A stretch of 62,251 nt of DNA from Meridianimarinicoccus zhengii (GTDB lineage Bacteria > Pseudomonadota > Alphaproteobacteria > Rhodobacterales > Rhodobacteraceae), in assembly GCF_003254465.1 (NCBI RefSeq), contig NZ_QDFI01000020.1, forward strand, positions 1 to 62,251, written 5' to 3'. The first letter of the stretch is position 1; each line of letters begins with the position of its first letter. Shown piece after piece: positions 1-62,251 of the stretch. The notes below the pieces were generated by a model. The model was not told the DNA's origin. It searched no databases and saw nothing but the letters and a program-made list of their open reading frames with translations. Position numbers and translations under genes: made by a program.

Positions 1-141
1 CTCGCCCCGGCATGGCGTGCCCGCGCGATCCTGTCCCGCGCCGCCGCGCAACCGGCGCGCGTCGCCGCCGGCACCCTGCCGGAATCCGAGGCGCGCAAGC
101 GCTGGGGCCTCCTGCTGACCGGGCTCGCGGGCCGGATCTAG
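1..141 (+). CDS. C-terminal end of an unidentified protein
   Basis: Frame 1 is open from the window edge to a TAG at 139-141 and gives the last 46 residues, rich in Ala, Arg and Leu and ending TGLAGRI. Codon use is like the neighbouring high-GC genes, so this is probably the true end of a rightward gene. It converges on the MFS gene with only 7 bases between stops. Too little is visible to name a family; a glycosyltransferase C-terminus would be one guess, but nothing in these residues proves it. Confidence 0.45.
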   Translation, partial: LAPAWRARAILSRAAAQPARVAAGTLPESEARKRWGLLLTGLAGRI

Positions 142-148
142 CCCGCCG

Positions 149-1396
149 TCAGTCCTGCGGCCGCAGCGCCAGCCAGATCAGCGCGCCGCCCGCCAGTGTC
201 AGGAACGGCACCATGGCGATGTTCACCGCCGACCAGCCCGCCACCGGATCGCCCCCGGTGCAGTTCATCAACCCGCCCGACGCCAGCGACGCAACGGTCA
301 CGCAGCCGAACACCAGCATGTCGTTCAATCCCTGCACGCGGCCCCGTTCCTCGGGCGCATGGGCCTGCGACAGCATCGTCGTCGCCCCGATGAAGCCGAA
401 ATTCCAGCCCAGCCCCAGCAGGATCAGCGCCACGAAGAAATTCTCCACCGCCACGCCCTGCAACGCCACCACGCCGGCGGCGCCCAGAATGGCCAGCCCC
501 AGCGCCACGATCCGCCGCGCCCCGAACCGCGCGATCAGGTGGCCGGTGAAGAAGGACGGCGCGAACATCGCCAGCACATGGGCGGTCACGATATCCGCCG
601 CCAGCCCCTCGGAAAAGCCGCAGCCCACCACCGCCAGCGGGGTGGAGGTCATGACAAGGTTCATCAGGGCATAGCTCACCATCCCGCAGATGATGGCGAC
701 CGCGATCACCGGCTCGCGCAGCAACTGCAACCGGCTCCGCGCGGGCAGGGCGCCCGCATCGGGCGGCGGCGGCTTCGGCACGTCCAGCAGGAAGAACAGC
801 GCCATGCCCAGAATGTTGATCGCGATAACCGTAGCATAGGTGCCCAGGAACGGCACCCCTGTCAGATCCACGGTCACCTTCACAAGCTGCGGGCCGACGA
901 TGGCCGACACCAGCCCCCCCGCCATGACATAGGAAATCGCCTTGGGCCGGAACCCGGCGCTCGCCGTGTCGGCGGCAGCGAACCGATAGAACCCCTGCGC
1001 CGACATGTAGACGCCGGTCAGGTAGGATCCGCCAAGAAACATCAGGAACGACCCCTGCGACAGCGCCAGCACGCAGACCGCCGACCCGATGGCCCCCCCT
1101 GCCGCGCCGATCTGGAACCCCGCGCGCCGCCCATGCATCTGCATGAACCCGCTCAACCACTGCGCGCTGGTCATGGCCCCGAAGACGATCATCGCGATGG
1201 GCAGCGTTGCAAGGCAGGCATTGGGCGCCAGCATTTGCCCCGCCAGCCCGCCGATCACGAAGATCATCGGCATCTGCGCGCCCAGAAGCGCCTGCGCTGC
1301 CACCAGCACGGCGACATTGCGCTTCGCGCGCCGGTCGTCGGGGGCGGCAGAAGCAGGTTCGTCGGTCTCGTCGGGCGCGGGGATATCTGTGCTCAT
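149..1396 (-). CDS. Major facilitator superfamily transporter
   Basis: A 415-residue protein with an acidic, proline-rich cytoplasmic tail (about residues 1-24), then about twelve hydrophobic segments in two halves, the standard MFS size and layout. A loop with an MHGRRAG motif after the early helices resembles MFS motif A. The substrate cannot be read from the sequence. It lies 182 bases downstream of cobB on the same strand and could be co-transcribed with the corrin genes, but no link to cobalamin is visible. It acts in the inner membrane. The ATG at 1396 precedes the first hydrophobic segment by a normal distance. Confidence 0.8.
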   Translation of the reverse strand: MSTDIPAPDETDEPASAAPDDRRAKRNVAVLVAAQALLGAQMPMIFVIGGLAGQMLAPNACLATLPIAMIVFGAMTSAQWLSGFMQMHGRRAGFQIGAAGGAIGSAVCVLALSQGSFLMFLGGSYLTGVYMSAQGFYRFAAADTASAGFRPKAISYVMAGGLVSAIVGPQLVKVTVDLTGVPFLGTYATVIAINILGMALFFLLDVPKPPPPDAGALPARSRLQLLREPVIAVAIICGMVSYALMNLVMTSTPLAVVGCGFSEGLAADIVTAHVLAMFAPSFFTGHLIARFGARRIVALGLAILGAAGVVALQGVAVENFFVALILLGLGWNFGFIGATTMLSQAHAPEERGRVQGLNDMLVFGCVTVASLASGGLMNCTGGDPVAGWSAVNIAMVPFLTLAGGALIWLALRPQD

Positions 1397-1578
1397 GCAG
1401 GCGACTTACATCGCGCCGCCCGAATACGAAAGGCGGCAGCACCGCACAGACGGACCGCCGTGACCCCACACGGACGCGCAGACCCGGCCCCACGATCTTC
1501 CGTCCCGAAATATCCCCGCCGGAGGCCCCGCGCGTCGCAGGCGCGCATGACAACGCGTGCGCCCCAGGCGTGCGGGGC

Positions 1579-2901
1579 TCAACCGGCCGCCCCGTCGATC
1601 ACATGGGCGAATGACCCGGCCACGCGGCCCGCGCGCAGCCCCATCGGGGCGCGCGCCACGCCCGCTGCATCCTGCGCGCTGAACAGCGGGTCGCCGGTCT
1701 CCAGCAGCGTAGTGGCATAATGGAACTCGTGCGCCCACCAGTCCCCTGCCATCGGGCCATCCACGGCACGCACCCGGCGATAGCCCAGATGCAAGCGCCG
1801 CGCGGCAAAGCTCGTCTCCAGCCGCAGCAGCCCCGCCATGGCGTGCCGGGTGCCATCCGCATCGACCAGCCCGTCGCCCAGAACCATGTAGCCGCCGCAT
1901 TCGCCGTAAACCGGCACGCCCGCCGCCGCCGCCGCGCGCAGGCTGCCCATGAATCGCCCCGCGGCGGCCAGCCGCCCCGCATGCAACTCGGGATAGCCGC
2001 CGGGCAGGAACACGAAGCCCGCATCGGCGGGCACCGGGTCATCGGCCAGCGGCGAGAACGGCAGCACCTCGGCCCCCTGCGCGCGCCAGTCGGCCATCAT
2101 GTGCGGATAGGCGAACCCGAAGGCCACGTCGGACGCCACCGCGATCCGCTGAGCGGGCGGCGCGATGCGCGGGGCCGCTTGCGCCCATGGCAGGGGGGCG
2201 GCCGCCAGCGCGACCAGCGCGTCCAGGTCCACCGCCGCCGCCATCGCCGCCGCGGCCCGGTCGAGAAATTCCTCAAGGTCGCCGCATTCCGCAGCCTGCA
2301 CCAGCCCGAGGTGCCGGGAGGGAGTCGAAAGCCCCACGTCGCGCGGCACGGCCCCCAGAACCGGCAGCCCCAGCGGGTCCAGCGCCGCGCGCAACATCGC
2401 CGCATGCCGGTCGCTGCCGACCCGGTTCAGGATCACCCCTGCAATCCGGACGCTTGGATCATGCCGCGCGAATCCCGCCACCAGCGGAGCCACCGATTGC
2501 GCCATCTTCGCGGCATCCACCACCAGCACCACGGGCAGCCCCAGCGCACGGGCGAGATCGGCACTCGATCCGCGCCCGTCGGGCGGTGCGCCGTCGAACA
2601 GACCCATCGCGCCCTCAACGATCAGCAGCCCTGGCCCGCCCGCCAGCGCCTGCAGCCGTGCCCCGGTCATCGCCAGAGCATCAAGGTTGACGCACTCCGC
2701 CCCGCTCGCCGCCGCGTGAAAGCGCGGGTCGATATAGTCGGGCCCGGACTTGGCCCCGCGCACCGCGTGCCCCGCCCGCCGCATGGCCCGCAGAAGGCCC
2801 AACGTCACGGTCGTCTTGCCGCTGCCCGAGGCGGGTGCGGCGATCAGCAAACCGCCCCCGGCCGTGCTGGGCTGCTCTGGTGTGGGACCGGTCGATGCCA
2901 T
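1579..2901 (-). CDS. cobB: Cobyrinic acid a,c-diamide synthase (CobB/CbiA)
   Basis: The 440-residue protein has the two domains of the family. The N-terminal ATP-binding domain carries a P-loop APASGSGKT (residues 22-30) and the KSGPDYIDP motif (51-59). The C-terminal class I glutamine amidotransferase-like domain has GECGGY around the nucleophile Cys near residue 335. The enzyme amidates the a and c side chains of (hydrogeno)byrinic or cobyrinic acid with glutamine and ATP in the cytoplasm. Length is normal. It is downstream of cobA on the same strand, separated by 92 bases that contain a tandem repeat array. Start ATG at 2901. Confidence 0.93.
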   Translation of the reverse strand: MASTGPTPEQPSTAGGGLLIAAPASGSGKTTVTLGLLRAMRRAGHAVRGAKSGPDYIDPRFHAAASGAECVNLDALAMTGARLQALAGGPGLLIVEGAMGLFDGAPPDGRGSSADLARALGLPVVLVVDAAKMAQSVAPLVAGFARHDPSVRIAGVILNRVGSDRHAAMLRAALDPLGLPVLGAVPRDVGLSTPSRHLGLVQAAECGDLEEFLDRAAAAMAAAVDLDALVALAAAPLPWAQAAPRIAPPAQRIAVASDVAFGFAYPHMMADWRAQGAEVLPFSPLADDPVPADAGFVFLPGGYPELHAGRLAAAGRFMGSLRAAAAAGVPVYGECGGYMVLGDGLVDADGTRHAMAGLLRLETSFAARRLHLGYRRVRAVDGPMAGDWWAHEFHYATTLLETGDPLFSAQDAAGVARAPMGLRAGRVAGSFAHVIDGAAG

Positions 2902-2927
2902 GTCAGGCGGCCGTGCGGGTCATTGCG

Positions 2928-2971
2928 GAGTCATACGGGAGTCATATGAAAGTCATACGCGAGTCATACGT
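2928..2971. repeat. Four 11-bp direct repeats, GTCAT core (array A)
   Basis: Four contiguous 11-base units start at 2928, 2939, 2950 and 2961; consensus RAGTCATAYGN. The 7+4 layout (RAGTCAT followed by four looser bases) repeats once per DNA helical turn. The array lies in the cobA-cobB gap. The same kind of array recurs at 7856-7932 and 32365-32408. Direct repeats of 11 bp are the site geometry of OmpR/PhoB-family regulators, but the identity of any binding protein is inference. Confidence 0.85.
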
Positions 2972-2993
2972 CGGCGACCGGCCCACTGGCAGG

Positions 2994-3860
2994 TCAAGAC
3001 GCCTCCGCCGGGCGGCCCCGTCCCAGCGGATCGGTATCGCGCGGGACGGCCCCGGCAGCCAATGCCTGCCAGTCCAGAACCTGCCGCATCAGCGCCGCGC
3101 GGCCTACGCAGATGATCGCGGGCGGCTCAAGACCCGCCGCCACAACGTCAGCCGAAACCCGGTCCAGCCGCGTCTCCAGCACCCGTTGCGTGGGCAGGCT
3201 CGCATCGGTCACCACTGCCACAGGATCGGCCGGATCGCGCCCGCCCGCCATCAGGTCGGCGGCGATTTTTCCTATATGTTTCAGGCCCATGTAGATCACG
3301 ATGACCTGTGCGGCCTGCGCCAGCGCGGACCAGTTCACCGCCCCCGGCGCCTGCCCGCTCTGGTCGTGCCCGGTGACGAAGGCCACGGTCTGGTTCACGT
3401 CCCGGTGCGTGACCGGCACCCCCGCATAGGCCAGCCCGCCAATCCCCGCCGTGATGCCGGGCACGATGCGGATGGGGACACCGTGCTGCACCAGCGTCTG
3501 CGCCTCTTCGCCGCCGCGCCCGAAGACGAACGGATCGCCCCCCTTCAGCCGCAGCACGCGCCGCCCCGCGCGGGCCAGCTCCACCAGCCGCAACGAGATA
3601 TCCCGTTGCAAAGGCGACGGTTTTCCGCCGCGCTTGCCCGCGTGGATGATCTCCACCCCCGGTTGCGCCCAGTCGAGGATCGCCGGGTTGCACAGCGCGT
3701 CATGCACGATCACGTCGGCCTGCCGCAGCGCGTTCAGCGCGTGCAGTGTCAGCAGGCCAGGGTCGCCCGGACCCGCGCCGCACAGCCAGACCCAACCGGG
3801 TTCGAGCGTCGGCATCGCGTCCGTCGCGGGCAGGTGGGGCAATGGGGTGTTTCCTGTCAT
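2994..3860 (-). CDS. cobA: Uroporphyrinogen-III C-methyltransferase
   Basis: A 288-residue SAM-dependent tetrapyrrole methylase that converts uroporphyrinogen III to precorrin-2 (C2 and C7 methylation), the entry step to cobalamin and sirohaem. Visible family motifs are AGPGDPGLLTLHA (about residues 28-40), the KGGDPFVFGRGGEE loop (about 108-121) and PVTHR. There is no CysG-type dehydrogenase/ferrochelatase extension, so it is the stand-alone CobA form. The ATG at 3860 is the first start of the conserved frame; the open frame upstream is antisense to cbiD and cobK and is not part of the gene. It is divergent from cbiD across 126 bases; no cobalamin riboswitch was recognised there. Confidence 0.93.
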   Translation of the reverse strand: MTGNTPLPHLPATDAMPTLEPGWVWLCGAGPGDPGLLTLHALNALRQADVIVHDALCNPAILDWAQPGVEIIHAGKRGGKPSPLQRDISLRLVELARAGRRVLRLKGGDPFVFGRGGEEAQTLVQHGVPIRIVPGITAGIGGLAYAGVPVTHRDVNQTVAFVTGHDQSGQAPGAVNWSALAQAAQVIVIYMGLKHIGKIAADLMAGGRDPADPVAVVTDASLPTQRVLETRLDRVSADVVAAGLEPPAIICVGRAALMRQVLDWQALAAGAVPRDTDPLGRGRPAEAS

Positions 3861-3986
3861 CGCTCCCTTATGCCGCGTCGCGGCAGCGGGGAAAAGCGCC
3901 CAAGCGTCGCGCTTCGCGCAGTTCGCGACACGACGGGGCCATCTGCGCGCATTGCGGCGCGTCCCGCCCTGCGGCATGGTCGCGTC

Positions 3987-5045
3987 ATGAGCGCCGATAC
4001 CCCCAAACTGCGCCGTGGCTGGACCACGGGCGCCTGCGCGACCGCGGCCACATGGGGCGCGTTGGAACGGCTCTGGGGCGGGGCGTTTCCCGACACCGTG
4101 CAGTTGACCCTGCCGCGCGGCGAGACCCCGGTTTTCACATTGCAGGACAAGGAGATAGGGTCGGACTGGGCCGAATGCGGCGTGCAGAAGGACGCGGGCG
4201 ACGACCCTGACGTGACCCATGGCGCGGTTATCGTGGCACGCGTGCGCGCAGCGGGGCAGGGAGTGACCTTCCGGGCCGGAGACGGCGTCGGCGTCGTCAC
4301 CAAGCCCGGCCTGCCGATCCCCGTGGGCGACCCCGCGATCAACCCGGTTCCGCGGCAGATGATGTCCGAGATCGTGGCGGGCCTCGCCCAACGTCACCGC
4401 CAGCCCCCGAACGTGGAGATAACGATCAGCGTGCCGGGCGGGGCGGCTTTGGCCCTGAGGACATGGAACCCTCGGCTGGGGATCGAAGGGGGCCTGTCGA
4501 TCCTCGGCACGACCGGCGTGGTGCGGCCCTATTCCTGCGCGGCCTGGATCGCGTCCATCCACCGGGGCATCGACGTGGCGGTGGCGGCGGGCCTGCCGCA
4601 TGTGGCGGGCTGTACCGGCGCCACGAGCGAGCGGGTCGTGCAGGCGCTGCACGGACTGCCCGATCACGCGATGCTCGACATGGGCGATTTCGCGGGCGGG
4701 CTGCTGAAATACCTTGCCGCGCACCCGGTGCCGCGCATCACCATCGGCGGCGGCATCGGCAAGATCGCCAAGCTGGCGCAGGGCGCGCGCGATCTTCATT
4801 CGCGTCGGAGCCAGGTGGATTTCGCGGCCCTCGGCGCGATGGCGCGGGCGGCAGGGCTTGCAGATGTTGCGCAGGCGAATACCGCGCTGGAGGCGGTCGG
4901 TATCGCCGGACCGAAGCTTGCGGACCTCGTGGCATGGCGCGCCCGGGACACGGCGCTGGACATCCTGCGCGGCGCACCCGTTGCGGTGGATGTCGTGGTC
5001 ATCGACCGGGCGGGGACCGTGCTGGCGCGCACGGACAGGCCATGA
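3987..5045 (+). CDS. cbiD: Cobalt-precorrin-5B (C1)-methyltransferase, CbiD family
   Basis: 352 residues opening with the CbiD signature LRRGWTTGACATAAT and containing LSILGTTGVVRPYS and ITIGGGIGKIAKL. CbiD methylates C1 of the contracted corrin ring with SAM. In aerobic-type pathways this step is often done by CobF; here CbiD sits directly before cobK, so it may supply C1 methylation in a mixed pathway (inference). The ATG at 3987 is chosen because homology begins there; the open frame upstream is antisense to cobA. The stop overlaps the cobK start in an ATGA. Confidence 0.92.
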   Translation: MSADTPKLRRGWTTGACATAATWGALERLWGGAFPDTVQLTLPRGETPVFTLQDKEIGSDWAECGVQKDAGDDPDVTHGAVIVARVRAAGQGVTFRAGDGVGVVTKPGLPIPVGDPAINPVPRQMMSEIVAGLAQRHRQPPNVEITISVPGGAALALRTWNPRLGIEGGLSILGTTGVVRPYSCAAWIASIHRGIDVAVAAGLPHVAGCTGATSERVVQALHGLPDHAMLDMGDFAGGLLKYLAAHPVPRITIGGGIGKIAKLAQGARDLHSRRSQVDFAALGAMARAAGLADVAQANTALEAVGIAGPKLADLVAWRARDTALDILRGAPVAVDVVVIDRAGTVLARTDRP

Positions 5046-5794
5046 CCGGCCCGGTCCTGCTGCTCGCGGGCACCGCCGAGGCCCGTGCGCTGGCACATGC
5101 GCTTGCCGCGATGCCCGGTCTGCCGGTCATCGCTTCGCTCGCCGGGGCCGTGCGCGCGCCTGCTCCGCTGCCCGTGTCCACGCGGGTCGGGGGCTTCGGC
5201 GGCGTTGCGGGCTTCGTGACTTGGCTCGCGACGCACCGCCCGCGCATGGTGGTGGACGCGACGCACCCCTTCGCGGCCCGGATCGGCCCCCGCAGCGCTG
5301 CCGCCTGCGCAGCGCGGGGTGTGCCCTACCTCCGTCTCCTGCGCCCGCCATGGGTGCCGGGGCCTTGCGACGACTGGACCGAAGTGGCACACGAAGAAGA
5401 GGTGGCCAGCATCATCCCGACCGACGCACGGGTATTCCTCGCCACGGGCGGCCAACGGTTGGATCGCTTCGCCGGACTGGCAGGGCGCTATGTGATCTGG
5501 CGCGGGATCGACCCGCGGGAGGGCTGCCCGATCCCCGGCGCGGTCTTCGTGCGGGGCCGACCACCTTTCCCTGAACCAGCAGAAAGCGCGCTGATGACCG
5601 ACCACCGCATCGACTGGCTGGTGACTCGCAACGCGGGCGGAGATATGGGCCGCGCCAAGCTGGACGCGGCGCGGGCGCTTGGGGTGAAGGTGGCGATGAT
5701 CGCCCGTCCGCCCGCGCCCGATGCGCCGACGGTCGGAACGGTCGATGCCGCATTGGACAGGATCCGCGAGGTCGCATGGACGAACGCATCATAG
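5042..5794 (+). CDS. cobK: Precorrin-6A reductase
   Basis: A 250-residue CobK/CbiJ protein. It begins VLLLAGTAEARALAHAL, a nucleotide-binding start typical of the family, and has DATHPFAARI (about residues 75-84) and the LVTRNAGGDMGRAKLDAARALG segment near the C-terminus. It reduces the macrocycle of precorrin-6A with NADPH. It is translationally coupled to cbiD by a 4-base overlap and overlaps the next gene by 19 bases, so the two corrin genes and the glycosylase gene form one transcription unit. Normal length for the family. Confidence 0.92.
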   Translation: MTGPVLLLAGTAEARALAHALAAMPGLPVIASLAGAVRAPAPLPVSTRVGGFGGVAGFVTWLATHRPRMVVDATHPFAARIGPRSAAACAARGVPYLRLLRPPWVPGPCDDWTEVAHEEEVASIIPTDARVFLATGGQRLDRFAGLAGRYVIWRGIDPREGCPIPGAVFVRGRPPFPEPAESALMTDHRIDWLVTRNAGGDMGRAKLDAARALGVKVAMIARPPAPDAPTVGTVDAALDRIREVAWTNAS

Positions 5795-6405
5795 AAACCG
5801 AAGCCTGCATCGCCGAAGGGATGGCGCATCTGGCACGAACCGAGCCGCGTTTCGCCGCCGCCGTCGCGCGCACCGGACCGCCGCCCCTGCGCCGCCGCGA
5901 CGACGGGTTCGCGGCGCTGCTGTCGGCGATCGTCAGCCAGCAGGTCTCCACCGCCGCCGCGTCCGCCATCTGGGGCCGGATGGAGGGAGCCGGCATGACT
6001 ACGCCCGACGCGATCCTTGCCGCCGATGACGAGGCCCTGCGCACCTGCGGTCTGTCGCGGCAGAAGGTCCGCTATGCCCGCGCGCTCGCCGCCGCTGGCA
6101 TCGACTTCGACGCCCTGCGCGCCGCGCCCACGCCCCAAGTCTGCGATACGCTCGTGGCCGTCCCCGGCATCGGCATCTGGACCGCCGAGATCTACGCGAT
6201 GTTCTCGCTCGGCCGGGCGGATGTGTTCGCGCCCGGCGATCTGGCCTTGCAGGAAGGCGCGCGCATGGTGTTCGACCTGCCCGACCGCCCGCGCCCCGCC
6301 GCTTTGCGCGCCATGGCCGAGGCTTGGTCGCCGTGGCGCGCGGTTGCGGCGCGGCTTCTGTGGGCCTACTACGGGCTTGAAAAGCAGCGAGAGGGCATTC
6401 GATGA
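5776..6405 (+). CDS. DNA-3-methyladenine glycosylase, HhH-GPD (AlkA) family
   Basis: A 209-residue protein of the AlkA-type base-excision glycosylases, which remove alkylated bases such as 3-methyladenine. The helix-hairpin-helix is LVAVPGIGIWTA (residues 126-137), and the catalytic Asp is D155 in FAPGDLAL. The conserved SAIVSQQVST segment is at about 50-59. It lacks an Ada-type regulatory domain. It overlaps cobK by 19 bases and the downstream esterase by 4 (ATGA). There is no functional tie to corrin synthesis beyond shared transcription. Confidence 0.9.
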   Translation: MDERIIETEACIAEGMAHLARTEPRFAAAVARTGPPPLRRRDDGFAALLSAIVSQQVSTAAASAIWGRMEGAGMTTPDAILAADDEALRTCGLSRQKVRYARALAAAGIDFDALRAAPTPQVCDTLVAVPGIGIWTAEIYAMFSLGRADVFAPGDLALQEGARMVFDLPDRPRPAALRAMAEAWSPWRAVAARLLWAYYGLEKQREGIR

Positions 6406-7073
6406 CACGCGCACTCGACGCCGGGCGGCGCGCCCCGGCCAGCGGCCGGACGGGGCAGGTGGTGGTGTTCCTGCATGGCTATGGCGCCGACGGCAACGAC
6501 CTGCTGGGACTGGCCGAGCCTCTCGCGCCGCACATGCCGGACACGGTGTTCCTCGCCCCCAACGCGCCGGAACGCTGCACGGTCAACCCGATGGGCTACC
6601 AGTGGTTCCCGATCCCGTGGATCGACGGATCGTCCGAGGAAGAGGCCGCGACGGGAATGCAGGCTGCAGGAGCGGACCTTGATGCATATCTCGACGGTGT
6701 GCTGGCGGACGAAGGCATCACCCCGGACCGGCTTACCCTTGTCGGGTTCTCGCAGGGCACGATGATGGCGCTGCATGTGGCGCCGCGCAGGGTGGCGCCC
6801 GTGGCGGGGATCGTCGGGTTCTCGGGCCGGCTGATGCAGCCCGACCTGCTGGCGGACGAGGTCGTGAGCCGCCCGCCGGTGCTGTTGCTGCACGGCGATC
6901 AGGACGACGTGGTGCCGCCGCAGTCGCTGCCGGAGGCGGCGAATGCGCTGACGGGGGCGGGGTTCGAGGTTTTCGCCCATGTCATGAAGGGCACCGCGCA
7001 CGGGATCGCACCCGACGGGCTGAGCGTGGCGCTGGCCTTCATGCGCGACCGGCTGGGGCTGGAGGCCGGTTGA
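6402..7073 (+). CDS. Phospholipase/carboxylesterase family serine hydrolase
   Basis: A 223-residue alpha/beta hydrolase of the Abhydrolase_2 (YpfH/Est) family. The triad is visible: nucleophile S117 in LVGFSQGTM, D168 in LLLHGDQDDVVP and H200 in GTAHGI, with the oxyanion segment VVFLHGYGADGND at 21-33. It has no signal peptide, so it is cytoplasmic. It probably cleaves short acyl esters; the physiological substrate is unknown. It is the last gene of the cbiD-cobK-glycosylase run, coupled by an ATGA overlap. Confidence 0.88.
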   Translation: MTRALDAGRRAPASGRTGQVVVFLHGYGADGNDLLGLAEPLAPHMPDTVFLAPNAPERCTVNPMGYQWFPIPWIDGSSEEEAATGMQAAGADLDAYLDGVLADEGITPDRLTLVGFSQGTMMALHVAPRRVAPVAGIVGFSGRLMQPDLLADEVVSRPPVLLLHGDQDDVVPPQSLPEAANALTGAGFEVFAHVMKGTAHGIAPDGLSVALAFMRDRLGLEAG

Positions 7074-7105
7074 TCCGTCTCGTGCGCCCGGTCGTCACGC
7101 GGGCG

Positions 7106-7122
7106 TTACACCGGCGGTGTAA
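7106..7122. promoter_or_regulatory. Perfect 8-bp palindrome, possible operator
   Basis: TTACACCGGCGGTGTAA has perfect 8-base arms around one central base. It lies 33 bases after the esterase stop and about 30 bases upstream of the proposed -35 of the HNH gene. There is no U-run after it, so it is not an obvious terminator. A dimeric repressor (TetR- or GntR-like) operator is plausible; no regulator is assigned. Confidence 0.4.
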
Positions 7123-7150
7123 TCGGAGACTGCACCGCATCTTGCGGGGC

Positions 7151-7178
7151 TTGCCAGATGGCCGACGCCATATATAGT
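7151..7178 (+). promoter_or_regulatory. Promoter of the HNH gene
   Basis: TTGCCA at 7151-7156, a 16-base spacer, then TATAGT at 7173-7178 in a short AT-rich stretch of otherwise GC-rich DNA. This fits a housekeeping sigma-70 promoter, with transcription starting near 7185 and a leader of about 65 bases before the HNH start. Confidence 0.5.
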
Positions 7179-7250
7179 TACACACAGGATTGGGGCGGGT
7201 GTCCCGCCCCTGGGCCCGCAAGGGGCAGACAGGGCAGGGACGTGACACCG

Positions 7251-7835
7251 ATGATCGCCGAGTTTCGAACCAGTTTCGTGAGAGAACCCAACAGCCTGCG
7301 GCACCACCCGGCGCTGGTGCTGAACGCGGACTACCGGCCGCTGTCATATTACCCGCTATCGCTGTGGCCATGGCAGGAAGCGGTGAAGGCGGCCTTCCTC
7401 GACCGTGTTGATATCATTGCGGAATACGACAAGGTCGTGCGCAGCCCGTCGACCGAGATCCGAATACCGTCGGTGGTTGTTCTTCGGGAGTATGTGAAAC
7501 CTCAGAAGCGCGTGGCATTCACGCGCTTCAATTTGTTTTTGCGGGACGAATTCTCGTGCCAGTATTGCGGAGCGACGGGGGATCTGACGTTCGACCACGT
7601 GGTGCCGCGGGCCCGCGGGGGGATCACCAGCTGGGAGAACGTGGTGGCCGCCTGCGGCAAGTGCAACCTGAGCAAAGGGTCCAAGACCTTGAAACAGGTG
7701 GGCTTTTCCCTGCGCAAACCGCCGCGCCAGCCGGGGGCGGAGGAGCTGCGGAACCTTGGCCGCAAGTTCCCGCCGAACCACCTGCACCACACCTGGCTCG
7801 ATTTCCTGTACTGGGACGCCGAGCTGGATCACTGA
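7251..7835 (+). CDS. HNH endonuclease family protein
   Basis: 194 residues. The C-terminal half holds an HNH zinc-type nuclease domain: zinc Cys pairs C103/C106 (CQYC) and C135/C138 (CGKC), with H116 of FDHVVPRARGG and N130 of SWENVV in the expected order. The N-terminal half has LVLNADYRPLSYYPLSLWPWQEAV, found in a widespread chromosomal HNH family that usually stands alone. The role is unknown; DNA repair or house-keeping is more likely than defence. The ATG at 7251 is preferred because AGGGCAGGGA ends 10 bases upstream; a GTG at 7242 is in frame but too close to that site. Confidence 0.87.
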   Translation: MIAEFRTSFVREPNSLRHHPALVLNADYRPLSYYPLSLWPWQEAVKAAFLDRVDIIAEYDKVVRSPSTEIRIPSVVVLREYVKPQKRVAFTRFNLFLRDEFSCQYCGATGDLTFDHVVPRARGGITSWENVVAACGKCNLSKGSKTLKQVGFSLRKPPRQPGAEELRNLGRKFPPNHLHHTWLDFLYWDAELDH

Positions 7836-7855
7836 CCCTTGGGGCCGTGACGGGG

Positions 7856-7932
7856 CATATGAATCGCATATGACTCCCATATGACTTTCGTATGACTCCT
7901 GTCGGAGTGTTGTAAGAGTTCCGTAGGAGTCG
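7856..7932. repeat. 11-bp direct repeats, GTCAT core, inverted (array B)
   Basis: Four 11-base units start at 7856, 7867, 7878 and 7889 (plus-strand consensus CRTATGAMTCC, the reverse complement of array A). Three weaker units with a GAGT core continue in the same phase to 7932. The array begins 21 bases after the HNH stop and marks the left edge of the AT-rich island. It has the same unit length and core as the arrays at 2928 and 32365 but points the other way. Confidence 0.8.
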
Positions 7933-8047
7933 GCCGGGCACGCCCGGACCTGCTCCCCGCGCCGTGGCGCCGCTGCGCACCGATCGGCTCAAGATTGGAG
8001 TGCCACCACGATTAGCTGATCTGGATAGGAGACAGTGGGGCAGTGCG

Positions 8048-8179
8048 ATGTCCCTCAGTTTCGTGGGCGCTGAGTGCCATGACCATGGAAGTCGAGTAGA
8101 CTTGATCGTCAGTGATGCTGCCCTCCACCATGTGATCAAACAGCGTTTTGCAATAACGTGTGATTTCGACTACCTATAA
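8048..8179 (+). CDS. Possible 43-residue protein upstream of the DUF262 gene
   Basis: An ATG at 8048 opens a 43-codon frame starting MSLSFVGAE and ending at the TAA 8177-8179. It lies at the start of the AT-richer island, in the same direction as the DUF262 gene. The opening residues and the VDLIVSDAALHHV segment vaguely recall small DUF1488 proteins, but the match is too weak to name. No convincing ribosome-binding site is seen. It may be a real first gene of the module or a remnant. The rest of the 7933-8204 spacer shows nothing I can identify. Confidence 0.25.
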   Translation: MSLSFVGAECHDHGSRVDLIVSDAALHHVIKQRFAITCDFDYL

Positions 8180-8204
8180 GCGAGCAACGATAGCATTGGC
8201 GGTC

Positions 8205-9287
8205 ATGAAAATGAAGATAGACAATAACAACTATAGCATTTTGGAGATAATCCAAATGCTCGATCGGCGAGAGCTAATAGTTAATAAGGACTATCAGAGG
8301 GGCTCGGGATTATGGCCTGTAGCGGCTAGAGCATTCTTCATTGATACAATAATGGAGAGTTTTCCATTTCCTAAAATTTACATGTATGAATATCTTGATA
8401 AACCCTCTCGTGGAATACAGAGAGAGATTGTAGACGGCCAGCAACGAATTAACGCGATTGTTGGATTCTTCCGCGGCGAGTTTCCCTTGCAGGCTGAGGG
8501 TCCGAATAAGGGCTTAAAATATAACGATCTGGACGATGAACACCAAGAAAAGTTTCTTTCGTACGCCGTGTCTGTTGACGTAATTAGAAATGCTGGGCGC
8601 GCTGATATTCTACAGATGTTCCGAAGAATGAATGCCTATACTATGCCGCTCAATGATGCTGAAAAGCGTCATGCTGGTTTTCACGGCGCCTTTAAATGGT
8701 TTGTTAACGAGCTGGCAGATGAGCTAAGCGAGTTCTTTGTTGAGTTTGGGGTTTTTACAACAAAACAAATCACTCGAATGGGTGATGCTAGTTTAATAGC
8801 TGACTGGATACTTGCGCTCGAGCGAGGTGTGATTTCCACGAGCGCATCCGATCTTAATGCATTATATAAAAAGTATGACGAGGATTTTGAGAATGCAGCA
8901 CTATATCGCGAAATTATACTCAGCACAATTGATTATATAACGGAAAATCTTGGCGAGTTGAGGAGGTCACATATGATGAAGCCATATGCTTTACATTCTC
9001 TGTTTACGGCACTTGTGCATAATCGATATGGTATCGCTGCAATCGAGAGAGAATGGAAAGTTTGGCCAATTGGAGACTTCGCCGATAGCAACGTTCCTGT
9101 TGCATCTGTTCTCGGCGAAATGGCTGCTGCTCATGAAGGCAAAGATACTGAGGGACCCCACAAAAAGTATGTTTGGGGATGCTTGAGTACTACAGACCGC
9201 CGCCCTCGACGTACTGCTCGAGTCGCGGCTATCTTAAGGGAGTTAGGCGCAACTGTACCGGAAATTGTGGATGCCGAGCTCGCTTAA
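8205..9287 (+). CDS. DUF262 (GmrS/ParB-like) domain protein
   Basis: A 360-residue protein with an N-terminal DUF262 domain: DYQRGSGLW (residues 29-37) and the nucleotide-linked motif REIVDGQQRINAIV (73-86, core DGQQR). DUF262 proteins such as GmrS and SspE use NTP hydrolysis to control a nuclease in anti-phage defence. Here the usual C-terminal DUF1524 HNH nuclease is absent; residues after about 200 look helical. The partner gene overlaps by 17 bases and encodes a HEPN-like protein. The gene is AT-rich and full of codons rare in its neighbours (ATA, TTA, AGA), a sign of recent transfer. The ATG at 8205 is chosen where family similarity begins; a GTG at 8160 is in frame. Confidence 0.82.
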   Translation: MKMKIDNNNYSILEIIQMLDRRELIVNKDYQRGSGLWPVAARAFFIDTIMESFPFPKIYMYEYLDKPSRGIQREIVDGQQRINAIVGFFRGEFPLQAEGPNKGLKYNDLDDEHQEKFLSYAVSVDVIRNAGRADILQMFRRMNAYTMPLNDAEKRHAGFHGAFKWFVNELADELSEFFVEFGVFTTKQITRMGDASLIADWILALERGVISTSASDLNALYKKYDEDFENAALYREIILSTIDYITENLGELRRSHMMKPYALHSLFTALVHNRYGIAAIEREWKVWPIGDFADSNVPVASVLGEMAAAHEGKDTEGPHKKYVWGCLSTTDRRPRRTARVAAILRELGATVPEIVDAELA

Positions 9288-9918
9288 CAGCATTCGCAAT
9301 CGATTCCTCAGACGACTTAAGGTGGTCGACAGTGCCTTCGAGCGGCACCTTGTTTCGCCAGTTGTGAAATTTCGCTCGGATCGTTACGCACTGCAAGACG
9401 GTTTAGTCTCCCATCTTTGGCAGTACTGGAGTGCTTTTTGCAGGGAAGTTGTAATAGCTTCGGCCCAAGGCGCTATTACTAAATCTGGCGTAATGACAAC
9501 ATCGCCGTTTGCGGAGCTAACGCAAGCTGAGATAGCCTACGTCGCGATGAGGCTTGCCAAGGGTAATTCGATTGGGCGGATACGGGCATTAACTGGTTCG
9601 CACCTTGAGCCAACTTGGGGTGACATATCAAAACTAAGTTTGATTGCCGGGGGTATTGATAGTTCAAATCGATCTGCGTTACTTACAGCCTTTGGAGTCG
9701 CATCAAGTATTCAAGACTTACAGCTGTGCCGAAATGCTTGTGCGCATGTCAATCTCGAGAGTTACCGAAGGTTCCGTGGTGCAAGAGTTAGGTATATTCC
9801 ACAAGGGTTTGCACACCCTTCAGAGTTGATGTATTGGGTCGTGCCCTCCACAGGAGACTTTGCTTGGCGCTCGTGGATGGACGAATTGGAGATTATTTCA
9901 GATTTTGCGATAGTATAA
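9271..9918 (+). CDS. HEPN-like putative ribonuclease, partner of the DUF262 protein
   Basis: A 215-residue, mostly helical protein. Residues 154-159 are R-N-A-C-A-H, which fits the HEPN ribonuclease motif R-x4-6-H with a polar residue after the Arg, placed at the end of a predicted helix (LQLCRNACAHVN). HEPN proteins are RNA-cutting effectors in many toxin-antitoxin and defence systems. The assignment rests on this motif, overall helical content and context, so it is an inference. The gene overlaps the DUF262 stop by 17 bases, implying coupled expression, and shares its low GC. There is no signal peptide or membrane segment. An upstream in-frame TTG exists at 9265. The 150 bases after its stop hold nothing recognisable. 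Confidence 0.6.
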   Translation: MPSSLNSIRNRFLRRLKVVDSAFERHLVSPVVKFRSDRYALQDGLVSHLWQYWSAFCREVVIASAQGAITKSGVMTTSPFAELTQAEIAYVAMRLAKGNSIGRIRALTGSHLEPTWGDISKLSLIAGGIDSSNRSALLTAFGVASSIQDLQLCRNACAHVNLESYRRFRGARVRYIPQGFAHPSELMYWVVPSTGDFAWRSWMDELEIISDFAIV

Positions 9919-10068
9919 AAGCAAGCTGTAACCACTTCGTTTTCTGCGGTTCAAGTGAACGATTGCGGAGGATTAAGGAGCGGCCTCGGTCAGAGCACCA
10001 CGCTCGTTTTGCATCTGTTTTCCTATCTCGTTTATCGATCACCCTGGGTGGGGCGACGTCTTCACCCC

Positions 10069-13000
10069 TCACCCAAACTCCACCAGTAAATCCTTCGCGT
10101 CGATCTGGGCGCCGGGCGTAACGAACACCGCCTTCACCGACCCGTCGCGGTCGGCGTTCAGGGCGGTTTCCATCTTCATCGCCTCGATGGTCATCAGCAG
10201 ATCGCCCTTGCGGACCGTCGCCCCCGCTTGCACGGCCACGGACGCCACCACGCCGGGCATGGGGGCGCCGAGATGCGCCGGGTTGGCCGGGTCGGCCTTG
10301 GGGGTCGCGTCCTTGGCGGCCTTGGCGCTGCGGTCGGGCACGCGGATCACGCGGGGCTGGCCGTTGAGCTCGAAGAACACCCGCACCTCGCCGTCATCAT
10401 GGGTCTCCCCCATAGTCTGGAGGCGGATTTCCAGCGTCTTGCCCGGGTCGATCTCGGCCGAGATCTCGTCGCCCGGTTCCATCCCGTAGAAGAAGACGCG
10501 GGTGGGCAGGGTGCGCACGGGGCCGTAGATCGCGTGGCGTTCGACATAGTCGTCGAAGACCTTGGGATACATGAGCGCGCTGTTGAGATCCTCGTTGTCG
10601 ATCTCGACCTCGTGGCGGGTTTCGAGATCGGCGCGGATGGATTCGAGATCGGCGGGGGGCAGGAAGGCGCCGGCGCGTTCGGTCAGGGGTTCGGCGCCGC
10701 GCAGGACCTTGCGCTGGATCGCCTCGGGGAAGCCTTCGGGCGGCAGGCCGAGATTGCCCTTCATCATGTCCACGACCGAATCGGGGAAGGAGACATCGGT
10801 ATCGGGGTCCTCCACCTGTGCGCGGGTGAGGCCCTGGGAGACCATCATCAGCGCCATGTCGCCCACGACCTTGGACGACGGCGTGACCTTGACGATGTCG
10901 CCGAACATGCGGTTCACGTCGGCATAGGTGCGGGCGACCTCGGGCCAGCGGTCCTCAAGCCCGAGGGAGCGGGCCTGCGCCTTGAGGTTGGTGAACTGGC
11001 CGCCCGGCATCTCGTGCAGGTAGACCTCGGAGGTGGGGGCCTGCTGGCCGGTCTCGAAGGCGACGTACTGGGCGCGGACCTCCTCCCAGTAATCCGAGAT
11101 GGCGCGGATGGCGTCCATCGAGAGGCCCGTGTCGCGGTCGGTGTGGTGGAGCGCCTCGACGATGGAGCCGAGCGTGGGCTGGGAGGTGTTGCCCGAGAGC
11201 GCGTCCATGGCGGCGTCGGCGGCGTCCACGCCCGCCTCGGCGGCGGCGAGGATGGTGGCGCCGCCGAGGCCGCTGGTGTCGTGTGTGTGGAAGTGGATGG
11301 GCAGGCCGACCTCGTCCTTCAGCGCGCGGATGAGGATGCGGGCGGCGGCGGGTTTCAGGAGGCCCGCCATGTCCTTGAGCCCGAGGATGTGGGCGCCGGC
11401 GTCGCGGAGTTCGCGGCCCATGGTGGTGTAATACTTCAGGTCGTACTTGGCGCGGTCGGGGTTCAGGATGTCGCCGGTGTAGCAGATGGTGCCTTCGCAG
11501 AGCTTGCCGGATGCGAGGACGGCATCCATGGAGACGCGCATGTTCTCCACCCAGTTGAGGCTGTCGAAGACGCGGAACACGTCGATGCCGGTGTCGGCGG
11601 CTTGCGCCACGAAGGCTTGCACGACGTTGTCGGGGTAGGTGGTGTAGCCGACGCCGTTTGCCCCGCGCAGGAGCATCTGGGTCATCAGGTTCGGCATGGC
11701 GGCGCGCAGGTCGCGCAGGCGCTGCCAGGGGCATTCCTGCAGGAAGCGGTAGGCGACGTCGAAGGTGGCCCCGCCCCAGCATTCGACGGAGAAGAGACCC
11801 GGCAGGTGGGCGGCATAGGCGGGGGCCACGCGGATCATGTCGATGGAGCGCATGCGGGTGGCCAGGAGCGACTGGTGGCCGTCGCGCATGGTGGTGTCGG
11901 TGAGCAGGAGGTGCTTCTGCGCGGCCATCCAGTCGGCGACGGCCTGCGGCCCCTCGGCTTCGAGAAGCGTGCGGGTGCCGGGGGTGGGTTCCTGCGTGAT
12001 CCTGGGCGGGCGCGGCGGGGCGACCTTGGCGGGTACGGCACGGCCCTTGGTTTCCGGGTGCCCGTTCACGGTGATGTCCGCGATGTAGGTGAGGATCTTG
12101 GTGGCCCGGTCACGGCGCGCGGCGAAGTCGAAGAGATCCGGCGTCGTGTCGATGAACTTGGTGGTGTATTCGTTGTTCAGGAACGTGGGGTGCTTGAGCA
12201 GGTTTTCCACGAAGGCGATGTTGGTGCTGACACCGCGGATGCGGAATTCGCGCAAGGCGCGGTCCATGCGGGCGATGGCCGCTTCGGGCGTCGGCGCCCA
12301 GGCGGTGACCTTTTCCAGCAGGCTATCGTAATAGCGGGTGATGACCGCGCCCGAATAGGCGGTGCCGCCATCGAGCCGGATGCCCATGCCCGTGGCCCCG
12401 CGATAGGCGGTGATGCGGCCGTAGTCGGGGATGAAGTTGTTCTGCGGGTCTTCGGTCGTGATCCGGCACTGCAGGGCGTGGCCGGACAGGGTGATGTCTT
12501 CCTGCCGGTCCATGCCGGTGGCTTCGGCCAGCGTTCTGCCCTCGGTGATGAGGATCTGCGCGCGCACGATGTCGATGCCGGTGACTTCCTCGGTCACGGT
12601 ATGTTCGACCTGCACGCGGGGATTCACCTCGATGAAATAGAACTGGTCGGTGTCCATATCCATCAGGAACTCGACCGTGCCCGCGCACTGGTAGTTCACA
12701 TGGGCGCAAATCTTGCGGCCCAGCTCGCACAGTTCCGCGCGCTGTTCGGGGGTGAGGTAGGGCGCGGGGGCGCGCTCCACGACCTTCTGGTTGCGCCGCT
12801 GGACGGAGCAGTCCCGTTCGAACAGGTGATAGATCGCGCCGTGCTGGTCGCCGAGGATCTGCACCTCGACGTGCCGGGCGCGCAGGATCATCTTTTCAAG
12901 ATAGCCTTCGCCGTTGCCGAAGGCCGCTTCGGCCTCGCGCCGGCCGGCCTTGACCTTTTCCTCCAACTCGTCGGCATTCTCGACGGGTCGCATCCCGCGC

Positions 13001-13503
13001 CCGCCGCCGCCCCAAGACGCCTTAAGCATCAGGGGATAGCCGATCTCGTCAGCCTCGGCGCGGATCGCGTCCCAGTCGTCGGCCAGCACCTCGGTCGCGG
13101 GGATGACGGGCACGCCCGCTTCGATCGCCACGCGCCGCGCCGACGCCTTGTCGCCAAGCGCGCGCATGGTTTCCGCCTTCGGCCCGATGAATGCGATGCC
13201 GTTGGATTCGCAGGCTTCCACGAAATCGGGGTTTTCGGACAGCAGACCGTATCCGGGGTGGATCGCGTCCGCGCCGCAGGCCTTGGCCACACGGATGATC
13301 TCGTCGATGGACAGGTAGGCGGCCACGGGACCCAGCCCTTCGCCGATCTTGTAGGCCTCGTCGGCCTTGAACCGGTGCAGGCAGAGCTTGTCTTCTTCGG
13401 CATAGACCGCAACCGTGCGCTTGCCCAGTTCGTTCGCGGCCCGCATCACCCGGATGGCGATTTCCCCGCGATTGGCGATCAGCAGCTTCTTGAAGTTGCG
13501 CAT
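10069..13503 (-). CDS. pyc: Pyruvate carboxylase
   Basis: A full-length 1144-residue single-chain enzyme that makes oxaloacetate from pyruvate, bicarbonate and ATP to refill the TCA cycle. Domains in order: biotin carboxylase from FKKLLIANRGEIAIRVMRA, with the glycine-rich ATP loop SWGGGGRGMRP; carboxyltransferase starting LLTDTTMRDGHQSLLATRMRS; and a C-terminal biotinyl domain with the biotin-accepting Lys in IEAMKMET about 35 residues from the end. Acetyl-CoA activation is typical of the family. The start ATG at 13503 begins the conserved MRNFKKLL; the open frame further upstream is antisense to the GH19 gene. Stop at 10069, at the right edge of the AT-rich island. Confidence 0.96.
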   Translation of the reverse strand: MRNFKKLLIANRGEIAIRVMRAANELGKRTVAVYAEEDKLCLHRFKADEAYKIGEGLGPVAAYLSIDEIIRVAKACGADAIHPGYGLLSENPDFVEACESNGIAFIGPKAETMRALGDKASARRVAIEAGVPVIPATEVLADDWDAIRAEADEIGYPLMLKASWGGGGRGMRPVENADELEEKVKAGRREAEAAFGNGEGYLEKMILRARHVEVQILGDQHGAIYHLFERDCSVQRRNQKVVERAPAPYLTPEQRAELCELGRKICAHVNYQCAGTVEFLMDMDTDQFYFIEVNPRVQVEHTVTEEVTGIDIVRAQILITEGRTLAEATGMDRQEDITLSGHALQCRITTEDPQNNFIPDYGRITAYRGATGMGIRLDGGTAYSGAVITRYYDSLLEKVTAWAPTPEAAIARMDRALREFRIRGVSTNIAFVENLLKHPTFLNNEYTTKFIDTTPDLFDFAARRDRATKILTYIADITVNGHPETKGRAVPAKVAPPRPPRITQEPTPGTRTLLEAEGPQAVADWMAAQKHLLLTDTTMRDGHQSLLATRMRSIDMIRVAPAYAAHLPGLFSVECWGGATFDVAYRFLQECPWQRLRDLRAAMPNLMTQMLLRGANGVGYTTYPDNVVQAFVAQAADTGIDVFRVFDSLNWVENMRVSMDAVLASGKLCEGTICYTGDILNPDRAKYDLKYYTTMGRELRDAGAHILGLKDMAGLLKPAAARILIRALKDEVGLPIHFHTHDTSGLGGATILAAAEAGVDAADAAMDALSGNTSQPTLGSIVEALHHTDRDTGLSMDAIRAISDYWEEVRAQYVAFETGQQAPTSEVYLHEMPGGQFTNLKAQARSLGLEDRWPEVARTYADVNRMFGDIVKVTPSSKVVGDMALMMVSQGLTRAQVEDPDTDVSFPDSVVDMMKGNLGLPPEGFPEAIQRKVLRGAEPLTERAGAFLPPADLESIRADLETRHEVEIDNEDLNSALMYPKVFDDYVERHAIYGPVRTLPTRVFFYGMEPGDEISAEIDPGKTLEIRLQTMGETHDDGEVRVFFELNGQPRVIRVPDRSAKAAKDATPKADPANPAHLGAPMPGVVASVAVQAGATVRKGDLLMTIEAMKMETALNADRDGSVKAVFVTPGAQIDAKDLLVEFG

Positions 13504-13683
13504 GTGTGGCCGGTCCTTCCTGTCATCGTTACGGATTCTGTAAACCGTTCCGAAATCCACCACAACGCGGTCGCGTCCTGCGTGGCACCCCGCGCCGGGT
13601 GTTCCGCCTGCGGCCATTGTCCGGTTTGGAAGATCGCCCGGGCCTGCTATGATCACGTCATGTCGGTTGCGGGGCGCACGAAA

Positions 13684-14481
13684 ATGTCGGTGAAAACAGC
13701 GATCATGGCCGTGGCGGCATCGGCCCCCGTGGGGGAGGCCGCGGCGTCCGCATGGGCCGCCAGCGCGGAAACCCTGCGGCGGCTCGGGGCCACCAATGAC
13801 GAAAGGCTGGCTGCCATCTTCGGGCAATGTGCCCATGAATCGGGCGGTTTCCTGCACCGGTTCGAGAACCTGAACTATTCGGCGGCGGCCTTGCGGCGGG
13901 TGTTTCGCAAGTATTTCCCCGCGGGCGATTACGATGCCTTCGCCCGCCAGCCCGAGAAGATCGCCAACCGGGTCTATGCCAGCCGGATGGGCAACGGCCC
14001 GCCCGCGTCGGGCGATGGCTGGCGGTATCGCGGGCGTGGCTACATCCAGTTGACCGGGAAGGACAATTACACGCGCTTTGGTGCGGCTATCGGGGTGGAC
14101 CTGGTCCGCGACCCCGACCGGGCGGCGGATCCGGCCGTCGCGTGGCAGATCGCGGTGCGCTACATGGCGACCCGGCGGCGCGCGGGCCGGACGCTGCTGG
14201 CTTGGGCCGACCTGCGCGACGACGAGATGGTGACGGAGGGGATCAACGGCGGCCAGCACGGGTTGCTGGACCGCCAGATCCGCACGGCGCGGGCGTTGCG
14301 GGCGCTGACCGGCGAGATCCCGGTGATCGAATGGCAGCGGCTGTTGCTGGGCGCGGGGTTCGAGCCGGGGCCGATCGACGGGCTGATGGGGCCGAAGACG
14401 CGCGCGGCGCAGGCCGAGGCGGCGGCACGGTTCGGGGCCGAGGGCGCGGCGCTGCTGGAGCATCTGCGCGCGGTGGGGTGA
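13684..14481 (+). CDS. GH19 chitinase/endolysin-like protein with peptidoglycan-binding domain
   Basis: 265 residues. The catalytic domain is glycoside hydrolase family 19: AAIFGQCAHESGGFLHRFENLNY (about 44-65, catalytic Glu E52) and YRGRGYIQLTGKDNY (115-129). The C-terminus is a PG_binding_1 domain (about 215-258, GFEPGPIDGLMGPKTRAAQ). Such proteins cut peptidoglycan (as phage endolysins) or chitin. No signal peptide is visible, as for endolysins, but no phage genes surround it. It is divergent from pyc. The ATG at 13684 is used; an in-frame ATG at 13660 would add 8 residues. Confidence 0.82.
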   Translation: MSVKTAIMAVAASAPVGEAAASAWAASAETLRRLGATNDERLAAIFGQCAHESGGFLHRFENLNYSAAALRRVFRKYFPAGDYDAFARQPEKIANRVYASRMGNGPPASGDGWRYRGRGYIQLTGKDNYTRFGAAIGVDLVRDPDRAADPAVAWQIAVRYMATRRRAGRTLLAWADLRDDEMVTEGINGGQHGLLDRQIRTARALRALTGEIPVIEWQRLLLGAGFEPGPIDGLMGPKTRAAQAEAAARFGAEGAALLEHLRAVG

Positions 14482-14510
14482 TCCGCGCGGAATTTGCGCG
14501 GAATCGTCGG

Positions 14511-14525
14511 GAACATCTCGGGAAC
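14511..14525 (+). promoter_or_regulatory. LexA (SOS) box, GAAC-N7-GAAC
   Basis: GAAC at 14511-14514 and GAAC at 14522-14525 are separated by exactly seven bases, matching the alphaproteobacterial LexA box known from Rhodobacter. A degenerate second copy, GAAT-N7-GAAT, sits just upstream (14490-14504) in the same phase. The box ends six bases before the -35 of the helicase gene promoter, so LexA bound here would block it. The target gene, a UvrD-type helicase, makes SOS control sensible. Confidence 0.65.
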
Positions 14526-14531
14526 AAGACT

Positions 14532-14559
14532 TTGCAAGCGCGGCGGCTTGGCCTATGGT
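14532..14559 (+). promoter_or_regulatory. Promoter of the uvrD-type helicase gene
   Basis: TTGCAA at 14532-14537, a 16-base spacer, and TATGGT at 14554-14559. A start of transcription about seven bases on would fall at or next to the ATG at 14567, so the mRNA may be leaderless or translation may begin at a later ATG (14609). Confidence 0.45.
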
Positions 14560-14566
14560 CCTGCCC

Positions 14567-16921
14567 ATGACCCTGCCCCATGACGATCCCGGATTTTCCG
14601 AAGCCCCCATGCCCCTGTCGCGCCGCGCCATGATGGGGGCGCGGCCTGCGCCCTATCTGGACGGGCTGAACCCCGAACAGCGCCGCGCGGTGGAAACGCT
14701 GGATGGCCCGGTGCTGATGCTGGCGGGCGCGGGCACCGGCAAGACCCGCGCGCTGACGGCGCGGATCGCGCATCTGCTGAACACCGGCACCGCGCGCCCG
14801 AACGAGGTGCTGGCCGTGACCTTCACCAACAAGGCCGCGCGCGAGATGAAGGATCGCGTGGCGGGGCTGCTGGGGCAGGGCGCGGACGGGTTGCCGTGGC
14901 TGGGCACGTTTCACGCCATCAACGCGAAACTGTTGCGGCGGCACGCGGAACTGGCCGGGCTGAAGTCCAACTTCACGATCCTCGACACCGATGACGTGGT
15001 GCGGCTGCTGAAGCAGGTGATCGCCGCGCGCAACATCGACGAGAAGCGCTGGCCGGCGCGGGCGCTGGCGTCGATCCTCGATGGCTGGAAGAACCGGGCG
15101 TGGACGCCCGAGAGTGTTCCGGTGGCGGAGGCGTCGGCCTTCGACGGGCGCGCCGTGCAGCTTTATGCCGATTACCAGGAGCGGCTGCGCACCCTGAACG
15201 CCGTGGATTTCGGCGATCTACTGCTGCACATGGTGCGTGTGTTCAAGGCCCATCCGGACCTGCTGGAGCGATACCAGCGATGGTTCCGCTACATCCTCGT
15301 GGACGAGTATCAGGACACGAACGTCGCGCAATACCTGTGGCTGCGGCTGCTGGCGGGCGGGCATCGCAACATCTGCTGCGTGGGCGACGACGACCAGTCG
15401 ATCTATGGCTGGCGCGGGGCCGAAGTGGGCAACATCCTGCGCTTCGAGAAGGATTTTCCCGGCGCGGCGGTGATCCGGCTGGAACAGAACTACCGCTCCA
15501 CCGGCCATATCCTTGGCGCGGCGTCAGGCGTGATCGCCGGCAATCGCGGGCGGCTGGGCAAGACCCTGTGGACGGAGGCCGCGCAGGGCGACAAGGTCCG
15601 GTTGATCGGCCATTGGGACGGCGACGAGGAAGCCCGCTGGATCGGCGAGGAACTGGAAGCGATGCAGGGCGGGTCGCGCGGGCATGCGCCGCGGTCGCTG
15701 GACGGTTGCGCGATCCTCGTGCGGGCGTCGCACCAGATGCGCGCCTTCGAGGACCGGTTTTTGACCATCGGGCTGCCCTACCGGGTCATTGGCGGGCCGC
15801 GCTTCTATGAGCGGCTCGAGATCCGGGATGCCATGGCCTATTTCCGGCTGGTGGTCAGCCCGGCGGATGACCTCGCGTTCGAGCGGGTGGTGAACACGCC
15901 CAAGCGCGGCTTGGGCGACAAGGCGGTGCAGAAGATCCAGGTGGCCGCACGGGCCAATGGCGTGCCGCTTGTGGAGGGCGCGAAGCTGTTGCTGCGGGCG
16001 GGGGAGTTGATCGGGAAGGGGAAGACGGAACTGACCCGGTTCCTTGAGAATCTCGGGCGATGGCACGCCGAGGTGCTGGGGGACCACGACCATATCGCGC
16101 TGGCGGAGCGGGTGCTGGACGAGTCCGGTTATACGCCGATGTGGCAGAACGACAAGACGCCCGAGGCGCCGGGGCGGCTGGAGAACCTCAAGGAACTGGT
16201 GAAGGCGCTGGAAGGGTTCGAGAACCTGCAAGGTTTTCTGGAACACGTCGCGCTGATCATGGACAACGAGGCCGAGGCGGGCGGCGAAAAGGTGTCGATC
16301 ATGACCCTGCACGCCGCGAAGGGGCTGGAATTTCCCGCCGTTTTCCTGCCGGGCTGGGAGGACGGGCTGTTCCCGTCCCAGCGGTCCATGGACGAAAGCG
16401 GTGAGCGGGGGCTCGAGGAGGAACGCCGCCTCGCCTATGTCGGCATCACGCGGGCGGAAGAGCTGTGCACGATCTCGTTCGCGGCGAACCGGCGAGTATA
16501 CGGCCAATGGCAGTCGCAGATGCCGTCGCGTTTCGTGGACGAACTGCCCGAGGCGCATGTGGACGTGCTGACGCCGCCGGGGCTCTATGGCGGTGGCTAC
16601 GGGGCCGCAGCGGGATCGACACTGGAATCCGCGGCGGCGTCGGCCAATGTCTACAACTCGCCGGGCTGGCGGCGGTTGCAAGCGGGTGTCGGCGCGCGCA
16701 GCATGTCCCAGCCACGCGAAGCGCGGAGCCTGACCATCGATGCGCAGGCGGTCAGCGCGTATTCCAGCGGCGACCGGGTATTCCACCAGAAGTTCGGCTA
16801 TGGCACCGTGACGGGCTGCGAAGGCGACAAGCTGGCCATCGATTTCGACAAGGCCGGGGCGAAGCATGTGGTGGCGCGCTTCGTCACCGACGCGGACGAG
16901 GTGGACAACATACCGTTCTAG
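14567..16921 (+). CDS. uvrD: UvrD/PcrA-type ATP-dependent DNA helicase (superfamily 1)
   Basis: 784 residues of a superfamily 1A 3'-5' helicase acting in nucleotide excision and mismatch repair. Seen in order: Q-motif LNPEQRRAV (about 34-42), Walker A AGAGTGKT (53-60), TFTNKAAREMKDR, GTFHAINAKLLR, Walker B LVDEYQDTN (about 244-252), GDDDQSIYGWRGA, RLEQNYRST, and near the end TLHAAKGLEFPAVFLPG and RRLAYVGITRAEE. The C-terminal tail has the PcrA/UvrD-like DRVFHQKFGYGTVTGCEGDKL segment that contacts RNA polymerase in relatives. A LexA box and promoter lie directly upstream. The start is uncertain between ATGs at 14567 and 14609. Confidence 0.93.
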   Translation: MTLPHDDPGFSEAPMPLSRRAMMGARPAPYLDGLNPEQRRAVETLDGPVLMLAGAGTGKTRALTARIAHLLNTGTARPNEVLAVTFTNKAAREMKDRVAGLLGQGADGLPWLGTFHAINAKLLRRHAELAGLKSNFTILDTDDVVRLLKQVIAARNIDEKRWPARALASILDGWKNRAWTPESVPVAEASAFDGRAVQLYADYQERLRTLNAVDFGDLLLHMVRVFKAHPDLLERYQRWFRYILVDEYQDTNVAQYLWLRLLAGGHRNICCVGDDDQSIYGWRGAEVGNILRFEKDFPGAAVIRLEQNYRSTGHILGAASGVIAGNRGRLGKTLWTEAAQGDKVRLIGHWDGDEEARWIGEELEAMQGGSRGHAPRSLDGCAILVRASHQMRAFEDRFLTIGLPYRVIGGPRFYERLEIRDAMAYFRLVVSPADDLAFERVVNTPKRGLGDKAVQKIQVAARANGVPLVEGAKLLLRAGELIGKGKTELTRFLENLGRWHAEVLGDHDHIALAERVLDESGYTPMWQNDKTPEAPGRLENLKELVKALEGFENLQGFLEHVALIMDNEAEAGGEKVSIMTLHAAKGLEFPAVFLPGWEDGLFPSQRSMDESGERGLEEERRLAYVGITRAEELCTISFAANRRVYGQWQSQMPSRFVDELPEAHVDVLTPPGLYGGGYGAAAGSTLESAAASANVYNSPGWRRLQAGVGARSMSQPREARSLTIDAQAVSAYSSGDRVFHQKFGYGTVTGCEGDKLAIDFDKAGAKHVVARFVTDADEVDNIPF

Positions 16922-17020
16922 ATACATGTTTTCGTGATCGCTGCCGGGGCTGGTCACGGCTTGGCGGTTCGGCTATGCGTGTTTTCAGCCCGCAACGTTT
17001 TGCCGCATCGGAGCCATGTC

Positions 17021-17401
17021 TTGAAATATCTGATCGTCGAGGATGACCCGAATCTGCGGCTTTTGTGGCGCTCCGTGCTGGCGGACCTGGGTCATGACGT
17101 GCACGAGGCGGCGACGATCGACGATGCCCGAGCCGCGCTGGCGGCGGGCGACGTGGATGTGATGGTACTGGATCTCTATCTCGGGCGGGACAACGGGCTG
17201 ACGCTGGCATCCGTGGCGCGCGACAGCAATCCGCGATGCCATGTCATCATCGTGACCGGTGCCGCGGATGTGCGTGCGTCCGACCTGCATGCGCAGATCC
17301 CGGCGATCGCATCGGTGCACCGCAAGCCCGTGGATATCGAGGATCTGATCGCCACCTGCGCGCGGCTCGATTGCGACGGCGACCGGGCCGCCAGTCTCTG
17401 A
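17021..17401 (+). CDS. Stand-alone receiver-domain response regulator
   Basis: 126 residues forming a single CheY-like receiver domain with no output domain. Acid pocket EDD (residues 6-8), phospho-acceptor Asp in VMVLDLYLG (about residue 50), Thr of IIVTGAAD and Lys of HRKPVD are all in place, so it should be phosphorylated by a histidine kinase; none is encoded nearby. The proposed start is TTG at 17021 because the domain begins exactly there (KYLIVEDDPN). The only ATG close by, at 17016, is out of frame. It may signal through protein contacts or pass phosphate along a relay. Confidence 0.75.
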   Translation: MKYLIVEDDPNLRLLWRSVLADLGHDVHEAATIDDARAALAAGDVDVMVLDLYLGRDNGLTLASVARDSNPRCHVIIVTGAADVRASDLHAQIPAIASVHRKPVDIEDLIATCARLDCDGDRAASL

Positions 17402-17489
17402 CACGATCTTGCATGCGGCATGGCGCGCGCTGGCCCCAGGGGCAAGCGCGCCACGCCCTGCCTTTTCGTGGCATTTTCGCGTTGGGCAG

Positions 17490-17532
17490 AAAAAAAGGCG
17501 GTGACACCAGGGAGGAGGAGGGTGCCACCGCC
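17490..17532 (-). terminator. Intrinsic terminator of the cuckoo-type sRNA
   Basis: Minus-strand stem of 12 bp (17532-17521 with 17508-17497, one mismatch) with the CTCCTCCTCCCT loop, followed by seven T (17496-17490). It doubles as the second functional hairpin of the sRNA. Confidence 0.75.
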
Positions 17533-17618
17533 AAACACAGAAGACCCAGGGAGGAGGAGGGGCCTTCTGATCTCGGGCTTCCGAAACCACCCTTCGGTGT
17601 AATTTCCATCAGCCGTTG
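17490..17618 (-). ncRNA. CcsR/'cuckoo'-type small RNA with two CCUCCUCCC loops
   Basis: On the minus strand two consecutive stem-loops carry the same 12-base loop CTCCTCCTCCCT. The 5' one has 9-bp arms at 17560-17568 and 17539-17547; the 3' one has 12-bp arms at 17521-17532 and 17497-17508. Each stem is perfect apart from one G-U or A-C pair. The 3' hairpin is followed by seven T, an intrinsic terminator, which fixes the strand. Twin hairpins exposing CCUCCUCCC (an anti-Shine-Dalgarno motif) define the stress-induced CcsR RNAs of Rhodobacter and the wider cuckoo family. The 5' end (about 17618) is inferred from the promoter. No DUF1127 gene, the usual neighbour of CcsR copies, was seen upstream. 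Confidence 0.75.
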
Positions 17619-17624
17619 AAATAA

Positions 17625-17651
17625 AGATAGCACGATGCTGCAGATGCACAA
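17625..17651 (-). promoter_or_regulatory. Possible promoter of the cuckoo-type sRNA
   Basis: Minus strand: TTGTGC (17651-17646), a 15-base spacer and CTATCT (17630-17625). The C at the first -10 position would suit a heat-shock type (RpoH) promoter, the class that drives CcsR RNAs in Rhodobacter. Only the position and sequence are seen; the sigma factor is inferred. Confidence 0.35.
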
Positions 17652-18265
17652 TCGGCTTATCGCGCAATGCTGCCATGCAGAAATTGCATATGTTGCGGAT
17701 GCGTTCCCCGCACGGCGCCGGGGTCTTCACCGATCCGCCCTGTCCCGCGGCATGGAACCGCGTGGTTCCGTCGGTCTCCGCCTCTCACGGCGGTGTGATT
17801 CGCCCGCTTCGGCGTCCCGCTGGCCGTGAATATCCATGAATGTCCTGATCCTGCGTGCCGTGACCGCTGACCGCCGTGACGGCGCCTTGCGGCTATGTCG
17901 CGTATGGAGGCGCGTCGCTAACAATATCTTGTGTTGGGTTGGTCGCCATCACAGCGGGTGGTGCCAAGTTCCGTCAAAATCCATAAATTCCCCTTGATTG
18001 GCATGAAGCACCATGGCATCAAGATGTCACGAAGGAACGATCTGGGCCCGCAAGGGCTTCAAAAGAAAAATAGGCAGGTTTCTACAGGCAGATCGCATCC
18101 TCCGGACGACGACAGAACGAGCCCCGCGCGCCCGAGCAGTCCCCAAGACATGCGCAGCGGAGGCCACCCCGAAGAGGGACAAGGCAAACGGCGGGATAAG
18201 CGGTGGCAGCGGCTTTTCCCGCCGTTTCCACGTTTCACGTCTTGGGGCGCGCAGGGACCGGGGCA
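17652..18265. other. Spacer before the dcw cluster, no gene seen
   Basis: About 610 bases without a credible gene. It contains a small hairpin GGAACC-GCGT-GGTTCC at 17755-17770 and an imperfect inverted repeat with CTTGAT (17993-17998) and ATCAAG (18018-18023). Promoter(s) for mraZ must lie here, since mraZ opens the cluster, but no strong consensus was found. RNase P RNA, which often lies near mraZ in alphaproteobacteria, was looked for and its conserved core was not seen. Confidence 0.5.
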
Positions 18266-18778
18266 GTGAAGCGGGCATTTCGGGGCGAAATCACCCAGAA
18301 GGTGGACGGCAAGGGGCGCGTGTCGATCCCGGCCAAGTTCTGCCGGGTGCTGGAGACCTGCGATCCCGACTGGTCCGAGGGCAAGCCCGCGCAACTGTTC
18401 CTTGTCTATGGCGACAAGCGGCGCAGCTTCGCCGAGGGCTATACCGCCGAAAGCATGGCCGAGATCGCGGACATGATCGCCAACGTCCCGCGCGGCACGC
18501 CGCGGCGCAAGGCGCTGGAGCGTGCGTTTTTCACGGATACAGAGGATCTGGCTGTCGATGCGTCGGGCCGGATCGTGTTGCCGCGCGCGGTGCGCGACAA
18601 GCTGGGCCTGACCGGCGATGGCGAGGCCGTCTTTTGCGGGACGGGCGACCGGTTCCAGCTCTGGAACGCGTCGGCCTATGGGGCGGCGGATCGCAGCGCC
18701 GAGGATGCGGTACTGGACGAACTGGGCGATGCCGATATCACCGAATTGCTGAACGGCGACTGGGGCGGGGGCGCATGA
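18266..18778 (+). CDS. mraZ: Transcriptional regulator MraZ
   Basis: 170 residues with two SpoVT/AbrB-like swapped-hairpin domains, marked by [14 protein letters not shown] (about residues 12-25) and [18 protein letters not shown] in the second half. MraZ forms a ring that binds repeats at its own promoter and represses the dcw cluster. The start is GTG at 18266, with AGGGA eight bases upstream and conserved [13 protein letters not shown] right after. It is the first gene of the cluster and overlaps rsmH by an ATGA. MraZ boxes (TGGG repeats) could not be placed with confidence. Confidence 0.93.
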
Positions 18779-19755
18779 CGGGCGCCGCGCCGCACATGCC
18801 GGTTCTGCTGGCCCCGATCCTGCGGCTGGCCGCCCCGGTGCAGGGCGTGTGGATCGACGGGACCTTCGGCGCGGGCGGCTATGCTGTGGGTCTGCTGGGG
18901 GCCGGGGCCGCGCGGGTGATCGGCATCGACCGCGACCCCTTGGCGCGCGAACTGGCGGCGCCCCTGCTGGACCGCTACGGCGACCGGCTGGCGCTGGTGA
19001 CGGGTGTGTTTTCCGACCTCGATAGCGTGGCGGACGAACCGGTGGACGGGGTCGTTCTGGATCTCGGCGTGTCGTCGATGCAGCTTGACCGCGCGGAGCG
19101 GGGCTTTTCCTTCCTGCGTGACGGGCCGCTCGACATGCGCATGTCGCAGGACGGGCCGTCGGCGGCGGATATCGTGAACACAGCCCCCGAGGCGCTGCTG
19201 GCCGATATCCTGTATCAATACGGCGAGGAACGCGCGTCGCGCCGCATCGCCCGGCGCATCGTGTCCGCGCGCAGCGAGGCGCCGATCACAACAACGGCGG
19301 CGCTGGCGGGGCTGGTCGAGTCGTGCCTGCCGCGCCCCAAGCCGGGCCAGAGCCACCCGGCGACCCGCAGTTTCCAGGCGCTGCGCATCGCGGTGAACGA
19401 CGAATTCGGCGAACTGGCCGCGGGGCTGGAAGCGGCGGAGCGCGCGCTGGCCCCCGGCGGGGTGCTGGCCGTGGTCAGCTTTCATTCGTCGGAAGACCGG
19501 GTGGTGAAACGGTTCCTCGCGCTGCGGTCGGGCCGGGCGGGGCGGGGCAGCCGCCACGCGCCTGCGACGGACGAAACCGCACCGCGCTTCGTGCCGGTCC
19601 GGACCGGGGCCGTTGCGCCCGACGCCGACGAGCTGGCCGCGAACCCGCGCGCACGGTCGGCCAAGCTGCGGATCGCGCGGCGGACGGCGGCACCGGCGGG
19701 TGCGGTGGACCGCGCGGCACTGGGGCTGCCGCCGCTGGTTCTGGAGGGAACGTGA
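18775..19755 (+). CDS. rsmH: 16S rRNA (cytosine1402-N4)-methyltransferase
   Basis: 326 residues. RsmH (MraW) methylates N4 of C1402 in 16S rRNA. Seen: [10 protein letters not shown] at the start, the SAM-binding region [14 protein letters not shown] and [33 protein letters not shown], and [12 protein letters not shown] followed by [15 protein letters not shown], all family hallmarks. Normal length. Coupled to mraZ by a 4-base overlap and followed one base later by ftsL. Confidence 0.95.
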
Positions 19756-19756
19756 C

Positions 19757-20116
19757 ATGCGCGTGCTGATCGGGATGTTTCTGGGGGCGATGGTGCTGGG
19801 GCTCGCGTTCTGGGCCTATCGCGAGAACTACACCACGCGGGCGGCGCAGGCGGAATTGCGCGCGATGCAGCGCGAGATCGGCGCTTTGCAGGAAGAGTTG
19901 CGGATGCTGCGGGCGGAATGGGCGTTTCTCAACCGGCCCGAACGGCTGCGCGCGCTGGTGGCGCTGAATTTCGACCGGCTGGGGCTGCTGCCCATGACGC
20001 CCGATCATTTCGGCGCGATCGACCAGGTGGCGTATCCTGCGCCGGAGCCGATCCTGTCGGCGCTGGAGGCCGCCCGCGACCGCGATGCCGCCGACGAGGG
20101 GGAGGCCCGCCCGTGA
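19757..20116 (+). CDS. ftsL: Cell division protein FtsL
   Basis: 119 residues: one N-terminal membrane helix (about 2-18, VLIGMFLGAMVLGLAFW) and a periplasmic coiled coil (about 25-60, heptad-like AQAELRAMQREIGALQEELRMLRAEW), then the FLNRPERLRALV motif of FtsL/FtsL-like proteins. It forms the FtsQLB complex that activates FtsWI at the septum. Sequence conservation is low, but the position between rsmH and ftsI and the layout are typical. The stop overlaps the GTG of ftsI. Confidence 0.88.
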   Translation: MRVLIGMFLGAMVLGLAFWAYRENYTTRAAQAELRAMQREIGALQEELRMLRAEWAFLNRPERLRALVALNFDRLGLLPMTPDHFGAIDQVAYPAPEPILSALEAARDRDAADEGEARP

Positions 20117-21936
20117 CCGGCCCCGGATCCGACCTGCACGACGCCCCCGCGCCGCGCCGCCCGCTGCGCCCGCTGGCGCGCATCCTGCGGGCCCGCGACC
20201 GGGGCGAGAACCCCGACCTGATCGAACGCGCCAACCGCGCCGAGCGGCATGACCATATCCGCGACCGTGCCCGCCGCCGGGCCGAGGGGCGGCTGCTGGT
20301 GCTGGGCCTGTTCTTCGTGGCGGCCTTCGGCACGGTTGCGGTGCGCATGGGCACGCTGGCCAGCTCGGACCCGGCCGAACCCGTGCTGTCCGCGGGCGGG
20401 GCATCGATCACCAGCGCGCGCGCCGATATCGTGGATCGCAACGGGCGGCTTCTGGCGACGAATGTCGTGACGAGCGCGCTTTATGCCCATCCGCACGAGA
20501 TGGTGGACATTCCCCACGCGGTCCGCGAACTGGCGCGCGTCTTTCCGGGCCGGAGCGAGGCCGACCTGACCGCGCTGCTGACCAGCGGGCGGAAATTCGT
20601 CTGGATCGAACGAACCCTGTCGCCCGAACAGGTGCAGGCGGTGCACGATATCGGCGATCCGGGCCTGCTGTTCGCCGCGCGCGAGATGCGGGTCTATCCC
20701 AACGGTCCCCTGGCCGCGCATATCCTGGGCGGCGTGCGCTACGGGCGCGAAGGCGTGCAGGCGGCCGAAATCCTCGGGGTCGCGGGGATCGAAAAGGCCT
20801 TCGATGACCGGCTGAGCGACCCGGCCATGCTGGCCGACCCACTGCGCCTGTCCATCGACCTGACCGTGCAGACCACCATGCGCGAGGTGCTCGAAGGCGG
20901 CATGAAGCTGTTTGCCGCCAAGGGCGCGAGCGGCGTGATGATGGATGCCCACACGGGTGAGATCGTCGCGATGGTGTCGCTGCCGGATTTCGATCCGAAC
21001 CACCGCCCCGCTCCGCTGACCAGCGGCGATCAGGCCGACAGCCCGCTGTTCAACCGCGCGGTGCAGGGGGTCTATGAACTCGGGTCCGTGTTCAAGATCT
21101 TCCCCGTGGCGCAGGCGCTGGACGAAGGGCTCATCACCCCCGACACGATTATCGACACGCAAAGTCCGATGCGCGTGGGCCGCCACCGGATCAGCGACTA
21201 CCGCAACTACGGGCCGGAACTGACCGCGACGCGGGTCATCGTGAAGTCGTCGAACGTGGGCACCGCACGGCTGGCCCGCGAACTGGGCAGCGAGAAGCAG
21301 CGCGAATTTCTCGGGCGGCTCGGGTTTCTCGAACCGACCTCGGTCGAACTGGTGGAGGCGCCGGGCGCCAAACCGCTGCTGCCGCGCAACTGGGGCGAGA
21401 TCGAATCGATGACGATCTCCTATGGCCATGGGCTGTCGTCATCCCCGCTGCATCTGGCGGCCGGGTACGCGTCGCTGCTGAACGGTGGCACGAAGGTCGC
21501 GCCGACCCTGCAACGCCGGGACGGGCGCAGCCTCGGGCCGCGCGTGGTGTCGGAGCGGACCTCGGCGCAGGCGCGCGCGATGCTGCGCAGCGTCGTGACC
21601 GAGGGCACGGCCAGCTTCGGCGATGTGGCGGGCTATGAGGTGGGCGGCAAGACCGGCACTGCCGACAAGCCTGCCCCCAACGGGCGCTATTACGATGACC
21701 GGGTGCTGGCGACCTTCGCGGGCGTTTTCCCCGCGAGCGACCCCGAATACGTCTTCGTCGTGACCTTCGACGAGGGGCACGAGATCGTGAATGGCGAGCC
21801 GCGCCGCACCGCGGGCTGGACCACCGTTCCCGTGACCGCCGAACTGATCCGCCGCACGGCGCCGCTCCTCGGGGTGCGCCCGGCGATTGAACCCGTCGTG
21901 CAATCCGGGCTACGGGAAGCGCGCAACGGCAGATGA
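20113..21936 (+). CDS. ftsI: Septal peptidoglycan transpeptidase FtsI (PBP3)
   Basis: 607 residues, monofunctional class B penicillin-binding protein. A cytoplasmic basic tail is followed by a membrane helix (about 60-78), a pedestal domain and the transpeptidase domain with active-site S325-V-F-K328, S379-S-N381 and K513-T-G. It cross-links septal peptidoglycan with FtsW as partner. The GTG at 20113 overlaps the ftsL stop (GTGA), a common arrangement here. Normal length for the family. Confidence 0.95.
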   Translation: MTGPGSDLHDAPAPRRPLRPLARILRARDRGENPDLIERANRAERHDHIRDRARRRAEGRLLVLGLFFVAAFGTVAVRMGTLASSDPAEPVLSAGGASITSARADIVDRNGRLLATNVVTSALYAHPHEMVDIPHAVRELARVFPGRSEADLTALLTSGRKFVWIERTLSPEQVQAVHDIGDPGLLFAAREMRVYPNGPLAAHILGGVRYGREGVQAAEILGVAGIEKAFDDRLSDPAMLADPLRLSIDLTVQTTMREVLEGGMKLFAAKGASGVMMDAHTGEIVAMVSLPDFDPNHRPAPLTSGDQADSPLFNRAVQGVYELGSVFKIFPVAQALDEGLITPDTIIDTQSPMRVGRHRISDYRNYGPELTATRVIVKSSNVGTARLARELGSEKQREFLGRLGFLEPTSVELVEAPGAKPLLPRNWGEIESMTISYGHGLSSSPLHLAAGYASLLNGGTKVAPTLQRRDGRSLGPRVVSERTSAQARAMLRSVVTEGTASFGDVAGYEVGGKTGTADKPAPNGRYYDDRVLATFAGVFPASDPEYVFVVTFDEGHEIVNGEPRRTAGWTTVPVTAELIRRTAPLLGVRPAIEPVVQSGLREARNGR

Positions 21937-21943
21937 AGGGGAC

Positions 21944-23440
21944 ATGACCATGCGGGCAGATCACGCGATACGCACACTGGCGGCGCTGGGTCTGCATGCG
22001 CAGGGCGGGCAGGAGGCGCGGGTCACCGGACTGTCGGTGGACAGCCGCGCCGTCGCCCCCGGTCACCTCTTCGCGGCCCTGCCCGGCGCGCGGGTCCATG
22101 GCGCGGCCTTCGTTCCGGCGGCGCTCACGGCGGGGGCGGTAGCCGTACTGACCGATCGCGCCGGGCTTGCGCTGGCCGAGGATGCGCTGGCCAGCAGCGG
22201 CGCGGCCGTCGTGCTGGCCGAGGATCCGCGGCAGGCACTGGCCTATGCCGCGGCCCTGTGGTTCGGCGCGCAGCCCGAAACCGCCGTCGCTGTCACCGGC
22301 ACCAACGGCAAGACCTCCGTCGCCAGCTTCGCGCGCCAGATCTGGGCCGTGCTGGGGCGGGAGGCGGCGAATCTCGGCACCACGGGGGTCGAAGGCGCCT
22401 ATGCCGCGCCCCTGGGCCACACGACACCCGACCCGATCACGCTGCACCGCCACCTGGCCGCCATGGCAGGCGCGGGCGTCACCCATCTGGCGATGGAGGC
22501 ATCGTCCCACGGGCTGGACCAGCGCAGGCTCGACGGCGTGCGGCTGGCGGCGGCGGGGTTCACGAACCTCACGCAGGATCACCTCGATTATCACGGCGAC
22601 ATGGAAAGCTATTTCGCCGCCAAGGCGGGGCTGTTCGACCGGGTGCTGGCGCAGGACGGGATCGTGGTCGCCAATGTCGACGATCCCTACGGCGCACGGC
22701 TGGCCGATGCCGCGACGCGGCGCGGGCAGGAGGTCATCGGCGTCGGCCGCGATCCGGGCGCGCGGCTGCGCATCGATGGCGCACGCTTCGACGCAACGGG
22801 GCAGGATCTGCGATTCGGCTGGCAGGGGCAGGCGTACCAGACCCGCATGGGGCTGATCGGCGGGTTCCAGGCCGCGAACGTGCTGGTGGCCGCGGGGCTG
22901 GTCATCGCGGGCGGCGAGGACCCGGAGGAGGTCTTCGCCACCCTGCCGCGCCTGACCACCGTGCGCGGGCGGATGCAGCTTGTCGCCACCCGCGCCAACG
23001 GGGCGGCGGTTTTCGTCGATTACGCCCACACGCCCGATGCCATCGCCACGGCCCTGACCGCCCTGCGCCCGCACGTGATGGGCCGCATCGTGATCGTCTT
23101 CGGGGCGGGCGGCGACCGGGACCGCGGCAAGCGCGTGCTGATGGGGCAGGCGGCGGCGGATCATGCCGACACGGTGATCCTGACCGACGACAACCCGCGG
23201 CGCGAAGACCCCGCCGACATCCGCGCCATGGTCCGCGATGGCTGTCCCGGCGCGTGGGAGGTCGGCGACCGGGCCGAGGCGATCCTGCGCGGCGTCGATG
23301 CCGTGGGGCCGGGCGATGCGCTGCTGATCGCGGGAAAGGGGCACGAGACGGGGCAGGTGATCGGTGACGACGTGTTTCCGTTCGACGATGCCGAACATGC
23401 CTCCGTCGCGGTGGCGGCGCTGGATGGGCGGCCCGCATGA
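21944..23440 (+). CDS. murE: UDP-MurNAc-L-Ala-D-Glu:meso-diaminopimelate ligase
   Basis: 498 residues. MurE adds the third residue of the stem peptide with ATP. The P-loop GTNGKTSVASF is near residues 118-128; the GTTGVEGAY and MEASSHGLDQ segments follow. The DNPR motif (near residue 416, TDDNPRREDP) marks specificity for meso-diaminopimelate, as expected in a Gram-negative. The ATG at 21944 follows GAAGGGG at good spacing. Its stop overlaps the murF start (ATGA). Confidence 0.95.
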   Translation: MTMRADHAIRTLAALGLHAQGGQEARVTGLSVDSRAVAPGHLFAALPGARVHGAAFVPAALTAGAVAVLTDRAGLALAEDALASSGAAVVLAEDPRQALAYAAALWFGAQPETAVAVTGTNGKTSVASFARQIWAVLGREAANLGTTGVEGAYAAPLGHTTPDPITLHRHLAAMAGAGVTHLAMEASSHGLDQRRLDGVRLAAAGFTNLTQDHLDYHGDMESYFAAKAGLFDRVLAQDGIVVANVDDPYGARLADAATRRGQEVIGVGRDPGARLRIDGARFDATGQDLRFGWQGQAYQTRMGLIGGFQAANVLVAAGLVIAGGEDPEEVFATLPRLTTVRGRMQLVATRANGAAVFVDYAHTPDAIATALTALRPHVMGRIVIVFGAGGDRDRGKRVLMGQAAADHADTVILTDDNPRREDPADIRAMVRDGCPGAWEVGDRAEAILRGVDAVGPGDALLIAGKGHETGQVIGDDVFPFDDAEHASVAVAALDGRPA

Positions 23441-24879
23441 CCGCGCTCTGGACAGCCGCCGACGCGGCGGCGGCGACCGGCGGACAGGCGCGTGGCGACT
23501 GGGCGGTGACGGGCCTCTCCATCGACAGCCGGAGCATCGCGCCGGGGGAGATGTTCGTCGCCCTGAAGGACGCGCGCGACGGGCATGATTTCGTGGCCGA
23601 CGCGCTGGCAAAGGGGGCGGCCTGCGCGATCGTGTCCCGCGTGCCAGACGATGTGCCCGCGGACGCGCCGTTGCTTGTCGTGGACGATGTGCAGGCGGGG
23701 CTGGAGGCGCTCGCCCGTGCCGCCCGCGCCCGGACCCGTGCCCGCGTCATCGGCGTGACCGGATCGGTCGGCAAGACCTCCACCAAGGAGATGCTGCGCT
23801 GCGCGCTGGCGCCCTTCGGGCGGGTCCATGCGGCCGAACGCAGCTTCAACAATCACTGGGGCGTGCCGCTGACGCTGGCGCGCTGCCCGGCGGATGCCGA
23901 TTTCGCCGCGGTCGAGATCGGCATGAACCATCCCGGCGAGATCGCGCCGCTGGCACGCCTCGCGCGCCCCGACGTGGCGCTGGTGACCATCGTGGCCGCG
24001 GCGCATCTGGAGGCGTTCGCCGACGGGCTGGACGGCATCGCACGGGAAAAGGCGTCGATCTTCTCCGGGCTTGGCGCGGACGGCGTCGCGGTGCTGAACG
24101 GCGATCTGCCCACCACGCCGATCCTGATCGACGGCGCGGGGGGCCGCACTGTCCTGCGCTTCGGCGCCGGCACCCATGATCTGGAGGCGCGGCTCTACGA
24201 CCTGACCGTGACCGCCGACGCGACCAGGTTCAACGCGCGTATCGCGGGCGGTGTCGCCCTGCCGGTGCACCTGTCCACGCCGGGGGGCCATTTCGCCATG
24301 AACGCGCTTGGGGCGCTGGTCGTGGCCGAGGCGCTGGGCCTCGACCTTCCGGCCGCCGCTGCGGGGCTGGCCGCGTGGCAGCCGCCGGGCGGGCGCGGCA
24401 CCCGCGAACGGGTCGTGCTCGACGCGGGCACAGGCGCGGGGTTCGACCTGATCGACGATGCCTACAACGCCAATCCGACCTCGATGGGGGCCGCGCTGGC
24501 GGTGCTGGCTGCGGCCCGCCCCAGCCCCAATCTCGGGCCCGGCGGGCGGCGCGTGGCGATCCTCGGCGACATGCTGGAACTGGGCGAGACCGAGGCTGCG
24601 CTGCATGCGGGGCTGGCCGGCCACCCGGCGATGGCGGCGGTGGACACGGTGCATTGCGCCGGGCCCCGCATGGCGCATCTGTGGGCCGCATTGCCGCCCG
24701 CGCGGCGGGGCCTGCGGGCCGACACGGCGGCGGCGTTGGGTGCGGACCCGGAGGCACTGGTGCGCGCGGGCGACGTGGTGCTGGTGAAGGGATCGCTCGG
24801 TGCGCGGCTCGGGCCGCTTGTGACTGCGCTCAGGAACATGGGGGCCGCGGCCCCGGAACAAGACGGGACCCCGGACTGA
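23437..24879 (+). CDS. murF: UDP-MurNAc-tripeptide:D-Ala-D-Ala ligase
   Basis: 480 residues. MurF joins D-Ala-D-Ala to the UDP-MurNAc tripeptide. Seen: [28 protein letters not shown]-loop [14 protein letters not shown], the [11 protein letters not shown] segment, [10 protein letters not shown], and [15 protein letters not shown] followed by ILGDMLELG. Overlaps murE by 4 bases and mraY by 1 base (TGATG). Confidence 0.95.
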
Positions 24880-25964
24880 TGCTTTACTGGCTTGCCGCAC
24901 TTTCGGACGGGGGGGATGTCTTCAACCTCTTTCGCTACATCACCTTCCGGGCGGGGGGCGCGTTCTTCACGGCGCTGATCTTCGGGTTCCTGTTCGGGCG
25001 TCCGCTGATCGACCTGCTGCGCAGCCGGCAGCGCCACGGCCAGCCGATCCGCGACGATGGGCCCGAAGGGCATCTGCTGACCAAGGCGGGCACGCCCACC
25101 ATGGGGGGGGTGCTGATCCTCGGCGCGCTGGTGGTGTCCACGCTCCTGTGGGCGCGGCTCGACACGCCGTATATCTGGATGGTGCTCGCGGTCACCATGG
25201 GCTTCGGCGCGATCGGCTTCGCCGACGACTATGCCAAGGTGACGAAGAACAATCACAAGGGCGTGTCGGGGCGCACCCGCATGGCGCTGGGGCTGGTGAT
25301 CGCCGCCGCGGCCGGGGGATGGGCGATGTGGTTCCACCCAGCCGATCTGACGGGGCAGCTGGCCTTTCCGCTGTTCAAGACGGCGCTGTTGAACATGGGG
25401 CTGATCTTCGTGCCCTTCGCCATGATCGTGATCGTGGGGGCGGCGAATGCCGTGAACCTCACGGACGGGCTCGACGGGCTCGCGATCATGCCGGTGATGA
25501 TCGCGGCCTCCGCCCTTGGCGTGATCGCCTATGCGGTGGGGCGGGTGGACTTTTCCACCTATCTCGATGTGCATTACGTGCCCGACACGGGCGAATTGCT
25601 GATCTTCGTGGCGGGGCTCGTGGGCGGGGGCTTGGGCTTTCTGTGGTACAACGCGCCGCCTGCCGCAGTCTTCATGGGCGATACCGGCTCGCTGGCGCTG
25701 GGCGGCGCGCTCGGGGCCATCGCGGTCGCCACGAAGCACGAGATCGTGCTGGCCATCGTCGGCGGGCTCTTCGTGGTGGAGGCGCTGTCGGTCATCATCC
25801 AGGTCGCGTATTTCAAGCGCACCGGCAAGCGGGTGTTCCTGATGGCGCCGATCCACCACCATTTCGAGAAGAAGGGCTGGAAGGAAAGCCAGATCGTGAT
25901 CCGGTTCTGGATCGTGTCGCTGATCCTCGCGCTGATCGGGCTCGCCACGCTGAAGATCCGCTGA
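24879..25964 (+). CDS. mraY: Phospho-MurNAc-pentapeptide translocase
   Basis: 361 residues with about ten membrane helices. MraY transfers phospho-MurNAc-pentapeptide to undecaprenyl phosphate, giving lipid I. Catalytic and signature motifs: [14 protein letters not shown] (Asp pair), [13 protein letters not shown] and [11 protein letters not shown] (His triad). The length is typical of Gram-negative MraY. The murF stop shares one base with its ATG. Confidence 0.96.
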
Positions 25965-26103
25965 AGGTGATCTTGCGGACCTGCGCTACGCGCAGGATTC
26001 GACATCCCCATGTCCGTGCTTGCGCACGGCCACGGGACCCGCCGCCCGGCTTGACCCTTTGTTCGTTGCGGGCGACAGGTGCGCGTGCATCAAGGAGGCG
26101 CCA

Positions 26104-27513
26104 ATGATCCCCGTTCCCGGTTTCGAAGATCAGGTCGTGGCGGTGCTCGGCCTCGGGCGGTCCGGCCTCACGGCGTTGCGCGCGCTGGCGGCGGGCGGCG
26201 CGCGCGCGGTGGGCTGGGACGACGGTGCCGAGGGCCGCGCGCGGGCGGAGGCCGAGGGGCTGTCGCTGCGGGACCTCACGCGGCCCGGCGCGCTCGACGA
26301 CGTGGCCTGCATCGTGACCTCGCCGGGCATCCCGCATCTCTATCCGCACCCGCACCCGGTGCTGCGCGCGGCCTACGACCTCGGCGTGCCGGTGGACAAC
26401 GACATCGGGCTCTTCTTCCGCGCGGCCGCGCTGTCGGACTGGCTTGACCATGACCAGCCGCCGCGGGTGATCGCGGTCACGGGCAGCAACGGCAAGTCCA
26501 CCACCGCCGCACTCATCCACCACTGCCTGACCGTGTCGGGACGCCCGGCGCAACTGGCGGGGAATATCGGACGCGGGGTTCTCGACATCGACCCGCCCGG
26601 GGACGGGTCCGTGGTGGTGCTGGAACTGTCGTCCTACCAGACCGACCTCGCACGCGCGCTGACCCCGGACGTGGCCGTCTTCACGAACCTCACGCCCGAT
26701 CACCTGGACCGCCACGGCGGCATGGGCGGCTATTTCGCGGCCAAGCGGCGGCTTTTCGCCGAGGGCGGGCCCGACCGCGCGGTCATCGGCGTGGACGAGG
26801 ACGAGGGTCTGTTCCTCGCCGGGCAGATGGCCGAGGCGGTGAGCGACCCGCGCGTGATCCGCGTGTCCGTGACCCGCAAGCTGGCGGGCACGGGTTGGGC
26901 AGTGCATGCCCACAAGGGCTGGCTGGCGGAAACGCGCAAGGGACGGCAGATGGCCAGCATCGACCTGCGCAGCATTCCCGGCCTGCCGGGCGTGCACAAC
27001 CACCAGAACGCCTGCGCGGCCTACGGGGCGCTCCGGGCGCTGAACATGGCGCCCCGCGCGATCGAGGCGGGCTTGCGCAGCTTCGCGGGCCTCGCCCATC
27101 GCAGCCAGACGGTCGCGACGCGGGGCGGGGTCACCTTCGTCAACGACAGCAAGGCCACCAACACCGACAGCGCGGCGCAGGCGCTGCGGGCGTTCAGCCG
27201 TATCCGCTGGATCGCGGGGGGGCTGGGCAAGGACGGCGGCATCGCGGCACTGTCCGGCGATCTGGACAATGTGGTGAAGGCCTATCTCATCGGCCATTCG
27301 GCACGGGATTTCGCGCTGCAACTGGGCGACGTGCCCCACGCCCTGTGCGACACGCTGGAGCGCGCCGTGGCACTGGCCTCCGCCGAGGCCGAACCGGGCG
27401 ACACCGTGCTGCTGGCCCCCGCCGCCGCCAGTTTCGACCAGTTCCCCGATTTCGAGAAGCGGGGGGAGGCGTTCATCGCGGCGGTCGCCGCGCTCGATGC
27501 GGCGCAATCATAG
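26104..27513 (+). CDS. murD: UDP-MurNAc-L-Ala:D-glutamate ligase
   Basis: 469 residues. MurD adds D-Glu to UDP-MurNAc-L-Ala. The N-terminal Rossmann part starts [11 protein letters not shown]; the ATP site is [14 protein letters not shown] (about 125-138); [23 protein letters not shown] and [16 protein letters not shown] follow in the family order. A strong AGGAGG lies six bases before the ATG at 26104. The 139-base gap after mraY has no gene and may hold a secondary promoter. Confidence 0.95.
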
Positions 27514-27749
27514 CTCCTGCGCGACGCGGCGCAGGCCCGTCCGCCACAGGGCAATGAACCGGGCGCACCGCCGCGCCGCACAGGCTGCGGCGCCTTCTGC
27601 CGCCCCACGTGCCCTTTCTCTGGCGTGGCGCGCCGCTTTGCGGTAGCCTTTCAGTGGGATGCCAGGATTACACGGGCACCGCATGAGACGACGAGCACAG
27701 GACACCCCGCGCCCGCGAACGCGCGGGCCAGATAAACAGGCACACGCGC

Positions 27750-28916
27750 ATGACGGAAATGGTCCATGGCGCCGCCCCGGTTTCCGTGGGCGAACCGCTT
27801 CTTCCCAAATGGTGGCGCACCATCGACCGCTGGACGCTTCTGTGCGTCTGCGCGCTGTTCGGGATCGGGCTGCTCCTGGGCTTTGCCGCCTCGCCTCCGC
27901 TGGCCGACCGCAACGGGCTGCCGCCCTTCTTCTATGTCCAGAAACAGGCGATCTTCGGCGCGATGGCCTTCGTCGTGCTGCTGGGCTGTTCCATGCTCAC
28001 GCCGCGGCAGGTGCGGCGCTTCGGCGTGCTGGCCTTCGTGCTGGTCTTCATCGCCCTCTGCCTGCTGCCCGTCTTCGGCACCAATTTCGGCAAGGGCGCG
28101 GTGCGCTGGTATTCGCTCGGCTTCGGGTCCTTTCAGCCGTCCGAGTTCCTGAAACCCGCCTTCGTGATCCTCGCCGCCTGGCTGATGGCGGCATCGCAGG
28201 ATCTGGATGGCCCGCCGGGGCGGCTGATATCCTTCTGCGTGACGCTCGGGCTGGTCGCGATCCTCGTGCTGCAACCCGATTACGGACAGGCGAGCCTGAT
28301 CCTCTTCGGCTGGGGGGTGATGTATTTCATCGCCGGGGCCCCGTGGCTCTTGCTGATCGGCATCGCGGGGGCGGTCGTGGCCGGGGGGGTCTTCGCCTAT
28401 AACGCGTCGGAACACGTGCAGCGCCGGATCGACGGTTACCTGGCCACTGACATCGACCCCAACACCCAGATCGGCTATGCCGCCAACGCCATCCGCGAGG
28501 GCGGCATCTTCGGCGTCGGCGTGGGCGAGGGGGAGGTGAAATCCTACCTCCCCGACGCCCATACCGATTTCATCATCGCCGTCGCGGCCGAGGAATACGG
28601 GCTCGTGCTCGTGCTGCTGGTTGTCGTGCTCTACGCCATCGTCGTGCTCCGGGCGCTTGCGCGGCTGTTGCGCGAACGCGATCCCTTCGTGCGCTACGCG
28701 GGCGCGGGGCTTGCCTCGGTGCTGGGGATGCAGGCGATGATCAACGTGGGCGTGGCCGCGCGCCTGCTGCCGACGAAGGGGATGACGCTGCCCTTCGTGT
28801 CCTATGGCGGCAGTTCCGTGATCGCGGCGGGGATCACCGTGGGGATGCTGCTGGCGCTGACCCGGACCCGCCCGCAGGGCCGGATCGAGGATCTGCTGCG
28901 CCGGCGGGGCGGCTGA
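27750..28916 (+). CDS. ftsW: Lipid II polymerase FtsW (SEDS family)
   Basis: 388 residues with about ten membrane helices. FtsW is the septal peptidoglycan glycosyltransferase working with FtsI. Family motifs: KGAVRW near the start of the large loop region, [22 protein letters not shown] (catalytic Asp) and [10 protein letters not shown] near the end. It is preceded by a 236-base spacer after murD with no gene. A cytoplasmic N-terminal tail of about 28 residues is normal. It is followed 5 bases later by murG. Confidence 0.95.
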
Positions 28917-28921
28917 CCGGC

Positions 28922-30007
28922 GTGGCGCGGCTTCTGGTCATGGCGGCGGGCGGCACGGGCGGGCACATGTTCCCCGCGCAGGCGCTGGCCGAGGTCATGC
29001 TGGCCCGCGGCTGGCGGGTGAAATTGTCCACCGACGATCGCGGCGCGCGCTACGCGGGCGGCTTTCCGGACGCGGTGGACATCGATCGGGTCGCATCGGC
29101 CACCTTCGCGCGGGGCGGGGCGCTTGCCCGCGCCGCCGTGCCGCTGCGGATCGGTGCCGGGGTGCTGTCGGCCATGGCCGCCATGCTGCGCGACCGGCCC
29201 GCCATGGTGGTGGGTTTCGGCGGCTACCCGTCCATCCCGGCCCTGTCGGCGGCCTGGGCGCTGCGCCTGCCGCGCATGATCCACGAACAGAACGGTGTGC
29301 TGGGCCGGGTCAACACTGCCTTCGCCCGGCGCGTCCATACCGTCGCCTGCGGGACATGGCCCACCGCGTTGCCCCCCGGCACGGCGCACGAGGTCACGGG
29401 CAACCCGGTGCGCGCCGCCGTGCTGGCACGCGTCGCGGCGCCCTATATTCCGCCGGGCGACTATCCCCTGAGCCTGCTGGTGATCGGCGGCAGCCAGGGC
29501 GCGCGCATCCTGTCGGACATGGTGCCCGACGCAGTCGCGGCGCTACCCGAAGCCGTGCGCACCCGCCTGCGCGTGTCGCACCAGGCCCGCGGCGAGGACG
29601 AGGCCCGCGTGCGCGCCACCTATGCCGACCACGGCATCGACGCCGACGTTCAGCCCTTCTTCACCGACCTGCCCGCCCGCATGGCCGAGGCGCAGCTGGT
29701 GATCTCACGCGCAGGCGCATCCTCGGTCGCGGACATCTCGGTCATCGGGCGCCCGTCGATCCTGATCCCCTTCGCCGCGGCCACAGGCGATCACCAGACG
29801 GCCAACGCGCGCGGGCTGGCCGAGGCCGACGCGGCCATCGTCATCCCCGAAAGCCGGCTGAATCCCGCCGATCTGGCAGGGCACATCGCGTCGGTTCTGC
29901 AACACCCCGACGCAGGCTCGCGCATGGCGGCTGGCGCGCGCGACGCGGGTCGTCCAGACGCGGCCGAACGGCTGGCCGCACTGGTGGAACGGCTCGCAAA
30001 TCCATAA
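28922..30007 (+). CDS. murG: Lipid II synthase MurG (GlcNAc transferase)
   Basis: 361 residues, GT28 family. MurG transfers GlcNAc from UDP-GlcNAc to lipid I on the inner membrane face. Visible: glycine-rich [12 protein letters not shown] (8-19), [33 protein letters not shown] and the UDP-sugar site [23 protein letters not shown] with DHQTANA. The start is GTG at 28922, five bases after the ftsW stop. Confidence 0.94.
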
Positions 30008-30051
30008 CAACGGCAGGCACGGACAGGCAGATGAAACACTGGGAAGCACGG

Positions 30052-31452
30052 ATGAACGCGGCAACGAAACTGCCCCTCGAACTGGGCGCCATCCATTTCG
30101 TCGGCATCGGCGGCATCGGCATGTCCGGCATCGCCGAGGTGCTGCTCAACCACGGCTACCAGGTGCAAGGCTCCGACCTGAAGGCGTCCAAGATCACCGA
30201 CCGGCTCGCCGGGCTGGGCGCGAAGATCTTCACCGGCCAGGCCGCCGAGAACCTCGCGGAGGCCGAGGTCGTCGTGATCTCGTCGGCCATCAAGCCCGGC
30301 AACCCGGAACTGGACGAGGCCCGCCGCCGCGGCCTGCCCGTCGTGCGCCGCGCGGAAATGCTCGCCGAGCTCATGCGCCTCAAATCCAACGTCGCCATCG
30401 CGGGCACCCACGGCAAGACCACGACCACCACCATGGTCGCCACGCTGCTGGATGCGGGCGGGATCGACCCCACCGTCATCAATGGCGGCGTCATCCACGC
30501 CTACGGCTCCAACGCGCGCATGGGGCAGGGCGAATGGATGGTGGTCGAGGCGGACGAAAGCGACGGATCCTTCAACCGTCTCCCCGCCACCATCGCCATC
30601 GTCACGAACATCGACCCCGAACACATGGAACACTGGGGCGATTTCGACCGCCTGCGCGACGGCTTCTACGACTTCGTCTCCCGCATCCCCTTCTACGGCC
30701 TCGCCGTCCTGTGCACCGACCATGCCGAGGTGCAGGCGCTCATGGGCCGCGTCACCGACCGCCGCGTGCGCACCTACGGCTTCAACGCGCAGGCCGACGT
30801 GCGCGCCATCAACCTGCGCTACGACCGCGGCGTGGCCCATTTCGACATCCGCCTCGCCTACGAGGACACGGTCATCGAAGGCTGCACCCTGCCCATGCCC
30901 GGCGATCACAACGTCTCCAACGCGCTCGCCGCCGTGGCAGTCGCCCGCCATCTCGGCATGAAACGCGACCAGATCCGCGACGCGCTCGCCGGCTTCAAGG
31001 GCGTCAACCGCCGCTTCACCAAGGTGGGCGAGGTGAACGGCGTCACCGTCATCGACGACTACGGCCACCACCCCGTGGAAATCGCCGCCGTCCTGCGCGC
31101 CGCCCGGCAGGCCAGCACCGGCCGCGTCATCGCCGTGCACCAGCCGCACCGCTACTCCCGCCTGCACAGCCTCTTCGACGACTTCTGCACCTGCTTCAAC
31201 GACGCCGACGTGGTGGGCATCGCCGAGGTCTTCGGCGCGGGCGAGGACCCGATCGACGGCGCCACCCGCGAAGGTCTCGTCGCCGGCCTCATCGCCCACG
31301 GCCACCGCCACGCCCGCGCCGTCGTGTCCGAGGACGATCTCGAACGGCTCGTGCGCGAACAGGCCCGCCCCGGCGACATCGTCGTCTGCCTCGGCGCGGG
31401 CACCATCAGCGCCTGGGCCAATGCCCTGCCCGCGCGGCTCGAACGCGCCTGA
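30052..31452 (+). CDS. murC: UDP-MurNAc:L-alanine ligase
   Basis: 466 residues. MurC adds L-Ala to UDP-MurNAc, the first stem-peptide step. Seen: [18 protein letters not shown] (15-32), ATP site [61 protein letters not shown] and QPHRYSR. The ATG at 30052 is chosen because GGAAG precedes it and the family usually starts MNA-KLP here; an ATG at 30031 is in frame. It is the last gene of the first dcw segment; synonymous positions are strongly biased to C. Confidence 0.95.
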
Positions 31453-31572
31453 CCCGCGCAGCGGTTGCATCCCGCCGGATCGTTCTTACGTGCTATGTTC
31501 GACGCAGCCGGGACGCACCGGCCCCGCGCCGCCGCAAGGCGTGCGCCCAACGACACGACAGGAGGACACCGC

Positions 31573-31860
31573 ATGTCCGACCGCGACATCTATATCGAAA
31601 AGGCGAAAGCCCAGCTCGACAAGTGGAACGCCGAGATCGACAAGCTGCAGGCGAAGGCGCGCGAAGCCAATGCCGACGCGCAGAAGCAATACGAGGACCA
31701 GATCGCCGAGATGAAGTCCAACCGCGACAAGGCCGAGGAAAAGCTGCGCGAGATGCGCACCGCCTCCGAGGAATCGTGGAAGGACATGCAATCGGGGTTC
31801 GAGGCCGCGTGGAAAAGCATGCAGGACTCGGTCGAAAAGGCCATGTCCCGCTTCCGCTGA
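31573..31860 (+). CDS. Small coiled-coil protein, sll1863-like stress response family
   Basis: 95 residues, highly charged and helical through its whole length (KAKAQLDKWNAEIDKLQAKAREANADA, then EEKLREMRTASEESW). It matches the general look of a small coiled-coil family annotated as sll1863-like stress response proteins; the molecular function is unknown. No signal peptide or membrane segment. Start ATG at 31573 with AGGAGG upstream. It lies between murC and murB, where these two genes are usually adjacent, and is followed by its own terminator, so it is probably expressed with or after murC. Confidence 0.8.
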   Translation: MSDRDIYIEKAKAQLDKWNAEIDKLQAKAREANADAQKQYEDQIAEMKSNRDKAEEKLREMRTASEESWKDMQSGFEAAWKSMQDSVEKAMSRFR

Positions 31861-31883
31861 CCCCACCCGACATGACAGAAAAC

Positions 31884-31907
31884 AGGGCCGGTCCACCGGC
31901 CCTTTTT
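31884..31907 (+). terminator. Intrinsic terminator after the coiled-coil gene
   Basis: Perfect 8-bp stem AGGGCCGG / CCGGCCCT with a TCCA loop, running into a T5 tract, 24 bases after the stop. It would separate the mraZ-murC segment from murB-ftsZ, meaning murB needs its own promoter in the following spacer. Confidence 0.85.
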
Positions 31908-32011
31908 CCTGTCCGCCATTCGGCCCAGCCGCTCTCCACCCTGTCCGACGACGACCCGGCCCCGCGCCGGGGCCCCGTAGTGCCATGTAGCCTAACCCCA
32001 GTCATCCATCC

Positions 32012-32243
32012 GCCCGGGAGGCCAAAGCCTCCCGGGCAGCGCCCGACCCGCCCCCAGGGCGGGCGCTACTGCGCCCGGGGCTGCCGCCCGCTCCGGCCTC
32101 AAACCGTCCACTGGACGGTTTGCAAGACGGCCTGCGCCCCCGGGGTCGGGCGCTGCCCTCCTGCTGCGCGCAGGGGTGGGGGTGATCAGACCTCCTCCGG
32201 GGCTGCCGCCCGTCCTGCGCTGAAATCGCTCCACCGGAGCGAT
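32012..32243. repeat. Palindrome-rich intergenic element before murB
   Basis: No gene is seen between 31908 and 32412. Inside lie several perfect inverted repeats: 11-bp arms at 32012-32022/32027-32037; 15-bp arms at 32034-32048/32144-32158; 11-bp arms at 32100-32110/32112-32122 (core AAACCGTCCA); and 8-bp arms at 32225-32232/32236-32243. The phrase CGGGGCTGCCGCCCG occurs twice (about 32077 and 32201), each time followed 9-10 bases later by one of the short palindromes, so the block looks built from repeated hairpin modules. It resembles a REP/BIME-like repeat or a structured RNA; no transposase is present. Confidence 0.7.
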
Positions 32244-32364
32244 GTCCGGGCGCTCCTCACCGGCGCTCTGCGCGCACGCCGTTTGAACCGTCCCTCGAAC
32301 AAGCCTCCGCAGGCGCCTGACCCCGCGCCACCTGTGCGCCGTGGGGGTGGTGAAGGTCCGACGA

Positions 32365-32408
32365 GAGTCATATGAGAGTCATATGCAATTCATATGGGAT
32401 TCATATGC
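32365..32408. repeat. Four 11-bp direct repeats, GTCAT core (array C)
   Basis: Units start at 32365, 32376, 32387 and 32398, consensus GAKTCATATGN, same phase and strand orientation as array A. The last unit ends four bases before the murB ATG at 32413, so the array occupies the ribosome-binding region and probably the promoter zone of murB. The open frame through it would give a repetitive peptide, but murB homology starts only after the array. Confidence 0.85.
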
Positions 32409-32412
32409 TGCC

Positions 32413-33306
32413 ATGACGCCCTCCCGGCCCCTGTCCGACCTCACTTGGCTGCGCGTCGGCGGGCCTGCGGACCGGCTGGAACAGCCCCGCAGCCTGCCCG
32501 ACTTGCAGGCCCTCATGGCCGCCACGCCGCCCGATATTCCGCTGTTCCCGCTGGGTGTCGGGTCGAACCTGATCGTGCGCGACGGGGGCATCCGTGGGCT
32601 GGTGATCCGGCTCGGGCGCGGCTTCAATACCGTTGAAATCCAAGGGGATAGGGTGATCGCCGGAGCCGCCGCGCTCGATGCGCAGGTGGCGAAACGCGCG
32701 GCCGAAGCGGGGCGCGACCTGACCTTCCTGCGCACCATTCCCGGCGCCATCGGCGGGGCCGTGCGGATGAACGCGGGCTGCTACGGGCGCTACGTCGCCG
32801 ATCATCTTGTCGAAGTGCAAGCCGTTGATCGCGAAGGGAAAATCCACATCCTGACCGCCGCCGACCTGCACCTCGGCTACCGCCACAGCGACCTGCCCGA
32901 CGGCTGGATCATCACGCAAGCCACGTTCACGGCCCCGCACGGTGACAGCCAAGCCCTTGAAAACGCGATGCAAGACCAGATCGCCCGGCGCGACGCGACC
33001 CAGCCGACCCGCGACCGCTCCGCCGGATCGACCTTCCGCAACCCCTCCGGCGCGTCCTCCACCGGTCGCGCCGACGATGCCCACGACCTGAAGGCCTGGA
33101 AACTGATCGAAGACGCCGGCATGAAAGGTGCCCGCCTCGGCGGCGCCCAGATGTCTGAAAAACATGCCAATTTCCTGATCAACACCGGCAACGCCACCGC
33201 CGCCGATCTCGAAGGACTGGGCGAGCAGGTGCGAAAAAGGGTTTTGGAGTCCAGCGGGATAGGTCTAGAATGGGAAATCATGCGCGTCGGTGATCCGACC
33301 CCGTAA
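32413..33306 (+). CDS. murB: UDP-N-acetylenolpyruvoylglucosamine reductase
   Basis: 297 residues. MurB is the FAD/NADPH enzyme that makes UDP-MurNAc. Seen: [13 protein letters not shown] near the start, FAD-binding [40 protein letters not shown], and in the last third [10 protein letters not shown] (catalytic Ser) and [28 protein letters not shown]. It is the type I form. The ATG at 32413 begins the conserved region. No Shine-Dalgarno is visible because the 11-bp repeat array fills the upstream bases; translation may be weak or start differently. Confidence 0.94.
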
Positions 33307-33401
33307 TCGGGACTCGACGTAGCACAAGATCGCCACCCGGAAAACCGGGGGCACAAGAGCAGTCACCGGGCCATTGGCCCCACGAATACAGGCGGACCAA
33401 C

Positions 33402-34337
33402 GTGTCCCAGTCAACGGCCCAGCGGGTTGCCGTCCTCATGGGCGGCCCCTCCGCGGAACGCGAGGTGTCGCTGTCGTCCGGGCGCGAATGCGCCGCGGCG
33501 CTGCGCGCGGCTGGATTCGACGTGGCAGAAATCGACGCGAAGGCCGACCTGCCCGCGCGACTGGCCGACGCGAAACCGGATGCGGTGTTCAACGCGCTCC
33601 ATGGCCGCTGGGGCGAGGACGGGATCGTGCAGGGTCTGCTGGAATGGCTGGGCCTGCCTTACACACATTCCGGGGTGCTGGCCTCGGCGCTCGCCATGGA
33701 CAAGCAGCGCACCAAGCAGGTCTATCGCGATGCGGGACTGCCGGTGGTGGACAGCCGGATCGTGGCCGCCGCGACGATTGCCGAAGCGCACCCTATGGAC
33801 CCGCCCTACGTGGTCAAGCCCAACAACGAAGGCTCGTCGGTCGGCGTCTACATCGTGCACCACGCCAGCAACGCGCCGCCCGCGCTTGGTCCCGAGATGC
33901 CGGACATTGTGATGGTCGAACGCTTTGCGCCGGGGCGCGAACTGACGGTGACGGTGCTTGGCGCGGGCGTGGGCGGCGCGGCGGCCCGGGCGCTGACCGT
34001 CACCGATATCGTGACCGAGGGCTGGTACGACTATGCCGCGAAATACACCCCCGGGGGATCGCGCCACGTGGTGCCCGCCGACATCCCTGCGCCGGTGTTC
34101 GACGCCTGCATGGATATGGCGATCCGCGCGCATGACGCGCTGGGATGCCGGGGTATGAGCCGCACCGATTACCGCTGGGACGAAGGGCGCGGCGTGGACG
34201 GGCTGGTGCTGCTGGAAACGAATACCCAGCCGGGCATGACACCCACCTCGCTGAGCCCCGAACAGGCACGGGCCTGCGGCATCGACTTCCCGACCCTGTG
34301 CCGTTGGCTGGTGGAGGATGCGTCATGCGGGCGCTGA
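33402..34337 (+). CDS. ddl: D-alanine:D-alanine ligase
   Basis: 311 residues, ATP-grasp enzyme that makes D-Ala-D-Ala for MurF. Visible: [19 protein letters not shown] (9-27), [35 protein letters not shown], and [18 protein letters not shown] (metal and substrate site). The start is GTG at 33402, after GGCGGA, following a 95-base gap from murB. It overlaps ftsQ by 13 bases. Confidence 0.94.
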
Positions 34338-35224
34338 TCCGGACCCGCCACAGGGCGGAAACGCCCCGGCCCGACCCGGCGCCGAGCCGGCTGGCCTACA
34401 GGCTCAACCGGCTCTGGCTGTCGCCGTTGGTGCGTCGGCTCGTCAAGCAGGTGCTGCCGGTCGGGCTGACCGTGGCTGCGCTGGCGGTGTGGGGGACGCA
34501 CCCCGCGCAGGTCGAGCGGTTGACCGGCTGGGCCGAAGGCCTGCGTGCGTCGATCGAGGCACGACCCGAATTTCAAGTAAAGCAGATGGCGGTGACCGGG
34601 GCTTCGCCCGTGCTGGCCGATGCGATCCGCGACCGGCTCGACCTCGATTTCCCGGTGAGCTGGTTCGATCTCGATCCCGAGGCGATCCGGGCCGATCTCG
34701 TGCGGCTGGACGCGGTGGCTGACGTGGCCGTGGCGCTGGAACTGGGCGGCGCGCTGCGGGTGGACGTGACCCAGCGCGAACCCGCGGTGGTCTGGCGACG
34801 GGTTTCGGGGCTGGAGTTGCTAGACGGAACCGGCCACCGCGTTGCCTTCATCGACCGGCGCGACGGGCGCGCGGACCTGCCGCTCGTCACCGGGACCGGG
34901 GCAGACCGGGCCGTACCCGAGGCACTGGCCCTGATGGATGCCGCCGCGCCGCTGGGTGATCGCGTCGTCGGCCTGACCCGGCAGGGGGCGCGGCGCTGGG
35001 ACGTGGTGCTGCGCGACGGGCCCGTGATCCAGTTGCCGGAAACGGGCGCGCGCGCGGCGCTGGAGCGGGTGCTGGGCATGGATGCCGCGATGGACCTGCT
35101 GGCGCGGGATATCCGCATGGTGGACCTGCGCAATCCCGCGCGACCGACCCTGCGGCTGGGGCCGGACGCGGTGGAATATCTCGTAACGACACGGGCGTTT
35201 ACCGAAGGATTGAGGCAGCGATGA
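34325..35224 (+). CDS. ftsQ: Cell division protein FtsQ
   Basis: 299 residues: a long basic cytoplasmic N-terminus, one membrane helix (about 41-57), then the periplasmic POTRA domain starting [21 protein letters not shown] and the FtsQ beta domain ([29 protein letters not shown]). It binds FtsL and FtsB and links early and late division proteins. It overlaps ddl by 13 bases and ftsA by 4 (ATGA). Confidence 0.93.
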
Positions 35225-36552
35225 TCGAGCTTTTCGAAACCCAGCGGGCGATGCGCCAGATGCGGCGGGCGGCCATGCAGCGCGGGCTGGTGGGGATCGT
35301 GGACCTGGGGACATCCAAGGTCACCTGCCTTGTGCTGCGGTTCGACGGCGACGCGATGCCCGCGGCCGAAGGCGTGGGGTCGATGGCGGGGCAGGCGCAG
35401 TTCCGGGTGATCGGGGCCGCGACCACCCGCGCGCGCGGAATGCGCCACGGCGAGATCGAGGTGATGCAGGAAACCGAGCGCGCAGTGCGCACGGTGGTTC
35501 AGGCCGCCCAGAAGATGGCGCAGGAACGCATCGACCACGCCATCGTCAGCTTTTCCGGGGCGGCGCCGCGATCCTATGGCCTGACGGGCGAAATCGACCT
35601 TGGCGGGCGCGAGGTGACGGAGGCCGACGTGGCCGCGGTGCTGGCCAGTTGCGACACGCCCGATATCGGGCCGGGGCGCACGGTGCTGCACGCCCAGCCG
35701 GTGAACTTCGCGCTGGATTACCGCAGCGGGTTATCGGATCCGCGCGGGCAGGTGGGCAACGCGCTGACCGCCGACATGCACATGGTGTCGGTGGATCAGT
35801 CCGTGGTGCAGAACATCCTGCACTGCATCCGGCGTTCCGACCTTGAACTCGCGGGGCTGGCATCGTCGGCCTATGCGGCGGGCGTGTCGGCCATGGTCGA
35901 AGACGAGCAGAAGATCGGCGCGGCCTGCATCGACATGGGCGCGGGCACCACGGGGCTGTCCATCTTTTTGCGCGGGCACATGATCTATGCCGACACGGTG
36001 CGGATCGGCGGCGTGCATGTGACGCAGGATATTTCCAAGGGGCTGGGCATTCCGCTGACGCTGGCGGAACGGATCAAGACGCTCCATGGCGGGCTGATGG
36101 CGACCGGGCGCGATGACCGGGACATGATCGCGCTGACGGCCGAAACCGGCGACTGGGAACACGACCGGCGCGAGATCTCGCGCAGCGAGTTGATCGGCAT
36201 CATGCGCCCGCGGGTGGAGGAGATCCTCGAAGAGGTCCGTGCGCGGCTGGAGGCCGCCGGATTCGACGACCTGCCCAGCCAGAAGATCGTGCTGACCGGC
36301 GGAGGTAGCCAGGTGCCGGGGCTTGCGGGACTTGCCGCGCGTATCCTCGGGCAGCAGGTGCGGCTGGGCCGTCCGCTGCGGGTGCAGGGCCTGCCGCAAG
36401 CCGCGACCGGGCCCGCGTTTTCGGCCGCCGTGGGCTTGGCGCTGTTCGCCGCCCATCCGCAGGACGAGTGCTGGGATTTCGACCTCGGGCGGCACCGTTA
36501 TCCGGCCCGGTCCCTGCGTCGTGCGTTCAAGTGGTTCCGCGAGAACTGGTAG
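35221..36552 (+). CDS. ftsA: Cell division protein FtsA
   Basis: 443 residues, actin-like ATPase that tethers FtsZ to the membrane. Phosphate-1 motif GIVDLGTSKVTCLVL, the 1C domain, second phosphate motif CIDMGAGTTGLSIF, adenosine motif VLTGGGSQVPGL, and a C-terminal amphipathic membrane-targeting helix (SLRRAFKWFRENW) are visible. Coupled to ftsQ. The 145-base gap to ftsZ may carry an ftsZ promoter, but no clear -35/-10 pair at normal spacing was found. Confidence 0.95.
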   Translation: MIELFETQRAMRQMRRAAMQRGLVGIVDLGTSKVTCLVLRFDGDAMPAAEGVGSMAGQAQFRVIGAATTRARGMRHGEIEVMQETERAVRTVVQAAQKMAQERIDHAIVSFSGAAPRSYGLTGEIDLGGREVTEADVAAVLASCDTPDIGPGRTVLHAQPVNFALDYRSGLSDPRGQVGNALTADMHMVSVDQSVVQNILHCIRRSDLELAGLASSAYAAGVSAMVEDEQKIGAACIDMGAGTTGLSIFLRGHMIYADTVRIGGVHVTQDISKGLGIPLTLAERIKTLHGGLMATGRDDRDMIALTAETGDWEHDRREISRSELIGIMRPRVEEILEEVRARLEAAGFDDLPSQKIVLTGGGSQVPGLAGLAARILGQQVRLGRPLRVQGLPQAATGPAFSAAVGLALFAAHPQDECWDFDLGRHRYPARSLRRAFKWFRENW

Positions 36553-36697
36553 CCTGACGCGCGGACAGCCCCGGATCTGCCGCTTTTTGTACTGAAGGCC
36601 GCGATTTTGACGTGACCGGCGCGGCAGGCTTGCGTAGAGTAACGGTAATGAGCAGCGCGAGCGCAAAGTTCGCATCCAGATGACAGGCGGATCAGAC

Positions 36698-38263
36698 ATG
36701 GCATTGAACCTTACCGTTCCCGAGCAGGATGACCTGCGCCCGAAGATCACCGTGTTCGGTGTCGGCGGCGCTGGCGGCAACGCCGTCAACAACATGATCG
36801 AGAAGCAGCTCGATGGCGTCGATTTCGTTGTGGCGAACACCGACGCGCAGGCCCTGACGCAGAACCGCTCGCCCGCCAAGGTGCAGATGGGCCTGAAGGT
36901 GACCGAGGGACTCGGGGCCGGGGCGCGGCCGCAGGTGGGCGCGGCGGCGGCAGAGGAATCGATCGAGCAGATCGTTGATCACCTTGTCGGCAGCCACATG
37001 TGCTTCATCACCGCGGGCATGGGCGGCGGCACGGGCACGGGTGCGGCGCCGATCATCGCGCAGGCTGCGCGCGAACTGGGCGTGCTGACCGTGGGGGTCG
37101 TCACCAAGCCGTTCCAGTTCGAAGGCGCCAAGCGGATGCGCAAGGCCGAGGAGGGCGTCGAGGCGCTCCAGAAGGTCGTCGATACGCTCATCATCATCCC
37201 CAACCAGAACCTGTTCCGGCTCGCCAACGAGAAGACGACCTTTACCGAGGCGTTCTCGATGGCCGACGACGTGCTCTACCAAGGCGTGAAGGGGGTGACC
37301 GACCTTATGGTGCGCCCCGGTCTCATCAACCTCGACTTCGCCGACGTGCGCGCGGTGATGGACGAGATGGGCAAGGCCATGATGGGCACCGGCGAGGCCG
37401 AGGGCGAACATCGCGCCATCCAGGCCGCCGAAAAGGCCATCGCGAACCCGCTACTGGACGAGATCAGCCTGAAGGGCGCGCGCGGCGTTCTCATCAACAT
37501 CACGGGTGGCTACGATCTGACGCTGTTCGAGCTGGACGAGGCTGCCAACCGCATCCGCGAGGAAGTGGACGCGGACGCGAACATCATCGTCGGCTCGACG
37601 CTGGATCCGGACATGAACGGCGTTATGCGGGTATCGGTGGTCGCCACGGGCATCGACGCGGCGCAGAAGACCGAGGATCAACCGGTGCCGCGCCGCCGGA
37701 TCGCAGAGCCGTTGACTAGCACCGTATCGGTCGAGGCGGAAAAGGCCGCGCAGGCTGGGGAGCCCGCGGCGCCGGCTGCGCCCCAAACCGCCCCGGTGGC
37801 CGAGCCGCTCGCTGCCCGCGTGACCGTGTCGGACCCGGCGCAGGATCCCGCAGCCGAGCCGACGCTGTTCCGCGATCTTGACGCGCAGCCCGCCGTCACG
37901 CCGCAAAAGATCGCGCAGGATGACGGACTGCCGCCGCCCGCCTATGTTCCGCAGGCGCCCGGCACGCCGTCGCCCGGTACGCCGTCGCCCGAGACCATCC
38001 GGCGGCTCGAGGCCGCTGTGCGCAAGGTGCCCGAAGGGCAGGCCGCGCGGCCCGCAGCCCCGGCATCCGGTGCGGCTGGTGGCGACAAGGCCCGGTTCGG
38101 CATCAACTCCCTCATCAACCGGATGACCGGCGGGCAGGACCCGCGCGCCCAGTCGGGCCGGACGCCGCCCCCGATGCAGAGCCTGCCGCAGGACAACCCC
38201 GAGGATGAAGCGGATCTCGACCGGATCGAGATCCCTGCCTTCCTGCGACGCCAGGTCAACTGA
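36698..38263 (+). CDS. ftsZ: Cell division GTPase FtsZ
   Basis: 521 residues, the tubulin-like ring protein. GTP-binding signature [13 protein letters not shown] (107-119), T7 loop [11 protein letters not shown], a core of about 330 residues, then a linker of about 170 residues rich in Pro and Ala, and the conserved C-terminal peptide [12 protein letters not shown] that binds FtsA and other partners. A long linker is typical of alphaproteobacteria. The ATG at 36698 (MALNL) with AGGCGGA upstream is used; an in-frame ATG lies at 36680. A terminator follows. Confidence 0.96.
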
Positions 38264-38284
38264 ACGATCACGTCATGCCATGCG

Positions 38285-38312
38285 AAAGGCCGGGATAACC
38301 CCGGCCTTTTTC
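38285..38312 (+). terminator. Intrinsic terminator after ftsZ
   Basis: 10-bp perfect stem AAAGGCCGGG / CCCGGCCTTT with an ATAAC loop, running into T's and TCG, 21 bases past the ftsZ stop. It closes the ddl-ftsQAZ unit; lpxC should have its own promoter in the next 175 bases, which are AT-richer than the rest. Confidence 0.85.
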
Positions 38313-38490
38313 GTTTTCCGACAGGCACTTGCCCCCCGTCCATGCTGCATGAGCGAAATCCCGCCGAACGTGGAAGTTAACTGTTTCAGCCCGTCATATT
38401 GATTGAATTGCGTTGTCGCGGGGCGCTCCTTAACTGAACGCTGAGCAACAACGCGCTGAAAATGGCGCATGGTATGTGGGGCTTCGGGAC

Positions 38491-39411
38491 ATGGAAACGA
38501 CCATCGCCAAGACGGTGCAGTTCACGGGTGCAGGTCTGCACACCGGTCGGCTTGTGCGAATGAGCGTCGTGCCGGCCCCGGTCGGACATGGTATCGTCTT
38601 TCACCGCACCGACCTGGCCGGTGAGGCCGCCGTCCTGCCGGCGCGCTGGGATCTCGTGGATGGCACGCCGCTGTGCACACGGCTGGTCAATGACGCGGGA
38701 ACGATGGTGTCCACCATCGAACACCTGATGGCGGCGCTTGCGGGTCTTGGGATCACGAATGCCCGGATCGAGCTTGACGGTCCGGAAGTGCCGATCCTTG
38801 ACGGCAGTGCCGCACCCTTCGTGCGCAAGCTGGTCATGGCCGGGGTCATGCCGCAATCCGCCGATTGCCGCATGCTCAAGATCAAGAAGACCGTTGAAGT
38901 CCGCCACGGCGACGCCGTCGCGCGGCTGGAACCCGCGGACGGGTTCTTCATCGATTTTCATATCGATTTCGCGGAAGCCGCGATCGGCCACCAGTCGCTG
39001 TCGCTGAACATGCGCAACGGCACCTTCGTGCGCGAACTGTGCGACAGCCGTACCTTCTGCCGCCAGTCCGACGTGGATGCGATGCGCGCGAAGGGCCTGG
39101 CGCTCGGCGGGACATATCACAATGCCGTGGTTTTCGACGCCGATACGGTGCTCAGCCCCGGCGGTTTGCGCCACACGGACGAACCGGTGCGGCACAAGAT
39201 GCTCGACGCGCTTGGCGATCTGGCGCTGGCGGGCGGGCCGATCCTGGGCCGCTACACGGGTATCCGGGCCGGTCACGCGCTGACCAACCGTCTGCTGCGG
39301 GCCGTATTCGCCGATCCTGCGAATTTCGAATGGGTGACCTGCGACACGGCCATGGCACGGGCGTTACCCGGCATGGGCGTGCGTCCGATGGACCTCGCGC
39401 TGTCCGCCTGA
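38491..39411 (+). CDS. lpxC: UDP-3-O-acyl-N-acetylglucosamine deacetylase
   Basis: 306 residues. LpxC is the zinc deacetylase that commits UDP-GlcNAc derivatives to lipid A. Zinc ligands H78 (STIEHLMAAL), H235 and D239 (HKMLDALGDL) and the general catalytic H262 (AGHALTNRLL) are all present. The ATG at 38491 begins the conserved TTIAKTVQFTGAGLHTG; a GTG at 38476 is in frame. It stands alone between terminator and bamD. Confidence 0.95.
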   Translation: METTIAKTVQFTGAGLHTGRLVRMSVVPAPVGHGIVFHRTDLAGEAAVLPARWDLVDGTPLCTRLVNDAGTMVSTIEHLMAALAGLGITNARIELDGPEVPILDGSAAPFVRKLVMAGVMPQSADCRMLKIKKTVEVRHGDAVARLEPADGFFIDFHIDFAEAAIGHQSLSLNMRNGTFVRELCDSRTFCRQSDVDAMRAKGLALGGTYHNAVVFDADTVLSPGGLRHTDEPVRHKMLDALGDLALAGGPILGRYTGIRAGHALTNRLLRAVFADPANFEWVTCDTAMARALPGMGVRPMDLALSA

Positions 39412-39519
39412 GGGCGCTGAGCGGGCCATCGCAGTTTTCCCCGGCCAAGCGCCGCTCGGGGCTTTTTCCCGCTTCTTCTTTCGTGGTAACTCCGTCGCGT
39501 CTGCCGAAGGAGCCTCAGC

Positions 39520-40368
39520 TTGGTCACGTCCCATCCGTCTGCCACCCGCCGCAGGGCGCGTCTGCTTCTGCCGCTGGCATTCGGTCTGTTTCTGGCAGGC
39601 TGCGCGCAAGATGACGGCCCGCCGCTTGAGAATTTCACCCCCAAGGAAATCTTCGACCGGGCCGAGTTCGAGTTGGAGTCGGGCAACCTTGACGAGTCCG
39701 CCCGATATTTTTCCGAAGTCGAACGGCTTTACCCCTATTCCGAATGGGCCAAGCGCGCGCTCATCATGCAGGCTTTCGCGCTGCACCGTGACCGGCAATA
39801 CGAAGATGCCCGCGCCGCTGCGCAGCGATTCATCGACTTCTACCCGGCGGACGAGGACGCGGCTTATGCCCAGTACCTGCTGGCGCTGACCTATTATGAC
39901 CAGATCGGAGAGGTCGGGCGCGACCAGGGCGTGACCTTCCAGGCCCTGCAAGCGCTGCGCGGCGTGATCGAGCGCTATCCCGACAGCGAGTACGCGCGCG
40001 CGGCGATCCTGAAATTCGATCTGGCCTTCGATCACCTTGCTGGCAAGGAGATGGAAATCGGGCGCTTCTACCTCAAGCGGGGGCATTACGCGGCGGCCGT
40101 GAACCGTTTCCGCGTCGTGGTCGAGGATTTCCAGACGACGTCCCATACGCCCGAAGCGCTGCACCGGCTGGTGGAGGCGTATCTGGCGATGGGGCTGACG
40201 GACGAGGCACAGACGGCCGGCGCGGTTCTCGGCTACAACTACCAGGGAACCGAATGGTATCAGGACAGCTTCACCCTTCTGACAGGCGAAGGGCTGTTGC
40301 TGGAACCGGCCGGGCAGGGCTGGCTGCGCGGCATCTGGCGCCAGTCGGTGCAGGGCCGGTGGTTGTGA
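39520..40368 (+). CDS. bamD: Outer membrane assembly lipoprotein BamD
   Basis: 282 residues. Signal peptide with lipobox FLAGC (lipidated Cys C28), then TPR-like repeats (FDRAEFELESGNLDESARYFSEVERLYPYSEWAKRA and following). BamD is the essential lipoprotein partner of BamA that folds outer-membrane beta-barrels. The start is TTG at 39520: AAGGAG ends seven bases upstream and no ATG or GTG fits a complete signal peptide. Length is normal. Followed by recN after 29 bases. Confidence 0.92.
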   Translation: MVTSHPSATRRRARLLLPLAFGLFLAGCAQDDGPPLENFTPKEIFDRAEFELESGNLDESARYFSEVERLYPYSEWAKRALIMQAFALHRDRQYEDARAAAQRFIDFYPADEDAAYAQYLLALTYYDQIGEVGRDQGVTFQALQALRGVIERYPDSEYARAAILKFDLAFDHLAGKEMEIGRFYLKRGHYAAAVNRFRVVVEDFQTTSHTPEALHRLVEAYLAMGLTDEAQTAGAVLGYNYQGTEWYQDSFTLLTGEGLLLEPAGQGWLRGIWRQSVQGRWL

Positions 40369-40397
40369 ACCCCACCGGCACGGCCTGAGTCACGCCC

Positions 40398-42053
40398 ATG
40401 CTGCGCGGTCTCGACATTCGTGACGTGCTTATCATCGACCGGCTGGAGATCGAATTCCAGCCGGGCCTCAATGTGCTGACCGGTGAAACCGGTGCGGGCA
40501 AGTCGATCCTGCTCGACAGTCTGGGCTTCGTGCTGGGCTGGCGCGGGCGCGCGGACCTTGTGCGCGCTGGCGCGGCACGGGGGGAGGTGGCGGCATGGTT
40601 CGACCTGCCCGCTGGTCATCCCGCGCGGTCTGTTCTGGCCGAGGCCGACCTGCCCGAGAGCGACGAGTTGGTGATCCGGCGGGTGAACACGCCCGACGGG
40701 CGCAAGACCGCCCATGTCAATGACCGGCGCGTGTCGGGTGATGTACTGCGGCGGCTGTCGGACTGCCTTGTCGAATTGCACGGGCAACATGACGACCGTG
40801 GGCTTCTCGACCCCAAGGGCCATGGCACGCTGCTGGATGCATTCGCGGGGCACGATGCCCTTCTGGCGGAGCTGCGCGGGGCATGGCGCGCGCTGGCAGC
40901 CGCGCGGCGGGCGGAGACGGTTGCGCGGGACCAGTTGGCGGCGGCGCAGGCGGAGGAGGATTTCCTGCGGCATGCCGTGGCCGAGCTGGACGATCTGGCC
41001 CCGGAACCGGGGGAGGATGCTGCGCTGGATGCGCGCCGCCGCGCGATGCAGGCCGCGGATCGCGTGCGACAGGACGTGGCGCAGGCCGCGCAGGCCATGG
41101 GCGGCGACGGGGCGGAGGCGATGCTCGGCACGGCGCTGCGCTGGCTCGACGGGGCCGCGGGGCCTCTTGACGGAATGCTCGATCCGGCATTGGCCGCACT
41201 CGACCGCGCCATGACCGAATTGTCCGAGGCGCAGTCGGGCGTGGCCCAGGTGCTTGAGAACCTCGATTTCGACCCGCTGGAGCTGGAACGGACCGAGGAA
41301 CGTCTTTTTGCCCTGCGGGCACTGGCGCGGAAGCATGACGTGCTTCCCGACGACCTGTCCGGTCTGGCGGACCGGCTGCGCGCGCGCCTGTCAAGCCTTG
41401 AGCGCGGCGAGGCGGAACTGGCCCGGCTTGCCGCCGAGGTCGTGCGGGCCGAAGCGGAATACGATACCGCCGCAAGCGCCCTGACCGCGTCGCGGCGCGA
41501 CGCGGGCCTGCGATTGGATGCGGCGATGGCGGCGGAACTGGGGCCGCTGAAGATGGAGCGTGCGGTCTTCACCACCGTTATCGCCGACGGACCGCCTGGC
41601 CCGCTGGGGCGCGACGCGGTCAGCTTCCGCGTGGCCACCAATCCCGGCGCGCCTGCCGGGGCGCTTGACCGGATCGCATCGGGGGGCGAGTTGTCGCGCT
41701 TCCTGCTGGCGCTGAAGGTCTGTCTGACGGCGGATACGGCCGGGCTGACCCTTATCTTCGACGAGATCGACCGCGGCGTGGGCGGGGCCACGGCGGACGC
41801 GGTGGGGCGGCGGCTGGCGGCCCTCGGGCAGGCGCCGGGCGGGCAGGTGCTGGTCGTCACCCATTCGCCGCAGGTCGCAGCCCTTGGCGCCCATCACTGG
41901 CGCGTCGAAAAGGCGGTGACGGACGGGATGACCCTGTCGCGCGTCGTGCCCCTGTCGCGTGCCGACCGGGTGGACGAGATCGCACGGATGCTCGCGGGCG
42001 ATCAGATCACGGATGCGGCGCGGGATGCGGCGCGGGCGCTGTTGGCGGGATAG
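40398..42053 (+). CDS. recN: DNA repair protein RecN
   Basis: 551 residues, SMC-like ATPase of double-strand-break repair. N-terminal Walker A LTGETGAGKSILLDSLGFVLG, central coiled coil, ABC-type signature IASGGELSRFLLALKV and Walker B LTLIFDEIDRGVGG near the C-terminus. No GAAC-N7-GAAC box is seen in the short upstream gap, so SOS control from a local site is not evident. It converges on the next gene with 16 bases between. Confidence 0.95.
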   Translation: MLRGLDIRDVLIIDRLEIEFQPGLNVLTGETGAGKSILLDSLGFVLGWRGRADLVRAGAARGEVAAWFDLPAGHPARSVLAEADLPESDELVIRRVNTPDGRKTAHVNDRRVSGDVLRRLSDCLVELHGQHDDRGLLDPKGHGTLLDAFAGHDALLAELRGAWRALAAARRAETVARDQLAAAQAEEDFLRHAVAELDDLAPEPGEDAALDARRRAMQAADRVRQDVAQAAQAMGGDGAEAMLGTALRWLDGAAGPLDGMLDPALAALDRAMTELSEAQSGVAQVLENLDFDPLELERTEERLFALRALARKHDVLPDDLSGLADRLRARLSSLERGEAELARLAAEVVRAEAEYDTAASALTASRRDAGLRLDAAMAAELGPLKMERAVFTTVIADGPPGPLGRDAVSFRVATNPGAPAGALDRIASGGELSRFLLALKVCLTADTAGLTLIFDEIDRGVGGATADAVGRRLAALGQAPGGQVLVVTHSPQVAALGAHHWRVEKAVTDGMTLSRVVPLSRADRVDEIARMLAGDQITDAARDAARALLAG

Positions 42054-42069
42054 CCCGGTCAGGACCGGT

Positions 42070-43041
42070 TCAAGGGGCCGGCGCGGTTCCGCCGGCCTGC
42101 CCCGCGGGCTGCGCCGGGTCGGGGCCGAAGACCTCGGCCGCGCGGCCGACAAGCATGAAGGCGCGTCCGCTGCGGGTTTCCGACAATGCCTCTATTCCCG
42201 CGTCGTCGAGATCGGGCACGAGCGCGCCCAGCATCTGGTCGAAACGGCGCAGGAAATGGTGTGCCGTGTCGCGCCACACCGTGTTGTCGCGCAGCCGCGC
42301 GCGGCAACGCGCAAGCGCCTGTGGATCGCGGATGCCGCCGACCGCCATCACCTCGGCCTTCCGGTCCCCCGCCGCGAAGCGCCGCCACAACGCGGGCGGC
42401 GCCCGGTCATGGTCAAGGTCGTCCATGTAGAGCCCATCCTGCGACAGGAGCGTGAGCATATCCTGCGCCGCCTGCACCACCAGCCGCGCCTTGTGATCGC
42501 GCAGCGCACGCTGCATGGCGCGCAGCCCGGCACGGTCGTCCGGCGTCTCGGGGAAGTGCAGCGCTCGGATCAGGTCCGGCAGGGTCAGCGGCGCGGGGGG
42601 CTCCGCGCCAAGCGGCAGGGCACCCTGGAGGGATCGTGCCGTCGCCCCTGCGGGTGCGGGTTCGGGTGTGGGCTGCGCCGCCGGGGCAATCGTGCCTTCA
42701 GGCCGGGCCGTCGCGGGCGTGCCCTTGTGCGCGGCTGCGCCGTGTTCCGGGCTGCCGGACGAGGCGTCCAGCGCGTTGCGCAAGCGGTCGCGTTCAAGAC
42801 GCAGTGCGGCGGCCTCCACCCGGAGATCTTGCAGGGACAGTGCGACGACAGTCGCCACGCCGATCATTGCAATCGGCACAACCCCCGCGACAAGACCGGC
42901 CACGCCCGCACCCGCAGGCCAAAGTGCCAGCGTATAGAGCACAGCCCACGCGATAGCGACTCCGGCACCGGTGGAGATCACGCGCCTGCGCGATCCGCTC
43001 TGTGGTGCGGGAAAACGGTCGGGTGGGGCTTGTCGTGCCAC
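42070..43041 (-). CDS. Conserved membrane protein of unknown function
   Basis: 323 residues. Two hydrophobic helices near the N-terminus (about 26-70), a short helical segment LEAAALRLERDRLRNAL, a Pro/Ala-rich linker (about 95-150), and a soluble C-terminal domain (LPDLIRALHFPETPDDRAGLRAMQRALRDHKARLVVQAAQDML onward). I do not recognise a named family; it may be a lineage-specific protein of Rhodobacterales. GTG start at 43041. It lies 19 bases downstream of greA and is probably co-transcribed. Confidence 0.75.
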   Translation of the reverse strand: MARQAPPDRFPAPQSGSRRRVISTGAGVAIAWAVLYTLALWPAGAGVAGLVAGVVPIAMIGVATVVALSLQDLRVEAAALRLERDRLRNALDASSGSPEHGAAAHKGTPATARPEGTIAPAAQPTPEPAPAGATARSLQGALPLGAEPPAPLTLPDLIRALHFPETPDDRAGLRAMQRALRDHKARLVVQAAQDMLTLLSQDGLYMDDLDHDRAPPALWRRFAAGDRKAEVMAVGGIRDPQALARCRARLRDNTVWRDTAHHFLRRFDQMLGALVPDLDDAGIEALSETRSGRAFMLVGRAAEVFGPDPAQPAGQAGGTAPAP

Positions 43042-43060
43042 GGATCGCGCCGCAGACCGG

Positions 43061-43531
43061 TCAGCGATAGGCGATGCGCAGGATCTCGTAGCTGCGCTGC
43101 CCGCCGGGTGTCCGCACCTCGACGCTGTCGCCCTCGTCCTTGCCGATCAGCGCGCGGGCCAGGGGCGATTTGACGTTCAGCTTGCCCTTCTCGATGTCGG
43201 CCTCGGGCTCCCCCACGATCTGGTAGGTCTTCTCCTCGTCCGTGTCTTCGTCCACCAGCGTCACGGTCGCGCCGAACTTGACGCTGCCGGTGAATTTCGA
43301 CGGATCGATGACCTCGGACCGGCCGAGGATCGATTCGACCTCCTTGATCCGGCCCTCGATGAAGCTCTGCTTTTCGCGGGCGGCGTGGTATTCGGCATTC
43401 TCGGACAGGTCGCCATGCTCGCGCGCCTCGGCGATGGCGCGGATGACGGCGGGGCGTTCCACGGACTTGAGCTTCTTGAGTTCTTCGTCCAGCGCAGCGA
43501 AGCCCGCGCGGGTCAGGGGGATCTTTTCCAT
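43061..43531 (-). CDS. greA: Transcription elongation factor GreA
   Basis: 156 residues. N-terminal coiled coil ([54 protein letters not shown]) with the acidic tip DLSENAEY that enters the RNA polymerase channel to trigger RNA cleavage, then the FKBP-like domain ([23 protein letters not shown]). The ATG at 43531 (MEKIPLT) is the conserved start. Divergent from the ETF-QO gene. Confidence 0.95.
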
Positions 43532-43799
43532 ACGTCTCGTTGTCCTGGCTGCGTGGCTGCGGTGCAGCGACGTGATTGCCACACCCGGTGTCTTGCGACA
43601 TCACCAAAAGCAAGGCCCGATTGCAAGGGGCTACGCCGGACCGCGGGCAACGGCCCGCCGGATGGTCCGGTTGACGAGGCATCGCAGCGGAACGCCGCCA
43701 CGTTTGAATTGACCTGTGGGGATTTCACCCGATAACCACACGTGACCCAGTTGACGGGCCGGGCCCACGGGCTGCGGTCCCCCGGAACAAGGACAGGTA

Positions 43800-45449
43800 A
43801 TGACCGAGATCGCGCGCGAAGAGATGGCCTATGATGTCGTGATCGTGGGGGCGGGGCCTGCGGGCCTGTCCGCCGCGATCCGTCTGAAGCAGCTTGATGC
43901 CGATCTGTCGGTCGTCGTTCTTGAAAAAGGGTCAGAGGTCGGCGCGCATATCCTGTCGGGTGCGGTGCTCGACCCTTGCGGGCTGGATGCGCTGATGCCG
44001 GACTGGCGCGACCGTGGCGCGCCCGTCGACGTGCCCGTGACCGAGGACAATTTCTACCTGATCGGCGAAGCGGGCAGGCTGCGCATCCCCAACTGGCCAA
44101 TGCCGCCCTTCATGCGCAACCATGGCAATTACATTGTGTCCATGGGCAATGTCTGCCGCTGGATGGCCGAGCAGGCCGAGGAACTCGGCGTCGAGATCTT
44201 TCCCGGTATGTCCTGTTCCGAACTGGTCTACGGGGGTGACGGCGCAGTGTCGGGCGTCGTCGCTGGCGAATTCGGACGGCAGCCGGATGGCACGCCGGGA
44301 CCGGGCTACGAGCCGGGGATGATCCTGCGCGGCAAGTACGTGTTCCTGGGCGAAGGCGTGCGCGGGTCGCTGTCCAAGGAGGCGATTGCCAAATATGACC
44401 TGTCTGCGGGCCGCTCGCCGCAGAAATACGGTCTCGGCATGAAGGAGATCTGGGAGATCGACCCGGCCAAGCACAAGCCCGGCAGCGTCACCCACACGAT
44501 GGGCTGGCCGCTGGGCGGAAACGCGGGCGGCGGGTCGTTCATCTATCACCTCGACAACAACCAGGTCTATGTCGGCTTCGTGGTCCATCTGAACTACGAG
44601 AACCCGTATCTCTACCCCTACATGGAATTCCAGCGGTTCAAGCATCACCCGATGGTTGCCGAACTGCTCAAGGGCGGCAAGCGTGTGGCCTATGGCGCGC
44701 GGGCGATCTCCGAAGGCGGCTGGCAATCCATCCCCAAGGTCGTGTTCCCCGGCGGCGCGCTTCTGGGCTGTTCGGCGGGGCTGGTGAACGTGCCGCGCAT
44801 CAAGGGCAACCATAACGCGATGTTGTCGGGCAAGATGGCGGCCGAGGCCGCCCATGCCGCCATCGCCGAAGGTCGGTCGGGCGACGAACTCGCGGCCTAT
44901 GAAAAGAAACTGCGCCGTGGCCCCATCGCGGACGACCTGAAGCCTGTACGCAACGTCAAGCCGCTGTGGTCGAAATATGGGCTGACCGCATCGCTGACGC
45001 TGGGCGGGTTCGACATGTGGACGAACCGCTTCGGTTTTTCGCTGCTGGGCACGCTGGATCACGGCAAGACGGACGCCGAGGCGACCCAGCGCACCAGCCG
45101 TCACAGTCCGATCGACTATCCCAAGCCCGACGGGGTGCTCAGCTTCGACCGGCTGACAAATGTCAGCTTCGCCATGACGAACCACGAGGAATCCCAGCCC
45201 GCGCATCTGAAACTGCGTGATCCCGACGAGCCGGTGAAATCCAACTACCCGAAATACGGGGGTCTTGCGGCGCGGTATTGCCCGGCGGGAGTCTATGAAT
45301 TCGTGGGCGAACGGGGCGTCGATCAGCGCTTCGTCATCAATTTCCAGAACTGCGTGCACTGCAAGACCTGCGATATCAAGGATCCGGCGCAGAACATCGT
45401 CTGGACCACGCCGCAGGGCGGCGACGGGCCGAACTACCCGAACATGTGA
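43800..45449 (+). CDS. Electron transfer flavoprotein-ubiquinone oxidoreductase
   Basis: 549 residues, full length. FAD-binding Rossmann motif VVIVGAGPAGLSAAIRL, the GWPLGGNAGGGSFIYH and RAISEGGWQSIPK segments, and a C-terminal [4Fe-4S] ligand set with C518-x2-C521-x2-C524 (CVHCKTC) preceded by another Cys in YCPAGVYEF. It passes electrons from acyl-CoA and other dehydrogenases via ETF to ubiquinone at the inner membrane. ATG at 43800 after a GGACAGG site. The 268-base gap from greA holds both promoters; none is clear. Confidence 0.95.
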   Translation: MTEIAREEMAYDVVIVGAGPAGLSAAIRLKQLDADLSVVVLEKGSEVGAHILSGAVLDPCGLDALMPDWRDRGAPVDVPVTEDNFYLIGEAGRLRIPNWPMPPFMRNHGNYIVSMGNVCRWMAEQAEELGVEIFPGMSCSELVYGGDGAVSGVVAGEFGRQPDGTPGPGYEPGMILRGKYVFLGEGVRGSLSKEAIAKYDLSAGRSPQKYGLGMKEIWEIDPAKHKPGSVTHTMGWPLGGNAGGGSFIYHLDNNQVYVGFVVHLNYENPYLYPYMEFQRFKHHPMVAELLKGGKRVAYGARAISEGGWQSIPKVVFPGGALLGCSAGLVNVPRIKGNHNAMLSGKMAAEAAHAAIAEGRSGDELAAYEKKLRRGPIADDLKPVRNVKPLWSKYGLTASLTLGGFDMWTNRFGFSLLGTLDHGKTDAEATQRTSRHSPIDYPKPDGVLSFDRLTNVSFAMTNHEESQPAHLKLRDPDEPVKSNYPKYGGLAARYCPAGVYEFVGERGVDQRFVINFQNCVHCKTCDIKDPAQNIVWTTPQGGDGPNYPNM

Positions 45450-45542
45450 TCCGCCTGCGTCCGCGCCATCGCGGGGGCGCGCATTGCCAAGGGGGGGATG
45501 CGGGGCTACGATTCCATCGAACTCTGACGGAGGTCCCTTCGC

Positions 45543-47234
45543 GTGCGCCTGAACCGCTCCATCGCTCTCGTTTCCCTATGCGCCGTGCTGGCCACGCCTG
45601 CGCTGTCCTTCGGCACGGCGGGGTCATACCTTGCCGCGCGCCATGCCAGCTTCGAAAGCGATTATGTGCAGGCGGCCGAATACTACACGCGGGCGCTTGC
45701 GCTTGATCCCGGCAATGCCGCGCTGATGGAGGCCGTGATCTCGTCCAACATCAACTCCGGCATGGTCGAGCGCGCATGGCCCGTCGCACGCCGGATGGTC
45801 GAAGGCGGGCTGACCAGCCAGATCGCGAACATGGCGATCCTCGTCGAACTGGCGTCCGAAGAACGCTTTGAAGACCTCCGCGCGATGCTGGATGATGGCG
45901 AAAGCGTCGGGGCGCTGGTCGATGGCCTTGCCCATGCATGGTCCACTTTCGGCAGCGGCGATGCGACGGCGGCGCTTGACGGCTTCGACGCGGCCGCGGC
46001 CCGTCCCGGTCTCGAATCCTTCGCGCGGGTGCACAAGGCACTGGCACTGGCCGCCGTGGGCGATTTCGAAGGGGCAGACGACCTCCTGTCCGGGCGCGCG
46101 GCGGGTCCGTTGCAGGCGTCCCCGCGGTCGATCCTCGCCCACGCGCAGATCCTTGCGGAACTGGACCGGCGCGACGATGCGGTGGCGCTGATCGACGACG
46201 TGTTCGGACCGAACCCTGATCCGGTCTTCGCGGCGCTTCGGGCGGATCTCGAGTCCGGTGCGCCGGTCAGCTACGATGTGGCGCGCACCGGGGCCGAAGG
46301 GATAGGCGAGGTCCTTCACGCCGTGGGTGCGGCCCTGACCGGGGAGGCGGCCCCGGGCTTCGCGCTGCTCTATGCCCGGCTGGCCGCGTTCCTGAACCCG
46401 GCGAATTCCGATGCCGTGCTGCTTTCGGCGGCGCTGCTTGAAGACATGGACCAGTTCGACCTTGCGACCGATGTCTACGATACGATCGCGCCGGATCATC
46501 CCGCCTATATCCAGGCGGAAATCGGGCGGTCGCAGGCCCTGCGCGATGCCGGACGCGACGACGCGGCGGTTGAGGCGTTGAACCAGCTGGCCCGCCGTTA
46601 TCCCGATGCACGGATCGTGCATTACCGGCTTGGCGATCTCCTGCGCGGACTTGACCGGCACGACGAAGCGACCCCGGCCTATGACCGCGCCATCGAACTG
46701 ACACCTCAGCCCGGGCAACAGGACTGGCCCTTGTTCTTCTCGCGCGGGATCACGCTCGAACGCACCGACCGCTGGTCCGAGGCCGAGGCCGATTTCCGCC
46801 GCGCGCTGGAACTTGAGCCGGGGCAGCCGCAGGTGTTGAACTATCTCGGCTATTCGCTGGTGGAGATGGGCGAAAAGCTCGACGAGGCGTTGGACATGAT
46901 CGAACGTGCCGTCGCGGCGCGACCCGACGATGGCTACATCACCGACAGTCTCGGCTGGGTGCTCTACAGACTTGGCCGCTATGACGAGGCGATCGTGCAC
47001 ATGGAACGGGCCGTCGAACTGGAGCCCGTGGACCCGATCATCAACGACCATCTTGGCGACGTTCTCTGGGCCGTGGGGCGCAAGATCGAAGCGCGTTTCC
47101 AATGGCATCGGGCGTTGTCCTTCGATCCGGAACCGGAGGAAGCGGAGCGCATCCGCCGCAAGCTGGACATCGGGCTCGACGCCGTGCTGGAAGAAGAGGG
47201 GGCCGAGCCTCTTGCTGTCGCCCGGGACGGTTGA
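45543..47234 (+). CDS. Periplasmic tetratricopeptide-repeat protein
   Basis: 563 residues. An N-terminal signal peptide (about 1-22, cut after ALS) indicates export. The rest is TPR-like helical repeats, clearest at both ends: GSYLAARHASFESDYVQAAEYYTRALALDPGNAAL and, in the last third, three good TPRs (FRRALELEPGQPQVLNYLGYSLVEMG, IERAVAARPDDGYITDSLGWVLYRLGRYDEA, MERAVELEPVDPIINDHLGDVLWAVGRK). Function unknown; probably a scaffold in cell-envelope assembly. GTG start at 45543 with GGAGG upstream. Its end overlaps ispE by 23 bases. Confidence 0.85.
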   Translation: MRLNRSIALVSLCAVLATPALSFGTAGSYLAARHASFESDYVQAAEYYTRALALDPGNAALMEAVISSNINSGMVERAWPVARRMVEGGLTSQIANMAILVELASEERFEDLRAMLDDGESVGALVDGLAHAWSTFGSGDATAALDGFDAAAARPGLESFARVHKALALAAVGDFEGADDLLSGRAAGPLQASPRSILAHAQILAELDRRDDAVALIDDVFGPNPDPVFAALRADLESGAPVSYDVARTGAEGIGEVLHAVGAALTGEAAPGFALLYARLAAFLNPANSDAVLLSAALLEDMDQFDLATDVYDTIAPDHPAYIQAEIGRSQALRDAGRDDAAVEALNQLARRYPDARIVHYRLGDLLRGLDRHDEATPAYDRAIELTPQPGQQDWPLFFSRGITLERTDRWSEAEADFRRALELEPGQPQVLNYLGYSLVEMGEKLDEALDMIERAVAARPDDGYITDSLGWVLYRLGRYDEAIVHMERAVELEPVDPIINDHLGDVLWAVGRKIEARFQWHRALSFDPEPEEAERIRRKLDIGLDAVLEEEGAEPLAVARDG

Positions 47235-48078
47235 GGCGCTCGCGCCGGCGAAGATCAACCTTGCATTGCATGTCGTCGGGCAGCGGGCGGACGGCTATCA
47301 CCTCATCGACAGCCTCGTTGTCTTCGTCGGCCATGGAGACATTCTTGTGGCGCGCGCGGCCCCGGTCACGACGCTTCGGATCGACGGACCGCTGGCCGCG
47401 GGCGTGCCGACCGGGCCTGAGAATCTTGTGCTGCGGGCGGCAGCACTGTTCGATCCCCCTGTGACCTCGGCGCTTCGGCTGACCAAGCGGCTGCCCGCGG
47501 CAGCGGGGATCGGTGGCGGTTCGTCCGACGCAGCGGCCTGCCTGCGGCTGCTGGCGGAAATTGGCGGGCGTGCGCTGCCGGATGCGGAGTCGGTCCTGAG
47601 CCTTGGCGCGGACCTGCCCGCGTGCCTTGCAGGTTATCCGCTGCGGATGACGGGGATCGGCGAGCAGCTTGCGCCGCTGGAGCCGTTGCCGCCGTTCTGG
47701 GCGGTGCTGGTCAATCCGGGCGTGGCCGTGGATACGGGCGCGGTCTATCGCGGGCTCGAACGCCGCGATGGGGGCGGCATCGCACCGCAGCCTGCGGTGG
47801 ACGGGACGCTCGACTGGCTCCGGGAACAGCGCAACGACCTGCAACCGCCCGCGCTGGCGTTGGCTCCGGTGATCGGTGATGTGCTGGACCTGATCGGCAT
47901 GTCCGATGGCTGCGCGCTGTCGCGGATGTCGGGATCGGGGGCGACTTGCTTCGGACTTTTCGCCGATGCGGACGCCGCAGTTACCGCCGCGGAGTGGATC
48001 GGCAAGGCGCGGTCCGACTGGTGGTGCGTGGCCGCGCCGGTGCTGACCGCGCCTCAGGCGATCCGCGCAACCACGTAA
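47212..48078 (+). CDS. ispE: 4-diphosphocytidyl-2-C-methyl-D-erythritol kinase
   Basis: 288 residues, GHMP kinase of the MEP isoprenoid pathway. Motifs: APAKINLALHVVGQRADGYHLIDSLV at the N-terminus, LPAAAGIGGGSSDAAACLRLL (ATP loop) and RMSGSGATCFGLF. The start is inferred as TTG at 47212, inside the end of the TPR gene: no ATG or GTG is in frame nearby and AGAGGGGG lies about nine bases upstream. The stop lies 25 bases inside the convergent polyprenyl synthase gene. Confidence 0.92.
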   Translation: MLSPGTVEALAPAKINLALHVVGQRADGYHLIDSLVVFVGHGDILVARAAPVTTLRIDGPLAAGVPTGPENLVLRAAALFDPPVTSALRLTKRLPAAAGIGGGSSDAAACLRLLAEIGGRALPDAESVLSLGADLPACLAGYPLRMTGIGEQLAPLEPLPPFWAVLVNPGVAVDTGAVYRGLERRDGGGIAPQPAVDGTLDWLREQRNDLQPPALALAPVIGDVLDLIGMSDGCALSRMSGSGATCFGLFADADAAVTAAEWIGKARSDWWCVAAPVLTAPQAIRATT

Positions 48079-49055
48079 TCGGCCAGATCCGAAAGCATCT
48101 CCCGCAGGTCAGAAGGGGGCAGGGCGGTCAACGCATCCCGCGCCGTTGCGGCCCATGCCAGCGCGTCGGCACGCGCAGCATCCATCGCGCCGTGCCGCGC
48201 CATGATCCCCAGCGCGCGGTCCAGATCGCCGTCGTCCTGGCGCCCCTTTTCGATCACCCGCACCCAGAAGGCCCGTTCATCGGCATCCGCCTTCGCCACT
48301 GCCTTGATCACCGGCAGGGTCAGTTTGCGTTCGCGGAAATCGTCGCCAACGTTCTTGCCCGTCGCGTCGCTGGCACCGCCGTAATCCAGCAGGTCGTCGG
48401 CAATCTGGAACGCGATTCCCAAACCGTCACCGTAAACATGCAGTGCGCGCACCTGCTCCTCGGGCGCACCGGCGATCACGCCGCCCACCTCGGTCGCGGC
48501 GGAAAACAGGGCCGCCGTCTTGCCGCGCACCACCTGAAGGTAGATTTCTTCGGTCGTCGACAGGTTGGATGCGGCGGACAGTTGTAAAACCTCACCCTCG
48601 GCAATCGTGGCCGCCGCGTCTGCAAGAATATCCAGCACCCGCAGCGAGCCGGTTTCTACCATCAGTTGAAAAGACCGCGCGAACAGGTAGTCGCCCACCA
48701 GCACCGACGACTTGTTGTCCCACAGCAGGTTCGCCGTGGGCCGACCCCGCCGTCGGTCGCTTTCATCCACCACGTCGTCATGCAGCAGCGTCGCCGTGTG
48801 AATGAATTCCACCGTCGCCGCGAGCCGCAGGTGGTGGTCCCCGTCATAGCCGCACATCCGTGCCGTGGCGAGCGTGAGCATCGGGCGAAGCCGCTTGCCA
48901 CCCGCTTCGATCAGATGCGCCGAGATTTCGGGGATGCGCGGGGCATGCCGGGACGCCATCCGTTCCCGGATCATCGCGTTCACACGCGCCATGTCGCCCG
49001 CCAGGGCGGCGGAAAGGCGTTCCATCGGTTTCACTGCGGCGGTATCGAGGCCCAT
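48054..49055 (-). CDS. ispB: All-trans polyprenyl diphosphate synthase (quinone side chain)
   Basis: 333 residues, trans-prenyltransferase that builds the long side chain of ubiquinone. Both Asp-rich motifs are present: LLHDDVVDESD and QIADDLLDYGG, with GGKRLRPML upstream. In this group the product is usually decaprenyl (Q10), but chain length is not readable here. The ATG at 49055 (MGLDTAAVKP) is preferred: GGAAG precedes it, and the alternative ATG at 49112 would overlap the divergent gene's start. Convergent with ispE, stops overlapping by 25 bases. Confidence 0.92.
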   Translation of the reverse strand: MGLDTAAVKPMERLSAALAGDMARVNAMIRERMASRHAPRIPEISAHLIEAGGKRLRPMLTLATARMCGYDGDHHLRLAATVEFIHTATLLHDDVVDESDRRRGRPTANLLWDNKSSVLVGDYLFARSFQLMVETGSLRVLDILADAAATIAEGEVLQLSAASNLSTTEEIYLQVVRGKTAALFSAATEVGGVIAGAPEEQVRALHVYGDGLGIAFQIADDLLDYGGASDATGKNVGDDFRERKLTLPVIKAVAKADADERAFWVRVIEKGRQDDGDLDRALGIMARHGAMDAARADALAWAATARDALTALPPSDLREMLSDLADYVVARIA

Positions 49056-49110
49056 CACGCTTCCGTTTGCTGTCTCGACAAGCCGCAGGGCGTGCCGTAA
49101 CGGTTTGAAC

Positions 49111-49326
49111 ATGAAAGAGCTTCTGCGCACGAACGACCCGACGGTTGTCGCCTTTGCGACGGCGCTCCTCCAAGGCGAGGATATAGACTGCTTTGCGATG
49201 GACGTCCATATGAGCGTGCTGGAAGGGTCCATCGGCGTGCTGCCACGCCGCATGATGGTGCATGATCGTGACCTGTTCCGTGCGCGCGCCGTGCTGCGCG
49301 ACAATGGCATCCCGACGACGGAATGA
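49111..49326 (+). CDS. DUF2007 family small protein
   Basis: 71 residues. The layout MKELLRTNDPTVVAFATALLQGEDIDCFAMDVHMSVLEGSIG...RRMMVHDRDLFRARAVL is that of the DUF2007 (putative signal-transducing) family, a small ferredoxin-like fold of unknown role. It is divergent from the polyprenyl synthase and overlaps the methyltransferase gene by 4 bases (ATGA), so the two are coupled. Confidence 0.82.
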   Translation: MKELLRTNDPTVVAFATALLQGEDIDCFAMDVHMSVLEGSIGVLPRRMMVHDRDLFRARAVLRDNGIPTTE

Positions 49327-50087
49327 ACGACGCTGCATTGACCTGCGACGCATTCCTCGGCGGGCGCTTGCAGATCTGGCAGCCTGCGCGTGGCTACCGT
49401 GCCGGTGTCGATCCGGTCCTGCTGGGTGCCGCCGTTCCCGCGACAGGCGGGGCGCGCGTGCTCGATCTCGGCTGTGGTGTGGGCACGGCTGCCTTGTGCC
49501 TGGGCGCACGCGTTTCTGGTCTGGACCTGACCGGTGTGGAGCTTCAACAGGACTATGCCGACCTTGCCCGGCAGAACGCTGCCGAGAACGACATTGCCCT
49601 TCAGGTTGTCAAGGCGGATGTGCGGGCGTTGCCCGCCACGGTGGCTGGCATGGTCTACGATCACGTCCTGACCAATCCGCCCTATTTCGACCGAACCCAT
49701 GGAACCGCGGCCGCGGATCAGGGGCGGGAAACGGCACTCGGCGAGGCGATGTCTCTGTCTCGCTGGCTCGACATCGCACTGCGCCGTGTCAAGCCCGGTG
49801 GCACGCTGACGATGGTACAGCGGATGGAACGGCTGCCCGAGGCGCTGACCGCCGTGTCGGGCCGGATCGGCGCCTGCCAGGTCCTGCCTGTCGCGGCCCG
49901 GGCCGGTCAACCCGCCGGGCTTTTCCTGCTGCACGGGATCAAGGGACGGCGCACGCCTTTCCGGTTGTGCGCGCCGATGGTGCTGCACGAAGGACCAGCC
50001 CATCCCGGTGACCGGGAACACTACACGCCAGAGGCGAACGGGGTGCTCCGAAATGTCGCACCCTTGCCGCATTTCCCGATTTCCTAG
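49323..50087 (+). CDS. TrmN6/YfiC-type adenine-N6 methyltransferase
   Basis: 254 residues, class I SAM methyltransferase. SAM motif VLDLGCGVGTAALCL, acidic VKADVR, and the catalytic NPPY motif (LTNPPYFDR) typical of N6-adenine methylases. The N-terminal FLGGRLQIWQPARGYRAGVDPVLL is the hallmark of the YfiC/TrmN6 group, which methylates A37 of tRNA-Val. The exact target here is inferred. Coupled to the DUF2007 gene. Confidence 0.88.
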   Translation: MNDAALTCDAFLGGRLQIWQPARGYRAGVDPVLLGAAVPATGGARVLDLGCGVGTAALCLGARVSGLDLTGVELQQDYADLARQNAAENDIALQVVKADVRALPATVAGMVYDHVLTNPPYFDRTHGTAAADQGRETALGEAMSLSRWLDIALRRVKPGGTLTMVQRMERLPEALTAVSGRIGACQVLPVAARAGQPAGLFLLHGIKGRRTPFRLCAPMVLHEGPAHPGDREHYTPEANGVLRNVAPLPHFPIS

Positions 50088-50206
50088 GGATTGGGCCACT
50101 TGGCATGCCGCGGATATGACAGCGCGGCAACGGCGGCGTCTGTTTTCCGTGACAGGCCGCGGATTTTGTGGTGCGCTGAAGGGGCTCAACCGATCAGGAG
50201 GTATCG

Positions 50207-50377
50207 ATGTCAGTCAACGCGCATCTTCAGGAACTCCGCCGCAAGCACCAGATGCTGTCCGAAAAGGTGGAACAGGCCCAGCGAAGCCCGGGCATCGATG
50301 CATTGCACATCGCACATCTGAAGAAGCAGAAACTGCAGCTGAAGCAGGAAATCACCCGCCTGTCCGACAGCCAGTAA
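50207..50377 (+). CDS. YdcH/DUF465 family small protein
   Basis: 56 residues, all helical: MSVNAHLQELRRKHQMLSEK, then HIAHLKKQKLQLKQEITRL. The HLQELRRKH-x-LSEK start and KKQKLQLKQEI are characteristic of DUF465 (YdcH), small helical-hairpin proteins of unknown function. AGGAGG lies five bases before the ATG at 50207. A terminator follows directly. Confidence 0.88.
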   Translation: MSVNAHLQELRRKHQMLSEKVEQAQRSPGIDALHIAHLKKQKLQLKQEITRLSDSQ

Positions 50378-50404
50378 CGCGCGTCATCCGTGACCGGAAA
50401 AAGG

Positions 50405-50429
50405 AACCGGCCCCGAAAGGGCCGGTTTT
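50405..50429. terminator. Bidirectional terminator between the YdcH-like gene and phaB
   Basis: 9-bp perfect stem AACCGGCCC / GGGCCGGTT with loop CGAAA. On the plus strand it runs into TTTTG; on the minus strand the stem is followed by CCTTTTTCC. It serves the YdcH-like gene and probably the convergent phaB. Confidence 0.85.
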
Positions 50430-50454
50430 GTCATGTCCGCAACTGCACGCGCGG

Positions 50455-51177
50455 TCAGGAGAAGAACTGCCCGCCATTGGCCGAGATGGTCGAGCCGTTG
50501 ATGAAGCCCGCGTCGTCCGATGTCAGGAACGCAACGCAGCGTGCGATCTCCTCGGGTTCGCCCAGCCGGGCGGCCGGGATCATGCTGATGATCTTCTCGC
50601 GCACCTTTTCGGGAACGGCCATCACCATCTCGGTGGCGATGTAGCCGGGGCAGACCGCGTTGGCGGTGATCCCCTTGGCGGCACCTTCCTGCGCAAGGCT
50701 GCGCACGATGCCAAGATCACCCGCCTTGGTCGCGGCATAGTTCACCTGGGCGAACTGGCCCTTCTGCCCGTTGATCGAACTGATCACGACGACGCGGCCG
50801 AAGCCACGGTCGCGCATGCCCGGCCAGATCGGGTGGATGGTGTTGAACACGCCGGTCAGGTTCGTGTCGATCACCTCGGACCACTGTTCCGGCGTCATCT
50901 TGTGGAAGGGCGCGTCGCGGGTGATGCCGGCATTGGCCACGACGATCTCGATCGGGCCGAGGTCGGCTTCGACCTGTGCGATACCGGCCTTGCTGGCCTC
51001 GTAATCGGCGACGTTCCACTTGTAGGTCTTGATACCGGTGGCCTCGGTGAAGGCCGCGGCCTTCTCGTCATTGCCGGCATAGGTGGCGGCCACTGTGTGG
51101 CCTTCGGCCTGCAGCGCCTTCGAGATGGCTTCACCGATCCCGCGCGAGCCGCCGGTGACAAGGGCAACACGTCCCAT
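50455..51177 (-). CDS. phaB: Acetoacetyl-CoA reductase (NADPH)
   Basis: 240 residues, short-chain dehydrogenase. NADP-binding TGGSRGIGEAI (9-19), catalytic Ser in VVISSINGQKGQFAQVNYAATKAG (Tyr-x3-Lys YAATK) and VCPGYIATEMV match PhaB enzymes that make (R)-3-hydroxybutyryl-CoA for polyhydroxybutyrate. It lies 102 bases downstream of phaA on the same strand. Confidence 0.93.
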   Translation of the reverse strand: MGRVALVTGGSRGIGEAISKALQAEGHTVAATYAGNDEKAAAFTEATGIKTYKWNVADYEASKAGIAQVEADLGPIEIVVANAGITRDAPFHKMTPEQWSEVIDTNLTGVFNTIHPIWPGMRDRGFGRVVVISSINGQKGQFAQVNYAATKAGDLGIVRSLAQEGAAKGITANAVCPGYIATEMVMAVPEKVREKIISMIPAARLGEPEEIARCVAFLTSDDAGFINGSTISANGGQFFS

Positions 51178-51279
51178 AATTCGTTCCTCCAGTTCAGTTA
51201 TCGTATCGGGTTGTTCGGGCGCCGACCGCGATCGGCGCCCGTTGGGGCCGGCGGTTTCCCCGGCCCGGTCGTGTCGGGA

Positions 51280-52455
51280 TCAGCCCCGTTCGACGCAGAG
51301 CGCGACGCCCATTCCGCCGCCGATGCACAGCGTGGCCAGGCCCTTCTTGGCGCCGCGGCGCTTCATTTCGAACAGCAGCGTGTTCAGCACCCGGCAGCCC
51401 GACGCGCCGATCGGGTGGCCGATGGCGATGGCGCCGCCGTTCACGTTCACGATCTCCGGGTCCCAGCCCATGTCCTTGTTCACGGCGCAGGCCTGCGCGG
51501 CGAAGGCTTCGTTCGCTTCGATCAGGTCCAGATCGCCCACGGACCAGCCCGCCTTTTCCAGCGCCTTGCGCGACGCATAGATCGGGCCAGCGCCCATGAT
51601 CGACGGGTCCAGGCCCGCGGTGGCATAGGAGGCGATCCGCGCCAGCGGTTCGATCCCGCGATTGGCGGCGTCGTCGGCATGCATCAGCAGCGTCGCCGCG
51701 GCCCCGTCGTTCAGTCCCGACGCGTTGCCCGCGGTCACGCTGCCGTCCTTGGTGAAGGCCGGGCGTAGTTTCGCCATGCCGTCCAGCGTCGCGCCGTGGC
51801 GGATGTACTCGTCCTGATCCACCACCGTGTCGCCCTTGCGGCCCTTTACGGTGAAGGGCACGATCTCGTCGGCGAACTTGCCCGCCTTCTGCGCGGCCTC
51901 CGCCCGGTTCTGCGATGTGACGGCGAATTCATCCTGCGCCTCGCGGCTGATCTGCCACTTCTCGGCGACATTCTCGGCCGTCTGGCCCATGTGATAGCCG
52001 TTGAAGGCATCCCACAGCCCGTCGCGGATCATCGTGTCGATGTATTTCAGGTCGCCCATCTTCTGACCGGCGCGCAGCGGTGCGGCATGGGGGCTGAGCG
52101 ACATGTTTTCCTGCCCGCCTGCGCAGACGATCGTGGCGTCGCCCAGCATGATGTGCTGCGCACCCAGCGCGACGGCCCGCAGCCCCGACCCGCAGACCTG
52201 GTTGATGCCCCAGGCGGCGCTTTCCTGCGGCAGTCCCGCGTTGATATGGGCCTGGCGCGCGGGGTTCTGACCCTGTGCCGCGGTCAGAACCTGGCCAAGA
52301 ATGGTTTCGGACACCTCGGACTTGTCGATCCCGGCACGGGCGACGACGGCTTCAAGCACCGCCGCGCCCAGGTCGTGGGCAGGGGTGGTGGCGAATGAGC
52401 CCAGAAAGCTGCCGACGGCCGTCCGGCCTGCGGATGCGATTACGACGTCTGTCAT
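51280..52455 (-). CDS. phaA: Acetyl-CoA C-acetyltransferase (beta-ketothiolase)
   Basis: 391 residues, biosynthetic thiolase that condenses two acetyl-CoA. Active-site Cys in [11 protein letters not shown] (about residue 88), His in [14 protein letters not shown] and second Cys in LCIGGGMG are in place. The ATG at 52455 ([15 protein letters not shown]) is the conserved start. First gene of the phaA-phaB unit; no phaC synthase is nearby, which is common when synthase genes are elsewhere. Confidence 0.94.
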
Positions 52456-53025
52456 GGTGGATCCTTCCCGTTGAGTCCCTCTCGGGGGCGGATCGATGGC
52501 CTTTTCCCCCGTCGTGCACAGGCTTAGGCGGTGGCGCGGCCCGGGGCAACAGTCAGGGTGCCTTACGTCGCATGGCGGACATGGTGACGCAGGGACAACG
52601 CGCAAACGCGCGCGGGGCGGCGGCATGGCGGTGGGTCCGAAGCGGCCAACCCGGTCATATGCAAAGACATGCAAGGCCGTGCAGGCGCGGCCGCGGCGCT
52701 GGTCAAGCGGCCCAGCCCCGATCCGGGAATGCAAGTGCCGGAGGTGAAGGACGGCACGGGGCAACACACCCTGCCGGGCGGTGCGCTGTCTGCGGCGCGT
52801 CCGGACAAAGGCCGACGGCGACCGCCCGACGGCGACCTGCGTGCCGCCGTGATCGATGCGGAAAGCGCCGACGGGTTTCGCGGCTTCCTGCAAGGGCGTG
52901 CCCAGACCGCTATCGCCGGGGAATACACCACATGCCTGCCGCCAAGGTGGCACGGGCTGTGCGACGGCGGGCCATGGTCGTTTCCGGCAGGCCGGTTCGG
53001 CGCTGTCGCCGACCGGGACTGGGCG
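52456..53025. other. Gene-poor spacer between phaA and the DUF3299 gene
   Basis: 570 bases between the phaA start and the DUF3299 stop. No open frame has recognisable homology on either strand; the frames that stay open do so through high GC. The phaA promoter should lie at the left end. A near-repeat ATGCAAAGAC-ATGCAAGG occurs around 52659-52676. It might be a decayed gene, but I could not identify one. Confidence 0.4.
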
Positions 53026-53541
53026 TTACCATTCGTAGACCTCGATCCTTTTTGCCGCGATCTGATAGCCGATCTCGGCGATCTCGGTCGATTGCAGGCT
53101 CGCGCTCAGGCGACCATAGACCCAGATCGCGTCCCACAGCTTGTCCGAAGGCCAGGGCGTTTCGGTCGTCACGAAGACCAACTGGTTCGGTGGCGGTGGG
53201 GGCACATGAATGCAGGCGCCCACGTAAGGGACCAGCACGAAGCGTGTCACGCCCTTCGCGCCTGTGTCGAGCGGGATGATGAAACCTGGCAGCTTCACCG
53301 ACACGCCGTCCAGCGCCGTGTTCAGCTTGGTTGCGTTCTCGTCGAAGATCGGCGCCCACGTATCGTTCAGCTCATCGATCTCGCCTTCGCCGATGATTTC
53401 GGCATAGGGCACACCGGGCGGGATCAGGTCGTCCCACGTGATTTCCCGGAACGGCGACGCCATCGCCTTTAACGGCATCAAGGCGCTTGCCCCGGCGGAG
53501 AGCACGAACCGGCGGCGCGTGAATCGAAGGGCTGTGTTCAT
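53026..53541 (-). CDS. DUF3299 family exported protein
   Basis: 171 residues. N-terminal twin-arginine-like signal TRRRFVLSAGASALMPLKAMA, then a small periplasmic domain with ITWDDLIPPG, LPGFIIPLDTGAKGVTRFVLVPYVGACIHVPPPPPNQ, typical of DUF3299. Function unknown; in many genomes this family sits beside FtsX-like ABC genes, as here. ATGA overlap with the permease gene. Last gene of the operon. Confidence 0.85.
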   Translation of the reverse strand: MNTALRFTRRRFVLSAGASALMPLKAMASPFREITWDDLIPPGVPYAEIIGEGEIDELNDTWAPIFDENATKLNTALDGVSVKLPGFIIPLDTGAKGVTRFVLVPYVGACIHVPPPPPNQLVFVTTETPWPSDKLWDAIWVYGRLSASLQSTEIAEIGYQIAAKRIEVYEW

Positions 53542-54788
53542 GTTCTAACCATCATGCCATCTGCGAGCGATAGGCGGTAGGCCCGGAGAGCAGGCAGCAG
53601 GCTCGCAAGTGCCCCGGCCCCGATCACACCTGCGAGAGCCCAAAGCTCCCGCACGGCCGGCAGTTCGATCGGTAGCCAGATGCCGAACGCCGAATCCACC
53701 CATGGCTGCGCCACGACAAGGCCCAGATAGACGACCGCGAGGCCAAGAACGGCACCCGCTGCCGCCATGAGCATGGCCTCCAGCACCAGAAGTCCGAGGA
53801 TCGTGGCCGGGCGCGCGCCCATCGCCCGCCAGATCGCCATTTCGCGCCGCCGCTCGTTCAGGCTCGAGAAGATCATTGCAACCATCCCGAGAAGCGCCGT
53901 GACCACGACCATGGCCGACACGCCCAGCAGCGCCGTTTCCGCCACACCGACGATCTGCCACAATTCGCCAAGTGCCACGCCGGGCAGGATCGCGAGCAGC
54001 GGCTCCTCCGGATACTGGTTGATCCATCGTTGTAATCCGAAGATCTGCAACCGCGACTCGACCCCAACCAGTGCCGCCGTGATGGCCGATGGCGTGAGGT
54101 CCATCGTCCGGATGACCTCGACCGGCGTGGACTGTCCCGGCATCTGCGCGCCGCCCTGCCAGTCGACATGGATCGCCTCGAGGGCCTCAAGGCTGACGAT
54201 CACCGTCCGGTCCACCGGCGTGCCGGTCTTGGCGATGATCCCGGCGACCCGGAATGGCTGGTCGTCATGCGCGGCGAAGGACGCAAGCCCGTGCGACACG
54301 ACGATCGGATCGCCCACCGCATAGCCGAGGGTCGCCGCCACATCGGCGCCGATCACCGCGTCGTAGAGATCCTCCAGCCCGTGGCCATCCGGAATGTCCA
54401 ACGACCTGCCACTGCGATACCTGTAATGCGCGAAGAAGCCCTGCGTCGTGCCCATCACCCGGAACTGGCGATGGCTGTCGCCAAGCGAGATCGGAACGAT
54501 CCAGTCCACCTCGGGCCGTGCGGCGATGTCCTGGTAGGTTTCCCAGGTCACGTTGTTGGTCGCGTTGCCGATCCGGAAGACGGAATAGAGCAAGAGTTGC
54601 ACCGACCCGGAACGGGCGCCAACGATCAGGTCCGTTCCGGAAATCGTGTCGGCAAAGCTTGCGCGCGCCCCGCTGCGCAGCTTCTCGACCCCAAGGAACA
54701 GGGCGACCGACAGCGCGATGGCCAGCACCGTCATGCCGACGGTGAGCGCCCGCGCAAGAAGCGACCCGATGGCGAGACGGAGGATCAT
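53538..54788 (-). CDS. FtsX/MacB-like ABC transporter permease
   Basis: 416 residues. One membrane helix near the N-terminus (about 13-32), a large periplasmic MacB-like domain (about 40-270), then three helices (around 285-310, 335-360 and 380-405) separated by loops: the classic FtsX-like four-helix layout. NERRREMAIWRAMGARPATILGLLVLEA is the conserved cytoplasmic coupling segment. Such permeases do mechanotransmission or lipoprotein/metal-linked work rather than classic import. Overlaps both neighbours by 4 bases. Confidence 0.87.
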   Translation of the reverse strand: MILRLAIGSLLARALTVGMTVLAIALSVALFLGVEKLRSGARASFADTISGTDLIVGARSGSVQLLLYSVFRIGNATNNVTWETYQDIAARPEVDWIVPISLGDSHRQFRVMGTTQGFFAHYRYRSGRSLDIPDGHGLEDLYDAVIGADVAATLGYAVGDPIVVSHGLASFAAHDDQPFRVAGIIAKTGTPVDRTVIVSLEALEAIHVDWQGGAQMPGQSTPVEVIRTMDLTPSAITAALVGVESRLQIFGLQRWINQYPEEPLLAILPGVALGELWQIVGVAETALLGVSAMVVVTALLGMVAMIFSSLNERRREMAIWRAMGARPATILGLLVLEAMLMAAAGAVLGLAVVYLGLVVAQPWVDSAFGIWLPIELPAVRELWALAGVIGAGALASLLPALRAYRLSLADGMMVRT

Positions 54789-55480
54789 GCGGCCCGGCTT
54801 TCGGTTGTCACGATATCTTCGATCCGGACCACTCGGTCGAAGCGCGCGCCGAGCCGTTCGTCATGGCTGACCATGAGAAGGGACGAACCTGCCGCCTCCG
54901 TCTGGCGGAAGAGCAGATCGAGGAACGTGTCCTGTGTCGCGGCGTCCAGTGCCGATGTCGGCTCGTCCGCGACGATCAGCGGCGGCGCGCCGATCAGGGC
55001 GCGCGCCACGGCGACGCGTTGCTGCTGCCCGACGCTCAGCCGCCCCGCCTGCGTCGTCAGGATATCGCGCGGCAAACCGAGTTCGGCGCACAGGCGCGCG
55101 GCAGCTTGACCCGCGTCACCGGCGCGCGCCCTGCGTTCGGGCGCGAAGTGCAGCGGCAGAAGGATGTTGTCGGAGACATGCGCGTAGGGCAGCAGGTTGA
55201 ACTGCTGGAAGATCACGCCGATCCGTTCGGCGCGGAACCGGTCGCGGGCGCCCGCGCGCAAGGCCCCGATGTCGGTCCCGTCGACGGCGACGCTGCCCCC
55301 GTCGGCCACGACGATGCCGCAGACCAGCGACAGAAGCGTGGACTTTCCCGACCCGCTCGCGCCGATCAGCAGGACGCTTTCGCCCCGCGCCATCCCGAAG
55401 GTCGGACAGGCAAGCGAGAGCCCGGCCCGGCCCGGCCAGGAAAAGACAATGTCGGTCAGGGCAACGGCGGGTTCAGGCAT
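54785..55480 (-). CDS. ABC transporter ATP-binding protein (LolD/MacB type)
   Basis: 231 residues. Walker A IGASGSGKSTLL (about 39-50), Q-loop VIFQQFNLLPY, signature LSVGQQQRVAVARAL (the usual second Gly is Val), Walker B LIVADEPTSALD, H-loop MVSHDERL. Partner of the FtsX-like permease, coupled by an ATGA overlap; two bases after the DUF2796 gene. Confidence 0.9.
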   Translation of the reverse strand: MPEPAVALTDIVFSWPGRAGLSLACPTFGMARGESVLLIGASGSGKSTLLSLVCGIVVADGGSVAVDGTDIGALRAGARDRFRAERIGVIFQQFNLLPYAHVSDNILLPLHFAPERRARAGDAGQAAARLCAELGLPRDILTTQAGRLSVGQQQRVAVARALIGAPPLIVADEPTSALDAATQDTFLDLLFRQTEAAGSSLLMVSHDERLGARFDRVVRIEDIVTTESRAA

Positions 55481-55482
55481 GG

Positions 55483-56106
55483 TCAGTCCAGGGTCAGTTC
55501 CGGGGCATCGCGGCCTATGTCGGCGGCTCCGGCACCCGCGTGCGTGACAAACTGCGCCGCGATCTCCTGCGCGTTCTCGAAGCGGTCGAAGAACGGGAAG
55601 CCGACAGTCGTCAACTCTTCGGGATGGGCGCAGTCGAAGGTGTAGCTGGCGTGGAACTCGCTGTGCGCCGCGCCCTCGCCATGGCCGTGATGCGTGTCTT
55701 CAGCGTGCTCCCCGTGCGTATGGTCCTGTTCCTCGGCGTGCGTCGCCTCCTCGCCATGGTCGTGGTCTTCGCTCTCTCCATGGTCACGATCGCCGGAATG
55801 CAGCCGGGCAAGGGCCTCGGTCAGGCGGCACTCCGCCGCATCCGGCAGCGTGACGACATTCTCGGGCAGAAGCATCACGCGGATCGCCGCCGCGACGGCG
55901 TCTTTGTCCGCGTCGGTGCGCGCCGCGTACTCGAATCCGACGATATCCATGCCGGGCGCGCGCAGGTGCATCTCGACGACGCTCCCCTCCACCGCAAGTT
56001 CGAGCGTGCTGACGCCGTGGACATGGGCGTCCACTTCGCGCGTGTCCTGCGCCAGGAGCGGCGTGGCAACGACCGACGCCAAGAGTGCCAGTTGGATGTG
56101 TTTCAT
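55483..56106 (-). CDS. DUF2796 (ZrgA-like) histidine-rich periplasmic protein
   Basis: 207 residues. A Sec signal peptide (about 1-19, ending LLAQ) precedes the DUF2796 domain (VDAHVHGVSTLELAVEGSVVEMHLRAPGMDIVGFEY), which is split by a low-complexity stretch of about 45 residues very rich in His, Asp and Glu (DHDHGEEATHAEEQDHTHGEH and on). Relatives such as ZrgA bind zinc in the periplasm and are induced by zinc shortage. It is the first gene of the leftward operon with the ABC pair and DUF3299. No convincing Zur box was found in the short upstream region. Confidence 0.85.
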   Translation of the reverse strand: MKHIQLALLASVVATPLLAQDTREVDAHVHGVSTLELAVEGSVVEMHLRAPGMDIVGFEYAARTDADKDAVAAAIRVMLLPENVVTLPDAAECRLTEALARLHSGDRDHGESEDHDHGEEATHAEEQDHTHGEHAEDTHHGHGEGAAHSEFHASYTFDCAHPEELTTVGFPFFDRFENAQEIAAQFVTHAGAGAADIGRDAPELTLD

Positions 56107-56389
56107 GAGCGGACCTCTCCTTCTAGTGGACGACAGTCTTGCGCATCAATGCAACGCCCAAGCGACGGCGCGACGGTGTTGGCAGGGCGCGCGCTTCCAT
56201 GCGGCGCCGGAGCCGGGACCGCTTCGGCCCTTTTTCATATCAGGGCCGCGCCATGGAACGCCAGCAGGCGCTGTCGAGCCCCACGCCGCGGGCCCAGCCA
56301 GACAAACGATCACACGGGCTTGCGAAGCAAGAACCGCGTGCGACGGCACGCTGTTCATCAACGCCGTCAGCCAGATTGGCGCACAGGTA

Positions 56390-57170
56390 CAGGCACGTCC
56401 TCTGGCGCGGCCGGATCGCGGCGTCGACGGACGGTTGATCGCGGATCGCGGCCACGATCTGGACACGCTGGTCGCAGCTGGGTTGTTCAACGGGGAGCTG
56501 TCTTATCGGCTGGCGGGGACGGAAATCCCCATCCCGCCGCAGGCCGGGCGGCCCGACGATGCGGCCTGGCTCATGGGGGAAGTTGTTCGGGAAACGGGCT
56601 CGCCGCCCGACGACCCGGCACTGGCCCGTGCCGCGATCTGCGACGCCCCCCGGACCCATGCTGCCGTCATCTCGTCAAGCGGCGCGTCGACGGGGGACGA
56701 GGAGCATGTCCTTGATGCCCCGTGTGTGCCATGGCGGCGGAACTCGACGTGCTGAAGGTCGCGATCCGCGTCGGCAGGCCGCTGACCGCGGGGCGTCTCG
56801 GGTGGGCGCTCATTTCCGGTTTGCCCGGAAATTCCCATGCCATGGCGATCAGGGTTTCCCGGATCGCGCGTCCTGCCCTGGCCCTGTGGCCGGGCCGAAC
56901 GAGGAACCGGACACCTCGCTGCCGGCGGTCGCCGGGCTGAGCTACGCCCGTGCGACGGAGCGGTGGCAATGTGTTCCCGTGACGTGGCACCAGCGAGATC
57001 CGATGCGGCGGCCTGTGCTGCAGCGGCTGGGACAATGGGACAAGGCACCTCCGCTGCGCGGTCGCCCCTCGTGCAGGCCAAGGGCATCTCCGTCATCCCA
57101 CCTGAAATGGTCGTGGTCAGACCGGGCCAGCCCTGGTCGGTTGACCCCTTGGAGGTATGGTCCAGTACGA
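56390..57170 (+). pseudogene. moeA: Decayed molybdopterin molybdenumtransferase (moeA) remnant
   Basis: MoeA-like segments are readable in order but in different frames: THAAVISSSGASTGDEEHV (56654-56710) in one frame; LKVAIRVGRPLTAGRLG then LISGLPGN (about 56751-56835) in a second; YARATERWQCVPVTW and RPVLQRLG (56943-57034) in a third; and VQAKGISVIPPEMVVVRPG up to VDPLEVW (about 57070-57165) back in the first. At least three frameshifts are needed and no N-terminal half is seen, so it cannot give an active enzyme. MoeA inserts molybdate into molybdopterin. The stretches 56107-56389 and 57171-57310 hold nothing else clear. Confidence 0.7.
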
Positions 57171-57310
57171 TGGCGGGCTGCCCACGACCAAGGGCGCGGA
57201 CACGGTTCCACAGCACCGGCACGCCGCGCCCGCGGGATCCATCGATCCGCCGGATCAAGGGCAGATCCCGCCGGACGCAGGTCGATGACCATGGGGAACC
57301 GGGGCTTTGA

Positions 57311-57328
57311 CTTTCACAAGACTGTCAT
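57311..57328 (+). promoter_or_regulatory. Pho box upstream of phnD
   Basis: CTTTCAC, four bases (AAGA), then a perfect CTGTCAT (57322-57328): two 7-bp direct repeats in the 11-bp phase of a PhoB site. It lies 47 bases before the phnD ATG, where PhoB would recruit RNA polymerase under phosphate starvation. This fits the known PhoB control of phn transporters. Confidence 0.65.
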
Positions 57329-57375
57329 GGAACGTGGGTAGGCCGCGCCATGGGAAAGACACGTTAGGGGACATC

Positions 57376-58323
57376 ATGAAAACGCTCTCGACTCTCACCG
57401 CAATCGCCGCTCTTGCCATCGCACTGCCGGCGCAGGCCTTCACGCTGGACGACCGCTTCACCGACGCGGATGGGGACCTGATCGCAGACATCCCGTCCGA
57501 TCCGTCGCAGCTTGTCGATCCGTCCACGCTGATCTTCGCCTACACGCCCGTCGAGGACCCGGCAGTCTATGCCGAGGTCTGGCAGGGCTTTCTCGACCAC
57601 ATGGCCGAAGTGACCGGCAAGGATGTGCAGTTCTTCCCGGTTCAGTCCAACGCGGCCCAGATCGAGGCGATGCGCGCGGGCCGTCTGCATGTCGCCGGCT
57701 TCAACACCGGGTCGAACCCGCTGGCCGTTGCCTGCGCGGGCTTCCGCCCCTTTGCCATGATGGCCGCCGAGGATGGGTCGTTCGGCTACGAGATGGAGAT
57801 CATCACCTATCCCGATTCGGGCATCGAGACGGTCGAGGACCTGCGCGGTCAGTCGATGGCCTTCACCTCGGAAACCTCGAACTCCGGCTTCAAGGCGCCG
57901 TCGGCGATCCTGATGGCCGAGTTCGGCATGGTCGCAGGCGAGGATTTCGAACCGGCGTTCTCGGGCGCGCATGACAACTCGATCCTCGGCGTCGCCAACA
58001 AGGATTACCTTGCGGCGTCCATCGCCAACTCGGTCAAGGGCCGCATGATCGACCGGGAAGTCGTGTCCGCGGACCAGCTGGTGACGATCTATACCTCGCA
58101 GACCTTCCCGACGACAGGCTACGGCACCGCCCACAACCTGACGCCGGAATTGCAGGACGCGATCCGCGAAGCGTTCTTCACCTTCGAATGGGAAGGCAGC
58201 GCGCTGGCCGAAGAATTCGGCCGCAACGGCGAGGATCAGTTCATCGAGATCAGCTTCCAGGACGACTGGTCCGTGATCCGCACGATCGACGAGGCCAACG
58301 GCGTCGTCTACAACTGCAACTGA
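57376..58323 (+). CDS. phnD: Phosphonate ABC transporter substrate-binding protein
   Basis: 315 residues. Sec signal peptide (about 1-21, ending ALPAQA), then a periplasmic binding protein of the PhnD group: LIFAYTPVEDPAVYAEVWQGFLDHMAEVTGKDVQFFPVQSNAAQIEAMRAGRLHVAGFNTGS and the FTSETSNSGFKAPSAIL ligand loop. It binds phosphonates or related phosphorus compounds. AGGGG precedes the ATG at 57376. A hairpin with a T-run follows the gene and should make phnD mRNA more abundant than the downstream genes. Confidence 0.93.
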   Translation: MKTLSTLTAIAALAIALPAQAFTLDDRFTDADGDLIADIPSDPSQLVDPSTLIFAYTPVEDPAVYAEVWQGFLDHMAEVTGKDVQFFPVQSNAAQIEAMRAGRLHVAGFNTGSNPLAVACAGFRPFAMMAAEDGSFGYEMEIITYPDSGIETVEDLRGQSMAFTSETSNSGFKAPSAILMAEFGMVAGEDFEPAFSGAHDNSILGVANKDYLAASIANSVKGRMIDREVVSADQLVTIYTSQTFPTTGYGTAHNLTPELQDAIREAFFTFEWEGSALAEEFGRNGEDQFIEISFQDDWSVIRTIDEANGVVYNCN

Positions 58324-58339
58324 TCCTTCGGGACATTCC

Positions 58340-58376
58340 GGCGCGGGCGGCCCCGGTCGCCCGCGCCCTTGTTTTT
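58340..58376 (+). terminator. Intercistronic terminator/attenuator between phnD and phnC
   Basis: 10-bp perfect stem GGCGCGGGCG / CGCCCGCGCC with an 8-base loop, followed by CTTGTTTTT. It lies 17 bases after phnD. Partial termination here would give more binding protein than transporter, a common pattern in ABC import operons. Confidence 0.7.
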
Positions 58377-58386
58377 CGGAGCCCCC

Positions 58387-59208
58387 ATGCTGCATCTCGA
58401 AGGCCTGTCCAAGACATACAAGACCGGCGACGCCGCGTTGCGCGACGTGACCCTGACCGTGCCGGAAGGCCAGATCATGGGGCTCATCGGCCCGTCCGGG
58501 GCTGGCAAGTCCACGCTGATCCGCTGCATCAACCGGCTGGTGGAACCGACGGCGGGCAAGGTCATGCTGGGCGACGTGGATCTCGTGCGGCTGGGCAAGG
58601 CCGACCTGCGCCGCCAGCGCCGCCGCATCGGAATGATCTTTCAGGAATACGCGCTGGTCGAACGTCTGACCGTGATGGAGAACGTGCTGTCGGGGCGGCT
58701 GGGCTATGTGCCGTTCTGGCGCAGCTTCCTGCGGAAATACCCGGCAACAGACATCCAGAACGCCTTCCGGCTGCTCGACCGGGTCGGGCTGATGGACAAG
58801 GCCGACAACCGCGCAGACGCGCTGTCGGGCGGGCAGCGGCAAAGGGTCGGCATCGCGCGGGCGCTGGCGCAGGAACCTGAGCTGCTTCTGGTCGACGAAC
58901 CGACCGCGAGCCTCGATCCAAAGACATCGCGGCAGATCATGCGGCTGTTGACGGAAATCTGCGCCGAACGGGGATTGCCCGCCATCGTCAACATTCACGA
59001 CGTACCGCTGGCGCAGCAGTTCATGCAGCGCATCGTGGGCCTGCGCGCGGGCCGGGTGGTATTCGACGGCACGCCGGACGAGCTGACCCATGACGCGCTG
59101 ACGACGATCTACGGTGAGGAGGACTGGAACGCCATGCGCGCCGGCGACGACGAACAGGCCAAGGCCGAGGCCGACGCACGCGACCGCATCGCGGCTCTGG
59201 CGCAATGA
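58387..59208 (+). CDS. phnC: Phosphonate ABC transporter ATP-binding protein
   Basis: 273 residues. Walker [15 protein letters not shown]-loop [18 protein letters not shown], signature [15 protein letters not shown], Walker [14 protein letters not shown], and [11 protein letters not shown] with the switch His. The [16 protein letters not shown] stretch is typical of PhnC. The ATG at 58387 has GGAG six bases upstream; an in-frame TTG at 58369 lies inside the terminator. ATGA overlap with the next gene. Confidence 0.93.
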
Positions 59209-60011
59209 CCGTTGCCGCCTATCCCACGCGCTGGCGCCGCCCGCCGCAGATCATCAAGGATCGTCGCTGGCGCATCGCGGTGCAGATCGGGATCGTCGTC
59301 TACCTGATCCTCGCCATCGGCACGGTCGATGTGAACTGGGCGCGCGTCTATGACGGGCTCGAACGCGGGCAGCGCTTCGTCATGGGGTTCCTGCAACCGG
59401 ATTTCACCAGCCGGTGGCGCGACATCAGCCAAGGTCTGGTCGAAAGCCTGACCATGACGCTGACATCGACCGTGGTGGGCGTGGCGATCTCGGTGCCCAT
59501 CGGCATCGGTGCCGCGCGGAACCTCGCGCCGCCATGGGTCTATTACGTCTGCCGCGCGATCATCGCCGTGAGCCGCGCGCTGCAAGAGGTCATCATCGCC
59601 ATCTTCTTCGTGGCGATGTTCGGCTTCGGCCCCTTCGCGGGGTTCCTGACCCTGTCCTTCGCCACGATCGGCTTCATCGCGAAATTGCTGGCCGACGATA
59701 TCGAGGAGATCGACGAGGCTCAGGCCGAATCGATCCGCGCCACGGGCGCCTCGTGGCTGCAACTGGTCAACTACGCGGTGCAGCCGCAGGTCATGCCGCG
59801 GCTGATCGGCCTGTCGCTCTATCGGCTGGACATCAATTTCCGTGAAAGTGCCGTGATCGGCATCGTGGGCGCTGGCGGGATCGGGGCGACGCTCAACACC
59901 GCCATCGACCGCTATGAATATGACAGCGCGGGGGCGGTCCTGCTGATCATCATCGCCATCGTGATGGTGGCGGAATACGGGTCCAGTTATCTGCGGAAGT
60001 TCCTGCAATGA
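59205..60011 (+). CDS. phnE: Phosphonate ABC transporter permease 1
   Basis: 268 residues, about six membrane helices. Binding-protein-dependent permease loop [61 protein letters not shown], the PhnE signature. First of two PhnE-type permeases that would form a heterodimer. Overlaps phnC and the second permease by 4 bases each. Confidence 0.92.
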
Positions 60012-60820
60012 ACGGCATCACCCATTTCAGCCAGGTCTGGTCCCACCGCACGCCGCGCGCGCGGCTCGCGCTGTGGGTTGGCTGGGCTGCGCTGGTGGCA
60101 CTGTTCGTGTGGTGCTGGCAGTTGATGACCGCCAACACGATCTGGTTCTTCGTGCAGGACGCCCCGCGGCAGGCTGCCGATATCGGGTCGCGCATGATGC
60201 CGCCGCGCTGGTCGTACCTGCCGGAACTGTGGGCGCCGCTCTGGGACACGATCAACATCGCCACGCTGGGCACGCTTGGCGGGGTCATCATGGCGGTGCC
60301 CGTGGCGTTCTTGGCGGCGCGCAACACCACGCCATCGGCCCGCATCCTGCGGCCCTTCGCACTGTTCGTGATCGTCACGTCGCGGTCGATCAACTCGCTG
60401 ATCTGGGCGCTCTTGCTGGTGGCTATCATCGGGCCGGGACTTCTGGCGGGGATCGTGGCCATCGCGCTGCGGTCCATCGGGTTCGTCGGCAAGCTCCTTT
60501 ACGAAGCGATCGAGGAAACCGATGCCCGTCAGATCGAAGCCGTGGCCGCGACCGGCGCCAGTGGCGCGCAGGTCCTGTCCTACGGGATCGTGCCGCAGAT
60601 CATGCCCGCGTTCTGGGGGATCACGGTGTTCCGCTGGGACATCAACATCCGCGAGAGCACGATCCTGGGGCTTGTCGGTGCGGGCGGCATCGGGCTGAAG
60701 CTTCAGGCGTCGCTGAACACGCTTGCTTGGAGCCAGGTGACGGTGATCCTGCTTCTGATCCTCGCCACGGTCGTGCTGAGTGAATGGGTATCGGCCCGGA
60801 TGCGCCATGCGATCATTTGA
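60008..60820 (+). CDS. phnE: Phosphonate ABC transporter permease 2
   Basis: 270 residues, similar layout to the first permease: about six helices and the loop EAIEETDARQIEAVAATGASGAQVLSYGIVPQIMPAFWGITVFRWDINIRESTILGLVGAGGIG. Two PhnE genes in tandem are typical of alphaproteobacterial phn transporters. No C-P lyase genes follow in the window, so the imported compound is processed by enzymes encoded elsewhere. Confidence 0.92.
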   Translation: MNGITHFSQVWSHRTPRARLALWVGWAALVALFVWCWQLMTANTIWFFVQDAPRQAADIGSRMMPPRWSYLPELWAPLWDTINIATLGTLGGVIMAVPVAFLAARNTTPSARILRPFALFVIVTSRSINSLIWALLLVAIIGPGLLAGIVAIALRSIGFVGKLLYEAIEETDARQIEAVAATGASGAQVLSYGIVPQIMPAFWGITVFRWDINIRESTILGLVGAGGIGLKLQASLNTLAWSQVTVILLLILATVVLSEWVSARMRHAII

Positions 60821-61251
60821 CCGCCGGCGGCAGGATGGGCCTGTTGCCGTGGCGGCCGGGACACCTGAACCGCTCTTGGATCGTCCGGACGTGCAGCGGC
60901 ACGGCGCGCGATGCCTCCTGCGCGCGGGCAAGCGCGGGAAGGTAGCGTTCCTTCCTTGTTCCGGCCACCGCTGCCGCGGTGGCGCCGGCCCGTCCGGCGA
61001 CCCTGTGCCCCTCTGCCCTGTCGGCAGTCAGGGTTCATCAAAGCGGCGCTGGGGCGAGACATGCGCCCGATGGACCGGCCTGCACGGTTTCCACGGCGTA
61101 GGGGTGAGTTTGCCAGCGCCCCCGTGCCGTGCCACGCCATGCCGCCGCGCCGCGAACCCGGCGCAAGCGCTGTGTCGTCCGTTGAACCGGGCGGGGTGAT
61201 CCGTCCGACCCGACCGGGCCTTGTGCCCCAACGACCAGAAAGGAACCGACC
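60821..61251. other. Gene-poor spacer after the phn operon
   Basis: 431 bases with no recognisable gene on either strand. The sequence is GC-rich and keeps several frames open, but the translations are Arg/Pro/Gly-rich without family features. It contains the promoter of the downstream gene, not resolved. A decayed gene is possible. Confidence 0.4.
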
Positions 61252-62058
61252 TTGACCGATCCCGTTCGCGCCCGCCATGAACTGGCCTGTGACATCGCCC
61301 GCGAAGCCGGTGCCGCGGCCCTTGCCATGTTCAATGACCGCGACGCGCTGATCGTCGAGGCCAAGGCCAATCCGCAAGACGTGGTCAGCCGTGCCGACCG
61401 CGAGGTTGAAACGCTGGTTCGTACACGTATCGCCGCCGCATTTCCCGATGACGGGATCATGGGCGAGGAACACGCACCCACGCAAGGGCGCAGCGGCTTT
61501 ACCTGGGTGATCGATCCGATCGACGGGACCATGCCGTTCCTGTCGGACCTGCCGCATTGGTGTGTCGCCATCGCGCTGGTGCAGGATGACGACACGGTCG
61601 CCGCGGCGACCTATGTGCCCGTGCCCGACCTGTTGTTCGACGCGCTGCGCGGCGGGGGCTTTCGCTGCAACGGGGTGGCGCGGCACATTCCGGCAGACAT
61701 GGCGCTCACCGGTGCGATGACCGCCATCGGGGCCAGCCACCGCACACCGTCGCACGAGATCGCGGCGCTGATACATCGGCTGCTGGATGCAGGCGGCGTC
61801 TTCTATCGTAACGGATCGGGCGCGATGATGCTTGCGGACGTCGCCATGGGGCGACTGGCGGGCTACTACGAGCCGCACATGAACGCGTGGGATTGTCTTG
61901 GCGGCATTCTGATGGTGGCGGAGGCCGGCGGTCGCACCGCGCCTTTCGACATGCAGGCCATGCTGACCGGGGGTGGGTCTGTGCTTGCCGCGGCGCCCGC
62001 GGCCTTTGCCCCGCTCGCCCGGATTGCCGAGAGCGCCGGGACCCGCTCCGGCGTGTGA
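61252..62058 (+). CDS. Inositol monophosphatase family phosphatase
   Basis: 268 residues. Metal-site motifs GEEHAPTQG (Glu), WVIDPIDGTMPFL (Asp-Pro-Ile-Asp-Gly-Thr) and AWDCLGGILMVAEAGG (WDxxG) are intact. Family members dephosphorylate inositol phosphates, histidinol phosphate or adenosine 3',5'-bisphosphate; the substrate here is not clear. The start is TTG at 61252, with AAAGGAA upstream; conserved residues begin soon after. Length is normal. Confidence 0.88.
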   Translation: MTDPVRARHELACDIAREAGAAALAMFNDRDALIVEAKANPQDVVSRADREVETLVRTRIAAAFPDDGIMGEEHAPTQGRSGFTWVIDPIDGTMPFLSDLPHWCVAIALVQDDDTVAAATYVPVPDLLFDALRGGGFRCNGVARHIPADMALTGAMTAIGASHRTPSHEIAALIHRLLDAGGVFYRNGSGAMMLADVAMGRLAGYYEPHMNAWDCLGGILMVAEAGGRTAPFDMQAMLTGGGSVLAAAPAAFAPLARIAESAGTRSGV

Positions 62059-62150
62059 GACAGCGCGCGGCGGGCCCTTTCGCAAGGGACGAGCGGATAC
62101 GGTCCCGCGATGCGCGGCCCTGGCGCCCGCGTGTGCCGGATTGCCCTGTT

Positions 62151-62251
62151 TAGAGCATGTCGCGTTTAATCGGCTTGGTACCCCGCCGCTTTGAAGAAGT
62201 TGTTGCACTCTTCATCGGTGAACAGGTCGCACACATGGCCGACGGCCTGCC
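62151..62251 (-). mobile_element. End of an IS630-family insertion sequence (cut by window edge)
   Basis: The element's end appears to start at the TA of 62151-62152 followed by GAGCATGTCGCG, likely its terminal inverted repeat, since IS630 elements insert at TA. The transposase end lies directly inside. The other end is outside the window, so size and second repeat cannot be seen. Confidence 0.55.
62166..62251 (-). CDS. IS630-family transposase, C-terminal end
   Basis: The minus strand reads QAVGHVCDLFTDEECNNFFKAAGYQAD and then TAA (62168-62166). This closing pattern, CDLF-x3-EC-x2-(F/Y)F-x-AAGY, is the usual C-terminus of IS630-type DDE transposases. The rest of the gene is beyond the window edge. 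Confidence 0.7.
   Translation of the reverse strand, partial: QAVGHVCDLFTDEECNNFFKAAGYQAD

Follow-up and report, generated by a model that had tools for sequence, protein, structure and literature searches.

The stretch of DNA analysed here, 62,251 nucleotides of a Meridianimarinicoccus zhengii contig and referred to as the window, carries two same-strand genes that encode a DUF262 protein and a small HEPN-like protein (Table 1). The initial annotation had described the two as a candidate defence module, and its reading of the letters was accurate: the DUF262 frame has DGQQR at residues 77-81, the second gene overlaps the first by 17 nt, RNACAH occupies residues 154-159 of the second protein when counted from ATG 9271, and the pair is low in GC, with 0.44 in the DUF262 gene and 0.49 in the HEPN-like gene against 0.68 in the window. 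GC3 follows the same direction (0.41 and 0.46, compared with 0.80 in the upstream HNH-type gene). The open frame of the second gene extends upstream to TTG 9265, but the sequence favours ATG 9271 as the likely start, since relatives begin in a similar way (MPTS, MATS, MPIS) and since it yields an overlap that recurs elsewhere. Among 17 pairs, window included, the 17-nt overlap is found in six (the window and L007-L011, of which L008 is the closest relative), and the spacing in the other eleven ranges from -1 to +9 nt. Such an overlap suggests translational coupling of both genes. Promoter and terminator scans gave results near chance level.

Table 1. Features of the DUF262/HEPN-like locus and its flanks (window positions).
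Feature	Position	Strand	Remarks
DUF262 gene	8205..9287	+	360 aa from ATG 8205; GmrSD_N, ParB/Srx-type
HEPN-like gene	9271..9918	+	215 aa from ATG 9271
Two-gene overlap, 17 nt	9271..9287	+	from the coordinates of both ORFs
DGQQR codons	8433..8447	+	proposed NTP-pocket motif, from sequence
RNACAH codons	9730..9747	+	proposed HEPN catalytic motif, from sequence
HNH-type endonuclease gene, upstream flank	7188-7835		named by eye from translation
pyc-like gene, other flank		opposite to pair	named by eye from translation

As a separate observation, 11-bp units of the CATATGACTCC type are repeated in tandem in the window at 2931-2970 (-), 7856-7895 (+) and 32357-32407 (-), and one of these arrays lies within the gap that precedes the module. 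Across the window's genome the three-unit pattern is matched 25 times, with some matches overlapping, against 0 times for the reversed control.

To the Pfam models, the first protein is a PF03235 GmrSD_N member (E 5e-15), and the sole further row at E up to 10 is a weak match to DndB (E 0.039). The protein had been said to lack the DUF1524 nuclease, and indeed no DUF1524 or HNH row appeared within the same limit; the DUF1524-type DH..P motif was likewise absent from 17/17 DUF262 proteins. It consists of an NTPase-like N-terminal domain followed by a helical C-terminal half, with VDGQQR at residues 76-81 and also FRRMN, and DGQQR is invariant in all 17 aligned DUF262 proteins (alignment A5, window included). 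The best PADLOC models were NsnA (E 2e-30), which we take to be a component of Menshen, and PD-T4-2_A (E 3.2e-13). Structural alignment of the predicted model with VIA-align placed BrxU residues 1-431 first, with a match of 289 residues at an rmsd of 12 that is hence to be read domain by domain; the HNH domain of BrxU presumably lies beyond residue 431. Searched against PDB sequences, the family profile returned one weak DUF262 chain, 9jfl_B (E 0.093).

The second protein belongs to a divergent family, in which identity among the 17 paired members averages only 30% and falls to 20% at the lowest. RN..AH (R154, N155, A158, H159) is nevertheless invariant in 18/18 aligned sequences (alignment A4, window included), as are E113, T115, W116, G117, W50, W53, S47, N133 and P183, several of which form the motifs E113-P-T-W-G-D118 and W50-x2-W53 in the window. 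With RN..AH invariant throughout this set and both genes retained side by side in 17 loci, we regard the observation as more than a chance occurrence. Evidence for the proposed HEPN fold was divided. The predicted fold is helical, and when 855 PDB chains were aligned with VIA-align, ranks 1-5 were all HEPN toxins or HEPN-MNT complexes, and two further HEPN domains ranked 11th and 12th among the 50 entries listed; Foldseek with the same model, however, gave no significant match, HEPN or other. Sequence searches with the window protein found no match in Pfam (HEPN models included), PADLOC or NCBIfam and one PHROGs row at E 0.33, and the family profile retrieved nothing from the PDB sequences. 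Across the 18 second proteins, Abi_2 was weakly matched by two (best E 0.017), PHROG 2158, annotated as an abortive infection resistance protein, also weakly by two (best E 0.0083), and the only PADLOC rows at E up to 10 were PDC-M71B (E 0.021) and Cas13b (E 0.08), with one member each.

The lack of a significant HEPN match by Foldseek leaves room for a different role, in which the second protein, helical but not catalytic, would serve as an adaptor or as a subunit that binds DNA, and the damage would come from the ParB/Srx-type DUF262 domain itself; ParB/Srx NTPases can nick single-stranded DNA (excerpt of PMC12839542). We consider this very unlikely given that RN..AH stays invariant in 18/18 proteins of such low mutual identity, that HEPN toxin entries fill the first five VIA-align ranks, and that one E. 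coli copy described below shows an intact DUF262 gene to be tolerated beside a HEPN-like gene that seems broken.

Next to the motif, the pairing itself was conserved. A DUF262-seeded scan of viral contigs gave 14 loci, of which 13 were testable (the contig of L014 ends at the DUF262 stop codon, and this locus was left out), and the second gene lies directly downstream of DUF262 in 13/13, a figure that holds for close relatives only, as the scans were seeded with paired members. Scanning the same contigs with the second protein gave eight loci, seven of them on contigs already found through DUF262; one locus, L023, begins with the first codon of the second gene, which leaves its upstream side out of view. 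These relatives were found with 4-row alignments, whereas a scan with a 2-row alignment found none. The pair is also present in a Brevundimonas MAG (reference-genome scan), in an alphaproteobacterium (L007, same-class genome search) and in Escherichia phage vB_EcoM-689R6 (phage collection), and both genes occur in the same nine of 5426 complete E. coli genomes. Over the 17 pairs, the identity matrix of the DUF262 protein correlates with that of the second protein at r 0.91, computed without correction for shared ancestry, and none of 2000 permutations reached this value; this shows that the genes move as a pair and is not evidence of contact. The initial annotation had tied its proposal to conservation of R154 and H159 in homologues, to linkage of the two families in other genomes and to the HEPN fold. 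With both residues present in 18/18 proteins and the genes linked in the viral contigs and E. coli genomes above, the reading as a candidate DUF262 + HEPN module, with putative RNase activity and a putative role in phage defence, is supported, and the fold match is the weakest of the three points.

Beyond these loci, the genome searches show that the module is rare. At the level of the family (295 genomes) we found the window's own copy and two weak partial matches (E 0.008, not counted), at the level of the class (385 genomes) its own copy and L007 only, and at the level of the phylum (398 genomes) its own copy and a 43-residue fragment; plasmid searches with the window second protein and with its E. 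coli relative gave no match. The fragment (L030, G817:C33 101935-102063) is a second-protein match within a 56-aa frame and is perhaps the remnant of a decayed module. In the Brevundimonas locus (L002), a zeta-toxin/AAA_33-like gene at 6615-7124 directly follows the pair, an arrangement not seen in the window.

The module is mobile and largely prophage-borne. Its GC is lower than that of the contig in 12 of the 13 viral-contig loci, the exception being L009 (0.58 vs 0.57). The three E. coli chromosomes opened and the Escherichia phage record (L005) all have the pair between an integrase gene (intE) and icd, in a prophage that we take to be e14-like. Nine of ten neighbour proteins scanned had a Pfam match: three portals (L010, L011 and L023, where the pair adjoins the portal gene), an integrase (L013), a cytosine methylase and Vsr (L009), an ImpB/MucB polymerase (L020), a peptidase S24 protein (L021) and a CI repressor (L019). 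In P2-like phages, the stretch from gpA to the portal gene gpQ is an anti-phage hotspot that includes old and tin (excerpt of PMC9122126), and the position of the pair beside a portal gene in L010, L011 and L023 would correspond to this hotspot if these three contigs are P2-like. In the window, the pair occupies a variable chromosomal site. The upstream HNH-type gene is widespread (36/41 genomes, own included), and in 0/29 of the relatives' loci read did the pyc-like gene lie less than about 1.5 kb away. A search next to the HNH-type gene in five congeners, and next to the pyc-like gene in six, turned up neither the module nor the gap sequence, and this comparison of flanks thus indicates a variable site, without a precise insertion junction.

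One E. coli locus (L073 5001-5652, strain S1-JOR-02-A) has an intact DUF262 gene and a HEPN-like gene of 652 bases, against 651 in the other copies, for which no CDS is annotated. The gene is probably frameshifted, a single case that may be a sequencing error. It bears on whether the pair is a toxin-antitoxin addiction module, with a HEPN RNase as the toxin and DUF262 as the antitoxin, kept for the stability of the prophage or island and not for phage sensing. A probably disrupted HEPN-like gene beside an intact DUF262 gene, as in this one of three E. coli loci opened, would be expected if the HEPN protein were costly, and the overlapping two-gene layout, the toxin-like predicted fold and the prophage location fit this explanation as well. 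Yet Menshen and Dazbog no longer gave phage resistance once the DUF262 gene was lost, and DUF262 is a sensing NTPase in SspE (excerpt of PMC10952713), while some copies of the present pair sit where phages carry defence genes. We therefore hold addiction as the sole function to be unlikely, noting that addiction and defence are not exclusive. Subject to the same caution about sequencing error, the single L073 case argues against the HEPN protein as the antitoxin.

The combination of DUF262 with a HEPN-type protein is not new as an idea, as PD-T4-2 is already such a pair. This system protects against T4 both in its native strain and in K-12 (excerpt of PMC9519451) and is listed under both DUF262 and HEPN in a review table (excerpt of PMC10952713). 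A PD-T4-2 homologue (L032) shares the layout of the window, a DUF262 gene followed by a gene for a small R-x4-H protein, but has DGLQR in place of DGQQR and a second protein of 169 aa with RDNAAH in place of 215 aa with RNACAH. The window module could on these grounds be a direct, divergent PD-T4-2 member that works identically: the DUF262 halves are homologous (hhalign probability 97.8, alongside the PADLOC match to PD-T4-2_A), and both second proteins have R-x4-H. Against this, PD-T4-2_B was absent from the PADLOC matches of all 18 second proteins at E up to 10, hhalign of the second-protein family with one PD-T4-2_B homologue covered 17 columns at E 0.49, the two second proteins differ in length, and the window DUF262 protein is scored better by NsnA than by PD-T4-2_A. 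Direct membership is thus highly improbable. A plasmid search with the PD-T4-2_B homologue also gave no match. As far as sequence comparison can tell, the window second protein and PD-T4-2_B have no detectable relation, and the module is hence a variant of the known PD-T4-2-like layout.

Other known systems differ from the module in the partner. The type IV restriction enzymes GmrSD and BrxU, which cleave modified DNA, have in common with the window a DUF262 domain with DGQQR, but their DUF1524/HNH nuclease, fused or supplied as GmrD, is missing here and the neighbour is a HEPN-like protein. The 20 commonest enterobacterial GmrSD clusters have HNH/DUF1524 or two-GmrS layouts, with no HEPN partner among them (excerpt of PMC12373910). 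HepT/MntA (HEPN-MNT, type VII TA) shares the R-x4-H motif, and in the structural comparison the window second protein matches HepT-type entries best. In HepT, however, MntA adenylylates the tyrosine of RX4HXY (excerpt of PMC7641770), whereas a tyrosine at H+2 is found in 0/18 of the window family; the HepT partner is a nucleotidyltransferase, and the gene directly upstream in all 17 pairs here is DUF262. Menshen pairs DUF262 with a predicted OLD nuclease (excerpt of PMC10952713), in contrast to the HEPN-like partner here, and the genes that flank the window pair are, by eye, HNH-type and pyc-like. A published catalogue records HEPN proteins joined to ParB-type domains by fusion or by a shared operon, with examples including ParB (DUF262) with HNH in VNG7073 and a Ribo L-PSP-HEPN operon with ParB; the excerpt of this catalogue has no entry for a free-standing DUF262 + HEPN pair of the window type (PMC3710099). 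Among the literature matches listed, as far as their excerpts go, none describes the window family.

More distant DUF262 relatives were found on plasmids, where 84 records matched, the best 40 were listed and eight of these were opened. Their DUF262 proteins are 26-34% identical, and the partners vary: two of the eight have an RN..AH protein, three a downstream protein kinase gene and three neither (L036, L037, L039). The two RN..AH partners, both downstream, carry RNACAH in Rhizobium (L038) and RNQAAH in Glutamicibacter (L033), and a profile built from these two sequences only matched the window second-protein family with probability 90.9 and E 1.1e-6 over 153 columns that include the motif. 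The Rhizobium partner also matched Pfam HEPN_RiboL-PSP weakly (E 0.083). The kinase-annotated gene directly follows DUF262 on two Asticcacaulis plasmids and one Pseudanabaena plasmid (L034 4268-5119, L035 4191-5081, L040 4352-5233), is Pfam-confirmed for L034, and is possibly another swapped DUF262 effector. On the two Asticcacaulis plasmids, a phosphoadenosine phosphosulfate reductase-family gene is also near the DUF262 and kinase genes. On a Pseudoalteromonas plasmid (L039 2346-2939), a 197-aa protein without a Pfam match overlaps the DUF262 gene start and has, by eye, a nucleotidyltransferase-like GS...DSDFD stretch.

We propose, with a probability of about 0.6, that the pair is a prophage-borne anti-phage module whose HEPN RNase, encoded in trans, is under the control of a GmrSD/BrxU-like sensor. 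This proposal builds on the gene pairing, the overlap, the conserved motifs, the matched divergence and the mobility, together with the predicted folds, and from it we infer NTP use, complex formation, the thing sensed, RNase activity and defence. Since the DUF262 protein lacks the nuclease domain and every testable close relative encodes a HEPN-like protein alongside DUF262, control of a HEPN RNase in trans is the simplest account. The DUF262 protein would be an NTP-dependent sensor of the GmrSD/BrxU type without the DNA-cutting DUF1524 domain. By analogy with GmrSD, BrxU and SspE, in which the DUF262 domain is the basis for NTP-driven nuclease control (excerpt of PMC10952713), it would bind and hydrolyse NTPs, control the nuclease and may sense modified or foreign DNA. 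It would hold the HEPN-fold RNase until infection leads to release or activation, whereupon the freed RNase would cut RNA through R154 and H159, and RNA cleavage would stop the growth of the phage or of the infected cell.

A broader interpretation, which we put forward tentatively and at slightly less than even odds, is that the GmrSD/BrxU sensor is a general chassis on which effectors encoded in trans have repeatedly taken the place of the DNA nuclease: at least two HEPN-like lineages (one comprising the window family and the L033/L038 type, the other PD-T4-2_B) and a protein kinase in some plasmid relatives. If this holds, the window module would amount to type IV-like restriction in which DNA is sensed and killing goes through RNA. 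If the proposed anti-phage role is right, the module adds a defence family that is unnamed by the PADLOC models and often carried by prophages, and it would offer a way into PD-T4-2, whose mechanism is not described in the excerpt of PMC9519451. It would also come with a clear predicted division of labour between a DNA-sensing NTPase and an RNA-cutting effector, and with 17 natural pairs whose invariant residues are open to testing.
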